NCBI RefSeq assembly: GCF_004363655.1
Contig: NZ_SNZH01000001.1
Location: forward strand, 54,569-118,568
Length of the DNA: 64,000 bases
Reading direction: 5' to 3'
DNA from: Tahibacter aquaticus
GTDB taxonomy: Bacteria > Pseudomonadota > Gammaproteobacteria > Xanthomonadales > Rhodanobacteraceae
Part shown: in pieces, positions 1 to 64,000 of the stretch
Position numbering within the stretch: the first letter of the stretch is position 1
Layout of the letters: every line of letters begins with the position of its first letter
Translations under genes and position numbers: made by a program
The notes under the pieces: model-generated
Told to the model about the DNA's origin: nothing
The model's input: only the letters and a program-made list of their open reading frames with translations
Database searches by the model: none

Positions 1-1208
1 TGACGGAAGGCGAGGATGCGCTGGTCTTTGCGCACCGTGGTCTCGTCCACCTGGTAGCGCTGCGAATCCCAGGGCATCCATTCCAGGAAACCGACCAGTG
101 CGCGCCAGTTGCGCAGTTCGTAGTCGAAATGGCCTTTCCGGATATGGGAAAACTTGCTGAAATCATTGTCGTCGTGCGGCCGCCAGTAGCCCAGCGCGAA
201 GCCCTGCGCTTCGGCGTTGTAGGTCGGCTTGAGCGCGTGCAGCCAGTACCAGGTGGGCGAGTCGACGAAAGCGAACCAGTTCATCACCGACTGCGCCGTG
301 TTCATCATGCGCGCTTCGGACGTTTTCCTGTCGAGGTATTCGAACTCGGTGTTGTAGACCGGCTTGCCCAGCGTGTTGGCGTTGTACTTCGCCGCATTGT
401 CGATCTGCTCGTTGGAGTCCTTGCCGATGCGGTGCCAGGTCCAGGCATCGACCAGATCGAGCTTCAGTCCGTTGCGCAGGGCGCCGCTGCTTTGTCCGCT
501 CCAGCTGTTGGCATGCAGGTGAATATCCGGATAGGCCGCGCGAACCTTGCCGGCGACGATATTGTAGGTGGCGATAAATTCCTGGTCGTTGTAGTTGCAG
601 GAGGAATAGCCGGCCGGATCGGCCGGCGGTTCGTTCTGCAGGCCAAACGCCGCGACAGGTACATTGTTCGCCTGCAGATAGCGTATGTCTTCCACTACGG
701 CATCGCCAAATTGCCCAAGGAAATCCGCATCGAACTGTTTGAGCTTGCCGCCGATATAGGCGCCATTGCTCTTCCAGGCTGTCGGCGGAGACCAGTATTC
801 GAAATTAACGCCCTCGGCACCGGACTCGTGGATCAGCGCGGCAATTTCGCTCAGCTGTTCCGGCCAGCGCGCGTCCAGGTTCTTGTTGTTGTTGCGTAGC
901 CCGCGGTAGTAAAGCCCGCCGGCGAGGCGGATATAGCGAAAACCGTGGCCGCGGCCGATCAGTTCATTAGCGAGGCGCGTGCGCTCGGCCGGCGTCAGAT
1001 CGTGCGGCACGGACGTGGTCTCCATCGGCATGCCGTTGCTGGCCGAGCCGATCGAATCGCTCTGGATCTCCACGCCCAGGCCCCAGATGCGCTGCCTGGG
1101 CACGTCGAGACGCACCCGGTATTCCTGCGCGAGCAGCGCCTGCGGCAGCACCGCAGCCATGCCGACTGCCATCAGCAACAATGTCTTGCACAACGTGTTC
1201 TTGTACAT
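1..1208 (-). CDS. GH30-like glycoside hydrolase, outer tandem copy (C-terminus beyond window)
   Basis: I translated this strand from the ATG at 1208 to about position 540 and the frame is open. The product begins with a signal peptide (about residues 1-27, ending ALLAQ) and closely follows its neighbour at 1424-2842. Clan-A TIM-barrel residues are visible: the acid/base Glu in FGLQNEP and a nucleophile Glu in YNTEFEY. GH30 enzymes cleave beta-linked polysaccharides outside the cytoplasm. About 70 C-terminal residues lie left of base 1. The substrate cannot be read from sequence. The sugar-acid genes next door would fit a beta-1,6-galactan or another galactose-containing glycan, which is inference only. 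The two copies arose by tandem duplication, because their upstream leaders are also alike. Confidence 0.85.
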   Translation of the reverse strand, partial: MYKNTLCKTLLLMAVGMAAVLPQALLAQEYRVRLDVPRQRIWGLGVEIQSDSIGSASNGMPMETTSVPHDLTPAERTRLANELIGRGHGFRYIRLAGGLYYRGLRNNNKNLDARWPEQLSEIAALIHESGAEGVNFEYWSPPTAWKSNGAYIGGKLKQFDADFLGQFGDAVVEDIRYLQANNVPVAAFGLQNEPPADPAGYSSCNYNDQEFIATYNIVAGKVRAAYPDIHLHANSWSGQSSGALRNGLKLDLVDAWTWHRIGKDSNEQIDNAAKYNANTLGKPVYNTEFEYLDRKTSEARMMNTAQSVMNWFAFVDSPTWYWLHALKPTYNAEAQGFALGYWRPHDDNDFSKFSHIRKGHFDYELRNWRALVGFLEWMPWDSQRYQVDETTVRKDQRILAFR

Positions 1209-1270
1209 TGCTTCCTCCCTCGATACGCCCGTGGATCGGGCTGTTGAAAAGCGCGTTTGAAATTTCAAGG
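1209..1270 (-). promoter_or_regulatory. Duplicated leader of outer GH30 gene
   Basis: The upstream stretch matches the one before the inner copy (2843-2905). Both have a GCCCG...CGGGC hairpin some 20 nt before the start codon and an AT-rich GAAATTTC block further out; here it extends to a perfect TTGAAATTTCAA palindrome. Conservation of non-coding leader shows the duplication included regulatory DNA. No clear -35/-10 pair was found. Confidence 0.5.
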
Positions 1271-1423
1271 CTAGCTCATCGTCGCCAGTGCGCCGGCCGC
1301 AGCCATACCCTGATCCAGCGCATCAGCAACAACAGCGGCCCCTTGCCGGACTGGATATTCCGCAACGGCCTGCAAAAACGCGGCCGGCGCCGCCGTTCGC
1401 CCGAACGGCAGCGCCGGCGCACG

Positions 1424-2842
1424 CTACTGCTGCACCCAGAACTCGATTGAGTTCGGCGGCACGATCAGATTCAGGTTCGGCCCTGCCACTTTGGGCAGCG
1501 TGCCGTTCCAGGTATCCAGCCGATAGCGATGGCCCTGGAAACTGCCGGCCATGCCGGCGTCGATGCGGAAGGTGAAATTGCTCGCACCGCGATTGGTCAG
1601 CACCACCGCGAGCTTGCCGGTCGGACCGCCCTGGCGGAAGGCGAGGATGCGCTGGTCTTTGCGCACCGTGGTCTCGTCCACCTGGTAGCGCTGCGAATCC
1701 CAGGGCATCCATTCCAGGAAACCGACCAGTGCGCGCCAGTTGCGCAGTTCGTAATCGAAATGGCCTTTCCGGATATGGGAAAACTTGCTGAAATCGTTGT
1801 CGTCCTGCGGCCGCCAGTAGCCCAGCGCGTATCCCTGCGCTTCGGCGTTATAGGTCGGCTTGAGCGCGTGCAGCCAGTACCAGGTGGGCGAGTCAACGAA
1901 AGCGAACCAGTTCATCACCGATTGCGCGGTGTTCATCATGCGCGCTTCGGAGGTTTTGTTGTCGAGGTATTCGAACTCGTTGTTATACACCGGCTTGCCC
2001 AGCGTGTTGGCGTTGAACATCGCCGCGTCGTCGATCTGCTCGTTGGAGTTGGCGCCGATGCGGTGCCAGGTCCAGGCGTCGACCAGATCGAGGTTCAGTC
2101 CGCTGCGCAGCGCGGCGCGGTTCTGCCCGTCCCAGCTGTTGGCGTGCAGATGGATGGCGGGATAGGCCGCCCTGACCTTCGCCGCCACGGTGTTGTAGGC
2201 GGAGACATAGTTGCTGTTGCCGTATACGCAGTGCGAATAGGCAACCGGCGAGGTCATGCCCGGCTCGTTCTGCAGGCCGAACTGCACCACCGGAATGCCG
2301 TTCGCCGTGAGATAGCGGATGTCTTCCACGACCGCGTCGCCGAACTGGCCGAGGAAGGTCGCATCGAATTGCTTGAGCGTTCCGCCGATGTAGCTATTGG
2401 TAGATTTCCAGTATGGCGTCGGCGACCAGTACTCCAGGTCGACGCCTTCGACGCCGGATGCGCTGATCAGCTGCGCCAGCTCGGGCAGCTGCTCGGGCCA
2501 GCGGCCGTCCAGGTTCTTGTCGCCGTTGCGCAGGCCACGCAGATAGAGACCGCCGGCCAGGCGGACATAGCGAAAGCCATGGCCGCGGCCGATCAATTCC
2601 GTCGCCAGCCGCGCGCGCTCGCTCGGCACCAGATCGTGCGGCACGGACGTGGTCACCGCCGGCAGCCCGTTGTTGCCCGAGCCGATCGAATCGCTCTGGA
2701 TCTCTACGCCCAGGCCCCAGATGCGCTGCCTGGGCACGTCGAGACGCACCCGGTATTCCTGCGCCAGCAGCGCCTGCGGCAGTACCGCAATCATGCCGAC
2801 AACCATCCTCAACAACGTCTTGTACAGCGCGTTCTTGCTCAT
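1424..2842 (-). CDS. GH30-like glycoside hydrolase, inner tandem copy
   Basis: This is a 472-aa secreted glycosidase. Residues 1-28 form a signal peptide (ends LLAQ), followed by a GH30-type barrel. The acid/base is Glu193 in QNEP and the nucleophile is Glu289 in YNNEFEY. The C-terminal roughly 80 residues look like the beta-sandwich usual after the barrel in GH30 (TGKLAVVLTNRG, ending IEFWVQQ). The ATG at 2842 is chosen because a purine-rich site (GAGGGAGGAAG on the minus strand) precedes it and the signal peptide starts there. An open frame runs upstream into the symporter gene but has no coding logic. It is the fourth gene of the leftward sugar cluster, 116 nt after the symporter. Substrate specificity (xylan, galactan, glucan or fucoside) is unresolved. 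Confidence 0.88.
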   Translation of the reverse strand: MSKNALYKTLLRMVVGMIAVLPQALLAQEYRVRLDVPRQRIWGLGVEIQSDSIGSGNNGLPAVTTSVPHDLVPSERARLATELIGRGHGFRYVRLAGGLYLRGLRNGDKNLDGRWPEQLPELAQLISASGVEGVDLEYWSPTPYWKSTNSYIGGTLKQFDATFLGQFGDAVVEDIRYLTANGIPVVQFGLQNEPGMTSPVAYSHCVYGNSNYVSAYNTVAAKVRAAYPAIHLHANSWDGQNRAALRSGLNLDLVDAWTWHRIGANSNEQIDDAAMFNANTLGKPVYNNEFEYLDNKTSEARMMNTAQSVMNWFAFVDSPTWYWLHALKPTYNAEAQGYALGYWRPQDDNDFSKFSHIRKGHFDYELRNWRALVGFLEWMPWDSQRYQVDETTVRKDQRILAFRQGGPTGKLAVVLTNRGASNFTFRIDAGMAGSFQGHRYRLDTWNGTLPKVAGPNLNLIVPPNSIEFWVQQ

Positions 2843-2958
2843 TGCTTCCTCCCTCGATAGGCCCGTGTACCGGGCTTTTGAAAAGCGAGTTAGAAATTTC
2901 AATGCAACGGAACCGGTGCGGCGCATGCCGTGGCCGCGCAGCGACGGAAGCAGACTGG

Positions 2959-4698
2959 CTAGGCCGATGGACCGCGTTCGGCCGCCGCGGCGGGCGGCGA
3001 AGGCGCAGATACACGCCAGGCGACGAAGGCAATGCCGAGCATGGCGGCGCCGAACAGCACCAGTGCCCCCTGGTCGCGCTCGTTCAGCAGGGCCAGTAGC
3101 AGCGTAAGCACGCCCGAGGCGCTCAGGCAGATGGCGACGATGCGCGCGGGCGCGTCGTCCACGTCTTCGCCCGGCGCCAGCGGCGTCGGCACATAGTTCG
3201 CGCTGCGTGCGCGGATCGCCCCCCAGGCCGGGTGGTCGCCGCGGGCGAGCAGATGCGCCACGGCCAGCACGACGACCGGCAGCACGGCACCGATCAGCAC
3301 GTCGGTAATACGTGGATTGCCCTGCATCCACACGGCGATCGCACTCGCGCCGAACGGCGCTCCCACGGCCATGGCGAACTTGACCCAGAGGCCCGCGGCG
3401 AAACTCACTAGCGCCGTCGTGAGTACCGCGCGCGCGCCGATGCGGCCGCTGAGCAGGCCCCAGATCGTCGGCGCCATGAGGGGACCGAACAGCAGGCCGG
3501 TCAGGGTCAGGATGATCTTCTCGGCGCCGCCCAGCTGCGGCACCAGCAGCGCGACAATGACGAGCGCGATGCCGATCAGCAGCGTGAACCAGCGCCCGGC
3601 CGCGACCAGTGCGCGATCGCTCGCTGCGGGCCGGAACACGCGGCGATAGAACTGCTCGGTCAGCACGCCGGCGAAGACATTGATCTGCCCGCTGATGGCA
3701 CTGGCCGTGGCGGAAAACATCGCCGCCATCATCAGGCCGAGCATGCCGACGGGCAGCACGGCCTGGCTGGCCAGGATATATGCCTGCTCCGGATTGGCAT
3801 CGGCGCGCATCATGCGGAACAGGATCGGCGGCGTCAGCCACAGCGCGGGACTGATCAGGTACAGCGCGCCGAACAGATAGGCGCTCTTGCGCGCATCGCT
3901 GTCGGTCGGGACGCAGATATAGCGCTGGGCGAAGGCCCATTCCGCGCCGACCAGGAAAAAGTGTACGCCGACCCAGCCGGCCATGAACCACAGCGTGTAC
4001 TGCTCCGACAGCGGCGAGAAGAACGTCGCGGGCAGCGGCACGAGTTCGATACCGCTGTTCAGGCGCAACAGCAGCAGCGGGATGACGAACAGCACGGCCA
4101 GCTGCAGGATGATGAACTGCAGCACGTCGGTCATCAGCACGGCCCAGAGCCCGCCGGCCACGGTATAGGCGATGACAATGGCACCGAACAAGAAGATCGC
4201 GAAGCTCACCGACAATTGCCCGGTCGCCGCGTCGCGCAGCAGGTTGCCCGGCTGCAGCGGTACCAGCGCCACCAGCATCACCGAGACGGCGTACAGGGCC
4301 ACGCCGGTGGACAGGATGCGCACGCCCATCATGGCCCAGGTATAAAACTGTACAGCGCCCCGGCCGAAGCGCAGTTCGACGAACTCGGCCGGCGTGGTCA
4401 CGCCGGTGCGGCGCCAGCGCCCGGCGACGAACAGGCCGACCAGGATGGCGGAAATGCCGATGCAGGTATTGATGGCGATGGCGACCACGCCTTCGCGATA
4501 GGCCAGGCCACCCCAGACCACGAAGGTGCCCGCCGACTTCAGGGTCATGAAACCGCTGAGGCCCGATACCCACCAGGGCGATTTGCCGCCGGCGGCGAAC
4601 ATGTCTTTCGAGCCGCGGTTGCGGCCGACGTAGTACAGGCCGATCGCCAGGGTTCCGATCAGGTAGAAGGCAAGCACGAGACTGTCGATCAGCGACAT
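2959..4698 (-). CDS. Sodium:solute symporter (SSS family)
   Basis: This 579-aa polytopic inner-membrane protein has about 13-14 hydrophobic segments. It starts MSLIDSLVLAFYLIGTLAIG and continues with the SSF-typical GGxxPWWVSGLSGF-like stretch after helix 1. A second family block is TVAGGLWAVLMTDVLQFI, and FSATASAISGQINVFAG follows later. SSS proteins import sugars or organic acids with Na+. It lies between the TonB-dependent receptor (76 nt upstream) and the GH30 gene, so it is the likely inner-membrane step for the sugar released by the glycosidases. The C-terminal part after the last helix is short. The transported sugar is inferred from the pathway genes to be galactose-like; the sequence itself does not show it. 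Confidence 0.92.
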   Translation of the reverse strand: MSLIDSLVLAFYLIGTLAIGLYYVGRNRGSKDMFAAGGKSPWWVSGLSGFMTLKSAGTFVVWGGLAYREGVVAIAINTCIGISAILVGLFVAGRWRRTGVTTPAEFVELRFGRGAVQFYTWAMMGVRILSTGVALYAVSVMLVALVPLQPGNLLRDAATGQLSVSFAIFLFGAIVIAYTVAGGLWAVLMTDVLQFIILQLAVLFVIPLLLLRLNSGIELVPLPATFFSPLSEQYTLWFMAGWVGVHFFLVGAEWAFAQRYICVPTDSDARKSAYLFGALYLISPALWLTPPILFRMMRADANPEQAYILASQAVLPVGMLGLMMAAMFSATASAISGQINVFAGVLTEQFYRRVFRPAASDRALVAAGRWFTLLIGIALVIVALLVPQLGGAEKIILTLTGLLFGPLMAPTIWGLLSGRIGARAVLTTALVSFAAGLWVKFAMAVGAPFGASAIAVWMQGNPRITDVLIGAVLPVVVLAVAHLLARGDHPAWGAIRARSANYVPTPLAPGEDVDDAPARIVAICLSASGVLTLLLALLNERDQGALVLFGAAMLGIAFVAWRVSAPSPPAAAAERGPSA

Positions 4699-4774
4699 GA
4701 GGGTTCTCGACGCAGGATAGGAGCGCGGGCCCGTTGCGGCCCGCGCCAGGTTGTGCAGCGACGCGGCGCAGCGA

Positions 4775-7204
4775 TCAGAAGTGGGCGCGGAACGTCACGC
4801 CGGCGTAGCGGCGGAAATCACGCCCGACCTGCTGCGCGTAGGCATTCGCGCCGCCGGCCGTGCCGACCGCCATCATGCCGGCCGAATACTGCTGGTCGAA
4901 CACGTTCTTGACGAACAGGCCGAGATCGTACTTTCCGCCGCCGAAGATCAGGCCCAGCGACAGATCGGCGACGCCGTAGGCATCCTGGGTCAGTTTCGGG
5001 TTCTGGCTGATGTCGAATACCACCGCTTCCTGCCAGCGATAGTCGGCCTGTAGGTAGCCGTCGATGTCGCCGGACAGCGGCACCTCGTAGCGGCCGCTCA
5101 CGGTATAGCGCAGGTCCGGCGCGTTGACGAACGGCTTGCCGTTGAGGTTCTGCACCGGCGGGCCGCCCGCTGCCGCCGGAGCGCAGCCCTGCGCCGCGGT
5201 CTGGCCGGTGTAGCAGGGTCCGTTCGGCACGTCCTCGAAGCGCGCATCCAGCCAGGTCACGCCGCCGCTGATGCTCAGGTTGCGCAAGGGCCGTGCAGTA
5301 ATTTCCACTTCTGCACCGTCGATGGCGACGCCGCCGGCGCTCGTCAGCACCACCAGGCCCGCGGCGGAATTGAAGGTCTGCGCCTGGTAGTCGGCAAAGC
5401 GCGTGCGGAAACCGGTGAAGTTCAGCCAGAGGCGGTTGTCGAACAGCTGCGTCTTCACGCCGGCCTCGATCAGTTTCGAGGTTTCGGCCGGCGCGGGCAG
5501 CTGGGCGAACTGCGCGGCGCTGAGGCCCAGCGTCGCGGCCAGGCCTTCGCTCTTGTAGCCGGTGCTGTAGCTCAGATAGCCCATGAATTGCGGCGTGAAC
5601 TGGTAGGTCGCGCTGGCCTTGCCGATGGTCGCGCTGTCGTCGTAGTTGCCGGTGACCGGACCGAAGGCCGGATTCGTCGCCGGCTGGTTGGATCCGTTGA
5701 AGAAGCCGGCAATCGGCCGCACGAAGCGCAGCCGCTGGTCTTCCTTGAGATGGCGCAGGCCGCCGGTCAGGGTCAGGCGTTCGCCGATATGCCAGTTGGC
5801 CTGGCCGAACAGCGAGAAATTGCGCGTATCGACGACGGAATTGCCGGTCAGCACCGCCTCGTCGCCCGGCACGCGCGGCACCACGCTGCCGTCGGGATTG
5901 ATCGTCTCGATGGCGCCGATGTTCAGTCCGCGCCGGTCGAGGAAATTGTAGGCGCTGCCGTTGAAGTAATAGGCGCCGAGCACGTAGTCGAGCACGCCGC
6001 CGCGCGGCGAGGACAGGCGCAGCTCCTGCGTTTTCGTCGTGCTCGATTCGATATTGAAATTCGAGCGGATGAACTGGCCCTGCGTGTTGTCCAGATCGAC
6101 ATCGCTTTCGTTGTCGAAGCGGCGGTAGGCGCTGATGCTGGTCAGGGTGTACTCGCCCAGGGCCAGGTTGGCGGTCAGCGAGGCGCCGTAGTTTTTCTGC
6201 CGCACGAACGGATCCACGTCGTTGTTGACTTGGTCGTTGTCGCGGCCGACCGGCGTGCCGGTGATCACGGCACGCGGATTGTCGCTGGCAATGATCAGCG
6301 GCAGTGCGCAGCACTGCGCATCGAGCTTGGAATAGTCGCCGCTGAACAGCAGGTCCAGCGGCGAATCGTCGGCTTTCCAGGCCAGCTTGCCGCGGAAGCC
6401 GTAGGCCTCCTGGCCGTTGACGCTGTCGCCGGTGGCGCGGTTGGTCACGTTGCCGTCCTGGCTGCGGTAGAAACCGGCCATGCGGTAGGCGAAGCCGTTG
6501 CCGAGCGGGCCGGACACGGCGCCGTTGACACGGTATTCGTTGTCCTGCGCCGCCAGGAAGGACAGGTCTCCCGTGCGGTAGTCGAAATCCGGTGCGCGTG
6601 TGACGACGTTGATCACGCCGGCCGAGGAATTCTTGCCGAACAGCGTGCCCTGCGGTCCGCGCAATACCTCGATGCGCTCGATGTCGCCGAGATCGCTGAA
6701 GGCCGAGCCGGGACGCTGCAGCACCACGCCGTCGACCACGGTCGAGACGCTGGCTTCAACACCGGTGGAAAACACGTCGGTGCCGACGCCGCGCAGGCGG
6801 ATCGAGTTGTTGCGCAGTTCGTTGCCGGCGGAAAACGTCACGCTGGGAATCAGCGCGGCGAGGTTGCTGACGTCGACGGCATTGGCGCGCTCCAGCGCAT
6901 CGCCGCTGATCACCGCGACGGCGACCGGAATCTTCTGCACGTTCTCCTCGCGCCGCTGCGCGGTGACGGTGACCATTTCCAGCGCAGCGGGATCGTCCTG
7001 GGGGGGCGTGGCGGCGGCCTTGTCCAGCGGCGCCGCAGAGGCGCTGCTGGCGGCGCTCGCCGGCGCGGCCTGGGCGCCGTCGTCGCTGGCCGTGGCATCC
7101 GGCTGAACAGGTATGGCCGCCGGGTTTGTCGCTACGGGCTGGGCCAGTGCGGACTGGGCACACAACACCGCGACGATCGCCATTACTAAATTCTTGGTCT
7201 GCAT
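4775..7204 (-). CDS. TonB-dependent receptor, carbohydrate locus
   Basis: This is an 809-aa outer-membrane receptor. Its signal peptide ends SALAQ, followed by a long Ala/Pro/Ser-rich linker and a TonB-box-like EMVTVTAQRREE near residue 70. The plug contains IERIEVLRGPQGTLFGKNSSAGVINVVTR, given here only as family hallmarks, and a 22-strand-type barrel ends in a terminal Phe (VTFRAHF). A surface-loop CC pair (DAQCCAL) is typical of one class of sugar or aromatic receptors. An open frame extends to 7372, but the ATG at 7204 has a strong GGGGAGG ribosome site and begins the signal peptide. Its neighbours suggest import of oligosaccharides made by the GH30 enzymes. A 21-bp palindrome upstream probably controls it. 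Confidence 0.93.
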   Translation of the reverse strand: MQTKNLVMAIVAVLCAQSALAQPVATNPAAIPVQPDATASDDGAQAAPASAASSASAAPLDKAAATPPQDDPAALEMVTVTAQRREENVQKIPVAVAVISGDALERANAVDVSNLAALIPSVTFSAGNELRNNSIRLRGVGTDVFSTGVEASVSTVVDGVVLQRPGSAFSDLGDIERIEVLRGPQGTLFGKNSSAGVINVVTRAPDFDYRTGDLSFLAAQDNEYRVNGAVSGPLGNGFAYRMAGFYRSQDGNVTNRATGDSVNGQEAYGFRGKLAWKADDSPLDLLFSGDYSKLDAQCCALPLIIASDNPRAVITGTPVGRDNDQVNNDVDPFVRQKNYGASLTANLALGEYTLTSISAYRRFDNESDVDLDNTQGQFIRSNFNIESSTTKTQELRLSSPRGGVLDYVLGAYYFNGSAYNFLDRRGLNIGAIETINPDGSVVPRVPGDEAVLTGNSVVDTRNFSLFGQANWHIGERLTLTGGLRHLKEDQRLRFVRPIAGFFNGSNQPATNPAFGPVTGNYDDSATIGKASATYQFTPQFMGYLSYSTGYKSEGLAATLGLSAAQFAQLPAPAETSKLIEAGVKTQLFDNRLWLNFTGFRTRFADYQAQTFNSAAGLVVLTSAGGVAIDGAEVEITARPLRNLSISGGVTWLDARFEDVPNGPCYTGQTAAQGCAPAAAGGPPVQNLNGKPFVNAPDLRYTVSGRYEVPLSGDIDGYLQADYRWQEAVVFDISQNPKLTQDAYGVADLSLGLIFGGGKYDLGLFVKNVFDQQYSAGMMAVGTAGGANAYAQQVGRDFRRYAGVTFRAHF

Positions 7205-7277
7205 CGTTGGTCCTCCCCTGGGTTGATCTTTTCGTTGGTGGCCTTGGGCCAACTGCCTTATAACACCGATTTTCCGA

Positions 7278-7298
7278 ATATGGAACGATGTTCCATAT
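7278..7298. promoter_or_regulatory. Perfect 21-bp palindrome, putative IclR operator 1
   Basis: The sequence is ATATGGAAC-GAT-GTTCCATAT, with 9-nt arms and a 3-nt centre. It lies 74 nt before the receptor start. The core GGAAC-N3-GTTC recurs at 8475-8486 in the divergent promoter next to the IclR gene. GAAC-N3-GTTC-type cores are common among IclR-family operators. Confidence 0.75.
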
Positions 7299-7304
7299 AT
7301 TGAT

Positions 7305-8456
7305 TTAATATGCCGGCTTGACCGGAAACCAACCGGGCCTGGCCGGATCGAGATAGGCCCCGGAAATGGCATCGACGCGATAGCGGGCTACCGCCTCCTC
7401 GTCGACATCCACCCCAAGACCTGGCGCCATCGGCACTGCGTAGTACCCATCAACGACGCGGGGCGGATCGCGCACCACATCGCCGGCCAGGTAGGCGCGC
7501 TCGGTGTCGATGGCGATGTCCATGTTCGGGATGGCTGCCGCCAGATGGACGTAGGCCGCCTGCGACACACCAAGCTCGCCGCCGCTGTGCAGGGTGACCG
7601 ACAGGTCGAAGGCCTCGGCGATGGCAGCAGCCTTGAGCGTCTGCCACAGCCCGCCCGCCTCGTGCGGATCGAGCAGGACCACGTCGGCCGCGTCGGCGCG
7701 CACGATCGCCGCGACGTCTTCCAGCGTGTAGGCGCTTTCGTCCAGCGCCACCGGCGTGCTTTGGGAACGACGCAAGTCGGCGTGCCCGGACAGGTTTTCC
7801 AGTGGCAGCGGCTGCTCGATATAGGCCAGGTCCAGCGGCTCCAGCCGGCGCAGCAGCCGCTTGGCCGTGCCCGGCCGCCAGGCGCCGTTGACGTCGGCGC
7901 GCAGGGGCGCCGAGCCGATGCGCGCGCGCACCGCTTCGAGCAGGGCGTAGTCGGCCCGCTCGCCGAAGCCGATCTTGACCTTGAACGTGCCGTAGCCCTG
8001 GTCGAGGAACCAGGCTGCCTTGTCGGCGCAGGCCGCGGGATCACTCAGGAACAGGTAGGCAGCAGCCGGCACGCGCTCGCGCCAGAGACCACCCCAGAGC
8101 ACATGCAAAGGCTGCCCGGCCGCCTTGCCCAGCGCGTCCCACATGGCCATTTCCATCGCCGCAATGGCCATCACCGCCGCGCGCTTGTGGTGGTAGTAGC
8201 CGGCGCCGAGCACGTGCCGGCCGAAACGCTCGACCTGGCTGACGCAATAGCCCACGGCCAGCCGGGCCACCACGTTTTCGAATACTGCGCGGACCGTCTC
8301 GATCAGGCAGATGGTCTCGCCCCAGCCGACGACTCCCGTGTCCGTCTCGATCTTGACCAGCAGGCGCGTGGCGCCGCTGCGCGCCCCCGAGGCCCAGGCA
8401 ATCGACTCGGTCAGCGGCATGCGGACCATCCAATGGGTTACTTTCACGATCTTCAT
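7305..8456 (-). CDS. Mandelate-racemase-like sugar-acid dehydratase (enolase superfamily)
   Basis: This is a 383-aa cytosolic enzyme with the MR/MLE two-domain fold. The N-terminal cap is about residues 1-125, followed by a modified barrel. Visible catalytic residues are K159-x-K161 (end of strand 2), the metal ligands D188, E214 and E240, and a D263/H290 pair that matches the MR-subgroup Asp-His dyad. Most such enzymes dehydrate aldonates or aldarates to 2-keto-3-deoxy acids. With a lactonase, a KDGal kinase and a KDPGal aldolase encoded divergently, the natural job would be galactonate-type dehydration. It does not look like a classical DgoD sequence, so I give no symbol. It is the first gene of the leftward arm; the start at 8456 is 75 nt from the divergent IclR-fusion gene. 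Confidence 0.85.
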   Translation of the reverse strand: MKIVKVTHWMVRMPLTESIAWASGARSGATRLLVKIETDTGVVGWGETICLIETVRAVFENVVARLAVGYCVSQVERFGRHVLGAGYYHHKRAAVMAIAAMEMAMWDALGKAAGQPLHVLWGGLWRERVPAAAYLFLSDPAACADKAAWFLDQGYGTFKVKIGFGERADYALLEAVRARIGSAPLRADVNGAWRPGTAKRLLRRLEPLDLAYIEQPLPLENLSGHADLRRSQSTPVALDESAYTLEDVAAIVRADAADVVLLDPHEAGGLWQTLKAAAIAEAFDLSVTLHSGGELGVSQAAYVHLAAAIPNMDIAIDTERAYLAGDVVRDPPRVVDGYYAVPMAPGLGVDVDEEAVARYRVDAISGAYLDPARPGWFPVKPAY

Positions 8457-8474
8457 TCGTCACTCTCAGTTTAC

Positions 8475-8506
8475 GGAACAGTGTTCTATACTGTAGGATA
8501 GAACAC
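8475..8506. promoter_or_regulatory. Divergent promoter operator, nested inverted repeats
   Basis: Two overlapping dyads lie between the divergent starts at 8456 and 8532. GAACA-G-TGTTC is at 8476-8486, and GTGTTCTAT (8481-8489) pairs perfectly with ATAGAACAC (8498-8506). The first includes the GGAAC-N3-GTTC core shared with 7278-7298. This is a natural site for autoregulation by the adjacent IclR-domain protein. Confidence 0.72.
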
Positions 8507-8531
8507 GCCACTTCATGCAAAGGCAGATCAA

Positions 8532-10268
8532 ATGAGTCATGCCAGACCCGTCGGCGACGGCGCCGACCTTCCCGAAAGCGGCGACGACGACAAGCGTTTC
8601 GCGGTACCCGGCGCGCAGGCGCTGTCGAAGGGGCTGAGCCTGCTCACCCTCATTGCGGATGCGCCGCATGCGCTGCGCTTCGGCGACCTGGTGAAATATT
8701 CCGGCATGCCGAAAAGCACGCTGCACCGCATGCTGCAGGCGCTGACCGACTTCCGCCTGATCCGCCTCAACGAAACCTCGCAGACCTATCACTTGGGCCA
8801 TCGCCTGTTCGAAATGGCGCACAAGGTGTGGAGCGAGTTCGACCTGCGCAGCGCGGCCGAACCGGAACTGATGCGGCTGCGCGACCTGACCCACGAAACG
8901 GCACGGCTAGGCATCCTCGACGGCAGCGAAGCACTGATCATCGACCAGCGCGAAGAGCTGCAACCTGTCCGAATGGCCTACGGTGTCGGCAGTCGGCTGT
9001 CGACCAGCGCCAGCGCCGTCGGCAAGGCGCTGCTGGCGTACCTGCCGCCGGAAGAACTGCAGCGTTTCCTGGCCGGCGGCGCCCTGCGCGCGCATACGCC
9101 GAACTCCATCCTCAATCCGCTGGAGCTGCAGCGCGAACTGGACCTGGTCAAGGCGCGCGGCTACGCCGTCTCCATCGAGGAACAGGCGCTCGGCGTCAGC
9201 GGCGTCGCCGCGCCGGTACTGAACCATCGCGGCGAAGCCATTGGCGCCATCAGCATCAGCGGCCCCTCGTTTCGCCTGCCGCTGGACAGGCTGCATGCAC
9301 TGGGGCGCGACGTCATCGAAGCGGCACGCCGCATTTCCGGCAATGTGGGTGAAACCTTCATGTCCATCTCGACCGCGGTCAGCCCCAGCCATGCCGCCGA
9401 CGCACACGTCAAATGCGTGGTTCCCTCCAGCGCTTTTCTCGGCGAGGCGCCGCACTGGATCAGCGCGACACAATCGCTGCTGTGGGTGGACATCCTCACG
9501 CCTTCTGTACACATGTCCAATCTGACCAATGGCGACACGCGCACTACGCCGCTGCCGGAACTGGTCGGCATGGTCGTGCCGCGCCGGCGCGGCGGCTATG
9601 TCGCGGCAACCCAGAGCGGCTTCCGCAGCCTGGACCTGCACAGCGGCGAGATGGCCGCCCTGGCCAGTCCGCCCGGCATGTCGGGGCGCCGTTTCAACGA
9701 CGGCAAATGCGACGCCGCCGGCCGGCTCTGGGCCGGCACGCTGGCGCTGGACGCCAGCCCGGACCGCGGCTCGCTGTACCGGCTGGACACCGACGGCTCG
9801 CTGCAGGAGATGGAAAGCGGCCTGCATATCTGCAACGGACTGGGCTGGAGCCCGGACTCGCGCCGCTTCTACCTGGCCGACTCGGGCCGGCGCGTCATCT
9901 ACGCCTACGACTACGACCTCGCCGCAGGCACCCTGGCGAACAAATCGGTGCTGGTCAGCTTTGGCGAAAGCGAAGGCATGCCCGACGGCCTGGCCGTGGA
10001 TGCGGAAGGCCATCTCTGGTGCGCCATGTGGGACGGCTGGGCGATCCGCCGCTATACGCCGGCCGGCGTGCTGCAGCAGACCATCGCGCTACCGGTGCCG
10101 CGGCCGACCAGCTGCGCCTTCGGCGGCGAGGGGCTGCGCACCTTGTTCATCACTTCCGCGCGCATCCGACTTTCCGCCACACAGCTGGCCGCGGCACCGC
10201 TGTCGGGCAGCATCCTGGCAGTGCAGCTGGATATTGCCGGCGCGCCGGTCGGACAGTACGGCGGCTGA
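8532..10268 (+). CDS. IclR transcription regulator fused to SMP-30 gluconolactonase
   Basis: This is a 578-aa fusion. Residues 25-90 are an IclR winged helix (GMPKSTLHRMLQAL) and 95-270 the IclR effector domain (SASAVGKALLAYL, then IEEQALGVSGVAAPV). After a short linker, residues 295-570 form an SMP-30/gluconolactonase propeller with likely metal ligands E305 (LGEAPHW), N435 (CNGLGW) and D485 (GMPDGLAVD), plus RRFNDGKC. Each half has the full length of a stand-alone family member and there is no stop between them. An ATG at 9360 could give a free lactonase. The gene heads the rightward operon, 1 nt before the SDR gene. Inference: the protein senses a pathway sugar acid and also hydrolyses the lactone made by the SDR enzyme. 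Confidence 0.9.
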   Translation: MSHARPVGDGADLPESGDDDKRFAVPGAQALSKGLSLLTLIADAPHALRFGDLVKYSGMPKSTLHRMLQALTDFRLIRLNETSQTYHLGHRLFEMAHKVWSEFDLRSAAEPELMRLRDLTHETARLGILDGSEALIIDQREELQPVRMAYGVGSRLSTSASAVGKALLAYLPPEELQRFLAGGALRAHTPNSILNPLELQRELDLVKARGYAVSIEEQALGVSGVAAPVLNHRGEAIGAISISGPSFRLPLDRLHALGRDVIEAARRISGNVGETFMSISTAVSPSHAADAHVKCVVPSSAFLGEAPHWISATQSLLWVDILTPSVHMSNLTNGDTRTTPLPELVGMVVPRRRGGYVAATQSGFRSLDLHSGEMAALASPPGMSGRRFNDGKCDAAGRLWAGTLALDASPDRGSLYRLDTDGSLQEMESGLHICNGLGWSPDSRRFYLADSGRRVIYAYDYDLAAGTLANKSVLVSFGESEGMPDGLAVDAEGHLWCAMWDGWAIRRYTPAGVLQQTIALPVPRPTSCAFGGEGLRTLFITSARIRLSATQLAAAPLSGSILAVQLDIAGAPVGQYGG

Positions 10269-10269
10269 C

Positions 10270-11028
10270 ATGGCGATCTATCCTTCTTTGCAGGACCGGC
10301 TGATCCTGGTCACCGGCGGCGGCGGCGGCATCGGCGCGGCCATCGTCGCGGCGTTTGCCCGGCAGAGCGCCGAGGTCGTCTTCATCGACGTGGATGCGGC
10401 CGGCGCCGCGCAGACGGTGCGCGCGATCGTCGACGGCGGCGCTGCCGCGCCGCGCCATGCGGTCTGCGACCTGCGCGACATTCCGCGCACCCTGCAGGCC
10501 GTCGAGGCACTGCTGCAGGGACGCGCGCCGCATGCGCTGATCAACAATGCCGGCAACGACCAGGCCCAGCCGCTGGAAGACGTCACGCTGGCCGACTGGG
10601 ACGACCGCGTGGCGGTCAACCTGCGCCACCAGTTCTTCCTCGCCCAGGCCGTCGCGCCGCGCATGCGCGCGGTGCGCAGCGGCGCCATCGTCAACCTGGG
10701 CTCGATCGCCTGGATGATGGGCGCGGCCGGCGTGCCGGTGTATGCCACGCTGAAGTCGGCCGTCGCCGGCCTGACCAAGAGCCTCGCGCGCGAACTCGGC
10801 GGCGACAATATCCGCGTCAACGCCATCGCGCCGGGCTGGGTGCTGACCGAGCGGCAGCTGGAGAAGGGGCGCGCCGACCCGGCCAAGTTCACGCGCTATC
10901 TGGACCGCCAGTGCCTCAAGAGCCACCTGTTTCCGCCGCATGTGGCCGAACTCGCTCTGTGGCTGTGCGCCGAGGAGAGCGCCATGTGCACGGCGCAGAC
11001 CTTCGTCGTCGACGGCGGCGTGGTCTGA
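10270..11028 (+). CDS. SDR-family sugar 1-dehydrogenase
   Basis: This 252-aa classical short-chain dehydrogenase has a TGGGGGIG nucleotide-binding loop near residue 16, NNAGN, and a catalytic Ser (GSIAW) followed 13 residues later by Y-A-T-L-K. The tail GWVLTERQ resembles NAD-dependent D-galactose/L-fucose dehydrogenases. It would oxidise the free aldose to its lactone, the substrate of the fused lactonase encoded just upstream. The ATG at 10270 is chosen because it lies 1 nt after the previous stop; a longer open frame to the left overlaps the fusion gene in the wrong frame. Substrate is assigned by context only. Confidence 0.87.
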   Translation: MAIYPSLQDRLILVTGGGGGIGAAIVAAFARQSAEVVFIDVDAAGAAQTVRAIVDGGAAAPRHAVCDLRDIPRTLQAVEALLQGRAPHALINNAGNDQAQPLEDVTLADWDDRVAVNLRHQFFLAQAVAPRMRAVRSGAIVNLGSIAWMMGAAGVPVYATLKSAVAGLTKSLARELGGDNIRVNAIAPGWVLTERQLEKGRADPAKFTRYLDRQCLKSHLFPPHVAELALWLCAEESAMCTAQTFVVDGGVV

Positions 11029-11029
11029 C

Positions 11030-11908
11030 ATGGATACGTCCACCGTATTGATCGGCGTCGACTGGGGCGGCAGCAACCTGCGCGCTTTCGCCATCGACGC
11101 GCGGGGCCGTGCCGGCGGGCAGCGCGAGATCGCCTGCCCGGCCCTGTCGCTCGCCGCGGGCGGCCACGCTGCCGTGCTGGACCGCCTCATCGCCGACTGG
11201 CGCAGGCCGGGACTGCCCGTACTCGTCTGCGGCATGGCCGGCGCGCGCAACGGCTGGCAGGAAGTGGCCTACTGCCCCTGCCCCGCCGACGCCTCCGCGC
11301 TGGCTGCAGGCCTGCTGCCGGTGGCGGCCGACATCTGGCTGGTGCCCGGCGTGCGCTACGACGCCGGCACCGGCATCGAGGTGATGCGCGGCGAGGAAAC
11401 CCAGGCACTCGGCGCCGCCGCGGCGGTCGACGACATCATGCTGATCTGCCCGGGCACGCATTCCAAATGGATACATATTGAAAATGGGCAAATTCGCTCG
11501 TTCCGCAGCAGCATCACCGGCGAACTGTTCGACGCGCTCTGGTCGCGCTGGCTGCCGCTGGTCGGCCCTGCACCGGCGCAGACCGACTGGGCCGCATTCG
11601 AGCGCGGCCTCGCCGCGGGACACGCAACGCCGCTGCTGTCCGCGCTGTTTTCCGTGCGCGCCGGCTATGCCACGGCGTGCCTGCGCCCGGACGAAATCCA
11701 CGACTATCTGTCGGGCCTGCTGATCGGCGCCGAACTGGCGGCCTGCGACGATATGGCGGCGGGCCGGCCGCGCCGCATCGTCGGCGCCGCGGCATTGTCG
11801 GCGCGCTATGCGCATGCACTCGCGCTGAGCGGCCATCGCGCGACGCGGCTCGACGCCGCCGCCTGCGTGGCACAAGGCCTGAGCAGCATATGGCAGGGCA
11901 GGCGCTGA
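11030..11908 (+). CDS. dgoK: 2-dehydro-3-deoxygalactonokinase
   Basis: This is a 292-aa DgoK-family sugar-acid kinase. It begins with the phosphate-1 motif LIGVDWGGSNLRAF, then has CGMAGARNGWQEVAY, GEETQALGA, and PGTHSKWI followed by ITGELFDAL, a block conserved in the DgoK/ASKHA group. It phosphorylates 2-keto-3-deoxygalactonate at C6 using ATP. The start lies 1 nt after the SDR stop and the stop overlaps the aldolase start region, so the four genes are translationally coupled. The presence of a kinase argues against the L-fucose type of pathway, in which the keto-deoxy acid is cleaved without phosphorylation. Confidence 0.92.
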   Translation: MDTSTVLIGVDWGGSNLRAFAIDARGRAGGQREIACPALSLAAGGHAAVLDRLIADWRRPGLPVLVCGMAGARNGWQEVAYCPCPADASALAAGLLPVAADIWLVPGVRYDAGTGIEVMRGEETQALGAAAAVDDIMLICPGTHSKWIHIENGQIRSFRSSITGELFDALWSRWLPLVGPAPAQTDWAAFERGLAAGHATPLLSALFSVRAGYATACLRPDEIHDYLSGLLIGAELAACDDMAAGRPRRIVGAAALSARYAHALALSGHRATRLDAAACVAQGLSSIWQGRR

Positions 11909-12540
11909 CCGTGCAGGCCCGCCTGTCGATGCTGGCGCGCTCGCCCATCGTCGCGATCCTGCGCGGCCTGACGCCCGACCGCGCCGTCGAGGTCGCTGCG
12001 GCGCTGCTGGACGCCGGCATAGGCACGATCGAGGTGCCGCTGAATTCGCCCGACGCGCTGCACAGCATCCGCCTGCTGAGCGAGCGCTACGGCGAACACG
12101 CGCTGATCGGCGCGGGCACCGTGCTCGACGCGGGCGAGGTCGCCGCCGTGGCCGCTGCGGGCGGGCAGCTGATCGTGTCGCCAAATACTGATCGCGGCGT
12201 GATTGCGGCGAGCTGCGCCGCCGGGCTGGTCTGCCTGCCCGGCGTGTTCACGCCCAGCGAGGCATTCCAGGCATTGGCCGCCGGCGCGCACGGGCTGAAA
12301 CTGTTTCCGGCCGACGTGCTCGGGCCAGCTGGCCTGCGTGCCCTGCGCGCGGTATTGCCCGCGGCAACGCGAGTGTTCGCGGTTGGCGGCGTATGCAGCA
12401 CCAACCTGGCCGACTGGCGCACCGCCGGCGCCGACGGTGTCGGCATCGGCGCTACGCTGTTCAGGCCGGGCATGGACGGCGCGGGCATACGGCGCACGGC
12501 GCAAGAGCTGGTGCGCGCCTGGGCCGCGGCTTCGGCGTAG
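11890..12540 (+). CDS. dgoA: 2-dehydro-3-deoxy-6-phosphogalactonate aldolase
   Basis: This 216-aa class I KDPG/KDPGal aldolase has VAILRGLTPDRA near the N-terminus, IEVPLNSPDALHSI, LIGAGTVLDAGEV, the Schiff-base Lys in GLKLFPADVLGP and FAVGGV near the end. Spacing and wording follow E. coli DgoA closely. It splits KDPGal into pyruvate and glyceraldehyde-3-phosphate, the last step of the pathway. The start is uncertain: ATG at 11890 overlaps dgoK by 19 nt, while GTG at 11911 would follow the dgoK stop by 2 nt. Family length fits the GTG start slightly better. Confidence 0.92.
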   Translation: MAGQALTVQARLSMLARSPIVAILRGLTPDRAVEVAAALLDAGIGTIEVPLNSPDALHSIRLLSERYGEHALIGAGTVLDAGEVAAVAAAGGQLIVSPNTDRGVIAASCAAGLVCLPGVFTPSEAFQALAAGAHGLKLFPADVLGPAGLRALRAVLPAATRVFAVGGVCSTNLADWRTAGADGVGIGATLFRPGMDGAGIRRTAQELVRAWAAASA

Positions 12541-12746
12541 CAGCCCGACAAACCGCCTGCGGCCCAGGCCGCGACGGACACCGCCGCTCCGATTGCGCTT
12601 GCTGCCCGGATTGCACGGCCAAGACCCGAGCATTGTTCCGATTCGACGAGCGGCCCTGCCGTTACCAGCCGGTGTATCGGACAGTACCGAACACGAACAC
12701 CGCTGCCACGGCGACGCCATCCGGCGTCCACTGGGGGAGCAAGGCC

Positions 12747-12893
12747 ATGAGCAGCAACAGCAAGAGCGCCATCGTCACCGGCGGGTTGCGCGGTATCGAC
12801 GCCGCAACCCGCCACGGCGGCCTCGCCCGATCGGCACGGACTGTCGCCCGCCCCACCCCTTCTCTAGAATCACAAATATCTTTCTGCACTTAG
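12747..12893 (+). pseudogene. Remnant of a short-chain dehydrogenase
   Basis: This is a 48-codon frame starting at the ATG at 12747, preceded by GGGGGAGC. It begins MSSNSKSAIVTGGLRGIDAAT, which matches the start of SDR proteins (normally S-AIVTGG-RGIGAA). The last Gly of the nucleotide-binding loop is replaced by Asp. After about 25 residues similarity is lost and a stop follows. It looks like the decayed 5' end of an SDR gene, perhaps left by a deletion between the dgo operon and the giant repeat gene. Confidence 0.55.
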
Positions 12894-12925
12894 ATGCGAC
12901 GGTGGACGCGGCAATCCTGGCCGAA

Positions 12926-12952
12926 CAGGCCGGCGGTACGACCGCCGGCCTG
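12926..12952 (-). terminator. Strong hairpin after the giant repeat gene
   Basis: CAGGCCGGCGGT (12926-12937) and ACCGCCGGCCTG (12941-12952) pair perfectly over 12 bp around an ACG loop, 20 nt beyond the stop at 12973. No U-run follows, so it may be a pausing or mRNA-protecting stem rather than a standard intrinsic terminator. Confidence 0.55.
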
Positions 12953-12972
12953 GAGCAGGAAATCGGCCGCGA

Positions 12973-15900
12973 TCAGCGATAACGCCGGCGCCGCATCGTG
13001 AACGCGATGCCGCACAGACCCGCCAGCAGAGCCAGCAGCGCGAAACGCCCCAGCGCCGGCACCGGTCGCACAGGCACTGGCGGGCCGCCGGTGATTACCG
13101 TGGATGCCGTCGCCGACACTGCCGACGCCGTCTGCGTGGAAGTGACGGTCACGGTGTTGACCAGCTGGCCTCCCGCGACGATATCGGCAGGGCCGACGGC
13201 GAAGCTGGTCGTATAGACCCAGGACTCGCCCAGATCGAGCTGGCTGTCGCCATCAGCATCGCCAGACACGTAGGTCAGCACGCCGGCGCTGCCGTCGGGC
13301 ATCAGGTCGGCCAGGTTCAGCCCGGTCAGGGTCACGTTGCCGGTATTGGCGACGACGATGGTGTAGGGAATCGTCGTCGGCGCCGTGATGCTCAGCACCG
13401 GCGTGGTCTTGACCACGCTGAGCGCCGGCGCCTGGGCAATGGCCGTCGTGGCCGAGCTGGTGACCGGTGCCGGGATCTGCGCCGCGGTGACGCTGACCGT
13501 GTTGACCAGATTCAGGCCCGCATCGATGGCTGCCTGGCTCGCCGCATAGCTCGCGCTGTAGATCCAGGCTTCGCCCACATCGAGCACGCTGTTGCCGTTG
13601 CCATCGCCGGAATCCAGCACCAGGCTGCCGTTGCTGCCGTCGGGCAAGGTGTCGACGGGCGCGATCGCCGTCAGCGCGACGTTGCCGGTATTCGTCACCA
13701 CGATGCGGTAGGCAATCGTGCCGGGCGCGGCGATGGACGTGGTCAGCGTGGTCTTGCTCACCGTCATGGCCGGACCCGAGGTGATGGTCGTGGTCGCACT
13801 GGCCGTGACCGGCGTCGGCGTCTGGGTCGAGGTGACCGACACCGTATTCACCAGCGGCGTGCCGGCGTTGATATCCGCCTGTGTCGCCGCATAGCTCGCG
13901 CTGTAGGTCCAGGTTTCGCCGACGTCGAGCGCGCTGTTCGCATTCGTATCACCCGATACGAAAGCGAGCGCGCCGGCACTGCCGTCGGGCATGGTGTCGA
14001 GCGGCACGATGTTGGTCAGCGCGACATTGCCCGTGTTGGTCACGACGATGCTGTAGACGATGCTGGTCGGCACGCCGATCGCGCTGGTCGGCGTGGTCTT
14101 GTTGACCGTCATCGCCGCGCCCTGGGCAATCGTCGTCGTGGCACTGGACGTGACCGGTGCCGGCGTCTGCGTCGAGGTGACCGACACCGTATTCACCAGC
14201 GGCGTGCCGGCGTTGATATCCGCCTGTGTCGCCGCATAGCTCGCGCTGTAGGTCCAGGTTTCGCCGACGTCGAGCGCGTTGTTCGCGTTGCTGTCGCCGG
14301 AAACCAGCGTGACCGTGCCGATGCTGCCGTCGGGCATGGTGTCGACAGGTACGACGTTGGTCAGCGACACATTGCCGGTATTGGCCACGACGATGCTGTA
14401 GCTGATCGTGCCCGGGGCGCTGATCGAGGTCGTCGGCGTGGTCTTCGCGACCGACAGGGCCGGACCGGCCGTGACCGTCGTCGTCGCGCTGGCCGTGACC
14501 GGTGCCGGCGTCTGTGCCGAAGTGACCGACACGGTGTTCACCAGCGGCTGGCCGGCGTTGATGTCGGCCTGGCTCGCGGCATAGCTGGTCGCATACGTCC
14601 AGGCTTCGCCCACATCGAGCACGCTGTTGCTGTTCACGTCGCCGGAAACCAGGGACAGCGTGGCAACGCTGCCGTTGGGCAAGGTATCGACCGGCGCAAT
14701 CGCGCTGAGCGAAACGTTGCCGGTATTGGTCACGACGATGCTGTAGCCGATCGTACCCGGCGCACCGATCGCCGTCGTCGGCGTGGTCTTGGTCACCGTC
14801 ATGGCCGGTGCACGCGTCACCGTCGTGGTGGCGCTGGCCGTGACTGGCGCGGGCGTCTGCGTGGAGGTGACCGATACGGTGTTGACCAGGCTGCTGCCCG
14901 CGTCGATGGCAACCTGGTTGACCGTATAGCTGGCGGTGTACGTCCAGACTTCGGCCACATCGAGGATGCCGTTGCTGTTCGTGTCGCCGGAGACCAGGGT
15001 CAAGCTCGCCGCCGTGCCGTTGGGCAAGGTATCGACGGGCGTCACGCCGGTCAGCGACACGTTGCCGGTGTTGCTCACGACGATGCTGTAGGCGATGACG
15101 CCCGGGGCGCCGATGCTGCTGGTCGGTGTGGTCTTGCTGACCGTCATGGCCGGCGTACGCACGATGCTGGTGCTGGCGCTGGAGGTGACCGGCGACAGTG
15201 TCTGCGTCGAGGTGACCGACACGGTATTCACCAGGGTCGTGCCCGCATCGATATTCGCCTGGGTCGCCGTGTAGCTCGCGCTGTAGGTCCAGGTTTCGCC
15301 AATATCGAGCTGGTTGTCGCCATCGCTGTCGCCGGAGACGAAAGTGACCGTGCCGGTGGAACCGTTCGGCAAGGTGTCGACAGGCGTGACCGCGCTCAGC
15401 GCGATATTGCCGGTATTCGTCACGACGATGCTGTAGTTGATCGTGCCTGGCGCGCCGATGCTCGTCGTCGGCGTCGATTTCAGCACGCTCATGGACGCGC
15501 CCTGGCTGATCGTCGTGGTCGCGCTGGCGGTGACCGGAGTCAGTGTTTGCGTGGAGGTGACCGACACGCGGTTGACCAGCGGCGTGCCGAGCTTGATGTC
15601 GGCCTGGGTCACGGCATAGCTCGCGCTGTAGGTCCAGGTTTCGCCGACATCGAGCTGGTTGTCGCCGTCGCTGTCGCCGGACACGAAGGTGACCGTACCG
15701 GTGGAACCATCGGGCATGGTGTCGACCAGGGCGAGCGCGGACAGCGCCACATTGCCGGTATTGGTCAGCACGATGCTGTAGCCGATCGTGCCGGGCGCAG
15801 CGATGGTGGTGATCGGCGTGGTCTTGCTGACCGACAGGGCCGGGCCGAGGGTGATGCTGGTCGTCGCGCTGCTGGTCACCGGCACCGGCGTCTGCGCCGA

Positions 15901-18900
15901 GGTGACCGAGACGTTGTTGACGAGCGCCGTACCAAGCTTGATATCGGCCTGGGTCGCGGCATAGCTCGCGCTGTAGGTCCAGGCTTCGCCCACGTCGAGC
16001 ACGCTGTTCGCGTTGCCGTCTCCGGAAACAAGCGTCACTGTTCCATTTGTTCCATTGGGCAAAGTGTCTACGGGTGTCACGGCCGTGAGCGACACGTTGC
16101 CGGTATTGGTCACGACGATGCTGTAGTTGATCGTGACCGGTGCGCCGATGGTCGTCGTCGGCGTGGTCTTCGCCACCGTCATGGCCGGTGCGCGCGTGAC
16201 CGTTGTCGTGGCGGAGCTGCTGACCGGCGTGGGAATCTGCGTCGTCGTGACGCTGACGTTGTTCACCAGCGCCGTGCCTGCATCGATATTCGCCTGGGTG
16301 ACCGCGTAGCTCGCGCTATAGGTCCAGGTTTCGCCGACGTCGAGCACGTTGTTCGCATTGGTATCGCCGGACACCAGCGTGACTGTGCCTGCCGTGCCGT
16401 TGGGCAAGGTATCCAGCGGCGCGACGCCGCTCAGCGAGACATTGCCGGTATTCGCCACGACGATGGAATAGCTGATCATACCCGGCGCACTGACACTGGC
16501 GGTCGGGGTGGTCTTGCTCACCGTCATCGCCGGCGTGCGCACGATGGTCGTGGTGGCCGAACTGGTCACCGGCGTGGCGATCTGCGTCGTGGTCACGCTG
16601 ACGTTGTTCACCAGGCTGGTGCCGGCATTGATATTCGCCTGGGTCGCTGCGTAGCTGGCGCTGTAGGTCCAGGACTCGCCGACATCGAGCTGGCCGTCGC
16701 CGTCGGCATCGCCGGAGACCAGGGTCAGCACGCCGTTGGCGCCGCTGGGCAAGGTGTCGATCGGCACGATGCCGCTCAGCGTGACGTTGCCGGTATTGGC
16801 CACGACGATGCTGTAGCTGATCGTGCCCGGCGCATTGATCGATGTCGTCGGCGTGGTCTTGTTCACCGTCATGGCCGGCGTACGCGTGACCGTGGTCATC
16901 GCGCTCGACGTGACCGGTGTCGGCGTCTGTGTCGAGGTGACCGACACGCTGTTGACCAGGTTGGCGCCCGCGTCGATGTCGGCCTGGGTTGCTGTATAGC
17001 TGGCCGAATAGGTCCAGGTTTCGCTGATATCCAGTGCGCCGTCGCCATCTGTGTCGCCGGATACCAGCGTGACCGTGCCGTTGCTGCCGCTGGGCAAGGT
17101 GTCGAGCGGCGTCACCGCGTTCAATGCGATATTGCCGGTATTGCGCACGACGATGCTGTAGCCGATGGTGCCCGGCGCGCTGATGGTCGTGGTCGGCGTG
17201 GTCTTCTGCACCGACATCGCCGGACCTTGCGAGATGGTCGTCGTGGCGCTGCTGCTGACCGGTGCCGGCGTCTGCGCCGAGGTGACCGAGACGGTGTTGA
17301 CCAGCGCCGTGCCGAGCTTGATGTCGGCCTGGGTCGCGCTGTAGCTCGCGCTGTAGGTCCAGGTTTCGCCGACGTCGAGCGCGTTGTTGGCGTTCGTGTC
17401 GCCGGACACCAGGGTGACCGTGCCGTTCGTGCCGTTGGGCAAGGTGTCGACCGGCGTCACGCCGGTCAGGGTCACATTGCCGGTATTGCGCACCACGATG
17501 CTGTAACCGATCGTGCCGGGCGCGCTGATGTTGTTGGTCGGCGTGGTCTTGTTCACCGTCATGGCCGGCGTGCGCACGATCGTCGTCGTGGCCGAGCTGG
17601 TCACGGGCGTGGCGATCTGCGCCGTGGTCACGCTGACGTTGTTCACCAGCGCCGTACCGGCGTTGATATTCGCCTGGGTCGCGGCATAGCTCGCGCTGTA
17701 AGTCCAGCTTTCGCCGACATCGAGCACGTTGTTGGCGTTGGTATCGCCGGAAACCAGCGTGACCGTGCCGTTGGCACCGCCGGGCAAGGTGTCGACCGGC
17801 GTCACGCCGGTCAGCGACACGTTGCCGGTATTCGCCACCACGATGGAGTAATTGATCGTGCCGGGGGCGTTGATCGACGTGGTCGGCGTGGTCTTGTTCA
17901 CCGTCATGGCCGGCGTGCGCACGATCGTGGTCGTGGCCGAACTCGTCACCGGCGTGGCGATCTGCGCCGTGGTCACGCTGACGTTGTTCACCAGGGCCGT
18001 GCCGGCGTTGATGTTCGCCTGGGTCGCGGCATAGCTCGCGCTGTAGGTCCAGGCTTCGCCGATGTCGAGCACGTTGTTGGCATTGGTATCGCCGGATACC
18101 AGAGTGACCGTGCCGTTCGCACCGCCGGGCAAGGTGTCGACCGGGGTCACACCGGTCAGCGCGACATTGCCGGTATTGGTCACGACGATGCTGTAGGTGA
18201 TCGTGCCGGGCGCGCTGATGGTCGTCGTCGTGGTCGACTTGGCCACGGTCATGGCCGCGCTCTGCGTGATGGTCGTCGTGGCCGAGCTGGTCGCCGGCGA
18301 GGCGATCTGCGTGGTGGTGACGCTGACGTTGTTCACCAGCGCGGTGCCGGCGTTGATGTTCGCCTGGGTCGCGGTGTAGCTGGCGCTGTAGGTCCAGGTT
18401 TCGCCAACGTCGAGCTGGTTGTCGCCGTCGATATCGCCGGACACCAGGGTCAGTGTTCCATTTGTACCATTGGGCAAGGTGTCGACGGGCGTCACGCCGG
18501 TCAGGGTCACATTGCCGGTATTGCGCACGACGATGCTGTAGTTGATGACGCCGGGCGCGCTGATGCTGGTAGTCGGCGTGGTCTTGTTCACCGTCATGGC
18601 CGGCGTGCGCGTAATCGTCGTGCTGGCCGAACTGGTGACCGGCGTGGTGATCTGCGCCGTCGTCACACTGACGTTGTTCACCAGCGTGGTGCCGGCGTCG
18701 ATATTCGCCTGGGTCGCTGCATAGCTCGCGCTGTAGGTCCAGGTCTCGCCCACGTCGAGCACGTTGTTCGTGTTGGTATCGCCGGAAACCAGCGTGACCG
18801 TGCCGGCGCCACCGCCGGGCAGGGTGTCGACCGGGGTCACGCCGGTCAGCGAGACATTGCCGGTATTCGCCACCACGATGGAGTAGTTGATCGTGCCGGG

Positions 18901-21315
18901 CGCATTGATCGACGTGGTCGGCGTGGTCTTGTTCACCGTCATGGCCGGCGTGCGCACGATCGTCGTCGTGGCCGAACTCGTCACCGGCGTGGCGATCTGC
19001 GCCGTCGTCACCGACACGTTGTTCACCAGCGCAGTGCCCGCGTCGATATTCGCCTGGGTCGCGTTGTAGCTGGTGCTATAGGTCCAGGCCTCGCCCGGGT
19101 CGAGCACGTTGTTGCCGTTGCCGTCGCCGGAAACCAGGGTGACGGTGCCTGCGCCGCCGCCGGGCAGCGTGTCATTCACCGCAACGCCGGTCAGTGGCGC
19201 AGCGCCGGTATTGGTCACGACGATGGTGTAGGGAATGCTGCCCGGTGCGCTGATCGAGGTCGCCGTGGTGTTCTTGGCGACCGTCATCGCGAGCAGGCTG
19301 TTGGTATAGGTGCAGGTGACCGTCTCGCCCGGGTCGAGATCGATCGAGGACAGGCGCGCGACCGGCGTCACTGTCGTGCCGCCGTCAGGATCGACACAGG
19401 ACAGCGCGGTCAACGGCCAGTTCACCGGCGGCGCAGTCTGCGTCACCGTATACGCGCCGGCACTCAGGCCGCTGAAGGTACGCGTGTTCGGCAAGGTGGG
19501 ATCGGCATCGTCGTCGAGGCTGAAACTGCTCAGGCCCGTGCCGGTGGTAGTGAAGGCGAAATCCTGCGCGTCGTTGGGAACCGCGTTTTCGACGATGACG
19601 ATGGTGCCGGTCGGCACGGCGGTATTGGTGAAAGTACAGGTCACCGCCTGGGCACGGCCGTTGGCCGCGGCGCCGGTGACCGATACCGGCAAGGTGATAT
19701 TGACGCTGGTGCCGGTGCCGATAGCGATCGTCGCGCCCGAGCCGTTCACGCAAGAATAGGTATTCGTATACACGCCGGTGGTCGCGGGCGTCGGTACTTC
19801 GGTAACCGTGGTGGTGATCGCTGTCGTGGTGATGTTCTGCGCCACGGTCAGGTCGGGCGCGCCCGAGGCACTGTTGTGATACAGCGTGCGGAAGCCGGTC
19901 GTGCCGTTGTGGCCTGCGGCGAGCGCGAACGCTGTGCCGCCGATGCCGAGGTCGAAGCGCCCCGTGTCCGATGTCGGGCTCAGTTGCTTGATTACCCGCA
20001 CGGCCGGCTTGATCTCGATCATGTAGTCCTCGACCTCGCCGCTGTCGAGGCGGCCGGTCGGGTTCTGCACATTCACGGAGTCGTGGCTGGCACGCAGGCG
20101 CACGTAGCTGCGGCCGGCCGTGGTCGTGATGGGGACGGTCCAGTTCAATCCCGCCGAGGTGGCGCCGCTGCCGACAGCAGTACAGGTGCTTTCCGCCGCC
20201 TCGAACACGCCGTTGCGGTTGAAATCGATCCAGCCGCACACCGAGCCGGCGGCGGTCACGCCGCTGAGCGACGGCGTCAGGGTGTAGGTCTGGCCGATCA
20301 GGCCGGTGTGCAGCGTCGCCAGCGGCGTGGCCAGGCCGTCCTCGTCGGCACCGTCGCCGGCTGCGCCATTGTTGTCGGCGCCCGTAGCGACGGCGTTCGG
20401 GCTCGGCGTTGTCGGCGTCGCCTGCAGGTTGAACGTGTTCGTGTTTTCGGCGTCGACAGAAGCGCCCAGGCGGATGCCGTCGACGATATGGCTGGCCGCT
20501 TCCACCGCGTCGTAGCTGGCCGGCGCATCGCCGAAGTCCTCGTCGACCGTGGTCGTGACCATGTAGCCTTCGGCGCCGACGTCGTTGCCGATGGTCGCAT
20601 TGAACACGTTGCGCGTGCCGGACATCGACACATTGAACGTGAGCGAAGACACCGTGCCGTTGATGCGCACGCTGCCACAGCCGGCCAGCTGGGTTGCCGG
20701 CGCGGCGATGGCGCTGCAATTGGTGCCGTTGTAGTTGGTGTTGATGAGGTCGAGCGAGGTGCCGCCGGCCAGGGTCTGCAGGTTCACCGCGCCAGGCAGC
20801 AAAGTCATGGTCGCGCCGGCAGGCACCGAGCTGGCGATGGTATGGACGGCACGCCCGGCGGTGATGGTGACCGTATCGCCGGTGATGCTGCGCACGCTGC
20901 CCAGGCCGACGAAATGCACGATGGGGTTGGTCACTGGCCGGCTGAAAGCGATCTGCAAGGTGCCGCGCGTGCAGGTCGTGCTCGTTGCGGCATTGCTGGC
21001 GAAGGAACAGCCTGCACCGTCGGCCTGTAGCTGGATACCCGTGGTCGCGGTCGGCACGTTCGGTGTGAACATGGCCGCCGTCGCACCGCCCAGCGTGGTC
21101 AGCGGGCCGTTGTTGGCAACGATCTGGTAGCTGGCGCCGGTGACGGTATACGTGGTCGTCAGCAGCGATGGATACGGCTTCGTCGAGGCACCGTTGACAC
21201 CGATAGTTCCCGTCGCCGTCGCATTGTTGAGCTGTGCCGACCAGGCCGGCAGGGTGACGGCAATGCCGGCCACGACAAATCCATACGCAAGCCAGCGGCG
21301 CGCTGCCGTTTTCAT
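12973..21315 (-). CDS. Giant secreted repeat protein (GEVED plus 18 DUF11-like repeats)
   Basis: This is a 2780-aa exported protein. A signal peptide (residues 1-27, ends AWSAQ) is followed by a unique beta-rich domain to about 270. Next come DFGDAPASYDA and an EDGLATP/GWIDFNRNGVF/SGEVEDYMIEI region (GEVED-type), then a SpaA/prealbumin-like segment. From residue 675 to 2744 there are 18 uninterrupted repeats of exactly 115 aa of the DUF11/DUF7507 kind. The end (2745-2780) is a Pro-Val linker, PALGRF, one hydrophobic helix and RRRRYR, like a sorting or membrane-anchor tail (IPTL/PEP-CTERM style). The ATG at 21315 has an AGGGG site and starts the signal peptide. Probable role: long surface fibre or adhesin. 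No exosortase or partner transporter is in the window. Confidence 0.9.
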   Translation of the reverse strand: MKTAARRWLAYGFVVAGIAVTLPAWSAQLNNATATGTIGVNGASTKPYPSLLTTTYTVTGASYQIVANNGPLTTLGGATAAMFTPNVPTATTGIQLQADGAGCSFASNAATSTTCTRGTLQIAFSRPVTNPIVHFVGLGSVRSITGDTVTITAGRAVHTIASSVPAGATMTLLPGAVNLQTLAGGTSLDLINTNYNGTNCSAIAAPATQLAGCGSVRINGTVSSLTFNVSMSGTRNVFNATIGNDVGAEGYMVTTTVDEDFGDAPASYDAVEAASHIVDGIRLGASVDAENTNTFNLQATPTTPSPNAVATGADNNGAAGDGADEDGLATPLATLHTGLIGQTYTLTPSLSGVTAAGSVCGWIDFNRNGVFEAAESTCTAVGSGATSAGLNWTVPITTTAGRSYVRLRASHDSVNVQNPTGRLDSGEVEDYMIEIKPAVRVIKQLSPTSDTGRFDLGIGGTAFALAAGHNGTTGFRTLYHNSASGAPDLTVAQNITTTAITTTVTEVPTPATTGVYTNTYSCVNGSGATIAIGTGTSVNITLPVSVTGAAANGRAQAVTCTFTNTAVPTGTIVIVENAVPNDAQDFAFTTTGTGLSSFSLDDDADPTLPNTRTFSGLSAGAYTVTQTAPPVNWPLTALSCVDPDGGTTVTPVARLSSIDLDPGETVTCTYTNSLLAMTVAKNTTATSISAPGSIPYTIVVTNTGAAPLTGVAVNDTLPGGGAGTVTLVSGDGNGNNVLDPGEAWTYSTSYNATQANIDAGTALVNNVSVTTAQIATPVTSSATTTIVRTPAMTVNKTTPTTSINAPGTINYSIVVANTGNVSLTGVTPVDTLPGGGAGTVTLVSGDTNTNNVLDVGETWTYSASYAATQANIDAGTTLVNNVSVTTAQITTPVTSSASTTITRTPAMTVNKTTPTTSISAPGVINYSIVVRNTGNVTLTGVTPVDTLPNGTNGTLTLVSGDIDGDNQLDVGETWTYSASYTATQANINAGTALVNNVSVTTTQIASPATSSATTTITQSAAMTVAKSTTTTTISAPGTITYSIVVTNTGNVALTGVTPVDTLPGGANGTVTLVSGDTNANNVLDIGEAWTYSASYAATQANINAGTALVNNVSVTTAQIATPVTSSATTTIVRTPAMTVNKTTPTTSINAPGTINYSIVVANTGNVSLTGVTPVDTLPGGANGTVTLVSGDTNANNVLDVGESWTYSASYAATQANINAGTALVNNVSVTTAQIATPVTSSATTTIVRTPAMTVNKTTPTNNISAPGTIGYSIVVRNTGNVTLTGVTPVDTLPNGTNGTVTLVSGDTNANNALDVGETWTYSASYSATQADIKLGTALVNTVSVTSAQTPAPVSSSATTTISQGPAMSVQKTTPTTTISAPGTIGYSIVVRNTGNIALNAVTPLDTLPSGSNGTVTLVSGDTDGDGALDISETWTYSASYTATQADIDAGANLVNSVSVTSTQTPTPVTSSAMTTVTRTPAMTVNKTTPTTSINAPGTISYSIVVANTGNVTLSGIVPIDTLPSGANGVLTLVSGDADGDGQLDVGESWTYSASYAATQANINAGTSLVNNVSVTTTQIATPVTSSATTTIVRTPAMTVSKTTPTASVSAPGMISYSIVVANTGNVSLSGVAPLDTLPNGTAGTVTLVSGDTNANNVLDVGETWTYSASYAVTQANIDAGTALVNNVSVTTTQIPTPVSSSATTTVTRAPAMTVAKTTPTTTIGAPVTINYSIVVTNTGNVSLTAVTPVDTLPNGTNGTVTLVSGDGNANSVLDVGEAWTYSASYAATQADIKLGTALVNNVSVTSAQTPVPVTSSATTSITLGPALSVSKTTPITTIAAPGTIGYSIVLTNTGNVALSALALVDTMPDGSTGTVTFVSGDSDGDNQLDVGETWTYSASYAVTQADIKLGTPLVNRVSVTSTQTLTPVTASATTTISQGASMSVLKSTPTTSIGAPGTINYSIVVTNTGNIALSAVTPVDTLPNGSTGTVTFVSGDSDGDNQLDIGETWTYSASYTATQANIDAGTTLVNTVSVTSTQTLSPVTSSASTSIVRTPAMTVSKTTPTSSIGAPGVIAYSIVVSNTGNVSLTGVTPVDTLPNGTAASLTLVSGDTNSNGILDVAEVWTYTASYTVNQVAIDAGSSLVNTVSVTSTQTPAPVTASATTTVTRAPAMTVTKTTPTTAIGAPGTIGYSIVVTNTGNVSLSAIAPVDTLPNGSVATLSLVSGDVNSNSVLDVGEAWTYATSYAASQADINAGQPLVNTVSVTSAQTPAPVTASATTTVTAGPALSVAKTTPTTSISAPGTISYSIVVANTGNVSLTNVVPVDTMPDGSIGTVTLVSGDSNANNALDVGETWTYSASYAATQADINAGTPLVNTVSVTSTQTPAPVTSSATTTIAQGAAMTVNKTTPTSAIGVPTSIVYSIVVTNTGNVALTNIVPLDTMPDGSAGALAFVSGDTNANSALDVGETWTYSASYAATQADINAGTPLVNTVSVTSTQTPTPVTASATTTITSGPAMTVSKTTLTTSIAAPGTIAYRIVVTNTGNVALTAIAPVDTLPDGSNGSLVLDSGDGNGNSVLDVGEAWIYSASYAASQAAIDAGLNLVNTVSVTAAQIPAPVTSSATTAIAQAPALSVVKTTPVLSITAPTTIPYTIVVANTGNVTLTGLNLADLMPDGSAGVLTYVSGDADGDSQLDLGESWVYTTSFAVGPADIVAGGQLVNTVTVTSTQTASAVSATASTVITGGPPVPVRPVPALGRFALLALLAGLCGIAFTMRRRRYR
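13084..19293 (-). repeat. 18 tandem 345-bp units coding 115-aa modules
   Basis: Units run head to tail without insertions: 18 x 345 = 6210 bp exactly. A module reads roughly PAMTVxKTTPTTSI, APGTIxYSIVVxNTGNV, VDTLPxG, VSGD, LDVGExWTYSASY, LVNxVSVT, TPVTSSATTT. Each holds D-x-(N/D)-x-(N/D)-x-x-x-D-x-x-E, a calcium-loop pattern. Units 2 and 5 are nearly identical, as are 4 and 5, which points to recent gene conversion or duplication. The outer units (1, 13, 17, 18) are the most diverged. Confidence 0.95.
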
Positions 21316-21705
21316 CAACTGTTCCCCTGCGACCAACCCCGGAACAGGCACTTACAACACGCGCCCGTATAGATGCGCCGGAGTATCGACAATCGGGAAA
21401 GTGAATCGCAATAGGGAAAAACCAGGGTGTCTGGCGAAGCACCGGGCTGGAGCGAGCTGATCAGATTCGCCGCCAGGTACCAGCAAAAACTGGTTGCAGC
21501 GCGCGGGATAAGCAGCTGCTTCCAACAGGTCGATGAATGCGGGCATGGATCGGCCCGCAAGCCGAACCGGCCAATGCCGGCATCAGCACAAACTATTTAA
21601 ATAGTTATTTTGTAAATATTGTTACATGAAATTGGGCAACGCCAGGGCGCTGACAGCTGCCGCCGGCAAGCCCTGCTCCGCCTGCAGGACGCCTCGGAGT
21701 CCAAA
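21316..21705. other. Upstream region of the giant repeat gene
   Basis: About 390 nt contain no supported gene. The segment near 21590-21626 is much more AT-rich than its surroundings (CTATTTAAATAGTTATTTTG) and includes the palindrome CTATTTAAATAG. It is a likely promoter or protein-binding region. Small open frames here lack ribosome sites and family resemblance. Confidence 0.5.
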
Positions 21706-21735
21706 ACAAAACCCCCGGTTTCCCGGGGGTTTTGT
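21706..21735 (-). terminator. Intrinsic terminator of ssb (bidirectional)
   Basis: ACAAAACCCCCGG (21706-21718) and CCGGGGGTTTTGT (21723-21735) form a 13-bp stem with a 4-nt loop, 34 nt past the ssb stop. On the minus strand it ends in TTTTGTTTT, giving a good U-tract. Confidence 0.9.
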
Positions 21736-21769
21736 CATGAAATCGAGCCTATGGGCGCAGAGCGGCCGC

Positions 21770-22330
21770 TCAGAACGGAATATCGTCGTCGTCGAACCCG
21801 GTGTTCTGCACCGGCTGCGGTGCACTGCGCTGCGGCGCCGACTGGGGACCGCGTGCCGGGCCGCGTTCGCGGGCGGCGCCACCGCCACCGCCACCTTCGT
21901 AACCGCCGCCGCTGCGGGAACCGCCGCCACCGCCTTCGTAACCGCTGCTGCCGCCGCGGGAAGCACCGCCGTCACCCATCTCGCCACCACCGCCGGCGCG
22001 GCCGCCGAGCATCTGCATTTCTGCGGCGACGATGTCGGTGGAATAGCGCTTGACGCCGTCTTTCTCGTATTCCTCGGTGCGCAGCGAACCTTCCACATAG
22101 ACCTGGCTGCCCTTCTTCAGGTACTCGCCGGCGATCTCGGCCAGGCGGCCGAAGAATTTCACCCGGTGCCATTCGGTCTTTTCTTTCTGTTCGCCAGTCT
22201 GCTTGTCTTTCCACGCCTCGGACGTGGCCACGCTGATCGTCGTCACGGCCATGCCGCCGGCGCTGTAGCGGGTTTCGGGATCTTTGCCGACATTGCCGAC
22301 GAGGATGACTTTGTTGATGCCGCGTGCCAT
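21770..22330 (-). CDS. ssb: Single-stranded DNA-binding protein
   Basis: This 186-aa SSB coats single-stranded DNA in replication and repair. The OB fold covers residues 1-110 ([51 protein letters not shown]). It is followed by an unusually Gly-rich linker with GYEGGGGG-type repeats and the partner-binding acidic tip DDDDIPF. The ATG at 22330 follows an AAGGA site; longer frames lead out of the family start. The gene is transcribed away from the histidine kinase gene, with about 230 nt of shared upstream DNA. Confidence 0.98.
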
Positions 22331-22561
22331 GGAATTGTCCTTATAACAAGTGGGCCCTCGGGGCCGACAGGGCGGGAAAGATACCACGCAGCCCGCGCCG
22401 CCTCGTCAGGCATCCGCCCCGCCAAGGGTCGGAATCGTCCGAAGCGCAAGCCACGGCGGTTGTGCGCAACGCGGCCGGAAAGGCAATCCCTCGTCGGTGA
22501 GTACCAACCACAAGGGCGCGAAATTACAGTAGGGAATCCCATGGACTGAGACGCTGACCGG

Positions 22562-25500
22562 ATGCCGCCGCTCTCCCTCCGCTGCTGCGCACGCCTGTTC
22601 GCCGGCACGCTCGCCCTGGCCGGCGGCGCGGCGGCTAGGGCAGCGCCGCCGGCCCCGCTGCCGGGCCATGTGCCGGCGCGCAGCTACGGCCCGGCCCAGG
22701 GACTGCCCGATGTGAGCATCCGCGCCCTGCTGCAGGACCGTACGGGTTTTGTCTGGGTGGCGGCCGAGGAAGGCCTGTACCGCTACGACGCGCACCGCTT
22801 CGAGCGGTTCGGTGCCGACAGCGGCCTGGCGGCGGCACCGACGGCACTGCAGGAGGACGACGCAGGCGGTTTGTGGGTAGGCACGCGCGCCGGCCTGTAT
22901 CGCCGCACTGGCGAGGGTTTCGCACGGGTGCAAGGCACGGCCGGGCTCGACGTCAGCGGACTGGCCAGTGCCGGCGACACGGTCTGGATTGCCAGCGGCA
23001 GCGGGCCGCTGCGTATCGCCGGCACGGGCGCAGCCGTGGCCTTGCCGGACTGGCCAGGCCAGGCGGCCACAGCCATTCTGCCCGGCGAGCAGGCCGGCAC
23101 GGCCTGGGTTGCGCGCTGGGGCGAGCGTGCCGAAATGCGCTACTGGACCGGCACCGGCTGGCAGCCGGCCCAGCTGACGGCACAAGCCGCCGCCGCGCGT
23201 ATCGATGCGCTGGCGCGCGACGGCCAGCAGCGTATCTGGGCGCGCCAGGGCACGGCGCTGCTGCTCGCCGCAAGGCCGGCGCAGGCACCAGTGCAGTTCG
23301 TCCGCGCGCAATTGCCGGCGTCGCTGGCGGGGCAGCTGAAATCGGCGCGCGGCTATCTGCTGCCAGGCCGGCGCGGCGACATCTGGGCGCCGGTGGACAA
23401 CGGCCTGCTGCACCTGAGCGGCGACGTCTGGACTCACCGCGACGTATCCCACAGCCTGCCGGCCGCGTGGACGCGCAGCGTGCTGGAAGACCGCGAGGGC
23501 AATCTGTGGATAGGCGCGCGCGGCCTGCACCGCCTGCGCTACGACAGCCCGTTCCGCGCCTACGCCGGCCGCGAAGGCATCGACGGCAATGCTGCCTGGA
23601 GCCTGCTGCGCGACAGTCGCCAGCGCCTCTGGCTGGCCGGCAGCGGCCTGGCCGAGCTGGGCGTGGACGGGCGGCGCCCGCTCGCCGCCACGCAGGGTTA
23701 CCATCTGCGCACAATTACCGAATGCAGCGACGGAACCTTGTATACCGCCGGCCTGCCCGGCGACGCGATACTTGCCCACGATCCGGCCAGCGGCACGGTG
23801 CAGCGCATTGCCCTGGACGCGCTGGCCTCGGCGCGCGTGCTGCGCCTGTTCTGCGACCGCAGCGGCACGCTATGGGCGGCGAGCGAAGACCAGGGCCTGC
23901 TGCGCAGCCCGGCGCCCGGGCGCGAAGCGTTTGTCCGGGTCGAGCTGCCCGGCGGCACACCGGGCGAATTCGTCGGCGACATCAGGCAGGACAATGCCGG
24001 CCGCCTCTGGGCCGCCGGCCGCCACGGCCTTGCGCTTTTCGATGCCGGCCGCTGGCAGCGCTTCGGCACCGGCGACGGCCTGCGCAGCGACCATGTCGCC
24101 TATCTCGCGCCCTTGCGCAGCGGCGCCATGCTGGTCGGTTATTTCGGCACCGAGGGCGTGGCACAGGCCAGCTACAGCGAAGGCCGCTTCACGCTGCAGC
24201 CGGTGCCGTTGCCAGCCGCCGCGGCCGCGAGCGGCATCTATCTGATCGGCGAAGACGCGCAGCAGCGCCTGTGGCTGGGCGGCAGCCGCGGACTGTACCG
24301 GCGGGACAGCCAGGGCTGGCGGCATTTCGGCAGCGCCGACGGCCTGGTCGGCGAGGACGTCAACAACATGGCCTTCCTGGCCGAGGCCAACGGCGATGTC
24401 TGGATAGGCACCAGTGCCGGCCTGGCGCGCCTGGACGGCGCGATGGACGCGGCCTCGCCGCGCCAGGCACTGCCGCCACCGGCCGTGGTGATCACCGGTT
24501 TCCGCCTCGGTGCCGAGCGGGCCGATCCCGACGCGGCGGCACTGGCCGTGCCCGCCGGCGTGCAGCGCGCGAGTTTTCGCTACGCAGCGCTGAACTATGC
24601 CGACGAGGAGCAGCGCGAATACCGCAGCCGCCTGCTCGGCCAGGATGCGCAATTCCGCCAGAGCAGCGCCAACGAACAGCACTACTTCGGACTGGCGCCA
24701 GGCGACTACCGCTTCGAAGTGGCCGCGCGCAGCCGCGACGGCGAATGGGGGCCGCTGCGCAGCGTGGCGTTCACCATTCCGCCGCCCTGGTGGCAGGCCG
24801 GCTGGCTGCGCGCCCTGGCGGCGCTGCTGCTGGCAGGCCTGGTGCTGCTGGGCGTGCGCTGGCGCCTGGCGCGGCTGCAGGCGCGCAATCGCGCGCTGGA
24901 GCAGCACATCGGCGCGCGCACCGAGGAATTGCGCGCCAGCAACGTCGCACTGCGCGCCGAGATAGACGAGCGCCTGGCGGCGGAACGCGCGCTGTCGGCG
25001 CTCAACGACGAGGAGCGCCGGCGCAAGGAGCGCTTTCACCTGATCACACGCATCGCCGCGCTGATTTCCGCCAACCTCGATGCGGACAGCCTGCTGCAGC
25101 ACTCGGCCGACGCGATCCACGACGTGCTCGGCTATGCCAGCGTGGATATTCCGCTGCTCGATCCCGCCGACGCGTCGGCGCTGCTGGTCCGTGCGCGCGG
25201 CGGCCGGCACAGGCAGGCCGGCGCGCCAGCGCAACGGCTGTCACTGGATGCCGGCATCATGGGCGCGGCGGTGCGCGAACGGCGCGCACAATGCATCAAC
25301 GACACTGACGCCGACGCACGCTGCCGGCAGGCACCGGGCAGCAGCGCCAATCGCGCGCAGCTGGCCATACCCATCCTGATCGGCGATACGCCGCTGGGCG
25401 TGCTCAACGTCGAAGGCGACCAGCCGTTCGACGACCTGGATACTGCCGGACTGGCCATCGTCGCCGACTACCTCGCCGTGGCGATCGAGAACGCACGCCT

Positions 25501-26155
25501 GTTCCGCCAGGCACGCGAGTCGGCCGTGCTGGCCGAACGCCGCCGCGTGGCGCACGACCTGCACGACAACATCATCCAGATCCTGTCGTCGATCAGCCTG
25601 CAGGCGCAGACGCTTGCACACATTTCCACAATACCGTCGGCCGATCCGATGCAGCGCGCCGTGCGCGTGGCCGAGCTGGCCCAGCTGGCGGTGCGGGAAA
25701 TGCGCGCCTTGCTGCAGGAATTGCGTCCGGCCGAGCCCCACGCCGCCGCCAATGCCGCCCTGCCGCAAAGCACTTCGCTGCCCGACGCCGTGCAGCAGCT
25801 GTTGCGCCTGATGGTGCCGCCGGCCATCGTGGTCGAATTCGATTTCAGCCGCTATGTCGCGCAGCAGGCCGGGCACGAACAGGCGCTGCTGCGCATCGTG
25901 CAGGAAGCCGTATCAAATGCGGTGCGCCATGCACGCGCCTCGATACTGCGCGTCCTCGGCCAGGTCGATGCCGACACGGCCAGCGTGAGCGTGGCCGACA
26001 ACGGCAAGGGCATGCCGGCACGGCAGCGGCGCAAAGGCCTGGGCCAGGAAAGCATGCGCGCCCGCGTCGCGGCACTGGGCGGCGGCCTGCACAGTGGCGC
26101 GGGCAGCGCCGGCGGCACTGTCGTGCAGGCTTGGCTGCCGCGCCACGATCGCTGA
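22562..26155 (+). CDS. Two-component-propeller hybrid sensor histidine kinase (NarL class)
   Basis: This is a 1197-aa membrane sensor. After a signal sequence come two seven-bladed Reg_prop-type propellers (about 40-640; repeated DRTGFVWVAAEEGLYRYD, DREGNLWIGARGL, DVWIGTSAGLARLD). A Y_Y_Y domain (about 650-745), one TM helix (about 747-767), a coiled-coil linker, a GAF domain (about 835-980), HisKA_3 with phospho-His998 in RRVAHDLHDN, and an HATPase (EAVSNAVRHA, DNGKGM) follow. There is no fused receiver; the NarL-type regulator at 28231 is the likely partner. Family members sense extracellular glycans in some phyla. The signal here is unknown. No good ribosome site precedes the ATG, so the start is moderately sure. 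Confidence 0.92.
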   Translation: MPPLSLRCCARLFAGTLALAGGAAARAAPPAPLPGHVPARSYGPAQGLPDVSIRALLQDRTGFVWVAAEEGLYRYDAHRFERFGADSGLAAAPTALQEDDAGGLWVGTRAGLYRRTGEGFARVQGTAGLDVSGLASAGDTVWIASGSGPLRIAGTGAAVALPDWPGQAATAILPGEQAGTAWVARWGERAEMRYWTGTGWQPAQLTAQAAAARIDALARDGQQRIWARQGTALLLAARPAQAPVQFVRAQLPASLAGQLKSARGYLLPGRRGDIWAPVDNGLLHLSGDVWTHRDVSHSLPAAWTRSVLEDREGNLWIGARGLHRLRYDSPFRAYAGREGIDGNAAWSLLRDSRQRLWLAGSGLAELGVDGRRPLAATQGYHLRTITECSDGTLYTAGLPGDAILAHDPASGTVQRIALDALASARVLRLFCDRSGTLWAASEDQGLLRSPAPGREAFVRVELPGGTPGEFVGDIRQDNAGRLWAAGRHGLALFDAGRWQRFGTGDGLRSDHVAYLAPLRSGAMLVGYFGTEGVAQASYSEGRFTLQPVPLPAAAAASGIYLIGEDAQQRLWLGGSRGLYRRDSQGWRHFGSADGLVGEDVNNMAFLAEANGDVWIGTSAGLARLDGAMDAASPRQALPPPAVVITGFRLGAERADPDAAALAVPAGVQRASFRYAALNYADEEQREYRSRLLGQDAQFRQSSANEQHYFGLAPGDYRFEVAARSRDGEWGPLRSVAFTIPPPWWQAGWLRALAALLLAGLVLLGVRWRLARLQARNRALEQHIGARTEELRASNVALRAEIDERLAAERALSALNDEERRRKERFHLITRIAALISANLDADSLLQHSADAIHDVLGYASVDIPLLDPADASALLVRARGGRHRQAGAPAQRLSLDAGIMGAAVRERRAQCINDTDADARCRQAPGSSANRAQLAIPILIGDTPLGVLNVEGDQPFDDLDTAGLAIVADYLAVAIENARLFRQARESAVLAERRRVAHDLHDNIIQILSSISLQAQTLAHISTIPSADPMQRAVRVAELAQLAVREMRALLQELRPAEPHAAANAALPQSTSLPDAVQQLLRLMVPPAIVVEFDFSRYVAQQAGHEQALLRIVQEAVSNAVRHARASILRVLGQVDADTASVSVADNGKGMPARQRRKGLGQESMRARVAALGGGLHSGAGSAGGTVVQAWLPRHDR

Positions 26156-26340
26156 CGCTGCGCGCGTTTTGCGGCCTGGCGGCGACCGCACGCCGCAACA
26201 CGGCGGCAAGCCGCCGTATCGCCCCCTGTCCGACGACAGGGGCTGCACTACTTCCGATCATAGCTACCGGCCGCCCTGGCCCTGGGCGAACCTGCCCCCA
26301 GCGGTGCCGTCGCGCCGCCACTTGCGCAGGTATTTTCCCC

Positions 26341-28170
26341 ATGTTGCGAACTACATTTTTTCTGCCGTTGCTGACAGTGGCCACGACCGCCCTGGCGCAG
26401 ATGCCGCCGCCCGACACGACCTTGGTCGCCGGCCACAGCGTCGCCAAGGCCGGCGGCCGGCTCAGCGTGCGCGATGCGATCGTCGCCCGCGCCACAGCAG
26501 CCCCCGCCGACCGCAGCAAGACCGCTGCGCTACCCGCGCTGGCGCCGGCCTGGGCCGGCAGCGGCAGCGATCGACGCATCAACGCGCGCGCACTGGATTC
26601 GATCCAGACCATTGCCGGCACGCGCCCCTTCGTCAACACCAGCGTGGCCGAAGGCACCATCGCCAGCTTCCGTTCCCATCTGGTTTCCGCGCATAGCGCC
26701 TCGGGTGTGGAAATCGCCGTCGGCGACAACAGCGCGCTGTCGGTGATCCGCAACGACGGCCTGGCCTATTCCTATTCCAGCGACGGCGGCCGGCATTGGG
26801 ACAGTGCCTACCTGCCGCCGCTGCCCGGCAGCAGCACCTCGCTGGGTTTCGGCAGCGTCGCGGCCGACCGCTTCGGCAATTTCTATATCGGCGGCATCGG
26901 CGTCTCGGCCGACAACCAGCTCACTGTCAGCGTGAACAAGTCGGCCGACGGCGGGCGCAACTTCGCTGCGGCCGTCGCGGTGGATGCGCAAGGCCAGGTC
27001 GACAAGGCCTGGCTGGCAACCGGGCCCAACCCGCGCTCGCCGCAGCACGACAATGTATACCTTGCCTGGGTGTCCTTCGACGCAGCCGGCGCCAGCGTGC
27101 TGCGCTTTGCCCGCTCCGGCGACGGCGGCCGCAGCTACAGCAGCCAGACCGTGTTCGCGCCGCCGCCGGATGCCGAGCCGGCCAATCCGCAGAACGTGGT
27201 GCAGTTCCCCATGATCGCCACCGACAGCGCCGACGGCCGCCTGTATATCGCCCTGCTGCAGTTCGGCTTCGTCGCGCAGGACTATCTGCGCATTTTCACC
27301 TCGGACGACGGCGGCGAAAGCTTCCGCGCGCTGGCCTTCAACGTGCCTGGCGCGCCGAATGCGCAGGTCTATCCGGTAACCCAGCCAGGCACCTTCAGCG
27401 AATGCGGTGCGGCGCGCCAGGATCTGCCCGACGGACAGGCCGCCTACTACCCGAACAACCTGCTGACCCTGCACAGCGGCGCCGACCTCGGCGGCTCGGC
27501 CAGCGGCCTGCCGCGCTTCCAGCACGCGACGCGGGTGAACCTGCAGCCGGTGCTGGCGGTGTCCAAGGGCAATCTGCACCTGGCCTGGTCGAATTCCACC
27601 AGCACCGTGTTCGGCGCCGCCGATGCGGGCGCGCGCATCCACTACCTGCGTTCGCGCAACAACGGCGCGAGCTGGAGCGCGCCGCTGGTCGTCGATCGCA
27701 GCGGCGCGGACAACGCACGCCAGGTGCTGCCGGCGATCGCACTGGGCCGCAGCAAGGCAGAGCTGGAGTCGCCGCTGCTGCCCGCGCCCGGCGATGTGCA
27801 CATTGCCTACTCTGTACAAATGCCCGACGGCAGCCTGGTGCGGCGCCTGGCCCGCTCGACGGATCGCGGCGACAGCTTTGCGGCGCGCAATATCCGCCAG
27901 CTTTCGTCCGTGCCCTCGACCCTGGCGCCGAGCAATATCCCGCTGGCCGACGCGCGCAATGCCTATCGCACCACCCACTACAACCGCATGAAAGGCGCCT
28001 GCGTCTCCCTCGGCGACTATGCCGGCATCGCGGTCGACAACCACACCGTACATTCGGTCTGGGGCGACTCGGGCGAGACCCTGGTACAGCCGCTCAATCC
28101 GCTGGACCCGATCTCGGGCCAGCCGCATGCGCGGGAAAATGTCTACTACAGCGCCACGCCGGTCCGCTGA
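26341..28170 (+). CDS. Secreted BNR/Asp-box (sialidase-fold) protein
   Basis: This 609-aa exported protein has a signal peptide MLRTTFFLPLLTVATTALAQ, so I place the start at 26341 although the frame is open further left. At least six Asp-box-like motifs (SSDGGRHW, SADGGRNF, SGDGGRSY, SDDGGESF, RNNGASW, STDRGDSF) indicate a sialidase-type beta-propeller. The Arg triad of true sialidases cannot be confirmed by eye, so catalysis is unproven; many such proteins are binding or structural. It sits between a histidine kinase and a response regulator, so it may be a target or accessory of that system. Confidence 0.8.
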   Translation: MLRTTFFLPLLTVATTALAQMPPPDTTLVAGHSVAKAGGRLSVRDAIVARATAAPADRSKTAALPALAPAWAGSGSDRRINARALDSIQTIAGTRPFVNTSVAEGTIASFRSHLVSAHSASGVEIAVGDNSALSVIRNDGLAYSYSSDGGRHWDSAYLPPLPGSSTSLGFGSVAADRFGNFYIGGIGVSADNQLTVSVNKSADGGRNFAAAVAVDAQGQVDKAWLATGPNPRSPQHDNVYLAWVSFDAAGASVLRFARSGDGGRSYSSQTVFAPPPDAEPANPQNVVQFPMIATDSADGRLYIALLQFGFVAQDYLRIFTSDDGGESFRALAFNVPGAPNAQVYPVTQPGTFSECGAARQDLPDGQAAYYPNNLLTLHSGADLGGSASGLPRFQHATRVNLQPVLAVSKGNLHLAWSNSTSTVFGAADAGARIHYLRSRNNGASWSAPLVVDRSGADNARQVLPAIALGRSKAELESPLLPAPGDVHIAYSVQMPDGSLVRRLARSTDRGDSFAARNIRQLSSVPSTLAPSNIPLADARNAYRTTHYNRMKGACVSLGDYAGIAVDNHTVHSVWGDSGETLVQPLNPLDPISGQPHARENVYYSATPVR

Positions 28171-28230
28171 ACACGCCCCGGCCCGGGCCTGCGCGTTGGC
28201 GCAGAAGCCGGGCTTGGCCACAATGCCGCC

Positions 28231-28872
28231 ATGACCCCGCCCCTGCACCGCATCCTGCTCGTCGACGACCATGCCGTCGTGCGCGAGGGAATCCGTTCCC
28301 TGCTCGATACCGAGCCCGATCTGCACGTCGTCGGCGAAGTCGGCTCGGCCGAAGAAGCATTGGACTTCCTCGCCCACACACCGGTCGACCTTGCCACCTT
28401 CGACCTGCGCATGCCGGGCATGCCGGCCGAGGCCGCCGTACAGGCGCTGGGCCGGCGCCATCCGCAACTGCGTGTGCTGGTGCTGACCAGTTTCTTCGTC
28501 GATGCCGAAGTGCGTGCCGTGCTGGCCGCGGGCGCGGCCGGCTATGTGCTCAAGGACGCGCGGCGCGAGGAAATACTGACCGCCGTGCGCGCCGTGCTCG
28601 GCGGCAACAACTGGATACATCCGCCCCTGCAAGGCCGCGTGCTGCAGCTGCTGCGCCAGGACGTACCCGCAGCGGCAGCACTCACCCCGCGGGAACGCGA
28701 CGTGCTGCAGTTGCTCGGCCGCGGCCTCAGCAACAAGCGCATCGCCCAGGCGCTGGGCCTGACCGAGGGCACGGTGAAAAGCTATCTGCGCCAGATCTTC
28801 CCCAAGATCAACGCCAACGACCGGCTGCAGGCCGCCCTGTATGCGCGCGGCCTCGGCGCGCCACCGGCCTGA
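28231..28872 (+). CDS. NarL/FixJ-type response regulator
   Basis: This is a 213-aa regulator. The receiver (residues 5-120) has the acidic pair in VDDHAVVREG, phospho-acceptor D58 in TFDLRMPG, and the conserved Lys in YVLKDA. The LuxR-type HTH lies at about 148-195 (LTPRERDVLQLLGRGLSNKRIAQALGLTEGTVKSYL). It is very likely the partner of the HisKA_3 kinase at 22562. It lies 60 nt after the BNR protein gene on the same strand. Confidence 0.95.
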   Translation: MTPPLHRILLVDDHAVVREGIRSLLDTEPDLHVVGEVGSAEEALDFLAHTPVDLATFDLRMPGMPAEAAVQALGRRHPQLRVLVLTSFFVDAEVRAVLAAGAAGYVLKDARREEILTAVRAVLGGNNWIHPPLQGRVLQLLRQDVPAAAALTPRERDVLQLLGRGLSNKRIAQALGLTEGTVKSYLRQIFPKINANDRLQAALYARGLGAPPA

Positions 28873-28921
28873 AGCCGCAGGCGCGAGACGATCTGCCATC
28901 GGCCTGCAGATGCAGGACCGA

Positions 28922-29028
28922 TCCGGCGGATCGCCGCCGATGCCGGCACTCGCGCGCGCATCGCTGCCTATGCGGCCAGATGCCGCGAATCGCCGCAGAC
29001 GCAGGCCTGACGCGGCGAATCGCCGCAG
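28922..29028. repeat. Three short GC-rich palindromic repeats
   Basis: Related elements lie at 28922-28938 (centred on GGCGGATCGCCGCC), 28982-28998 and 29012-29028 (both GC(C/G)GCGAATCGCCGCAG). They lie between the regulator gene and the ispB promoter. Function is unknown; they can fold and may act as a terminator or as binding sites. Confidence 0.5.
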
Positions 29029-29073
29029 CCGCGCCCGGCGCGGCCGTGCCGGCGTACCGTGGTGCCGGCCCGC

Positions 29074-29079
29074 TATAAT
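29074..29079 (+). promoter_or_regulatory. -10 box before ispB
   Basis: A consensus TATAAT stands in a very GC-rich stretch, 32 nt before the ispB ATG. No good -35 is visible 17 nt upstream. Confidence 0.55.
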
Positions 29080-29110
29080 CCGCTCAAATTTCGCCCGAGC
29101 CCCCCGTCCG

Positions 29111-30115
29111 ATGCCCAGTGCCGCTGCGATTCCATCGCCCGTACTTCCCAACTTTGCCGCCGTGCAGGAACTGGCCCGGCCGGATATGCAGGCGGTGGAC
29201 CAGCTGATCCGCTCACGCCTGGCTTCCGACGTGGTGCTGATCAACCAGGTATCGGCCCATATCATCGGCGGCGGCGGCAAGCGCCTGCGGCCGATGCTGC
29301 ACCTGCTCGCGGCGCGTGCCGCCGGCTATGCCGGCAACGATCACGTGCAGCTGGCCGCCGTGATCGAATTCATCCACACCGCCACCTTGCTGCACGACGA
29401 CGTGGTCGACGAATCCGACCTGCGCCGCGGACGCAAGACCGCCAACGCCATGTGGGGCAATGCGGCCAGCGTGCTGGTCGGCGACTTCCTCTATTCGCGC
29501 TCGTTCCAGCTGATGGTGGAACTGCAGCGCCCGCGCGTGATGCAGATCCTGGCCGATACCACCAATGCCATCGCCGAAGGCGAAGTGCTGCAGCTGCTGA
29601 ATATCGGCAACCCGGACACCGACGAAACCGCCTATCTGCGCGTGATCGAACGCAAGACCGCGGTGCTGTTCGGCGCCGCCACGCGCCTGGGCGCCGTGCT
29701 GGCCGACCTGCCGCCCGCACAGGAAGAAGCGCTGTACCGCTACGGCATGGACCTGGGCTTCGCCTTCCAGATCGCCGACGACCTGCTCGACTACGTGTCC
29801 GATGCCGACACCCTGGGCAAGAACATCGGCGACGACATCGCCGAAGGCAAGCCGACCCTGCCACTGATCTACGCCATCGGGCGCGGCACGCCGGAACAGG
29901 CGCAGAGCCTGCGCCGGGCGATCGAGACCGGCGGGCTGGATTCGCTGGGCAATATCGTTGGCGCGATCCGCGATTCCGGCGCGCTGGAGCTGACCCGGGC
30001 CAAGGCCCTGGGCTATGCCGATTCGGCCCGCTCCAGCCTGGGGGAACTGCCGCCCTCGGCCGCCCGCGACGCGCTGGAAACGCTGGCCCGCTACGCGGTG
30101 GAGCGCTCGTACTGA
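29111..30115 (+). CDS. ispB: Octaprenyl/all-trans polyprenyl diphosphate synthase
   Basis: This is a 334-aa trans-prenyltransferase that makes the ubiquinone side chain. It has GGGGKRLRP (53-61), the first Asp-rich motif LLHDDVVDES (D96, D97, D100), the GxxxxxGxxxQ-like GEVLQLL stretch, and the second Asp motif FQIADDLLDY (D223, D224, D227). The C-terminus is ERSY-like, as in IspB. I chose the ATG at 29111 because family proteins begin about 25 residues before the first conserved helix and a TATAAT lies just upstream. The chain length (C40 or another) cannot be told from sequence alone. Confidence 0.95.
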   Translation: MPSAAAIPSPVLPNFAAVQELARPDMQAVDQLIRSRLASDVVLINQVSAHIIGGGGKRLRPMLHLLAARAAGYAGNDHVQLAAVIEFIHTATLLHDDVVDESDLRRGRKTANAMWGNAASVLVGDFLYSRSFQLMVELQRPRVMQILADTTNAIAEGEVLQLLNIGNPDTDETAYLRVIERKTAVLFGAATRLGAVLADLPPAQEEALYRYGMDLGFAFQIADDLLDYVSDADTLGKNIGDDIAEGKPTLPLIYAIGRGTPEQAQSLRRAIETGGLDSLGNIVGAIRDSGALELTRAKALGYADSARSSLGELPPSAARDALETLARYAVERSY

Positions 30116-30152
30116 TGCGCGTATCGCTGCGTTGCACAGCCGGGCCGCGCGC

Positions 30153-30620
30153 ATGATCCTGCCGCGCTATCGCGTTGCCGATTCGCTGATTCCGGGCGCC
30201 GGCAAAGGCCTGTTCGCCGACGAGTTCGTCGCGCGTGGACGCCTGATCACGGCACCGGACGCTATTCCACAGGTATACCGCTTCGAGGAAATCGAGCGCA
30301 TGCCCGATGCGGCCCAGCTGCTGCCCGCTACCGTGCGCTGGTTCGAAGACCGCTATACGGTGACGCCGGAATGGCCGGACGAGTGCTACATCAACCACTC
30401 GTTCGAGCCCAGCGGCCTGTGGCACCTGGGCTTCGTATTCGCCCTGCACGACCTTGCGCCCGGCACGGAAATCACGGTCGACTACCGCCACCTGCTCGCG
30501 CCCGGCCAGAGCGAAGACTTCCCCGACGCCCGCACCGGCGGCGCCATCGTCGGCTACAGCTGGGAAGAAAGCCTGCGCACCTCCACGGCGCAGCTGCTGG
30601 CACTGACGGAGCGGCGCTGA
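30153..30620 (+). CDS. Small SET-domain protein
   Basis: This 155-aa protein is made almost wholly of a SET domain: GAGKGLFADEFVARG near the N-terminus, the INHSFEPS motif (NHS substrate/SAM pocket), and GTEITVDYRHLL near the C-terminus. SET proteins are SAM-dependent lysine methyltransferases; bacterial stand-alone versions have mostly unknown targets. It has no post-SET cysteines. It lies 37 nt after ispB and overlaps the HutD-family gene by one base (TGATG). Confidence 0.85.
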   Translation: MILPRYRVADSLIPGAGKGLFADEFVARGRLITAPDAIPQVYRFEEIERMPDAAQLLPATVRWFEDRYTVTPEWPDECYINHSFEPSGLWHLGFVFALHDLAPGTEITVDYRHLLAPGQSEDFPDARTGGAIVGYSWEESLRTSTAQLLALTERR

Positions 30621-31228
30621 TGCGCATCCGCCGCCTGGACAGCAGCCACTACCGCCGCATGGTGTGGAAGAACGGCGGCGGCATCACTACCGAGATCGCC
30701 CGCAGCCCCGCCGCTGGCGACGATTTCGACTGGCGCATATCGATTGCGGAAATTGCGCAGGATGGTGATTTTTCCATCTTTCCCGATGTAGACCGAGAGC
30801 TGATGCTGCTCGACGGCGGCGGCATCGAGCTGCTGATCGGCAGCGAAGAGAACGTGATACTGGACACGCGCTACCGCAAGCACGCCTTCCCCGGCGAAGC
30901 ACCGGTCAGCTGCCGCCTGCTCGACGGCCCTACGCGCGATTTCAACGTCATGGTGCGGCGCGGCCGCTGCCGCGCCGAACTGCTGGCGCGCACCATCGTC
31001 GGCCCGCAGCTGCTGTTTCCGGCGGTGGCGACGAACTGGCTGATCCATGTGGCCAGCGGCGAGGCCATCTGCAAGGACCGGCCCGACATTGCCGCGGCCG
31101 CGGCCGGCGATACCTTGCTGATCGAATTCGAGCAACGCGCAGCCCAGCCACTGGTGCTCAACGGCAGCGGCGAATGGGTGATGGTCAGGCTGGTCGATTC
31201 GGCTGCCGAGGCAGCGGCACTGGCCTGA
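30620..31228 (+). CDS. HutD/Ves-family cupin protein
   Basis: This 202-aa HutD-like double-stranded beta-helix protein has the start WKNGGGITTEIARSP and WRISIAEIAQDGDFSIFPDVDREL, both strongly conserved in the family. Other members are the cold-induced Ves protein and HutD of histidine utilisation. No hut genes are nearby, so the role here is unknown. The start overlaps the SET-gene stop, implying coupled translation. Confidence 0.88.
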   Translation: MRIRRLDSSHYRRMVWKNGGGITTEIARSPAAGDDFDWRISIAEIAQDGDFSIFPDVDRELMLLDGGGIELLIGSEENVILDTRYRKHAFPGEAPVSCRLLDGPTRDFNVMVRRGRCRAELLARTIVGPQLLFPAVATNWLIHVASGEAICKDRPDIAAAAAGDTLLIEFEQRAAQPLVLNGSGEWVMVRLVDSAAEAAALA

Positions 31229-31273
31229 GGCGCCGGCCGGCCGGTTCGCCCCCGCCAGGCACAGCCGGCTTTG

Positions 31274-31318
31274 TTTCGCTGCGCCGTTTTTCGCTACGCG
31301 GTGTTTCGCTGTGCCGTG
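31274..31318. repeat. Three tandem 15-bp units
   Basis: TTTCGCT(G/A)(C/T)GC(C/G)GT(T/G) occurs three times head to tail (31274, 31289, 31304). It lies in the gap between the convergent hutD-like and PKHD genes. Unit number may vary between strains. Confidence 0.6.
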
Positions 31319-31363
31319 TCATTGCACAACGGGCGGCGGTGCAGGATCACACTGCAGCGCCGC

Positions 31364-32050
31364 TCAGGCCTCGGCCCAGCGTCGCAGCAGGTTGTGGTAG
31401 ACGCCGACCAGCTGCACCAGGGCCGGGTGTTCCGCGTGCTGCTGGGTCAGGCTCTGGATCGATACATCGAGGTCGAACAGCAGGCGGCGCTGGCCTTCGT
31501 CGCGCACCAGGCTTTGTATCCAGAAGAACGACGCCAGCCGCTCGCCGCGCGTGATCGCCGTGACCTGGTGCAGGCTGCTGGCCGGATACAGGATCAGATC
31601 GCCCGCAGGCAGCTTGACGCTGTGCGTGCCGAAGCTGTCCTCGATCACCAGCTCGCCACCGTCGTAGTCTTCCGGCGCATTGAGGAACAGCGTGGCCGAA
31701 AGGTCGGTGCGCAGAGCGCTGCGATCGTCGCCCGTGCGCGGATAGCGCACCGCATTGTCCACATGGAAACCGAACGACTGGCCGACGCGGTAGCAGTTGA
31801 ACAGCGGCGGAAAGATGCGCTGCGGCAGCGCGCCGGCCATGAAGGTGGGATGGCGGCGCAGACGATCGACAACCAGCGCGCCGAGTTCGCGCGCGACGGC
31901 ATGGTCGTCCGCCAGTTGCAGGTTCTGCTTGGCCTTGGCCGACTGGTAGCCGGCGGTGATGCGTCCATCCGACCACTCCGCCGCGGCAAGCATCTCGCGG
32001 CAGTGGGCGACTTCCTGGGCAGTCAGGACTTGGGCGACGTGTAGCAACAT
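31364..32050 (-). CDS. piuC: PKHD-type Fe(II)/2-oxoglutarate hydroxylase (YbiX/PiuC)
   Basis: This 228-aa dioxygenase has the iron ligands H96 and D98 (FGFHVDN) and H161 (LHQV), and the 2-oxoglutarate Arg171 (GERLASFFW). The start [21 protein letters not shown] is typical of PiuC/YbiX, so the ATG at 32050 is chosen over the much longer open frame. This family is almost always next to a catecholate-siderophore TonB receptor (Fiu/PiuA) and is iron-repressed, exactly as here. The substrate of the hydroxylation is not known. Confidence 0.92.
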
Positions 32051-32265
32051 GGGCGTTGGGTTTGGATGGCGTGCGGGCGATGGTAAGCGGAATGGAAAGC
32101 GGCGGAGTTGATTCGGGTCAAGCGGTCGTGGTCCGGGGCTTGGCGCTGCCCGCGCAACCACACTCGCAGCGAACGCCATCCTCAAAAGGAAACGGCCAGG
32201 CTTGCGCCCGGCCGCTCCATCCCGAAAAACCGCCGCGTCCCTGCAGCGCGTAGCCACAACGGGTG

Positions 32266-34701
32266 TCAGAAGGAATACGTCGCCTGCAAGGTCACTTGGC
32301 GGCCTTCGCCCGGCGTTGCCCAGCCGCTGGCGGCGGTGCGGATGCGCACGTAGTACTCCTTGTCGAACAGGTTGTTCACGTTGAGCTGCAGGCGCAGATC
32401 GCGGTTCACGTTCCACGCGGCCATGGCGCGGTGGGTCCAGTAGTCGTCGGCCTTGGCCAGCGGGCCGTTGATATTGGCCGCGCTGTGCTGGTTCAGGTAG
32501 TACTCGCCCTGGTAGTTCATGCCGTAGCCGAACTGCCACTGGCCGACGTCGACGGTAGTCCAGACGTTGAACGAATGTTCCGGCACCACCACCAGTTCGT
32601 CGCCGCGGGTGTAGTCCAGTCCCTGGCCGGCCTGGCGATTGGACACGCCCTGCAGCACTTCGCTGTCGAGGTAGGTGTAGTTGGCGTATACCGCCCAATG
32701 CTTGGTGATGTTGCCGCTGGCGCCCAGCATCACACCATCGACGCGCGCTTCGCCGTCGAGCTGCTGTTCGCCGGCCGGGTTGTCCGGATTGCCCGGATCG
32801 GCGACGCGGTAGTTCTCGCGGTCGTTGCGGAAGATCGACGCGGTCAGCGACAGGCGCTGGTCGAGCAGATCCCACTTGGTGCCGATTTCGTAGTTGACCG
32901 CGGTTTCCGGATCGACGTTGCAGTTGTTCGTGCCGGTGGTGCTGCCCACCGTGCAGGAGCCGTTGACCGAAGCCTTGGACGGCGTCTTGGAATTGCCGTA
33001 GGCGATATAGATGCTGCCCGCCTCGACCGGCTTGAACACCAGGCCGGCGCGATAGGAAAACAGGTCGTCGGCGTTCTTGCTCGGCGCGCTCGCACCGGTG
33101 ATCGTGCCGATGGGGCCGGCGGCGCCGGCTGCGGTGGAAACGGTATAGGCCGTGCTGCTGCCCTCGTTGTGTTCGTAACGCGCACCGAGGTTCAACTGCC
33201 ACTGCTCGCTGAACTTCAAGGTATCGAATGCGTAAATTGCCGCATTGTCCTGTTCGCCATCGGTCTTGCTGGTCAGGGTGCGGTTGCGCGGGCCGGTGTA
33301 ATAGGTATCCGGGTTGTACAGATCGGTAAATGGCAGATGATTCGGCGCCGCATACGGATTGCTGCCGTCGGCATTGCGGAATTCGCTACTGCCGACCAGC
33401 GCAAAACTTTCGTGCGACAGGGAAAAACCGCCGACCAGGGTGTGCTCGATTGCGCCAGTGCTGAACTTCGCGGTCAGGTCGGTCTGGTTGACCAGCATGC
33501 GGTTGGTGGTGTCGCGCACATTGCCGCGCGGACCAGAAGGCATATATGTGTTCGGCGGAACCACGATCTGGGTCGCACCGGTACCGATGGTGCAGCTGCC
33601 GCCGACCGGAGTCAGGTTGTTGGCCAGGCAGTACGTGCCTTGCGGCGGATCGACGATGAGCAGCTGATTCACTTCCTGCACGCGGGTGAAATTGCGCAGG
33701 CTGAGGTTGTCGCTGAAGGTGTGGCTCAACACGCCGGTGAAGGAATCGACTTCGATTTCCTGCATGTCCACATTGCGGTAGCCGTAGTACGTGCTCGGGT
33801 CCAGACCCGGCAGCGGCGTGCCGCTGTTACCGACAAAGAAATACGGCACGCCGTATTGCGGCGTGTTGTCGTCGTACTGGTGCAGGTAGCTCAGGGTAAA
33901 GGTGGTGTCGCTGCCCAGGCCGAAGGCGATGGACGGCGCGAAGCCCCAGCGCTTCATTTCTTCCACGTCGCGGCCCGGCACGTCGTTGCGGTGGCCCATC
34001 AGGTTGACGCGAACGGCGACGCTGTCGCTGATGCTCTGGTTGCTGTCCAGGGTTACGCGGCCGTAGCTGTCGGTACCGACGCCGACGCCGAGATTGGTGA
34101 AATTGCCTTCGCGCGCGGCCTTGGAAACCAGGTTGATGGTGCCGCCGACCGAGCCCGCACCGGAGTAGACCGAATTGGCACCGTTGACGACTTCGATCTG
34201 CTCCAGGTTGAAGGTGTCGGTGCGCGAGTACTGCGCGCTGTCGCGCACGCCGTCGACCTGGATGTCGTTGTTGGCAGAGAAACCGCGCAGGTTGATGCTG
34301 TCGCCGAAACCGCCGCCGCCTTCGCCCGCGCCGAAAGTGATGCCCGGCAAGGTGGACAGCACATCGCGCAGGGACAGCAGGTTCTGACCGGCCATCACTT
34401 CCTGCGGCACGACTTCGATGGACTGCGGTGTATCGCGCAGCGGTGCGGTGTACTTGGGCGAGGATGCCTGCTTGGTCGAAACACCCGTCACGTCGACGGC
34501 GTCGAGCTTGGTCTCGTTGGCGCGACCGCGGCGGCCGTCGGCGCCATCGGGCATGTCCGCGCTGCTCGCAGCAGCGGCGGCTTCGGTGGCAACGTCGGCG
34601 AAGGCATGCGGTGCTGCCGTTGCCAGCGCCAGGCCCAGGGCCGTGCTGAGCAGGCGCGGCGGCGTAGCCGCTGCGGAACGGATATACGAGGCATTCGACA
34701 T
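32266..34701 (-). CDS. TonB-dependent siderophore receptor (Fiu/PiuA-like)
   Basis: This is an 811-aa outer-membrane receptor. Its signal peptide is followed by an Ala-rich linker, a TonB-box-like DAVDVTG and the plug (about 75-200; [61 protein letters not shown]). The barrel ends in QATYSF. The siderophore-receptor wording of the plug and the flanking PiuC-like gene point to a catecholate ligand. The ATG at 34701 begins the signal peptide ([10 protein letters not shown]). The Fur-box-like promoter at 34862-34891 should make it iron-repressed. Confidence 0.94.
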
Positions 34702-34861
34702 GGTGTTTCCCTGAGTCGTAGTTAAGGCGAATTCGTGGACGACAGGCGCGATTTGTGGCGCCGAACGTTGCCGGGCATGGGCAAAGCAGTGATCCCCTGC
34801 GCGAGCTACGCGACCCCGAAGCGGCCCCTCAAGTGGGCCGCGGGCGCTGCCAACCATGAAA

Positions 34862-34891
34862 TCTTAACAGTAAATAAGAATGATTCGCAAC
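34862..34891 (-). promoter_or_regulatory. Fur-box-like promoter of the siderophore receptor
   Basis: On the minus strand, -35 TTGCGA (34890-34885) and -10 TTAAGA (34867-34862) are 17 nt apart. AATAAGAATGATTCGCAAC (34873-34891) matches the 19-bp Fur pattern AATGAGAATCATTCTCATT at 14 positions and covers the -35. Confidence 0.7.
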
Positions 34892-34971
34892 TCAGTTTTT
34901 AGTCGGATACGCGATAACAGGCGCAGCGGAAACGCTATCGGGCGTGCTGTGCCGCCTCTACTCAGGCGCCA

Positions 34972-36597
34972 TCAATACACGTCGCGCCGGTAACGCCCCT
35001 GCTCGGCCAGCTGCTCCAGCACCTCGGCGCCCAGCGCCGCGCGCAACTGCGCATCGACGGCGGGCGCCATGCCCTGCAGGCTACCGCAGACGTAGATGCA
35101 GGCGCCGGCGGCAACCCACTCTGCCAGCGCGGCGGCGGCCTCGCCGACGCGCTGCTGCACGTAGATCTTTTCCGCCTGGTCGCGGGAGAAAACCAGGTCG
35201 ACGCGTTCCAGCCAGCCGGATTCGCGCCAGCCTTCGATCTCGGCTTCGAAGAAATAGTCGCTGCGGCGATTGCGCTCGCCGAACAGCAGCCAGTTGCGCC
35301 GCTGGCCGGCGGCAATGCGCGCCTTGAGCAAGGCGCGCAGGCCGGCCAGCCCAGTGCCGTTGCCGATCAGGATCAGCGGGCACGGCCCTGCCGGCATGTG
35401 GAAATGACTATTTGTGCGCAAACGCAGATCGATGCCTGCTCCGTCCGCGGCCACAGCGGTGAGCCAGCCCGAGCCCAGGCCCAGGCTGCCGTCTTCGCTC
35501 CGCCATTGCCGTACCAGCAATTCCAGGCGGCCGTCGGCGGGAATCGAAGCGATGGAGTATTCGCGGTGCGGCAGCGGCTTGAGTTGCGCCGCCCACTGCG
35601 CCACGGAGCGCCCTTCGAGCTGCGCCGGCTGCGGCCATTGATGGCGTGCGAGGAACGCCGCCAGCGGTTCGCCGTCGGCGACGACGGCGTTGCCGTCCAG
35701 GCCTTGCCGCTGCAGCCACTGGCGTACCGCCTCGGCACTGTGGCGCGGACCGATTTCGGCAACGTCGCCGGCCTGCCAGGCCAGTTCGGTGCCGTCCTCC
35801 GGCACCAGGGCCAGATGAAAACACGCGCCGCCGGCGCTGCCGGGATTGAGCTGCGCGCGGGCCTGCAGACGCCAGCGCGCATAGTGCGGTGTCGACCAGT
35901 CGGCCTGGTCGCTACGCCCGGCCAGCACGCCGACCTGGTGCTGCCAATGGCGCAGCGCGCCCGGCTCGGCATTGTCCACTTCGATACGATCGAACAGCGA
36001 CTGGGCGCCCTGGTGGCGCAGCCACGCATCCAGGCGGCGGCCAAAGCCGCAGAACTGCGCATAGCTGCTGTCGCCCAGCGCCAGCACGGCATAGCGCAGC
36101 GAGGCCAATGCCTGGTCCTTGCCGAGTACGCGCCGGGCAAAGCCGGCGGCCATGTCGGGCGGATCGCCTTCGCCATAGGTGCTGACCACGAACAGCGCCT
36201 GGCTGCTGTCGCGCAGCACCTGGGCGTCGACCCGGTTGATCGCGAGCAGGCGTACGCCGCCGCCGGCTTCGCTCAAGGCGGCGGCGGTGCGCCGGGCCAG
36301 GTCTTCGGCCATGCCGGTCTGGCTGGCGTAGGCAACCAGGATCGCGTCGCTGCCGGTTGCGGCAAACGCCGGCGCGCGCTGGCGCCGGCGCTGCCGCCAA
36401 TGAATCATTGTGCAGAAAGCAACATATGCCACCACTGCCGCAGCAGCCGCAAGCCAGCGCTGCAGTCCCGGATCGGTCCAGGCCAGCTCGCGCGACTGCA
36501 ACCCGGCCGCCAGCCAGGCCAGGGCAGCCAACAGCAGCAGCACGCCGGCATTTCCCAGCCGCGCAGGCCAGTCGGGTGGCGACGGCGATTCGCTCAT
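34972..36597 (-). CDS. Membrane-anchored flavodoxin/FNR reductase (CysJ-like)
   Basis: This 541-aa diflavin reductase has two N-terminal TM helices (about 15-33 and 46-66). A flavodoxin domain with the FMN loop ASQTGMAEDL (about 85-225) is followed by a CysJ-type FAD/NADPH module with REYSIAS (FAD), GNGTGLAGLRALLKAR (NADPH) and the CysJ-like ending YRRDVY. In related proteins a PepSY_TM part is fused at the N-terminus; here PepSY is a separate gene in the same operon. Likely role: feed NADPH electrons to a membrane or periplasmic acceptor. It overlaps the ApbE gene by 4 nt (ATGA) and is the last gene of the Fur-type operon. Confidence 0.88.
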   Translation of the reverse strand: MSESPSPPDWPARLGNAGVLLLLAALAWLAAGLQSRELAWTDPGLQRWLAAAAAVVAYVAFCTMIHWRQRRRQRAPAFAATGSDAILVAYASQTGMAEDLARRTAAALSEAGGGVRLLAINRVDAQVLRDSSQALFVVSTYGEGDPPDMAAGFARRVLGKDQALASLRYAVLALGDSSYAQFCGFGRRLDAWLRHQGAQSLFDRIEVDNAEPGALRHWQHQVGVLAGRSDQADWSTPHYARWRLQARAQLNPGSAGGACFHLALVPEDGTELAWQAGDVAEIGPRHSAEAVRQWLQRQGLDGNAVVADGEPLAAFLARHQWPQPAQLEGRSVAQWAAQLKPLPHREYSIASIPADGRLELLVRQWRSEDGSLGLGSGWLTAVAADGAGIDLRLRTNSHFHMPAGPCPLILIGNGTGLAGLRALLKARIAAGQRRNWLLFGERNRRSDYFFEAEIEGWRESGWLERVDLVFSRDQAEKIYVQQRVGEAAAALAEWVAAGACIYVCGSLQGMAPAVDAQLRAALGAEVLEQLAEQGRYRRDVY

Positions 36598-37586
36598 GCG
36601 TAGCGGAAGCGCGCGAACGCCGCCGATTCCACCGTCGCCAGCCCCTGCCCCACCCGGCTGACGAAATGCGCGGCAATATCGTGGCGCTGGGCGAAGGCCA
36701 GGCCGGCTTCGGCGCCGAGCACGCTGAACGCAGTCGCATAGGCGTCGGCCAGCATGGTTTCCGCATGCAGCACGCTGACCGCCGCCAGTCCATGACTGAC
36801 CGGCTGGGCGGTACGCGGATCGATGGTGTGGGAATAGCGCCGGCCGGCACTGTCGAAATAGCGCAGGTAGTCGCCCGAGGTGGCGATGGCGCCGTCGCGC
36901 AGCACGCCGACCAGGGGCAGGCCGTGCTCCTGCTGCGGCGATTCGATAGCCACAAACCAGGGCTGGCCGTCGCCGCGGCGGCCGCAGGCGCGCAGTTCGC
37001 CGCCCACTTCGACCAGGTAGTCGTGCACGCCGAGCGAGCGCAGCGTCGCACAGACCTGGTCGACCGCATAACCTTTGGCAATTGCAGAAAGATCAAGAAA
37101 TATACCGCCAGGCTGCCATACCGCAAGCCGGCCGGCATCGACACGCAGGCGCTGCCAGCCGCAGTCGGCGCGGGCGCGGTCTATCGCGGCAGCCTCGGGC
37201 GGTGCGCTGCGCTGGCCGTCGGGTCCAAAGCCCCACAGATTGACCAGGCGGCCGACGGTCGGGTCGTAGGCACCGTCGGTTTCCCGGGCGACGGCCAGCG
37301 CCGTGGCGACGACATGGAAACACTGCGCCGGCAGTTCGACCCAGCTTTCGGCCGCGGCGGTGTTGTAGCGGCTCAGGTCCGAATCGCTGCGCCAGGTGCT
37401 CATCTGGCGGTCGACGCCGTCCAGCGCCGCGGCAATGGCCTGGGGCACGCGCACCGTGTCGAAGCCGCCATAGGCGCAGGCCTTGACCGACCAGCTCGTG
37501 CCCATGCTCAGGCCGGACCAGGCCTTCACCGGCCACTGCAGCAGGCGTCGCGGCAGCAGCCGGCGCGCGAAGGCTGACGCGCTCAT
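36594..37586 (-). CDS. apbE: ApbE-family FAD:protein FMN transferase
   Basis: This 330-aa enzyme attaches FMN from FAD to Thr/Ser of exported proteins. Family blocks seen are MGTSWSVK, MSTWRSDSDLSRYN, VNLWGFGP, DLSAIAKGYAVD, VEVGGELRACG, AIATSGDYLRYF, YSHTIDPRTAQPV and LADAYATAFSVLG. The ATG at 37586 is preferred to a GTG two codons earlier. The N-terminus is basic with a weak hydrophobic stretch and no clear lipobox, so its side of the membrane is less sure than usual. The natural substrate is probably the DUF2271 protein three genes upstream. Confidence 0.93.
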   Translation of the reverse strand: MSASAFARRLLPRRLLQWPVKAWSGLSMGTSWSVKACAYGGFDTVRVPQAIAAALDGVDRQMSTWRSDSDLSRYNTAAAESWVELPAQCFHVVATALAVARETDGAYDPTVGRLVNLWGFGPDGQRSAPPEAAAIDRARADCGWQRLRVDAGRLAVWQPGGIFLDLSAIAKGYAVDQVCATLRSLGVHDYLVEVGGELRACGRRGDGQPWFVAIESPQQEHGLPLVGVLRDGAIATSGDYLRYFDSAGRRYSHTIDPRTAQPVSHGLAAVSVLHAETMLADAYATAFSVLGAEAGLAFAQRHDIAAHFVSRVGQGLATVESAAFARFRYA

Positions 37587-37606
37587 GCGCACGCTGCCGT
37601 GGCAAG

Positions 37607-37631
37607 GCCGGCCAGGCTTGCGCCGGCCGGC
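37607..37631. repeat. GCCAGGCTTGCG-type palindromic element
   Basis: GCCGGCC (37607-37613) pairs with GGCCGGC (37625-37631). The loop core GCCAGGCTTGCG recurs at 32195-32206 and, inverted, at 47521-47532. It lies in the gap between the DUF4198 and ApbE genes. Confidence 0.5.
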
Positions 37632-37658
37632 AGTGGTGCGAGCGCAAGCGTCATGCGC

Positions 37659-38465
37659 TTACTGCGCCAGTACCTCGAACGTCGCCACATAGCTGGCGCG
37701 ACGCGAGGTGGCCTTGGGCACGCTGGCGTTCTTGTCTTCCAGCGTGGTTTCCAGCCAGTACATGCCGGCTGCAGGCCAGGTCACGCTGACTTCGCCATTC
37801 TTGTCGGTGGTCAGGTTCATCTCGTTCTGGGCATTGCGATAGCGGCTGCCGCCGGGAACGATCTCGATCTTCAGGTCGGCCGCGGGCTTGCCATCGAGGC
37901 TGAAGCGGAACTTGGCTGGCTCGCCGGCATACAGGTCGTTCGGATGCGTGACCGGCGTCATTTCCAGGCCCTTGCCGCTGGCCTTCAGCGCAGTGTCGTT
38001 CGGCTTGCCGGCGGTGGCGAACGTCTCGACGCGGCCTGTCGACTGGGTGATCTGCACGTTCTTGGCCTCGGCGGGAATGTCCTTGGCCAAGTCTTCGGCC
38101 TTGCCGCGCCAGCGCTTTTTCTCGCCGTTGAGTTCATAGCTGGCGGACAGGCCGTTGTTGACCAGGGCCACCTTGTAGGTGCCGTTCTTGTCCAGGTGCA
38201 GATCGAAGCTGGAGCGGAACTTGCCGGTGAACGGGTTTTCCGCCGTCGCCGCCGCACCGTCGGGCGCGGTGATGACCAGGTTGTCCAGGCGCAGCGGCAC
38301 ATGGTTGAAGTAGAACAGGTCGTTGGATACGGCGGCATCGACGGTGATCCACTGGTCCGGCGTCAGCACCGTGGCCGAGGGCAGCAGCCAGGCCTTGTGC
38401 GCATGGGCGGCGCCGGCGGCGAACAGGGCCAGTGCGAGGGCGGCGAGAGGGCGAATCGTCTTCAT
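37659..38465 (-). CDS. DUF4198-family exported protein
   Basis: This 268-aa periplasmic protein has a signal peptide (residues 1-22, ending AHA) followed by HKAWLLPSATVL, the conserved start of DUF4198. Later segments (LYAGEPAKFRF, TDKNGEVSVTWPAAGMYWLET) look like Ig-like beta strands. Some relatives belong to metal-uptake loci; function is not established. Here it is the third gene of the PepSY-DUF2271-DUF4198-ApbE-reductase set, 15 nt after DUF2271. Inference: a metal-binding or scaffold partner. Confidence 0.85.
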   Translation of the reverse strand: MKTIRPLAALALALFAAGAAHAHKAWLLPSATVLTPDQWITVDAAVSNDLFYFNHVPLRLDNLVITAPDGAAATAENPFTGKFRSSFDLHLDKNGTYKVALVNNGLSASYELNGEKKRWRGKAEDLAKDIPAEAKNVQITQSTGRVETFATAGKPNDTALKASGKGLEMTPVTHPNDLYAGEPAKFRFSLDGKPAADLKIEIVPGGSRYRNAQNEMNLTTDKNGEVSVTWPAAGMYWLETTLEDKNASVPKATSRRASYVATFEVLAQ

Positions 38466-38480
38466 GGTTTTCTCCGGGAA

Positions 38481-39020
38481 TCAGGGCGCGAGATCGAGCG
38501 AGACGGAACCCAGTTCCACTTCGCCCTTGGCATCGGCGTGGCTGGCGGCGGCCGGCGGCCACTGGAACGGAATACGCACGAGTTCATGGCCACCGACTTC
38601 GCGCGCGGCCTCGACCACCAGTTCGTACTTGCCCGGCTTGAGGCCGGCCAGCTGCGGCTGCTTGTCGTTGAAGCTGAGCCTGTGCACGCCGGCCGGGCGC
38701 GTCGCGCCGCTGACGCCGTCGATGGGCAAGGTGCTGCTGCGACCGCTGCGGCGCCACCACTGGCGCAGGTCGGCCAGCCATTTGCTGCCCTGTTCCTGCT
38801 TGCCGCTGCCCGCATCCTTGCCGGTCTTCTGCTGGTACCAGACAGCCAGGTTGGTCGCGACGCTGTTGTCCTCGTGCGCGACCCAGACCGCGATATACGG
38901 ACGATGGTATTCGGCCACGTTGAGGTTCGGCACTTCCACGCCGACGTTGAGATCGGCGGCCGCAGCGCTGCCGGCGAGCAGTGCGCCTAGCGCACCGTAG
39001 AGCTTGAGTCTGATACGCAT
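38481..39020 (-). CDS. DUF2271-family exported protein with flavinylation motif
   Basis: This 179-aa protein has a signal peptide (about 1-22, ending SAAAA) and the family stretch YHRPYIAVWVAHEDN. Residues 101-107 read D-G-V-S-G-A-T, which fits the ApbE target pattern D-x-x-(S/T)-G-A-(T/S); Thr107 would carry the FMN. The ApbE gene is two genes downstream. I infer a small periplasmic flavoprotein that relays electrons. It follows the PepSY gene by 10 nt. Confidence 0.87.
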   Translation of the reverse strand: MRIRLKLYGALGALLAGSAAAADLNVGVEVPNLNVAEYHRPYIAVWVAHEDNSVATNLAVWYQQKTGKDAGSGKQEQGSKWLADLRQWWRRSGRSSTLPIDGVSGATRPAGVHRLSFNDKQPQLAGLKPGKYELVVEAAREVGGHELVRIPFQWPPAAASHADAKGEVELGSVSLDLAP

Positions 39021-39030
39021 CTCTACCTCG

Positions 39031-39651
39031 TCAATGAATAAACAGGATCACCAGTAAAAAAGGCACTACCAGGCCGAGCGCCACCATGGGCCAGGTCGCC
39101 GGCCGCCGCGGCGCATGCAGCTGCAGCAGGAACAGGCCGGTGATGGCGAATACCAGGCAGGCCAGCGCGAAGATGTCGATGAACCAGGTCCAGGCCGCGC
39201 CGGTATTGCGCCCCTTGTGCAGATCGTTGAGCCAGGCAATCCAGCCGCGGTCGGTGCGTTCGTACTCGACCGCGCCGCTGGCCAGGTCGACGCTGGCCCA
39301 GGCATCGCCGCCGGGCCGCGGCAGCGAGATATACACCTCGTCCTCGCTCCACTCGGCCTGGCCGCCGGCAACGCGCACATCCAGGGCCTGCGCAAACCAC
39401 TGCGCCAGTTCCGGCACTACTGCCTGCTTGCCTTCCAGTTTCAGCTGCTGCAGCGATTCGCGCAGCGGTGCTGGCAGTTCCGCCTTGCGGTTGCTGACCA
39501 CAGGCTCGGCACCGATCTGGCTGGCGTGATTGAGGGTGATGCCGGTAAACGCGAACAGCAGCAGGCCGATCAGGCAGGCAGCCGAGGAAATCCAATGCCA
39601 TTCGTGCAAGGTCTTCAACCACCAGGCGCGGCGTTGTGGATCGTTGGCCAT
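39031..39651 (-). CDS. PepSY-associated TM protein
   Basis: This 206-aa membrane protein has a first TM helix at about 19-41 (WISSAACLIGLLLFAFTGITLNH), a PepSY-like periplasmic loop, and two TM helices near the C-terminus (about 155-177 and 182-204). WLNDLHKGRNTG, before the second helix, is typical of PepSY_TM proteins of iron loci; the His residues near the helices could bind haem. It is the first gene of the Fur-type operon. The ATG at 39651 is preferred to a start at 39699, which would lie almost on the predicted transcription start. Confidence 0.87.
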   Translation of the reverse strand: MANDPQRRAWWLKTLHEWHWISSAACLIGLLLFAFTGITLNHASQIGAEPVVSNRKAELPAPLRESLQQLKLEGKQAVVPELAQWFAQALDVRVAGGQAEWSEDEVYISLPRPGGDAWASVDLASGAVEYERTDRGWIAWLNDLHKGRNTGAAWTWFIDIFALACLVFAITGLFLLQLHAPRRPATWPMVALGLVVPFLLVILFIH

Positions 39652-39707
39652 GGAAGTCGGACGGCTCGCGCTACTGCGGCGCGCCGGGCAACGGCGCAAG
39701 GGCCGCG

Positions 39708-39737
39708 ATTACAGCACAAATGAGAATCAGTCTCAAT
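39708..39737 (-). promoter_or_regulatory. Fur-box promoter of the flavinylation operon
   Basis: On the minus strand, -35 TTGAGA (39736-39731) and -10 TGTAAT (39713-39708) are 17 nt apart. AATGAGAATCAGTCTCAAT (39719-39737) is a near-perfect Fur box lying across the -35 and spacer, as in the promoter at 34862-34891. Confidence 0.82.
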
Positions 39738-39960
39738 TCCACACATAACACGAAAGCCCCCGACGTTTGTCGCAGGCAATGCAGGCGACACCGCCACTGG
39801 CATCACGCCGGTAATGAACCGCCCATTCCTGCGCCTCAGCCAGCATATCGGCCTGCCGTTCCACGCCCGCGCCGGCAGGCCAACCATTCTGCACAGCCGC
39901 CCCCTGGCGTATTGCCCTGAAGCGGTGCGCCACTGACGCGCGCGATGCGGCTTTGTGCAC
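39733..39960 (-). CDS. Possible small ORF after the Rieske gene
   Basis: This is a 75-codon frame with a GTG start, 12 nt past the Rieske stop. It contains QEWAVHYRRDASGGVACIACDKRRG with a CxxC pair. I do not recognise it and there is no clear ribosome site, so it may be chance. Its 3' end runs into the Fur box. Confidence 0.2.
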   Translation of the reverse strand: MHKAASRASVAHRFRAIRQGAAVQNGWPAGAGVERQADMLAEAQEWAVHYRRDASGGVACIACDKRRGLSCYVWN

Positions 39961-39972
39961 AACTAGCCGATT

Positions 39973-40296
39973 TCAGTCCCAGCGATCGTCGCGCGTGAAC
40001 ACGGCGCCGTTTTCGGTCTTGACCGGAAACTTGGCGATGGGCTCGTACGCCGGCGGGCAGAGCACGGCGCCGCTGCGCAGGTCGAACCTGGCACCGTGGC
40101 GTATGCACTCGATGGTATAGCCCTCGACCGGGCCGCCGGCGAGTTCGCCGCCGTCATGGGTGCAGACATCTTCTACGGCGTACAGCTCGCCGTCGATATT
40201 GAACACGGCGATGGCGACATCGCCATCCCAGCCGATGCGGAATTCGCCGGGCAGCAGCTCGGCGGTGGCGCAGACGCGGATCCAGTTCTCGCTCAT
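39973..40296 (-). CDS. Rieske [2Fe-2S] ferredoxin
   Basis: This is a 107-aa stand-alone Rieske protein. C45-T-H47 and C64-x-x-H67 are the cluster ligands, in the usual VCTHDGG and CIRHGARFD contexts. It has no signal or TM segment, so it is cytosolic and resembles dioxygenase or NirD-type ferredoxins. It is the last clear gene of the SUF operon, 22 nt after the GNAT gene. Its place suggests a client of SUF assembly or an electron donor to it. The ATG at 40296 is chosen because the upstream part of the frame belongs to the GNAT gene's other strand phase. Confidence 0.92.
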   Translation of the reverse strand: MSENWIRVCATAELLPGEFRIGWDGDVAIAVFNIDGELYAVEDVCTHDGGELAGGPVEGYTIECIRHGARFDLRSGAVLCPPAYEPIAKFPVKTENGAVFTRDDRWD

Positions 40297-40318
40297 GGCG
40301 GCGGCGCGGCGAGAGGCT

Positions 40319-40873
40319 TCAGAGCCGCTTGGCCAGCACTTCGAACTGCAGGTCGTCGCGCTTGGGCAGGCCGAAGCGCGCGTCGCCGTAGGGGAAGGGC
40401 TTGAGCACGCCGGTGCGCACATAGCCGCGGCGTTCGTACCAGGCGATCAGGCTGTCGCGGATGGTGATCACGGTCATCTGCATTTCTGCGCAGTGCCATT
40501 CCACCGTGGCAATGCGTTCCGCCTCGGCCAGCACCAGCTTTCCGACGCCGCCGCCCTGCAGGCTGGGATCGACGGCGAACATGCCGAAATAGCCGATGTT
40601 GCGCCCCTGCTCCTGCAGCCGCTCGACATGGCAGCAGCACAGCAACTGGCCGTCGCGTTCGGCCAGCAGCACGCGGCTGTAGCCGCGTGCCAGCAATTCG
40701 GCGACAGAGCCCGGATCGGTGCGCTGACCATCGAGGAAGTCGGCTTCGGTCGTCCAGCCCTGCTTGCTCACGTCGCCGCGATAGGCCGACTCGACCAGGG
40801 CGACGATGGCATCGAGGTCGGCCACGGTGGCCGCGCGGAAGGTCAGCGGTGCAGATTCGGCAACAGCATTCAT
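40319..40873 (-). CDS. GNAT-family N-acetyltransferase
   Basis: This 184-aa protein has the acetyl-CoA loop DPSLQGGGVGKLVL (Q-x-x-G-x-G/A type), a FRAATVADLDAIVALVESAY start and a WYERRGYVRTG end, all standard for GNAT. It overlaps the sufU stop by 4 nt (ATGA), so it is translationally coupled to the SUF genes. The substrate is unknown. GNATs with this start are frequent near sufU in related genomes as far as I recall, but no role in cluster assembly is established. Confidence 0.88.
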   Translation of the reverse strand: MNAVAESAPLTFRAATVADLDAIVALVESAYRGDVSKQGWTTEADFLDGQRTDPGSVAELLARGYSRVLLAERDGQLLCCCHVERLQEQGRNIGYFGMFAVDPSLQGGGVGKLVLAEAERIATVEWHCAEMQMTVITIRDSLIAWYERRGYVRTGVLKPFPYGDARFGLPKRDDLQFEVLAKRL

Positions 40874-41316
40874 GCAGCGTCCTTTTCGGTTGTCGTATGC
40901 GCGTGGCCGGCCAGCGCCGCGGCCAGCGTAGCCCAGGGCAGCAGCGCACATTTGCGTCGCGCAGGATAGCGCGCCAGTTCGCCCAGCGCAGCGAGATCGC
41001 CCAGCGCCAGGCCAGCGGATTCGCCCTGCACCAGGGCCGTGAATTCCTGCTGCAGTGCGGCCAGCGCGGCCGCGTCCAGGCCTATTGCGCGCTCGCCCAG
41101 CAGCGAGGCGGTCGCCATGGCGATGGCGCAGCATTCGCCGCGGAAGGCGTAGTCGGCAATGCGGCCGTCGCGCAGCAGTATCTCGATCTGCAGCGAATCG
41201 CCGCACAGCGCATTCACGCCGTCGCAGCGATGGCTGGGCTGTTGCAGGCTGCCGAAACGGCGCGGCGCACGCTGGTGTGCCAGCACGATGTCGCGATACA
41301 GCGCCGGCGTGTCCAT
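40870..41316 (-). CDS. sufU: SufU-like iron-sulfur scaffold/sulfur-transfer protein
   Basis: This 148-aa protein has the start MDTPALYRDIVLAHQRAPRRFG. The metal/sulfur residues are C38-G-D40 (NALCGD), C63 (GECCAIAM) and C123 (RRKCALLPW). SufU accepts persulfide from SufS through a zinc-bound Cys. It stands where SufE would be in enterobacteria; no SufE or SufA is in the operon. The start is 2 nt after the sufS stop. Confidence 0.95.
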   Translation of the reverse strand: MDTPALYRDIVLAHQRAPRRFGSLQQPSHRCDGVNALCGDSLQIEILLRDGRIADYAFRGECCAIAMATASLLGERAIGLDAAALAALQQEFTALVQGESAGLALGDLAALGELARYPARRKCALLPWATLAAALAGHAHTTTEKDAA

Positions 41317-41318
41317 GC

Positions 41319-42545
41319 TCAGGCCAACAGGCGCCGGACCTTGTCCAGCGCGCGCACGAACGCATCGACTTCCTCGCGCGTGTTGTAGAACGCGAGCGAG
41401 GCGCGCGCCGTCGCCGGCACGCCGAAGAACTGCATCAGCGGATGCGCGCAGTGATGGCCCGAGCGCACGGCAACGCCTTCGTGGTCGAGCAGAGTGGCCA
41501 CGTCGTGCGCGTGCACGCCTTCGATCAGGAACGACATCACCGCCGCACGCTGGCGCGCGCGGCCGAACAGGCGCAGTCCGGGCACGCTCTGCAGTGCCTC
41601 GGTCGCATAGGCCAGCAGTTCCGCCTCGTACGCCTGGATGGCGGCAATGCCCACATTTTCCACATAGTCAATGGCGGCACCCAGGCCGATGAAGCCGGCG
41701 ATATTCGGCGTGCCTGCCTCGAACTTGTGCGGCGGATCGGCAAAGACCGTGCCGTCGAAACTGACCGTGCGGATCATCTCGCCGCCGCCGAAGAACGGCG
41801 GCATGGCGTCCAGGTGTTCGCGTTTCGCCCACAGTGCCCCGGTGCCGGTGGGGCCGAACAGCTTGTGCCCGGTCATGGCGTAGAAATCGCAGCCCAGCGC
41901 CTGCACATCGACGCGCTGGTGCGGACAGGCCTGCGAACCGTCGACCAGCAGCGGAATGCCGCGGGCGCGGCACAGCCGGGCGATCTCGGCCACCGGATTG
42001 ACCGTGCCAATCACGTTCGACACGTGCGCAACGGCGGCCAGCTTCACCTTCGGCGTCAGCATCGCCTCGAAGCGGTCCAGCAGCAGCTCGCCGTCGGCAC
42101 TGATCGGCGCGGCCTTGACGCTGGCGCCGCTGCGCGCCGCCACCAGCTGCCAGGGCACGATATTGGCGTGGTGCTCCATCTGCGTGACGAGGATTTCGTC
42201 ACCCGGCTGCAGCCGCGGCAGCGCGTAGCTGTAGGCGACCAGGTTGATGGCCTGGGTCGTACCGCTGGTCAGAACGAGCTGGTCGCGGCTGGGCACATTG
42301 AGAAAGCGCGCCAGCTTGTCGCGCGCACCTTCGTAGGCCGCCGTAGCCTGTTCGCCCAGGCTGTGCACGGCACGCGCGACGTTGGCGGTGTATTCGCGGT
42401 AATAGCCGTCCACTGCATCGACCACTGCCTGCGGTTTCTGCGCGGTATTGGCATTGTCGAAGTAGACCAGCGGCTTGCCGTGCACGCTGCGGCGCAATAC
42501 CGGAAAGTCGGCGCGCCAGCGTTGCGGATCGAAAGCAGAACTCAT
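41319..42545 (-). CDS. sufS: SufS-type cysteine desulfurase
   Basis: This 408-aa PLP enzyme turns cysteine into alanine and enzyme persulfide. Group-II hallmarks are YFDNANTAQKPQAVVDA, TSGTTQAINLVA, MEHHANIVPWQ, the PLP Lys in MTGHKLFGPTG, the active Cys in RSGHHCAHP, and the conserved GTPNIAG. It overlaps sufD by 4 nt. YFDNANTAQ (rather than the usual YLDNAATTQ) is a small variation. Confidence 0.97.
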   Translation of the reverse strand: MSSAFDPQRWRADFPVLRRSVHGKPLVYFDNANTAQKPQAVVDAVDGYYREYTANVARAVHSLGEQATAAYEGARDKLARFLNVPSRDQLVLTSGTTQAINLVAYSYALPRLQPGDEILVTQMEHHANIVPWQLVAARSGASVKAAPISADGELLLDRFEAMLTPKVKLAAVAHVSNVIGTVNPVAEIARLCRARGIPLLVDGSQACPHQRVDVQALGCDFYAMTGHKLFGPTGTGALWAKREHLDAMPPFFGGGEMIRTVSFDGTVFADPPHKFEAGTPNIAGFIGLGAAIDYVENVGIAAIQAYEAELLAYATEALQSVPGLRLFGRARQRAAVMSFLIEGVHAHDVATLLDHEGVAVRSGHHCAHPLMQFFGVPATARASLAFYNTREEVDAFVRALDKVRRLLA

Positions 42546-43840
42546 GCGGCTACCTCGGGCAGGCGGGCGGCGAGCAGCGCATCGATCTGTTCGCGCAAGG
42601 CGTCGTCATCCAGGTCGTCCAGCGCCACGCGGCAGAATGCCAGCGTCAGCAGAGTGCGCGCCTGCGCCTCGCCGACACCGCGGGAGCGCAGATAGAACAG
42701 CGCATTCGCATCGAGCTGGCCTACCGTCGCACCGTGGCTGGCCTGCACTTCATCGGCATGGATTTCCAGCACCGGCTGGGTATCGATTTCCGCATGTGGC
42801 GACAGCAGCAGGTTCTTGTTCGACAATTGTGCAGAAGTACCGTCGGCGCCGGCGCGGATCAGAATGCCGCCGTGGAAAACCGCTCGGCCACGGTCTGCAC
42901 CGAGGCCACGCCAGGTCAGCTCGCAGCGCGTATCGCGCGCGATGTGGTCTATGCCCAGGCGCGTATCCAGATGGCGCCGGCCGTCGGCCAGCAGCACGCC
43001 ATTGCTGCGCAGGCGCGCGCCGTTGCCCTGCAGCGCGATGTTCAGTTCATGCCGCGACAGTGCCGCACCCAGTTCGAGATCGGCACGCTGGTATTCCGCT
43101 GCGCCGGCGAGCACGCCTTCGGTGCGGGTGAACAGCGTCGCCGCCACGTCTTCGCACTGCACGCGCAGATGGCTCAGGCGCGCGCCGGGCTTGAGATGGA
43201 CATGGCAGAGCGAGTTGACCAGGTGCGCCTGCGCGCCGGCGGACAGCTGGTGCTCGACCAGGCGCAGGCTGGCGCCCTCGCCGATGTCCACCAGGTGGCG
43301 CAGATGGACAGCGATATCCGTCGTGGTCGGCGCACCGACCATGACGACGGTGACCGGCTGCTCGCAGCGCGTGCCGGCGGCGACGCGCAGTACCAGTCCG
43401 TCCAGTGCGAAGGCCGCATTGAGGCGCGCGAAGGTGTCGTCGCTGGCGTCGAAGCGCCGTGCGAGGTGAGCCAGATCGCGTGCGTCGGCGCCCAGCAAGG
43501 CCTGCGACAGCGGCAGCAGTTCCACCCCGGCCGGCAAGCCGTCCAGGCGCGAATGCGCGGCAGCGAAGACGCCGTTGACGAAGACCAGGCGCGGCCCCTC
43601 GCCCGCCGGCAACACAGCCGGATCGATCTCGGCCAGCGCCGCCGCCGTGACGAACGGGCGCCGTTCCAGCGCACGCAGCGGCGTATAGCGCCAGCGTTCC
43701 GCACGTGCCGTGGGCAAGCCGTCGGCCAGCGCCGCGGCGAGGTGGGTACGGCGCGATTCGCCCAGCTGCGCTGCCTGCAGCGCAGCTGCGGGCAGCTGTG
43801 CAAAAGCCTGTTCCAGACTGGCCAGCAACGGCACGCTCAT
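42542..43840 (-). CDS. sufD: SufD, FeS assembly scaffold subunit
   Basis: This is the 432-aa SufBC2D complex subunit. It has ERWRYTPLRALE near the N-terminus, a parallel beta-helix core, EIHADEVQASHGATVGQLDANALFYLRSRGV near the C-terminus (the SufD signature with the key His) and LAFCRVALDDL. It overlaps sufC and sufS by 4 nt each (ATGA both times), so the three are tightly coupled. Confidence 0.96.
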   Translation of the reverse strand: MSVPLLASLEQAFAQLPAAALQAAQLGESRRTHLAAALADGLPTARAERWRYTPLRALERRPFVTAAALAEIDPAVLPAGEGPRLVFVNGVFAAAHSRLDGLPAGVELLPLSQALLGADARDLAHLARRFDASDDTFARLNAAFALDGLVLRVAAGTRCEQPVTVVMVGAPTTTDIAVHLRHLVDIGEGASLRLVEHQLSAGAQAHLVNSLCHVHLKPGARLSHLRVQCEDVAATLFTRTEGVLAGAAEYQRADLELGAALSRHELNIALQGNGARLRSNGVLLADGRRHLDTRLGIDHIARDTRCELTWRGLGADRGRAVFHGGILIRAGADGTSAQLSNKNLLLSPHAEIDTQPVLEIHADEVQASHGATVGQLDANALFYLRSRGVGEAQARTLLTLAFCRVALDDLDDDALREQIDALLAARLPEVAA

Positions 43841-44604
43841 ACGCCGCTGCGCTCCGGCAGGCGGCGTTCTTCCAGCCAGGCATAGCCTTGCTGTTCCAGC
43901 TTGTGCGCCAGGCTCTTGTCGCCACTTTCCACAATGCGGCCTTCTGCCAGCACATGGACGTAGTCGGGCACGATGTAGTCGAGCAGGCGCTGGTAGTGCG
44001 TGATCACCACGAACGCGCGCTCGGCGCTGCGCATATGGTTGACGCCTTCGGCGACCATCTTCAGGGCGTCGATGTCCAGGCCCGAATCGGTTTCGTCGAG
44101 TATGGCCAGGCGCGGCTCCAGCAGGGCCATCTGGAAAATCTCGTTGCGCTTCTTCTCGCCGCCGGAAAAGCCCGAATTGACCGCGCGGTGCAGCAGGTCG
44201 TCGGAAATATGCAGCACGCGCAGTTTTTCCCGCACGAGCTTGAGGAACTGCATCGAATCCAGTTCGGCCTCGTTGCGGTATTTGCGCTGCGCATTCAGCG
44301 CCGCCTTGAGGAAATAGGTGTTGTTGACGCCGGGAATCTCCACCGGGTACTGGAAAGCGAGGAACAGGCCTTCGGCGGCACGCTCTTCCGGCTCCAGCTG
44401 CAGCAGATCCTTGTCGCCGAAATCGACCGTACCGGCAGTGATTTCATAGCCTTCGCGCCCGGCCAGCACATTGCCCAGGGTCGACTTGCCCGCGCCGTTC
44501 GGCCCCATGATCGCGTGCACTTCGCCCGGCTTTACCGTCAGGCTCAGGCCTTTGAGGATTTCCTTGCCCGCGACGCGGACGTGGAGGTTTTCGATTTTGA
44601 GCAT
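43837..44604 (-). CDS. sufC: SufC, FeS assembly ATPase
   Basis: This 255-aa ABC-type ATPase has the Walker A motif GPNGAGKSTLGNVLAG, the signature SGGEKKRNEIFQ and the Walker B motif LAILDETDSGLDIDALK. The ATG at 44604 is the start of the family (MLKIENLHVRVAGKEILKGL). It drives conformational change of SufB-SufD. It is separated from sufB by an extra gene, which is unusual. Confidence 0.97.
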   Translation of the reverse strand: MLKIENLHVRVAGKEILKGLSLTVKPGEVHAIMGPNGAGKSTLGNVLAGREGYEITAGTVDFGDKDLLQLEPEERAAEGLFLAFQYPVEIPGVNNTYFLKAALNAQRKYRNEAELDSMQFLKLVREKLRVLHISDDLLHRAVNSGFSGGEKKRNEIFQMALLEPRLAILDETDSGLDIDALKMVAEGVNHMRSAERAFVVITHYQRLLDYIVPDYVHVLAEGRIVESGDKSLAHKLEQQGYAWLEERRLPERSGV

Positions 44605-44658
44605 GTTAGTGTGGTATCTGCAATTCGATAGCGGAATTCGACGAAAAAGCCCGGCTGT

Positions 44659-45453
44659 TCATGCCGGACGCAATAGCGGTTCGAGTGCGGCAGGATTGGT
44701 GCGCTTGCCCAGAGCAAATCCCAGTTGGCGGAGCTCGCTCAGCACCATCGCCAACTCCGCCGGCTGCGGTCGCAACGGCACCAGCGCCTGAGCCAGCTTC
44801 GGATAGAAATGGCGACGCAGGAACCGGTTCTTGGCCAGATGCCCCTGCACCAGCACGGCAACGAAGGAAGCTAGACCAATGGCGGCGAGAAACATAGGCA
44901 TCAATTCCTTGGCATCGCCGACCAGGAACAGGTCGAACAGCCAGAAAGCGCCGATAGGTACGGCGATGGCGGCCGCGATGGTCAACAGCAGCGGCAGATC
45001 GATATGGGTAGATTCGAAAGCCCGTTCGACAGCAGGCGCGAGGATCAGGAAAGGTTCCTTGATCAGGTGCTTGCGAGTAGCCGTGTCGATCACAGCATTG
45101 CCACGCCTGAGATCCTGTTCCAATTCGAGACGGCGCGCATAGCGCTCGGCCAATTCGGGATTAGTTGCGCGAATCAAATGACTGATCTGGTTCGATTCTG
45201 GCACCCGCTCCAGCGGATAGTCCTTGGCGATGTTGCTGTAGGCTTCGTGTTCGGCACCGAGCACGGTCTTACAGGTCAGGCAGAAACGTTCGAATCCAGC
45301 CAATTTGCCACCGCCGACGGAAACTCCATAGACATGACCGGCCATGCCGATACGACTCAGGCGAAAAGCCCGCGGACTACGGCACAGAGGGCAAAAATCG
45401 GCCACATAGCCGAGCCTCTTCTGTACACGCTTGGTACCCCAGAAAATGAACAA
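44659..45453 (-). CDS. Zinc-ribbon two-TM protein inserted in the SUF operon
   Basis: I do not recognise this 264-aa protein. It has two CxxC pairs (C21/C24 in CPLC and C58/C61 in CLTC) that suggest a zinc ribbon, a charged middle part (LELEQDLRRGNAVIDTATRKHLIKEP) and two TM helices (about 153-177 and 184-204) with a basic cytosolic tail. The start is TTG at 45453, with GGGGGGA just upstream; no ATG fits. It lies 63 nt after sufB and 54 nt before sufC on the same strand, breaking the normally adjacent sufBC pair. It may bind metal or tether the SUF complex to the membrane, or be an unrelated passenger. Confidence 0.8.
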   Translation of the reverse strand: MFIFWGTKRVQKRLGYVADFCPLCRSPRAFRLSRIGMAGHVYGVSVGGGKLAGFERFCLTCKTVLGAEHEAYSNIAKDYPLERVPESNQISHLIRATNPELAERYARRLELEQDLRRGNAVIDTATRKHLIKEPFLILAPAVERAFESTHIDLPLLLTIAAAIAVPIGAFWLFDLFLVGDAKELMPMFLAAIGLASFVAVLVQGHLAKNRFLRRHFYPKLAQALVPLRPQPAELAMVLSELRQLGFALGKRTNPAALEPLLRPA

Positions 45454-45516
45454 GATATTCCCCCCGGTTGTTCGATTCGGACGAACGCAACGCAGGACAG
45501 CCGGAAAAGGCCCCGG

Positions 45517-46956
<1,440 letters not shown>

Positions 46957-46975
46957 TAGGCTGCCTAGTAGTTCT

Positions 46976-47425
46976 TCATGCCAGGGCGACGCGCAACGGC
47001 GTCGGCACAGGGCGCTTGGGCCCTGGCGGTTTCATCATATCGGCGAGGCTGACACTGGCCAGCGCGTCGGCAATGGCCTGGTTGATGCGTTGCCAGTTGC
47101 CGCGCACGCCACAATGGTGTTCGTGGCCGCAAAGGCCGCTGGTCACGCTGCATTCGGTCATGCCGATCGGCCCTTCCATCGCCACCACGATCTCGGCCAC
47201 CGAGATGGATTCCGGAGCACGGCCAATGCGGTAGCCGCCGTTAACGCCGCGGAACGACTCGACCAGGCCGGCATGTCCGAGTTGCTTGAGCAGCTTGGAC
47301 ACCGTGGGGATTTCCAGCCTGGCCCGCTCAGCCAGTACCTGGGCGCTGAGCACGTCGTTGCCGGCCTCGGCAAGGACAGTCATCACCACGGTGGCATAGT
47401 CGGTAAGCTTGCTGACGCGAAGCAT
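46976..47425 (-). CDS. Rrf2-family SUF regulator
   Basis: This 149-aa regulator begins [19 protein letters not shown], typical of the Gram-negative SUF-type Rrf2 proteins. A winged helix runs to about residue 70 ([28 protein letters not shown]). Cluster ligands C92, C99 and C105 lie in the [14 protein letters not shown] segment. It is expected to bind a [2Fe-2S] cluster and repress the operon when clusters are abundant. The ATG at 47425 is chosen over a longer frame because family proteins start there. Confidence 0.93.
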
Positions 47426-47445
47426 GAAGGGGGCCGGAGGGAAAG

Positions 47446-47462
47446 CGTACCGAAATGGTACG
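47446..47462. promoter_or_regulatory. Palindrome before the SUF regulator, putative operator
   Basis: CGTACC (47446-47451) and GGTACG (47457-47462) form a perfect dyad with a 5-nt spacer, 21 nt before the regulator ATG. Its place fits autoregulation by the Rrf2 protein. It does not match the IscR type 1 consensus well. Confidence 0.6.
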
Positions 47463-47552
47463 GTTTTGCGGCCAGGCGGGTCAATTCGCCCTGTGCGGCA
47501 TAGGCAGGCCACGGCCAAGACGCAAGCCTGGCGCCATTGCCGGCAACGGAAA

Positions 47553-47576
47553 ACGCCGGGCCTGGCGGCCGGGCGT
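47553..47576 (-). terminator. Hairpin after the secreted propeller gene
   Basis: ACGCCGGGCC (47553-47562) and GGCCGGGCGT (47567-47576) pair with one mismatch around TGGC. On the minus strand TTTTCC follows. It lies 58 nt past the stop at 47635. Confidence 0.7.
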
Positions 47577-47634
47577 CTAAGTTATCAATCGACTGCGCGA
47601 ATGGCCCGGCCCGGCAGCACCAGGCCGACCGCGC

Positions 47635-49020
47635 TCAAGGCGAGCCGCCGTCCGGCAATTGCTGCTGAAACGGCCGATAGGTGAACCAGGTCAGGAAAAC
47701 CAGACCATTGCCGTCGGTATCCAGCACGAAGCCTTCGCCGTCACGGCTGGGCCCGCCATACCAGGCGCCTTGCAGCCAGCTGCTGTCCGGCGTGCCGGCG
47801 ATGCCGGTGCGCTGGCAGGCAGCGACTTGCGGGTTGCTCAGATTGCGCTGGATGCGGTAGCCGCCGCTGCCGAAATTGCCGGAATCCTCACCCGTCGAGG
47901 TCCAGCGCATTTCCGCTTCGGTGCAACTGAGGAAGTTCAGCGAAATCGAGCCCCAGCGCGGCTTGGTCACAAAGCTGGGATCGAAATCCTCGCCGAAACT
48001 GCCACCGACTGCGGTATGCGCCTCCATGTCCACTGTTGTGCCGGACAGGCGGCCCAGCGCAGTCACCCAGTACTGCGAGCCGAGCACGCGGGCATTGGGC
48101 TGCGGGTCCGGGTCCAGCCCCGACAGCACGACGGCGATATAGGTCGGGCCGGACAGGCCGCCAGCCCCTACCCGAATGAACAGCGACTTCTCCTCGCCGG
48201 TTTCCGCATCGATCTTGAGCACGCCCGACCCCATGCTGCCGCTGCCGGCGACCAGCAAGGTGGTGGGGTCGAACCAGGCAATGCCCGTCGGCGTGTTGAT
48301 GCTGGTGCTGATCACCTTGTCCAGGGTGCCGCTGGGATAGTTGTAGCGCAGGATCTGGTTGGACCGCTCGCCCGTCACATACAGCTTGGTCGCGTCCAGC
48401 GACAGCAGCAGGCCGCGGGTGGCGCGCAGGCCGTCGGCACGCGGCGCGACCAGTTGCCGGTAGCTGCGCGTGGCCAGATTGAAACCCACGACATTGTTGC
48501 TGTCGTAGCCGGGAATCAGCAGTTCGCCCTGCGGTGCGTAGATCAGGCCGTTGTCCGGCCCCTTGAGCAGGCTGAGCCCGGCCAGCGGCATGTTTTCGCT
48601 GGCGCCTGTGGCGATGCTGTAGCGGCGCAGCGCACTGGTCGAATAGCTGCCCAGATACACGTCTCCGTCGTTCGTAAAGGCCAGGCCGGTCACGCCGAAC
48701 GGCGCGCCGACGCTGGCGAAGGTGTCGGAAAACGCCAGCGTCTTCAGGTCGTAGCGCAGTATCGTGCCGGCGCCCTCGCTGACCACCCACAGCTTGCCGT
48801 CCGGCCCGGCCTTGACGGCCTGGGCGCCCTGGATACGGCCGCTGTCGTCCAGATTGCGCAGGAATTGCCCGGTGCAGGCATCATAGACATGCACATTGCT
48901 GTAATAGCCACTGACCAGGACACGGACGCCCTTGCAGTCCTGTGCCTGTGCGCACGAAAGGAAGAGAAACAGTGAAATCAGGACCGCCCAACGCCCCAGC
49001 CCATTGCCTGTGTTGCTCAT
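47635..49020 (-). CDS. Secreted NHL/SMP-30-like beta-propeller protein
   Basis: This 461-aa exported protein has a signal peptide of residues 1-27 (LFLFLSCAQAQ), so the ATG at 49020 is preferred to the longer frame. Propeller-like blades follow (AVKAGPDGKLWVVSEGAGTILRYD, GLAFTNDGDVYLGSYSTSALRRY, LLSLDATKLYVTGERSNQILRY). The C-terminal 100 residues hold Cys pairs and end in WYGGPSRDGEGFVLD...LVFLTWFTY, a tail I associate with secreted proteins of Xanthomonadales. No catalytic residues are evident. It is divergent from the CadC-like gene. Confidence 0.75.
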   Translation of the reverse strand: MSNTGNGLGRWAVLISLFLFLSCAQAQDCKGVRVLVSGYYSNVHVYDACTGQFLRNLDDSGRIQGAQAVKAGPDGKLWVVSEGAGTILRYDLKTLAFSDTFASVGAPFGVTGLAFTNDGDVYLGSYSTSALRRYSIATGASENMPLAGLSLLKGPDNGLIYAPQGELLIPGYDSNNVVGFNLATRSYRQLVAPRADGLRATRGLLLSLDATKLYVTGERSNQILRYNYPSGTLDKVISTSINTPTGIAWFDPTTLLVAGSGSMGSGVLKIDAETGEEKSLFIRVGAGGLSGPTYIAVVLSGLDPDPQPNARVLGSQYWVTALGRLSGTTVDMEAHTAVGGSFGEDFDPSFVTKPRWGSISLNFLSCTEAEMRWTSTGEDSGNFGSGGYRIQRNLSNPQVAACQRTGIAGTPDSSWLQGAWYGGPSRDGEGFVLDTDGNGLVFLTWFTYRPFQQQLPDGGSP

Positions 49021-49141
49021 ATCGATGCTCCTCGCACTACGGTGAGGCTGCAGCGTGGCGACGGGCGCGCGGCGGCGTCCTGCGCAACACCTTCGCCAGC
49101 TGTGCGCAAAACCGCGGCCCTTTGCAATCAGTCGCTTACGC

Positions 49142-51403
49142 ATGATTGGCGGCGCAAACTCCACTCCCGACGCCGTGCCCCTGCGCTTCCGCCTGGGCGA
49201 ATGGCTGGTCGATGCGCCCAATCACGAACTCATCGCCGCTGCCGGCCGCGTACGCCTGCAGCCACGACAGATGCAATTGCTGCTGCGCCTGGCGCGCGAA
49301 GCGGGCCAGGTGGTACGCCGCGAACAACTGCTGGAAGACGTCTGGGAAGGCCGCTACGTCAATGACGAAGCCCTGTCCCGCGCCATGGCCGAGCTGCGCC
49401 AGCTGCTGGCCGACGACCCGCGCTCGCCGCGCTATATCGAGACCGTGCCCAAGCTGGGCTACCGGCTGATTACCCTGCCGCAGAGCGATGCCGCGCCCGC
49501 AGTTTCCGCAACATCGCCGATATCCGCCAAGGCAGCCGGCAGCGACCCGGGGCTGGACGCGAGCGGTCTGCCGCGTACCGATCCGCGCCTGCAGCGGCGC
49601 ACTTTCACCACCAGCCTGATCGTCGGCGGCGTCGTTGTCGCCCTGGTCGCCTTGCTCGCGCTGACCCTGCCGCAGCCGCCCGGCGCCGATCACGCCGCCG
49701 CCGACCTGCGCGGCCGCGTCGATCGCGCCCGGCCGTTCGCGCTGGAACCCGGCTTCGACCAGAGTGCACGCTTTTCCCGCGACGGCCACTGGATAGCCTG
49801 GTCGGCGTCCGATCCGGAACTGGGCCGTGCGCATATCTGGATCGGCTCGCGCGACAGCCAGACCCGGCGCGTCCTCAGCGAAGGCACCGCCTGGGACATG
49901 TCGCCCGTATTCGTCGACGGCGACAGCAGCGTGATCTTCCTGCGCTACACCGCCAACAGCTGCGAGCTGCGCGAACAGAAAGTCATCGCCAGCCAGTCGC
50001 GCCTGATCGGCAGCTGCGCGCCGCCGCCGACGACCAGCCGCATCGATGTGTCGCCCGACGGACGCCAGGTCGTGTTCGCCCAGAGCGTCGGCCCCGGCCG
50101 TACCGGCCTGGCCCTGCTGGAACGTGCCAGCGGCAAGGTCAGCACATTGACCGATCCCGGCGATCTGGCCCTGACCGACCAGAACCCGCGTTTTTCCAGC
50201 GACGGCAGCCAGTTGGTCTTCACGCGCGGCCAGCACAGCCAGCAGCGTCTGTGGCTGTTGCCGCTGTCGGCGCCGGCACGGGCGCGCATGCTGGTCGACG
50301 CAAGCGGCCTGCTGTACGGGGCTGCCTGGCTGCCCGGCGATACCGCCGTGATACTGGCCGGCGACCTGTTCGGCTATCGCGCGCTGTACCGGGCCGACTC
50401 AGCCACCGGCGCACTGGAATTCCTCGGCGCGCGCGGCGCGCGCTATCCCGATGTCGCCGGTGACGGCGCACTGCTTTACGAAGTGGCCGACTACCAGGCC
50501 AATCTCTGGCGCGCCGACCTGCGCGATCCACACGCCGCGCCGCAGCCGATCACCCAGTCGCAGCGCTACAACAACCAGCCATTCTTTGCGCCGGATGCGA
50601 GCCGGCTGGCTTTTGCCTCCAACCGCGACGGCCTGGAAGCGCTGTACCTGGCCCAGCCGGACGGCAGCGGCGTGCAGCGGCTGGCGCTGGACCCGGGCCA
50701 GCGCTGGGTGCGGCCAAGCTGGCATCCGAACGGCGACCGCCTGCTGGTCACGGCGATCCTCAATCGCAGCAACGGCACCGAATGCCTGCCCTATGCCTGC
50801 AGCAGCGAGCATAGCGCCATGTTCCTGTACGACCTGGCCGCGCACCGGGCCGAGCCGGTGCCAGGACTGGGCACTGATGCGCGTTACGGCCAGTACAGCA
50901 GCGACGGCAGCGCGATCTACTTCCTGCGCCGCGGCAACGAGCGCGACCAGCTCTGGCGCGCCGCCGCCGACGGCAGCGGTGCGCGCCTGGTCCTCGACGC
51001 CAATGTGGAAAACTTCACCCTCGACGAGCAGCACCTCGTCGTCGACGTGGCCACCGAAGCCGGCCTGCGCCTGTGCAACCTGGACGGCAAGAGCTGCCGC
51101 GTCATCCTGGACAAGGCCGAACTCTCCGGCGCCATGCCCGACAACACCTACGCGGTACTGCGCAACGGTGCACTGCTGTTTGTCGCCCGCGACAGCGACG
51201 GCAAGCGCCATCTGCAGCGCTACGACATCGCCAGCGGCCGCATCGTCGAACTGCTCGCCGATGCACCCACTACCTTCGCGCCAGCAGTAGACCTCAGCCC
51301 CGACGGACGCTGGCTGGTGTATGCGCGCAACGACCGCGTCGTGATCGACCTGTATCTGGGCGAGACGCGCGCGCCCGCCGGCCCCGCAGCTGCAACGCAC
51401 TGA
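49142..51403 (+). CDS. CadC-like membrane transcription regulator with PD40 propeller
   Basis: This 753-aa one-component sensor has an OmpR-type winged helix (about 12-112; LRLAREAGQVVRREQLLEDVWEG, AELRQLLADDPRSPRYIETVPKLGYRL). A Ser/Pro-rich linker is followed by one TM helix (156-177) and a periplasmic WD40/PD40 (TolB-like) propeller with repeated SPDGRQVVFA, SSDGSQLVFTRG and APDASRLAFASNRDG blades. The signal is unknown. The gene is 13 nt before amgK, so it may sense cell-wall turnover products or simply be co-transcribed with their recycling genes. The ATG at 49142 is selected because the DNA-binding domain starts soon after it. Confidence 0.9.
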   Translation: MIGGANSTPDAVPLRFRLGEWLVDAPNHELIAAAGRVRLQPRQMQLLLRLAREAGQVVRREQLLEDVWEGRYVNDEALSRAMAELRQLLADDPRSPRYIETVPKLGYRLITLPQSDAAPAVSATSPISAKAAGSDPGLDASGLPRTDPRLQRRTFTTSLIVGGVVVALVALLALTLPQPPGADHAAADLRGRVDRARPFALEPGFDQSARFSRDGHWIAWSASDPELGRAHIWIGSRDSQTRRVLSEGTAWDMSPVFVDGDSSVIFLRYTANSCELREQKVIASQSRLIGSCAPPPTTSRIDVSPDGRQVVFAQSVGPGRTGLALLERASGKVSTLTDPGDLALTDQNPRFSSDGSQLVFTRGQHSQQRLWLLPLSAPARARMLVDASGLLYGAAWLPGDTAVILAGDLFGYRALYRADSATGALEFLGARGARYPDVAGDGALLYEVADYQANLWRADLRDPHAAPQPITQSQRYNNQPFFAPDASRLAFASNRDGLEALYLAQPDGSGVQRLALDPGQRWVRPSWHPNGDRLLVTAILNRSNGTECLPYACSSEHSAMFLYDLAAHRAEPVPGLGTDARYGQYSSDGSAIYFLRRGNERDQLWRAAADGSGARLVLDANVENFTLDEQHLVVDVATEAGLRLCNLDGKSCRVILDKAELSGAMPDNTYAVLRNGALLFVARDSDGKRHLQRYDIASGRIVELLADAPTTFAPAVDLSPDGRWLVYARNDRVVIDLYLGETRAPAGPAAATH

Positions 51404-51416
51404 ACACGACAGCCCC

Positions 51417-52424
51417 ATGAATTCCCGACTCGAAGCCTTGCGCGCGTTCGCCGCCGCCCATGCGGCCGACCCGGCCAGCCTGCGGCCTGCCTCCAACGAT
51501 GCGAGTTTCCGCAGCTACTGGCGCGTGCAGCGCGGCAGCGAAAGCCTGATCGTGATGGACTCGCCAACCGACAAGGAACCCTTACAGCCCTGGCTGGACA
51601 TGGGCCAGCGCCTGGCGGGTGCCGGCCTGCATGTGCCGCGCGTCCAGGCCGCCGATCTGGAACAAGGCCTGCTGCTGATCGAAGACCTGGGTACGCGCCC
51701 CCTGCTGGCCGAACTGAATGCGCACAGCGTCGATGCGCTGTATGCCGATGCGCTGGCAGCGCTGCTGCAGATGCAGACGCGCGTGCGCGGTGACGACATC
51801 GAAGCCTATTCCGCCGCGCGATTTACTCTGGAGCTGGAATACCTGCCCGAGTGGCTGCTGCAGCGTCATCTCGGTCAAACGCTGGACTGCACCGGCTGGG
51901 ACGTGCTGGAACTCGCCTTCCGCCGCATCCTCGATGTGCTGGCCGAACAGCCCCAGGTGTTCGTGCACCGCGACTTCCACAGCCGCAACCTGATGATCAC
52001 GACGCGGCATTCGCCCGGCATCATCGATTTCCAGGGCGCGCTGTACGGCCCGCTCACCTACGACCTGGCCTCGCTGCTGCGCGACTGCTACATCGCCTGG
52101 CCGCCGGCGCAGGTCGACGGCTGGCGCGAAGACTATCGCCAGCGCGTGGTCGCCGCCGGGCTCACCACGGCCGATGCGGCACAGTTCCGCCGCTGGTTCG
52201 ACTACACCGGCCTGCAGCGGCACATCAAGGTGCTGGGGCTGTTCTGCCGCCTGTGCTATCGCGACAGCAAGCCGCAGTACCTCGACGATCTGCCGCTGGT
52301 ATTGCACTACGTACTTGAAGTGTCGGCGGCGTATGCAGAGCTGGCCGACTTCGCCGCCCTGCTCCGCCGCGCAACCGCCGGCATCGACCTGCGCCAGCAG
52401 CGCGCGGCCGGGCTGTCCGCATGA
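51417..52424 (+). CDS. amgK: N-acetylmuramate/N-acetylglucosamine kinase
   Basis: This 335-aa APH-fold kinase phosphorylates the anomeric hydroxyl of MurNAc. It has the start [25 protein letters not shown], the Brenner motif [11 protein letters not shown] and the metal Asp in [20 protein letters not shown], a set characteristic of AmgK. Overlap with murU by 4 nt confirms the pair. AmgK-MurU recycles muramic acid directly to UDP-MurNAc and so bypasses MurA; in pseudomonads this gives intrinsic fosfomycin tolerance. Confidence 0.94.
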
Positions 52425-53137
52425 AGGCGCTGATTTTCGCCGCCGGCAAGGGCGAGCGCATGCGCCCACTGACCGAACACACGCCCAAGCCGCTGCTGTA
52501 CGCCGGCGGCAAGCGCCTGATCGAACGCCATCTGGAACGGCTGGCCGCCCTGGGCGTGAACAACGTGGTGATCAATACCTCGTGGCTGGCCGCGCAGTTT
52601 CCGGCCGCCCTGGGCGACGGCACCCGCTGGGGCCTGCGCCTGCACTACAGCGAAGAAGGCGCCGAACCGCTGGAAACCGGCGGCGGCATGTACCGCGCGC
52701 TGGCGCTGCTTGGCGAGGACACGCCGTTCCTCGCCGTCAACGGCGATATTTTTTGCGATATGGATCTGTCGCAATTGCACCTGGATGCGAACGACCTGGC
52801 TACGCTGGTGCTGGTCGACAATCCCGATCACCACCTACGCGGCGATTTCCACTTTGCCGCCGGACGCCTGCACAGCGAAAGCAGCAGCGCGACGCAAAGC
52901 CTGACCTTCGCCGGCATCGGCCTGTACCGCCCGGCCCTGCTCGACGGCTGGCGCGAAACCATCGGCGACAGCGCCGGCGCGCAGGCGCAGCCGCCACGCT
53001 TCAAGCTGGCGCCGCTGCTGTACAAGGCGATCGCCCAGGGCCGCGTCGCCGGTCTGCACCATCGTGGCAGCTGGATCGACGTGGGCACACCGCAACGCCT
53101 GGCTGAACTCGATACGACGCTGAAAGCCGGCACATGA
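52421..53137 (+). CDS. murU: N-acetylmuramate alpha-1-phosphate uridylyltransferase
   Basis: This 238-aa nucleotidyltransferase has [12 protein letters not shown] at the N-terminus, [16 protein letters not shown], the metal Asp in [11 protein letters not shown] and [14 protein letters not shown] near the end. It makes UDP-MurNAc from MurNAc-1-phosphate. The length and ETGGG motif fit MurU better than glucose-1-phosphate enzymes. Coupled to amgK by ATGA overlap and to the M1 peptidase by another 4-nt overlap. Confidence 0.95.
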
Positions 53138-54492
53138 ACACGCACCGCCGCTACTGCTCCGTCGCACTGCTCTGCAGCGCGCTCGCCGCCTGCTCACCGC
53201 AAAATCCGCCCGCCGCTGTCGCCAGCAGCACGCCGGCGGACACCGTCAATCCCATCGACCTGCTGCATTACGACATCCAGCTGCAACCCGACCTGGCCAC
53301 GGCCACGGTGCGCGGCAGGGTGGTATTGCGCCTGCGCCTGCAGGCCGACGTTGCCGATCACCTGCTGCTCGACAGCGACGGGCTGGCGATCGATGCCGCA
53401 AGGCTGGACGGCGAAGCGGTGACGACGCTGGCCGCCGGCAAGCAGCTGCAGGTCATGCTGCCGCGGCCGCGCCAGCGCGGCGAACTGCTCGACATCGAGC
53501 TGCGCTACCACGGCAAACCGCGCTTCGGCCTGCAGTTTCCCGCCGACCAGGCGCAGTTGTATACGATTTTTTCCACGCAGCAATGGGTACCCGGCATTGC
53601 CCGGCCCGGCGAACGTGCGGGCTTCGACCTGCGTGTCATCCTGCCCGGCGATTTCGGCGCCGCCGCCAGTGGCGAGCTGGTTTCGAGCGAAAATCTCGAC
53701 AGCGGGCGGCAGATATTCCACTGGCGCCAGACGCGGCCGATCCCGGCCTATGTGATGGGCTTCGTCGCCGGCAAATTCGACTCCGCGCAGTGGTACGACG
53801 ACACGCTATTCTTCAACGCCTACAGCGCCAGCCTTGGCCAGGAAGAACTGCGCCGCGTATTCGCCGACAGCAGCGACATGCTGGCCTATTTCGCCCGCCG
53901 CGCCGGCGTCGCCTACCCGTACCGCGAATACTCCCAGGCACTGGTCAGCGAGACCATCGGCCAGGAACTGGCTGGTCTGGCCCTGTATTCCGATGCTTAC
54001 GGCCGCCGCGTACTGGAACAACCCGAGTCCGTCGGACTGATCGCCCATGAAGCCGCCCACCAGTGGTGGGGCAACGAAGTCACTTGCCGCGACTGGACCG
54101 ACTTCTGGCTCAACGAAGGCTTTGCCACCTTCATGGCAGCGACCTACCTGGAACATCGCTTCGGCCGCGAAGCCTATCTGCGCCAGGTGGAAGGCTGGCG
54201 CAAGCGCGTGGACGAACTCGTCGCCGCAGGCAAGGACAAGCCGCTGCACTTTGCCGACTGGAACCAGCCGTCGGCGGACGATCGTGCCGTGGTCTACCAG
54301 AAAGGCGCCTATTTCCTCCACCAGCTGCGCGAGCACCTGGGCGAGGACGCGTTCTGGCGCGGCATCGCGTTGTATACGAAAAAACATTTCGGCACGGCAG
54401 TCGACAGCGCCGACTTCGTCGCGGCAATGCGTGCGGTCGCGCCGGCCGAACACTCCGGCTTTATCAATGCAGCGATCTACGGCCCGCGGTGA
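53134..54492 (+). CDS. M1-family metallopeptidase lipoprotein
   Basis: This 452-aa exported peptidase has a lipobox-like LAAC at about residue 19 and an N-terminal beta-saddle ([21 protein letters not shown]-type). The zinc site is [10 protein letters not shown] with the third ligand in WLNEGFATF. It is shorter than aminopeptidase N (about 870 aa), lacking the C-terminal helical domain, and the usual GAMEN substrate loop is not evident. Its overlap with murU suggests it might process peptides freed from the wall, but that is inference. Confidence 0.88.
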
Positions 54493-54527
54493 CGCAAGCG
54501 GGTGCGCCTAGCATCGGTGCCGCACTC

Positions 54528-54630
54528 GTAGGGCGTAATGAGCGCAGCGAATGGCGCCGCACAATCCCTGCCGTACCGCGCATGTGAAGTCTGCGATGGT
54601 GCAATTCGCTGCGCTCATCGTACCCTACGA
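54528..54630. repeat. Inverted pair of a dispersed repeat
   Basis: GTAGGGCGTAATGAGCGCAG (start 54528) and CGCTGCGCTCAT...CCCTACGA (end 54630) are inverted copies about 45 nt apart. A further copy is at 63074-63118. They have the look of a REP/MITE-like element, common in this bacterial group. They lie between convergent genes and could form a long stem. Confidence 0.7.
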
Positions 54631-54694
54631 AGCAGGCAGTGCTTGCGTCGGAAGCGTGCTGCGCGACGGGTCCGAGAGATAGCCGATGCGGCGC

Positions 54695-56302
54695 TCAGGC
54701 CACGCCGAGCAGACGCCGTCGCAACGGCATCGCCGCCGCATTCTGCCGGCCGAGAATCTGCGCCGCCACCGCTTCGCCCGACTCCAGTCCGCCTTCCATG
54801 AAGCCCTGGTTGTCGGGCGAACAGTGTTCGCCGGCAAAGTACAGGTTTCCACTATTCGGTGCGATATGTTCGCGAATCGTCGTCCAGTCGCCGGGAGCGA
54901 AGCAGGCATAGCTGCCCTGGGTCCAGCGGAAACTCGGCCAGTGGAAGCGCGCCTCGCGCGCAGTGCCGCGGCTGGCGAGCAGGCCGGGGAATGCGGCTTC
55001 CAGCTGTGCCGTGGCCTGGTCGGCCTGCTGTTTCGGCGTGCCGCTGCCGATGTCCACGCCATGCTGGCCGCCGGTGAAATTGGTCAGGATGCCAGCCGCG
55101 CCGGCCTGGCGCCGGCTGGTTTCCCAGGTGGTCTGCGGGCCCAGGTCGCACATCAGGCTGCCGTTGCTGCGCGGCCCTTCGCGCCAGACACGCCGCTCGT
55201 AGCCGATCATCAGCTTGGCATTGGTGCCGTAGCGCAGGCGCGCTATCGCTTCGCGCTTGGGCGCCGGCAGGTCGAGATCCAGCTTCACCTCGCGCAAGGT
55301 GGTGAACGGAATCGCCAGAATCACCTGCGTCGCCTGCACTTCGAAACTCGCGTTGCCACGGCGCAGCGACAGCGTATAGCGCCCCGTGGCGGACTGGCGC
55401 AGCGCTTCCAGCACGCAGCCGGTTTCCACGGCGGTGCCAAGCTTTTCGCCCAGCGCGGTTGTCACGCGGTCGTTGCCGCCAGTCACGTGATAGCGCTCGT
55501 CGCTGTCGCCGAACAGTTTGAATTTTTCCGTATCCGGTTCAATGAAGGTGAGCAGGTTCAGTGCCGACTGCTCGGCGCATTCCAGACCCATTTCGGTGGT
55601 ATAGGCCACGTCGAGCAATTCGCCGAGCCAGCCGTCGGCGCCGTTCTGCGCGAACCAGTCGCGTAGCGAAAGGCGGTCCAGCGACCTGATCGCCGCGCTG
55701 CTGGACGAATCGATCTCGCCGTCGCCGATCACAGCCTGGTCACGTGCAATGGCCGCGGCTACGGGGACGAAAGCCTGCAGGATCTCGTGCTCGCTGCGCG
55801 CCGCGCCGCCGAAATACCAGGAATCACTCAGGCCCGGTGTCTCGGTGCCGATCAGGTCGTCCAGGTGCAGGCCCAGCTCGGCCACCAGCCGGTGCATGCG
55901 CTCGTGACCGCTGTCGATCAGCTCGCCGCCCAGCTCGCACACCTGCTGGTCGGCGAAATGATCGCGCAGGCTGTAGATGCGTCCGCCGACGCGGTTCTGT
56001 GCCTCGAACACGCGTACGTCCCTGTGCGCCCGGCGCAGCTGCCAGGCAGCGCTGAGACCAGCGATGCCGGCGCCGATGACGACCACGGGGTCGCCGCCCT
56101 CGCGCCGTTGCGGCAGCGGCGTACACGCGCCCACTGCCAGCGCCGACGCCGCCAGCGCGCCCTGCTGCAGGAATCGCCGTCGCGCCGCGCGCCGTTCGTC
56201 GGCCTGCTGCAGAACTTCATCCAGCGCAACGCCACGATGGGCGGCGCTGCGGGCGATGGCATAGGCGCGCGCCAGCAGGCGCGCCAACGGTGTGCGAGTC
56301 AT
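54695..56302 (-). CDS. Tat-exported flavin amine oxidase
   Basis: This 535-aa protein has a twin-arginine motif ARRRFLQQGALAASALAVGAC near residues 41-60, with a Cys that may be lipidated. The FAD Rossmann loop VIGAGIAGLSAAW follows, then FEAQNRVGGRIYSL and the C-terminal FAD site NLYFAGEHCSPDNQGFMEGGLESGEAVA. This fits the monoamine-oxidase/flavin-oxidoreductase family. Substrate unknown. The ATG at 56302 has a GGAAGGGGG site; longer frames extend upstream without it. Confidence 0.88.
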   Translation of the reverse strand: MTRTPLARLLARAYAIARSAAHRGVALDEVLQQADERRAARRRFLQQGALAASALAVGACTPLPQRREGGDPVVVIGAGIAGLSAAWQLRRAHRDVRVFEAQNRVGGRIYSLRDHFADQQVCELGGELIDSGHERMHRLVAELGLHLDDLIGTETPGLSDSWYFGGAARSEHEILQAFVPVAAAIARDQAVIGDGEIDSSSSAAIRSLDRLSLRDWFAQNGADGWLGELLDVAYTTEMGLECAEQSALNLLTFIEPDTEKFKLFGDSDERYHVTGGNDRVTTALGEKLGTAVETGCVLEALRQSATGRYTLSLRRGNASFEVQATQVILAIPFTTLREVKLDLDLPAPKREAIARLRYGTNAKLMIGYERRVWREGPRSNGSLMCDLGPQTTWETSRRQAGAAGILTNFTGGQHGVDIGSGTPKQQADQATAQLEAAFPGLLASRGTAREARFHWPSFRWTQGSYACFAPGDWTTIREHIAPNSGNLYFAGEHCSPDNQGFMEGGLESGEAVAAQILGRQNAAAMPLRRRLLGVA

Positions 56303-56360
56303 GCGAAGCCCCCTTCCCAGAGTGGCCGATGTATACCTTATTCGCGCCCGCCGTGGCGAT

Positions 56361-57107
56361 TCAGCGCGAACCGAGGCTGATACGCCGCAGCGGCCGCCCG
56401 ACCAAGTCAAGGAATTCGCCGAATACCTGCTCGGCACGCTGCTCCATTGCCGCGACTTCGGCCAGGGTGCGCGCATGGATGGCGTCGGCGTCCTGGGCCA
56501 GGCCGGCGGCGCAGAGTTCCTCGCGATACGCCGGCGTGGCCAGCCAGCGCTCGATCAGGGCCTGATTCGCTTCCAGGTGAAACTGGAAACCATAGGCATT
56601 GCTGCCGTAGCGGAAGGCCTGGTTGGCGCAGCTGTCGCTGTGCGCCAGATGTGCGGCATCGCGCGGTATTTCAAAGGTGTAATTGTGCCATTGGAACAGC
56701 GGCGCCGCCGTGCCCAGCGGCGCAAGCACCGGGTCGGCCTGGCCCTGCGCCGTGGTATTCACCTCGTACCAGCCGATCTCGGCGTCGCGCTGACGGCGTA
56801 TCGGCGCGCCCAGCACATGCGCCAGCAGCTGCGCCCCCAGGCAGATGCCCAGTACGGGCTTGCCCTGGTGCAAAGCGGCTTCGATCGCATGCATCTCGGT
56901 CAGCAGGTGGGCGCGATGGGCGCGGTCTTCGACGTTCATCGGGCCGCCCAGCACGACCAGTCCTCGGTAGCGGTCCACACAGGGACTGGCCTCGGCGTGA
57001 CGCTCGAAATTGACGAACTTGATGCGGTGGCCACGCTGGCGGATCAGGCGGTCCAGCGTGCCCAGCGGCTCGGCTGCAACATGCTGGAAGACGAGTAATC
57101 GGGACAT
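56361..57107 (-). CDS. Class I glutamine amidotransferase-like protein
   Basis: This is a 248-aa GATase1 domain. The nucleophile is C89 in GICLGAQLLAHVLG and the H177/E179 pair lies in FQFHLE. LVVLGGPMNVED is the usual oxyanion strand. Such stand-alone proteins (GMP-synthase-like) include gamma-glutamyl-polyamine hydrolases, but the partner is not known. It lies 58 nt before the amine oxidase; together they could act in amine/polyamine breakdown, which is only a suggestion. Confidence 0.88.
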   Translation of the reverse strand: MSRLLVFQHVAAEPLGTLDRLIRQRGHRIKFVNFERHAEASPCVDRYRGLVVLGGPMNVEDRAHRAHLLTEMHAIEAALHQGKPVLGICLGAQLLAHVLGAPIRRQRDAEIGWYEVNTTAQGQADPVLAPLGTAAPLFQWHNYTFEIPRDAAHLAHSDSCANQAFRYGSNAYGFQFHLEANQALIERWLATPAYREELCAAGLAQDADAIHARTLAEVAAMEQRAEQVFGEFLDLVGRPLRRISLGSR

Positions 57108-57178
57108 GGTTCGGCGATGACGGCGGGCAGGCCACTGTAACCCAGGCCTGCGCCGCACGAGGCGCATATTCCGCCTCG

Positions 57179-58558
57179 CTATACCAGTACCTGCATGCCG
57201 GGCATGCTCAGCTCAACGCGGCAGCGGAAATGCGTGCGCAGCTTTTCTGCCAAGGCTTCGCGCGCGATGTCCTCGCCGTGTACCAGGTATACCGGCGCAC
57301 GCGTGCCTATGGCCGCGTACCAGTCGAGCAGGCCGGCCTGGTCCGCGTGCGCCGACAGGCCGCCTACGGTATGCCGGTGCGCGTGCACGTCGATGGTGTC
57401 GCCGAACAGCTTTACGCGCTTGACACCATCGACCAGCAGCCGCCCCAGCGTGCCCTGGGCCTGATAGCCGACGAACACGATATGCGCGTCGTGCCGGCCC
57501 AGGTGATGGCGCAGGTGATGGCGGATGCGGCCGCCGTTGCACATGCCGGAACCGGCAATGATGATGGCACCGCCGCGGTGCTGGTTGATCGCCTGCGATT
57601 CGGCCACCGACTCGGTCACCTGCAGGTTGGGCAGGCGCAGCGGATGCGGCCGGCGCGCCCACAATGCGCGGGCTTGCGTGTCGAACAGTTCCTCGTGGCG
57701 CTCGTATACCGCCAGCACCTTGCCGGCCATGGGGCTGTCGAGAAAGATGCGGAAATCGCCCAGCTGCCAGTCATCGAAATGCTCGGCCATCCAGTACAGC
57801 AGTTCCTGGCTGCGTCCTACCGCAAAGGCGGGAATGACCACGTTGCCGCCGCTGTTGCGCGCCGCGGCGAAGATGCCGCCGAGTTCGGCCACGGTATCGC
57901 TGCGCGAACGATGCAGGCGGTTGCCGTAAGTGCTTTCCATCAGTACCGCGTCGGCGCCGTCGATCGCGGCCGGATCGCGCAGTATCGGCGTGCCGCGGGG
58001 GCCTATGTCGCCGGAGAACACCAGCTTGCTGCCCTTGTCCTGCCAGATCTCCACCACGGACGAACCGAGGATATGGCCCGCATCGCGCAGGCGCAGGTAT
58101 ACCTGCGGAAAAATCTCCAATGCCGTGTCGTACGCGAGCGGCCGGACCTGCTCCAGCGCGGCCTGCGCGTCCTTGCGCGTATACAAAGGCTGCTCGGGCT
58201 TGAGCCCCTGCTGCAGGCGTTTGAGGTTGTCACGCACAATATCGCTCTCGGCGATGGCCGCCGAATCTTCGAGCATGATGCGGCTGAGATCGGCCGTCGC
58301 CGCCTGGGCGTAGATGGGGCCGCGGAAGCCGCGCTTGACCAGCAGCGGCACGCGGCCGATATGGTCGATATGCGCGTGGCTGAGGATCAGCGCATCCAGC
58401 CGCTGCGGATCGAACGGAAACGGTTCGGCATTGCGCCGTTCGATTTCCTCGTCGCCCTGGATCATGCCGCAGTCGAGCAGGATATGCCGCGCACCGATCG
58501 TAAGCAGATGGCTGGAACCGGTCACTTCGCCGTTGGCGCCGCAAAATTGCACTTGCAT
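57179..58558 (-). CDS. MBL-fold/beta-CASP hydrolase (CPSF-like RNase family)
   Basis: This 459-aa metallo-beta-lactamase-fold protein has H61-A-H63-I-D65-H66 (SHAHIDHIGR), DAGHILGSS, FSGDIGPRGTPIL, ESTYGNRLH, a beta-CASP insertion (IPAFAVGRSQELLY, IIAGSGMCNGGRIRHHL, GYQAQGTLGR) and a final VHGE. This is the set of the exosome/CPSF-73-like bacterial RNase group. An RNA substrate is likely but unproven. The ATG at 58558 starts the beta-sheet core (MQVQFCGANGEVTGS). Confidence 0.92.
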   Translation of the reverse strand: MQVQFCGANGEVTGSSHLLTIGARHILLDCGMIQGDEEIERRNAEPFPFDPQRLDALILSHAHIDHIGRVPLLVKRGFRGPIYAQAATADLSRIMLEDSAAIAESDIVRDNLKRLQQGLKPEQPLYTRKDAQAALEQVRPLAYDTALEIFPQVYLRLRDAGHILGSSVVEIWQDKGSKLVFSGDIGPRGTPILRDPAAIDGADAVLMESTYGNRLHRSRSDTVAELGGIFAAARNSGGNVVIPAFAVGRSQELLYWMAEHFDDWQLGDFRIFLDSPMAGKVLAVYERHEELFDTQARALWARRPHPLRLPNLQVTESVAESQAINQHRGGAIIIAGSGMCNGGRIRHHLRHHLGRHDAHIVFVGYQAQGTLGRLLVDGVKRVKLFGDTIDVHAHRHTVGGLSAHADQAGLLDWYAAIGTRAPVYLVHGEDIAREALAEKLRTHFRCRVELSMPGMQVLV

Positions 58559-58630
58559 GGCCACATCCTCGCTGCACGGGTGCGGCCGATTGTGCCAAAT
58601 GCCCACGCCGGCCGCGCGGCGACCAAACCT

Positions 58631-58652
58631 TTGACACTGTAAACTGGACAGT
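58631..58652 (+). promoter_or_regulatory. TTGACA box and small dyad before the M13 gene
   Basis: TTGACA (58631-58636) overlaps the inverted pair ACTGT (58636-58640) / ACAGT (58648-58652), in the divergent gap between the MBL and M13 genes. No good -10 is seen at 17 nt, so this is tentative. Confidence 0.35.
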
Positions 58653-58692
58653 TCCGCGCCTAGCCTGCCGTGTCGAGCTGCCGAGACTGCCC

Positions 58693-60726
58693 ATGAATAT
58701 CCGCCCGTTTTTCCGCCCGCGCCTGGCGGCACTGGCGATTACCGCCGCGCTCGCCGTGCCGGCCGCCGCCCATACCAACGAGCACGGCCTGGACCGGCGC
58801 AACTTCGACGAAAAAACCAGCGCCTGCAGCGATTTCTTCCAGTACGCCAACGGTGCCTGGCTGGCGGGCAATCCGATTCCGCCGGAATACAGCCAGTGGA
58901 GCCTCGACAACGAAATCCAGCAGCGCAACGAAGACGTGCTGCTGGCACTGCTGCAAACCGCTGCGGCCAAGCCCGAACCGGCTGGCAGCAATCAGCAGAA
59001 GATCGGCGACTTCTTCGCCAGCGCGATGGACGAAGCGGCAATCGAAAAAGCCGGGCTGACGCCGCTGGCCGCCGACCTCGCCGAGATTGCGGCGCTGAAG
59101 AGCAACGCCGAGATAGTGCCGCTGCTGCGCAAGCTGCATGCACGCGGCGACCAACTGCTGTTCGACTTCGGCCCCGAGGCCGACTTCAAGAATGCGACCC
59201 AGGTCATTGCCTATGCGACCCAGGGCGGACTCGGCCTGCCCGACCGCGACTATTATTTTCGCGACGATGCAAAGTCGAAGACACTGCTGAAGCAGTATCG
59301 CGACTACATCGCCACCGTCCTCGCCCTGAGCGGCGACACCCAGGCCGCCGCCAATGCCGAACGCGTGCTGGCGCTGGAAACACGCCTGGCCAAAGATTCG
59401 CTGGACGCGCTGGCGCTGCGCGATCCGAGCAATTTCTACCATATTCACAGTGTTGCCGAAGCCGACAAGAAGACTCCGCATTTTTCCTGGGGCGACTATT
59501 TCGCGGCACTGGGCCGGCCGGATATCCGCCGCTTTTCCCTGGCCCAGCCGGCGTTCTTCCAGGCCGTGGACACCTTGCTGACCGAACTGCCGCTGCAGCA
59601 ATGGCAGGCCTATCTGCGCTTCCACCTGGCCGATGGCGCAGCACCCTACCTGTCCAAGGCCTTCGTCGATGCGTCGTTCGACTTCCACAGCAAGACCTTG
59701 CGCGGCGCACAGGTACTGAAACCGCGCTGGAAACGTGCGATCGACGCGACCAACGATGCCCTCGGCGAGGCCGTCGGCGAAAGGTATGTGGCCAAGGTTT
59801 TTCCGCCCGCGGCCAAGGCCGGTGCCGAGCAACTGGTGGAAAACTTGAAAAAGGCGCTACGTATACGCATCGGCAGACTGGACTGGATGGATGCGACCAC
59901 CAAGCAGGCTGCCTACGCCAAGCTCGACACCCTGGTGAGCAAGATCGGCTACCCGGACCGCTGGCGTGACTATTCCACGCTGAAAATCCAGCGCGGCAGC
60001 TACTACGCCAACGCGCAGGCCGCATCGGCCTTCGAGGCAAAGCGCCGCTACGCCAAGATCGGCAAGCCGGTCGACCGCAACGAATGGGAAATGACGCCGC
60101 AGACAGTGAATGCGTACTACAACCCGCTGCAGAACGAAATCGTCTTCCCTGCCGCACAGCTGCTGCCGCCGTATTTCGACGCGAAGATGGACGACGCGGT
60201 CAACTACGGCGGCATAGGCTCGGTGATCGGCCATGAAATGCTGCATGGCTTCGACGACCAGGGCAGCCGCTTCGACGCCAAGGGCAACCTGGCCGACTGG
60301 TGGAGCGAAAAGGACCGCAAGCAGTTCGAGGCGCGCACCGGCAAGCTGGTCAAGCAGTACGACGACTACGTCGCCGTGGACGGTCTGCATATCCAGGGCA
60401 AGCTGACCCTGGGCGAGAATATCGCCGACCTTGGCGGCCTGCAGGTCGCCTGGGACGCGCTGCAGATCGCGCGCGCCGGCAAGCCCGGGGAAAAGATCGA
60501 CGGCCTCGATGCAGACCAGCGCTTCTTCCTCGCCTTCGCCCAGGCCTGGCGCACGGCGCAGCGGCCCGAGGCGCTGCGCCTGCAAGTGCAGTCGAACGAA
60601 CATGCGCCGGCGAAATGGCGGGTGCTCGGACCGGTGTCCAACCTGCCCGACTTTGCCACGGCGTTTTCGTGCAAGGCCGGCGACGCGATGGCGCGGCCGC
60701 CCGAGGGCCGCGTCGAGATCTGGTGA
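58693..60726 (+). CDS. M13-family metalloendopeptidase, copy 1
   Basis: This 677-aa exported neprilysin-like peptidase has a signal peptide (1-26, AVPAAAH). The zinc site is GHEMLHGFDDQG, the third ligand Glu is in ENIADLGGL, and the substrate-binding VNAYYNPLQNEIVFPA is as in the family. The C-terminal RPPEGRVEIW ending (x-x-x-IW) matches the strictly conserved CxxW-like tail of M13. It stands 88 nt before a paralogue. Confidence 0.95.
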   Translation: MNIRPFFRPRLAALAITAALAVPAAAHTNEHGLDRRNFDEKTSACSDFFQYANGAWLAGNPIPPEYSQWSLDNEIQQRNEDVLLALLQTAAAKPEPAGSNQQKIGDFFASAMDEAAIEKAGLTPLAADLAEIAALKSNAEIVPLLRKLHARGDQLLFDFGPEADFKNATQVIAYATQGGLGLPDRDYYFRDDAKSKTLLKQYRDYIATVLALSGDTQAAANAERVLALETRLAKDSLDALALRDPSNFYHIHSVAEADKKTPHFSWGDYFAALGRPDIRRFSLAQPAFFQAVDTLLTELPLQQWQAYLRFHLADGAAPYLSKAFVDASFDFHSKTLRGAQVLKPRWKRAIDATNDALGEAVGERYVAKVFPPAAKAGAEQLVENLKKALRIRIGRLDWMDATTKQAAYAKLDTLVSKIGYPDRWRDYSTLKIQRGSYYANAQAASAFEAKRRYAKIGKPVDRNEWEMTPQTVNAYYNPLQNEIVFPAAQLLPPYFDAKMDDAVNYGGIGSVIGHEMLHGFDDQGSRFDAKGNLADWWSEKDRKQFEARTGKLVKQYDDYVAVDGLHIQGKLTLGENIADLGGLQVAWDALQIARAGKPGEKIDGLDADQRFFLAFAQAWRTAQRPEALRLQVQSNEHAPAKWRVLGPVSNLPDFATAFSCKAGDAMARPPEGRVEIW

Positions 60727-60814
60727 CTTCCTGTCGCCGCCGATTCAACAAAATCCACCGTTTCCCATTTCCAACCAACCCGCCTGTGCGGGAACAGCGC
60801 CAATGAGGCATTCC

Positions 60815-62869
60815 ATGAATTACCGCTTGCTCAAACCCCTGGCCCTCGCCGTCGGCATCGCCTGCGCAGGACTGGCCATGGCCAAGGTCGAACTGACGCG
60901 TGGCATCGATACCAAGCAGTTCGACACCAAGGTCAAGATCTGCGACGACCTGTTCGGCTACGTCAATGCCAACTGGCTCAAGGCCAATGCAATTCCGGGC
61001 GACCGCTCGACCTGGGGCAGTTTCGAGCAGCTGGACGAAGCCTCCATCGCCGCGACCCACGACATCGCCCAGGCCAATGCAGGCAACCTGGCCAAGCTCG
61101 ACAGCAAATCGATCGAATACAAGATCGGTGCGTTCTACCAGAGCGGCATGGACGAAGCCGCCGTGAACAAGGCCGGCGTAACGCCGATCGGCGACTGGCT
61201 CAAGCGTATCGACGGCCTGCACACACCGGAAGAAATCGTCACGCTGCTGCACGACAGCCATAGCCAGGGCATGGGCCTGCTGTTCAACTTTGGCGGCGAA
61301 GCCGATTTCAAGAATTCCTCCATGGTCATCGCCTATGCGTTCCAGGGCGGCCTGGGCCTGCCCGAGCGCGCCTATTACCTGGAAGACGGCAAGGACGGCA
61401 GCTACAAGAAGATCCGCGATGCGTACGTGGCCTATGTCGCCCAGGTGCTGGAACTGACCGGCGTCGACAAAGCCGCCGCGGCCAAGCAGGCACAGGCTGT
61501 GCTCGCGTTCGAAAAGCGGCTGGCCACGGCCTCGCTCGCGCCGGTAGAGCTGCGCACGCCGGAAAACCAGTACAACTTCATCAGCCTGGAAACCGCGCAA
61601 AAGCAGAATCCGCATTTCGGCTGGAACAAATTCTTCGCCAGCCAGAATTTGTCCGACAGCAAGGGCTTCTCGCTGTCGCAGCCGAAATTCTTCGCCGAAG
61701 TCGACAGCATGCTGGAAAAGGTACCGGTCGCCGACTGGCAGGCCTATCTGCGCTTCCACATGATCGACGGCGCCGCACCGTATCTGAATGATGCTCTGGC
61801 CCAGGCACACTACGGTTTCCACGGCAAGACCCTACGCGGCCAGCAGGAAAACAAGCCGCGCTGGAAGCGCGTGATGGAAACCATCGACGACACCATGAGC
61901 ATGGCCCTGGGCCAGCTCTACGTGGCCAAGAACTTCCCGCCGGAAGCCAAGCAGCGCGCGCAGGAGCTGGTCGACAATCTGCGTTTTGCCACCAAGGCGC
62001 GCCTGGAAAAACTCGACTGGATGAGCGCGGAAACCAAGAAAAAAGCGCTGGAAAAGTGGGCTGCGTTCACGCCCAAGATCGGCTATCCGGACGAATGGCG
62101 CAAATGGGACGGACTGAGCATCAAGCCCGACAGCTATTTCGGCAATGTCGCGGCAACGGCGAAGTTCAACCACGACTGGGACATGTCCAAGATCAACAAG
62201 CCGGTCGACCGCAAGGAATGGGGCATGCCGCCGCAGATGGTGAATGCCTCCTACAATCCGCTGCAGAACGAAATCACCTTCCCTGCAGCCATCCTGCAGC
62301 CGCCGTTCTTCGATCCCAAGGCCGACGACGCGCTCAACTACGGCGGCATCGGCGCAGTGATCGGCCATGAAATCCTCCACGGCTACGACGACGAAGGCAG
62401 CAAGTTCGACGCCAAGGGCAACCTGTCCGACTGGTGGACCAAGGAAGACCGCGAGAAATTCGAGGCGCGCACGGACAAACTGGTCAAGCAGTTCGACGAC
62501 TACGTCGCGATCGACGGCCTGCACGTCAAGGGCAAGCTGACCCTGGGCGAGAACATCGCCGACCTCGGTGGACTCAACGTCTCCTACGACGCGTTCAAGC
62601 TGGCCCAGGCACGCAACAACCAGAACCCCAAGGAAAAGATCGACGGCCTGACGCCGGACCAGCGCCTGTTCATCAACTTCGCCCAGGTCTGGCGCCGCGC
62701 CTTCCGCGACGCCGAACTCAAGCGCCGCCTCAATATCGATCCGCATGCGCCGGCACAGTTCCGCGCCATCGCCACGCCATCGAACATGCCGGCCTTCGCC
62801 GAAGCCTTCGAATGCAAGAGCGGCGACCGCATGGTGCGCGACGGCGACAAGCAGGTGAAGATCTGGTAA
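60815..62869 (+). CDS. M13-family metalloendopeptidase, copy 2
   Basis: This 684-aa paralogue of the previous gene has a signal peptide (1-23, AGLAMA) and GHEILHGYDDEG, ENIADLGGL, VNASYNPLQNEITFPA and the end KQVKIW. I prefer the ATG at 60815 to one at 60803 because TGAGG lies 6 nt upstream of it. The two differ in the N-terminal cap and in substrate-cleft residues, so they probably have different specificities. Typical M13 substrates are peptides of up to about 40 residues. Confidence 0.95.
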   Translation: MNYRLLKPLALAVGIACAGLAMAKVELTRGIDTKQFDTKVKICDDLFGYVNANWLKANAIPGDRSTWGSFEQLDEASIAATHDIAQANAGNLAKLDSKSIEYKIGAFYQSGMDEAAVNKAGVTPIGDWLKRIDGLHTPEEIVTLLHDSHSQGMGLLFNFGGEADFKNSSMVIAYAFQGGLGLPERAYYLEDGKDGSYKKIRDAYVAYVAQVLELTGVDKAAAAKQAQAVLAFEKRLATASLAPVELRTPENQYNFISLETAQKQNPHFGWNKFFASQNLSDSKGFSLSQPKFFAEVDSMLEKVPVADWQAYLRFHMIDGAAPYLNDALAQAHYGFHGKTLRGQQENKPRWKRVMETIDDTMSMALGQLYVAKNFPPEAKQRAQELVDNLRFATKARLEKLDWMSAETKKKALEKWAAFTPKIGYPDEWRKWDGLSIKPDSYFGNVAATAKFNHDWDMSKINKPVDRKEWGMPPQMVNASYNPLQNEITFPAAILQPPFFDPKADDALNYGGIGAVIGHEILHGYDDEGSKFDAKGNLSDWWTKEDREKFEARTDKLVKQFDDYVAIDGLHVKGKLTLGENIADLGGLNVSYDAFKLAQARNNQNPKEKIDGLTPDQRLFINFAQVWRRAFRDAELKRRLNIDPHAPAQFRAIATPSNMPAFAEAFECKSGDRMVRDGDKQVKIW

Positions 62870-62891
62870 GTGTGACTTTGTTGCAGAAATG

Positions 62892-62921
62892 AAAAAAGGG
62901 CGCCTCGCGGCGCCCTTTTTT
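62892..62921 (+). terminator. Intrinsic terminator after the M13 pair
   Basis: AAAAAAGGGCGCC (62892-62904), a TCGC loop and GGCGCCCTTTTTT (62909-62921) give a strong stem with a U-tract 22 nt past the stop. Confidence 0.93.
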
Positions 62922-63227
62922 GTGCGCCACGTGTCGCGGTGCCGGCTTGGATCGAGGCGGGCAGCAGGGCAATACGCAAAACGGATGATGGCGGGCTTTT
63001 GCGCGGTGGGATGAACAACGCGAATTGCACCGGCGCGGTGTCGGGCCTACCTCTACTGGCAAGCACCGTGCGGCTCAATTCGCTGCGCTCATCGCGCCCT
63101 ACGCCCTACGCCCTACGCGGAGCGTCGAGGCAGCCAAGTACGGGGCGAGATCCTTGCCGGGCGGATATGCGTCGGCTTTACCTGACAGCAGTAACGGAAG
63201 GGGCGCATGCGCGCCCCTGCGGAAACT
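62922..63227. other. Gene-free stretch with a dispersed repeat
   Basis: It includes another copy of the repeat family at 63074-63118 (CTCAATTCGCTGCGCTCAT followed by threefold CCCTACG) and a hairpin AGGGGCGC/GCGCCCCT at 63199-63218, just past the GspS-like stop. No gene is supported here. Confidence 0.6.
63199..63218 (-). terminator. Hairpin after the GspS-like gene
   Basis: AGGGGCGC (63199-63206) pairs with GCGCCCCT (63211-63218), 10 nt beyond the stop on the minus strand. There is no U-run, so it is a weak terminator call. Confidence 0.4.
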
Positions 63228-64000
63228 TCAGTCGACTATCGCGTGCGGGATAAAGCGCGACGTATCTCGCGTGATCAGCGTAGTGTCCTCGCGTATGCCC
63301 ATGCCTGCGGCGCGGTCAGCGACGACCCAGCTGCCAATAACGGCATAGTTGCCGTCGAACTGCGGCAGAGGATGCGCGGCCTGGCGAACCCAGGGCGCGT
63401 CGTCGTAAGGGCCGGAAGCCACATGCTGGGTGCCGTCGGCCAGCAGCACGGTGACGTTGGCACCTTCGCGCGAGTACAGCGGCTTTCTGACCCAGCCCGG
63501 CGCCAGCACGCCACTGTCTCCGGTTTCGAAATGCGCTTCGAGCAGATTCGGGTGGCCGCGATGCTTTTGCCACAACAGCGGCAAAATCCCCTTGTTGCTC
63601 AGCAGCGTCTTCCACGGCGGTTCGATCAGCCGGATACCGGAACGCGGCAGCGACGGACCATAGCGGTCGGCGAAGAGAAATTCCAGCGGATAGAGCTTGA
63701 ACAGTGCCTCGATGACGTAGCTGTCCATATCGGTGAATCGGCCGTCCGAGGACAGGCCTATGTCTTCGATGGCGATGGTCCTGGTCGTGATGCCGGCCTG
63801 CTCGGCGCAGTCGCGCAGGTAGGCGATGGTGCCCTGGTCTTCGAGCGAATCGCGCACGGCGGAGAAGTACAGCGGCTTGGGCAGCTCCGGCGCGATCGTG
63901 CCCAGGGTCTCGACCAGCAGGTCCTGGATCAGGTTGTACTGGTCGGCATTGTCGGGCAGCAGTCCGCGCTGCTTCTGCTCGTCCAGCCATACCCATTGGA
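63228..64000 (-). CDS. Glutathionylspermidine synthase-family protein (N-terminus beyond window)
   Basis: About 257 C-terminal residues of an ATP-grasp GspS-like protein are present; I followed the frame to base 64000 without a stop. Visible family blocks are QWVWLDEQ, IEPPWKTLLSNKGILPLLW, YVRKPL-type (WVRKPLYSREGANV) and the end GMGIREDTTLITRDTSRFIPH. Stand-alone C-terminal-type proteins of this family (YgiC/YjfC-like) ligate amines or peptides using ATP; many have no proven substrate. The frame's internal GTG at 63857 is not the true start. Confidence 0.85.
   Translation of the reverse strand, partial: QWVWLDEQKQRGLLPDNADQYNLIQDLLVETLGTIAPELPKPLYFSAVRDSLEDQGTIAYLRDCAEQAGITTRTIAIEDIGLSSDGRFTDMDSYVIEALFKLYPLEFLFADRYGPSLPRSGIRLIEPPWKTLLSNKGILPLLWQKHRGHPNLLEAHFETGDSGVLAPGWVRKPLYSREGANVTVLLADGTQHVASGPYDDAPWVRQAAHPLPQFDGNYAVIGSWVVADRAAGMGIREDTTLITRDTSRFIPHAIVD

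Follow-up and report, generated by a model that had tools for sequence, protein, structure and literature searches.

The window analysed here comprises 64 kb of the Tahibacter aquaticus genome. On its minus strand, five contiguous genes run from position 39651 to position 34972 and encode a PepSY membrane protein, a DUF2271 protein, a DUF4198 protein, ApbE and a diflavin reductase, separated by gaps of 10, 15, 66 and -4 bp in this order. Thus, contiguity and Pfam matches confirmed the five close genes, including a transmembrane-anchored diflavin reductase, that a sequence-only reading had claimed. The extent given there, 34972-39737, covers the operon, but a second Fur box, a Fiu-type receptor and a PiuC-type dioxygenase were omitted. 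The features are the following:

39718 to 39738, Fur box, AAATGAGAATCAGTCTCAATT, 5' of the PepSY gene, 19/21 match to the Fur consensus
39031 to 39651, minus strand, PepSY_TM_like_2 membrane protein, 206 aa (PF16357, E = 2.4e-84, 282.7 bits; PF03929, 42.2 bits; both above cut-off)
38481 to 39020, minus strand, predicted FMN acceptor DUF2271, 179 aa, carrying a Sec-type signal peptide (PF10029, E = 1.1e-48)
38700 to 38720, minus strand, flavinylation motif D-G-V-S-G-A-T, DUF2271 residues 101-107, predicted FMN acceptor Thr107
37659 to 38465, minus strand, DUF4198 protein, 268 aa, exported, candidate metal-binding protein (PF10670, E = 1.9e-59)
36594 to 37592, minus strand, FAD:protein FMN transferase ApbE, lacking an export signal (PF02424, E = 9.9e-87)
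34972 to 36597, minus strand, membrane-anchored diflavin reductase of the CysJ/P450-reductase type, 541 aa (PF00258 Flavodoxin_1, E = 7.3e-31; PF00175 NAD_binding_1, E = 3.6e-9)
34872 to 34892, second Fur box, AAATAAGAATGATTCGCAACT, 5' of the TonB-dependent receptor gene, 17/21 match
32266 to 34701, minus strand, TonB-dependent siderophore receptor of the Fiu/PiuA type, adjoining transcription unit (TIGR01783, 252 bits, above cut-off; PRK09840 Fiu, 444 bits, below cut-off)
31364 to 32050, minus strand, PKHD-type Fe(II) dioxygenase of the PiuC/YbiX/CciO type (PF18331, PF13640; NF003975, 356.7 bits, above cut-off)

The gene order was complete in 74 of 80 named relatives. The linkage of ApbE is not absolute, apbE being missing from the operon of one relative of the same genus. 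The set is already known from Caulobacter and many other bacteria, and the operon is not a new kind. In Caulobacter crescentus, CC_3059-CC_3063 (CCNA_03155-03159) encode the five domains in identical order. The Caulobacter operon has a Fur box, is strongly induced by iron limitation and by fur deletion, and is bound by Fur (PMC3751524); insertions in it lower fitness in EDTA (PMC12004947). The sequence-only reading was right in believing that ApbE-linked modules had been noted in genomic surveys: Meheust et al. (2021) described 3220 clusters of PepSY-like flavinylation systems, for which iron reduction was proposed (PMC8238504). The operon shares PepSY, ApbE, DUF2271 and DUF4198 with these systems and differs from them in that its diflavin reductase is anchored in the membrane as a protein of its own and its ApbE lacks an export signal. 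It clusters PF16357 and PF03929 matches with flavinylation genes, and at least one exported member among ApbE, FMN_bind, DUF3570 and DUF2271 is provided by the DUF2271 signal peptide. The sequence-only reading had considered the function of the set unsettled; it is better supported than was thought, by Fur control and EDTA fitness in Caulobacter and by FMN on a DUF2271 protein.

Two forms of the Fur consensus, a 21-mer and the classical 19-mer, were scored. With the 21-mer, AAATGAGAATCAGTCTCAATT was the best and AAATAAGAATGATTCGCAACT the second-best Fur-like site of the 64 kb window, and the score of either was reached by 0 of 1000 promoter shuffles. The 19-mer was weaker than the 21-mer, with 6 of 1000 shuffles for the PepSY promoter and 51 of 1000 for the receptor promoter. 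Among the relatives, a box matching at least 14 of 20 positions was found 5' of the PepSY gene in 90 of 108, against matches at no more than 11 positions inside the gene. The Fur box claimed for the promoter region was therefore borne out as the best of the window and as common in relatives; the gene set is real and, by this site, predicted to be iron-controlled. A box directly 5' of PepSY is absent at some loci of Xanthomonas, Luteimonas and Pseudoxanthomonas. At most box-less loci, the PepSY gene follows the receptor and PiuC genes on the same strand, and it may be read through from that unit.

Many relatives also have the PiuC-type dioxygenase gene linked to the operon. Together with the Fiu/PiuA-type receptor, this linkage suggests a catechol-type ferric chelate as the acceptor to test.

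The reductase has the domain set of CysJ/CPR-type diflavin proteins, a flavodoxin domain together with domains that bind FAD and NAD(P). PF00258 and PF00175 scored above cut-off, the match to FAD_binding_1 was partial and below cut-off, and TIGR01931 cysJ matched with 241 bits, below cut-off. Its best relatives of solved structure were CysJ and P450 reductases, and its SRDQxxKxYVQ sequence is a CPR/CysJ-like NADPH signature. The connecting domain is reduced, and at the N-terminus residues 12-35 and 47-67 form two hydrophobic stretches that are predicted to be transmembrane.

In the structure model of the PepSY protein, three transmembrane helices (5-37, 151-182 and 184-205) and one periplasmic PepSY domain are predicted. 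H19, H42, H145, H179 and H206 are candidate haem histidines. The corresponding motifs were conserved over 108 loci: DLHKGR in 108, WHW in 106, NHA in 96 and the C-terminal His in 108. The conserved histidines are placed near both membrane faces by the model, as has been described for FoxB and CrpH (PMC13038864). The protein has Pfam PepSY_TM kinship, membrane histidines and iron context in common with the siderophore reductases FoxB, PiuB, FhuB and HiuB, and haem and reductase activity were shown for larger PepSY relatives. However, it is half the size of FoxB, has three helices and one PepSY domain versus the four helices and two PepSY domains of the FoxB type, and is paired with a separate flavin protein. 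A PDB sequence search gave no match. Because Foldseek against the PDB also gave no match below E 0.1, FoxB included, the likeness to FoxB is drawn from Pfam and the histidine positions only. In relatives without DUF2271, a full-size PepSY protein is fused to the same type of reductase, and PiuB-type fusions carry the same reductase as the operon; the survey of 2021 counted 1077 PepSY proteins with an NAD-binding domain (PMC8238504). Since they are fused in relatives without DUF2271, PepSY protein and reductase are regarded as directly linked.

The claimed D-x-x-(S/T)-G-A-(T/S) flavinylation site was confirmed at sequence level: DGVSGAT of DUF2271 contains [S/T]GA[S/T], and the full motif is absent from the other four operon proteins. 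Thr107 was unchanged in 25 of 25 aligned relatives. The signal peptide, called from hydrophobicity and an AxA site, is conserved in relatives together with the motif. For the DUF2271 protein of Amantichitinum ursilacus, FMN was shown on the motif Thr (PMC8238504). A PDB sequence search with DUF2271 gave chance matches only.

To DUF4198, the sequence-only reading had given no role. Its mature N-terminus is predicted to be His23 (AHA|HK, inferred cleavage site), and His23 and His55 were unchanged in 25 of 25 aligned relatives. The structure model matched metal-bound Zcp (9mhm/9mhl) and Ni-bound DUF4198 (9gcb). The fold resembles that of IsDUF4198 (9gcb) and of Zcp (9mhl-9mhn) at about 15% identity, and the N-terminal histidine is also common to IsDUF4198. 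With a first mature His and this modelled fold, as in N-terminal-histidine metalloproteins, DUF4198 most likely binds metal in the periplasm. I. sakaiensis DUF4198 prefers Ni(II), with a Kd of 18 nM, and iron binding was not reported; Zcp was solved with zinc, copper and cobalt. The PepSY_TM protein CrpH seems to support copper enzymes (PMC13038864). These precedents would fit a module whose substrate is not a ferric chelate but a different metal or chelate, for instance a copper or nickel complex, with DUF4198 as metal carrier. This is unlikely in view of the Fur boxes here and in relatives, the Fur control and EDTA phenotype of the Caulobacter operon, and the linkage to a Fiu/PiuA-type receptor and PiuC.

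We consider it likely that the operon encodes a ferric reductase module that works across the membrane, is repressed by Fur and belongs to the PepSY-like flavinylation type; it probably pushes electrons over the inner membrane, freeing iron from chelators. In iron shortage, Fur would leave both promoters. Electrons would pass from cytosolic NAD(P)H via FAD and FMN of the membrane-anchored reductase to the PepSY protein, which would carry them over the membrane on two bis-His b haems. At the periplasmic face, soluble DUF2271 with FMN on Thr107 would take up the electrons and reduce Fe(III) brought by TonB-dependent receptors, e.g., the adjoining Fiu-type receptor. The Fe(II) may then be bound by DUF4198 via its N-terminal histidine and would be imported, for example by FeoB, which is present in the same genome. 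In this scheme, we infer the order of electron carriers, the final acceptor, what DUF4198 does and on which side FMN is attached. The order reductase, PepSY, DUF2271, already proposed in the sequence-only reading, fits sequence and literature; the acceptor may be the ferric siderophore named there or some other ferric chelate. The operon encodes no acceptor, and other flavinylated proteins have varied acceptors (PMC8238504), as would suit a reduced FMN protein that serves periplasmic redox repair or quenching in iron starvation and not iron release. Strict iron control, the linkage to iron receptors and the fitness cost in EDTA make this very improbable.

ApbE starts with GTG at 37592 or ATG at 37586, and its domain is full-length (PF02424, 291 bits, profile positions 1-265 of 266). 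No export signal or lipobox was found, and there is no hydrophobic segment (best 19-residue mean of the first 60 aa, 0.79); export signals of ApbE were judged by hydrophobicity, not by SignalP. ApbE thus appears to remain in the cytosol while the protein it modifies is exported, an unexpected combination. The operon ApbE also lacks a recognisable signal in 74 of 103 relatives, and DUF2271 is exported. A 23-codon ORF ending at the ApbE start, MTLALAPLPAGASLAGLATAACA, was considered as a frameshifted signal; it is weakly hydrophobic (1.58) and was rejected.

In 21 of 35 genomes tested, the signal-less operon ApbE was the sole ApbE. In 19 of these 21, none of the FMN_bind, DUF3570 and NqrB/RnfD domains was found, so that DUF2271 is the only tested substrate family left. 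The complete sequence of Stenotrophomonas maltophilia D457, for example, holds one signal-less ApbE, an exported DUF2271 and no other tested substrate family; Luteimonas likewise includes species with a single ApbE. The periplasmic attachment of FMN by ApbE assumed in the sequence-only reading is probably not correct, since the operon ApbE lacks an export signal; for the same reason, FMN is likely added in the cytosol. For this and most related operons, we give even chances to a cytosolic ApbE that flavinylates the DUF2271 precursor where FAD is made, with Sec then exporting a protein that already carries covalent FMN.

A less likely reading is that ApbE reaches the periplasm by a route that escaped recognition and acts there, or that DUF2271 is modified by a different, exported ApbE while the operon ApbE has some other cytosolic job. 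The Tahibacter genome itself encodes a second, membrane-anchored ApbE and an ApbE-DUF2271 fusion with a signal; because that anchored ApbE is also present, this genome alone cannot decide the side of flavinylation. Five genomes have an operon devoid of apbE, and their only ApbE, encoded elsewhere, bears a lipoprotein signal or a membrane anchor. According to a review, exported targets are flavinylated by exported ApbE and cytosolic targets by cytosolic ApbE (PMC12052999). Against periplasmic action stand the genomes with a sole, signal-less operon ApbE and the absence of a comparable hydrophobic ORF 5' of ApbE in 69 of 71 relatives' loci, 10 of which leave no room for one. The cytosolic ApbE for the Klebsiella fumarate reductase is likewise signal-less, but its target stays cytosolic (PMC12052999), whereas the DUF2271 target here has a Sec signal. 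A signal-less ApbE need not have stood out in the survey because one signal-bearing flavinylation gene per cluster sufficed (PMC8238504).

The operon is a further clear example of a widespread, biochemically unproven class of iron reductases, and the ApbE result is weightier than the operon itself. If cytosolic flavinylation is true, no FAD export would be needed for this system, and the side of flavinylation would be an evolutionary variable, with 3 to 6 switches on the ApbE tree. The rule that an exported target requires an exported ApbE is directly testable in genomes such as that of S. maltophilia D457. Should the rule break down, a precursor that already bears FMN can pass through Sec, and this system would need no periplasmic supply of FAD.

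Five closely spaced genes were confirmed on the minus strand, as the sequence-only reading had proposed, and profile searches secured its family names for all five proteins. The features concerned are as follows:

39651-34972, minus strand: operon of the PepSY, DUF2271, DUF4198, ApbE and diflavin reductase genes
39718-39738: Fur site upstream of the PepSY gene
34872-34892: Fur site upstream of the neighbouring receptor gene
39973-42545, minus strand, upstream of the operon: open reading frames resembling, by eye, a Rieske-type ferredoxin, a GNAT acetyltransferase, a SufU/IscU-like scaffold and a SufS-like cysteine desulfurase, read by eye as an iron-sulphur assembly cluster adjoining the iron operon

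The DUF2271 protein carries one full DGVSGAT motif, which is found in full in no other operon protein. The reductase is a compact protein of the CysJ or P450-reductase type with two N-terminal membrane segments, and the half-size PepSY protein was modelled with three helices and one PepSY domain.

Fur sites were scored against the 21-base Fur consensus across the whole 64 kb window. The PepSY promoter site ranked first (19/21) and the receptor promoter site second (17/21), the third-ranking score anywhere being 14; at each of these two promoters, the observed score was reached by none of 1000 dinucleotide shuffles. Among 108 relatives, 90 possess a Fur site (at least 14/20) at most 300 bases away from the PepSY start codon, and the score of an equal length inside the PepSY gene, used as control, never exceeded 11.

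The window is closely related to Tahibacter caeni, T. soli and further members of the Rhodanobacteraceae. Of 80 named relatives, which belong to the Lysobacterales, Burkholderiales and Rhodospirillales, 74 have the complete order PepSY-DUF2271-DUF4198-ApbE-reductase; the others are partly interrupted by contig ends. In many relatives, a Fiu/PiuA-type receptor and a PiuC-type dioxygenase are encoded next to the operon, downstream in the window and upstream in Stenotrophomonas and Xanthomonas; CciT/CciO of Caulobacter, a pair of this type, is required under chelation stress (PMC12004947). A more distant layout, in which the reductase gene adjoins a signal-less apbE, was seen in three loci (L150, L151, L152), where tblastn detected no PepSY gene. 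The operon also occurs in a record titled Bacillus subtilis SK7B5 (L120), which is probably a mislabelled or contaminated assembly, because its ApbE falls within Stenotrophomonas on the tree. Since Caulobacter CC3059-3063 shares gene set, order and Fur control with the window operon (PMC3751524), and iron reduction was proposed for such systems in 2021 (PMC8238504), the operon is another instance of an already known system.

In this system, the reductase would draw electrons from NAD(P)H and hand them on to the PepSY protein. Direct contact of the two is supported by two relatives without DUF2271 (G013, G022), in which a single protein fuses a full-size PepSY_TM to operon-type flavodoxin and NAD-binding domains, as in PiuB. 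On either side of the membrane, the PepSY protein has histidines that hardly vary among aligned relatives, which matches FoxB and CrpH, described with two histidines per face (PMC13038864). Since a structural search with the PepSY model gave no match, we only infer that this protein binds haem. The DUF2271 protein would carry FMN, as suggested by its motif and by analogy with an A. ursilacus DUF2271 protein, in which a change of the motif Thr abolished flavinylation (PMC8238504). A FeoB gene was found in the window's genome.

The predicted mature N-terminus of DUF4198 is His23 (AHA|HK), and His23 and His55 are invariant in 25/25 relatives. Its structure model (pLDDT 87) matches metal-bound Zcp and a Ni-loaded DUF4198 protein from Ideonella sakaiensis; in the latter, the N-terminal histidine coordinates the metal together with one other histidine (PMC12537917). 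Therefore, DUF4198 is probably the metal-binding part of the system, which does not imply iron as the metal. In the sequence file, the chains of PDB 9mhi-9mho bear the name phosphoribosylglycinamide formyltransferase, yet the entries are the metal-binding protein Zcp with the DUF4198 fold.

The operon ApbE of the window lacks a hydrophobic N-terminal stretch. Export signals were judged by hydrophobicity rather than by a trained predictor, taking the most hydrophobic 12-residue stretch from any in-frame start. Among 103 operon ApbEs, 74 scored below 1.4, 21 at least 1.9 and 8 in between; the controls were exported DUF4198 of those loci (median 2.40, minimum 1.83) and cytosolic dioxygenase (median 0.54, maximum 1.81). 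Wherever the ApbE is signal-less and the start of DUF2271 could be read (69 loci), DUF2271 possesses a signal. A frameshifted upstream ApbE signal was excluded in 69/71 loci. By the same method, the sole ApbE of five genomes whose operon lacks apbE, encoded elsewhere, has a lipoprotein signal or membrane anchor. L038 (G004), L051 (G043) and L142 (G118) are operons missing apbE, each genome having one such ApbE elsewhere.

Because the window's own genome encodes another, membrane-anchored ApbE, the window alone does not prove that a signal-less ApbE serves an exported target. The signal-less operon copy is the sole ApbE in 21 of 35 genomes searched, the completeness of named records not being reported. 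Neither FMN_bind, DUF3570 nor NqrB/RnfD domains were found in 20 single-ApbE genomes, among them the completely sequenced S. maltophilia D457; 19 have a signal-less ApbE and one (Pigmentiphaga humi) is ambiguous. On the ApbE tree, the signal state switches at least six times by fewest changes, at least three of them on well supported branches.

The putative flavinylation site of DUF2271 reads SGAT or TGAT in the window and 34 signal-less loci, and TGPT instead of SGAT in Xanthomonas and Stenotrophomonas. Overall, TGPT or SGPT, not [S/T]GA[S/T], was seen in 38/109 loci (Stenotrophomonas, Xanthomonas and others; e.g., L045-L047) and in 0/20 loci with a signal-bearing ApbE; relatedness may explain this association. 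The window's genome also encodes a signal-bearing ApbE-DUF2271 fusion (L056; G000:C8, about 167218-168573) with a DUF4198 gene and a TonB-dependent receptor close by. Since SGIARAT stands in place of the expected motif in its DUF2271 part, the fusion may have lost its flavinylation site.

Bulky attachments can reportedly pass through Sec (Bonardi et al. 2011 is said to describe this). As the minimal ApbE site is a linear motif of seven residues (PMC12052999), ApbE could in principle modify an unfolded precursor. That an ApbE lacking a signal is paired with an exported target was not found described in the literature searched, and this mismatch represents one testable surprise within an otherwise known system.
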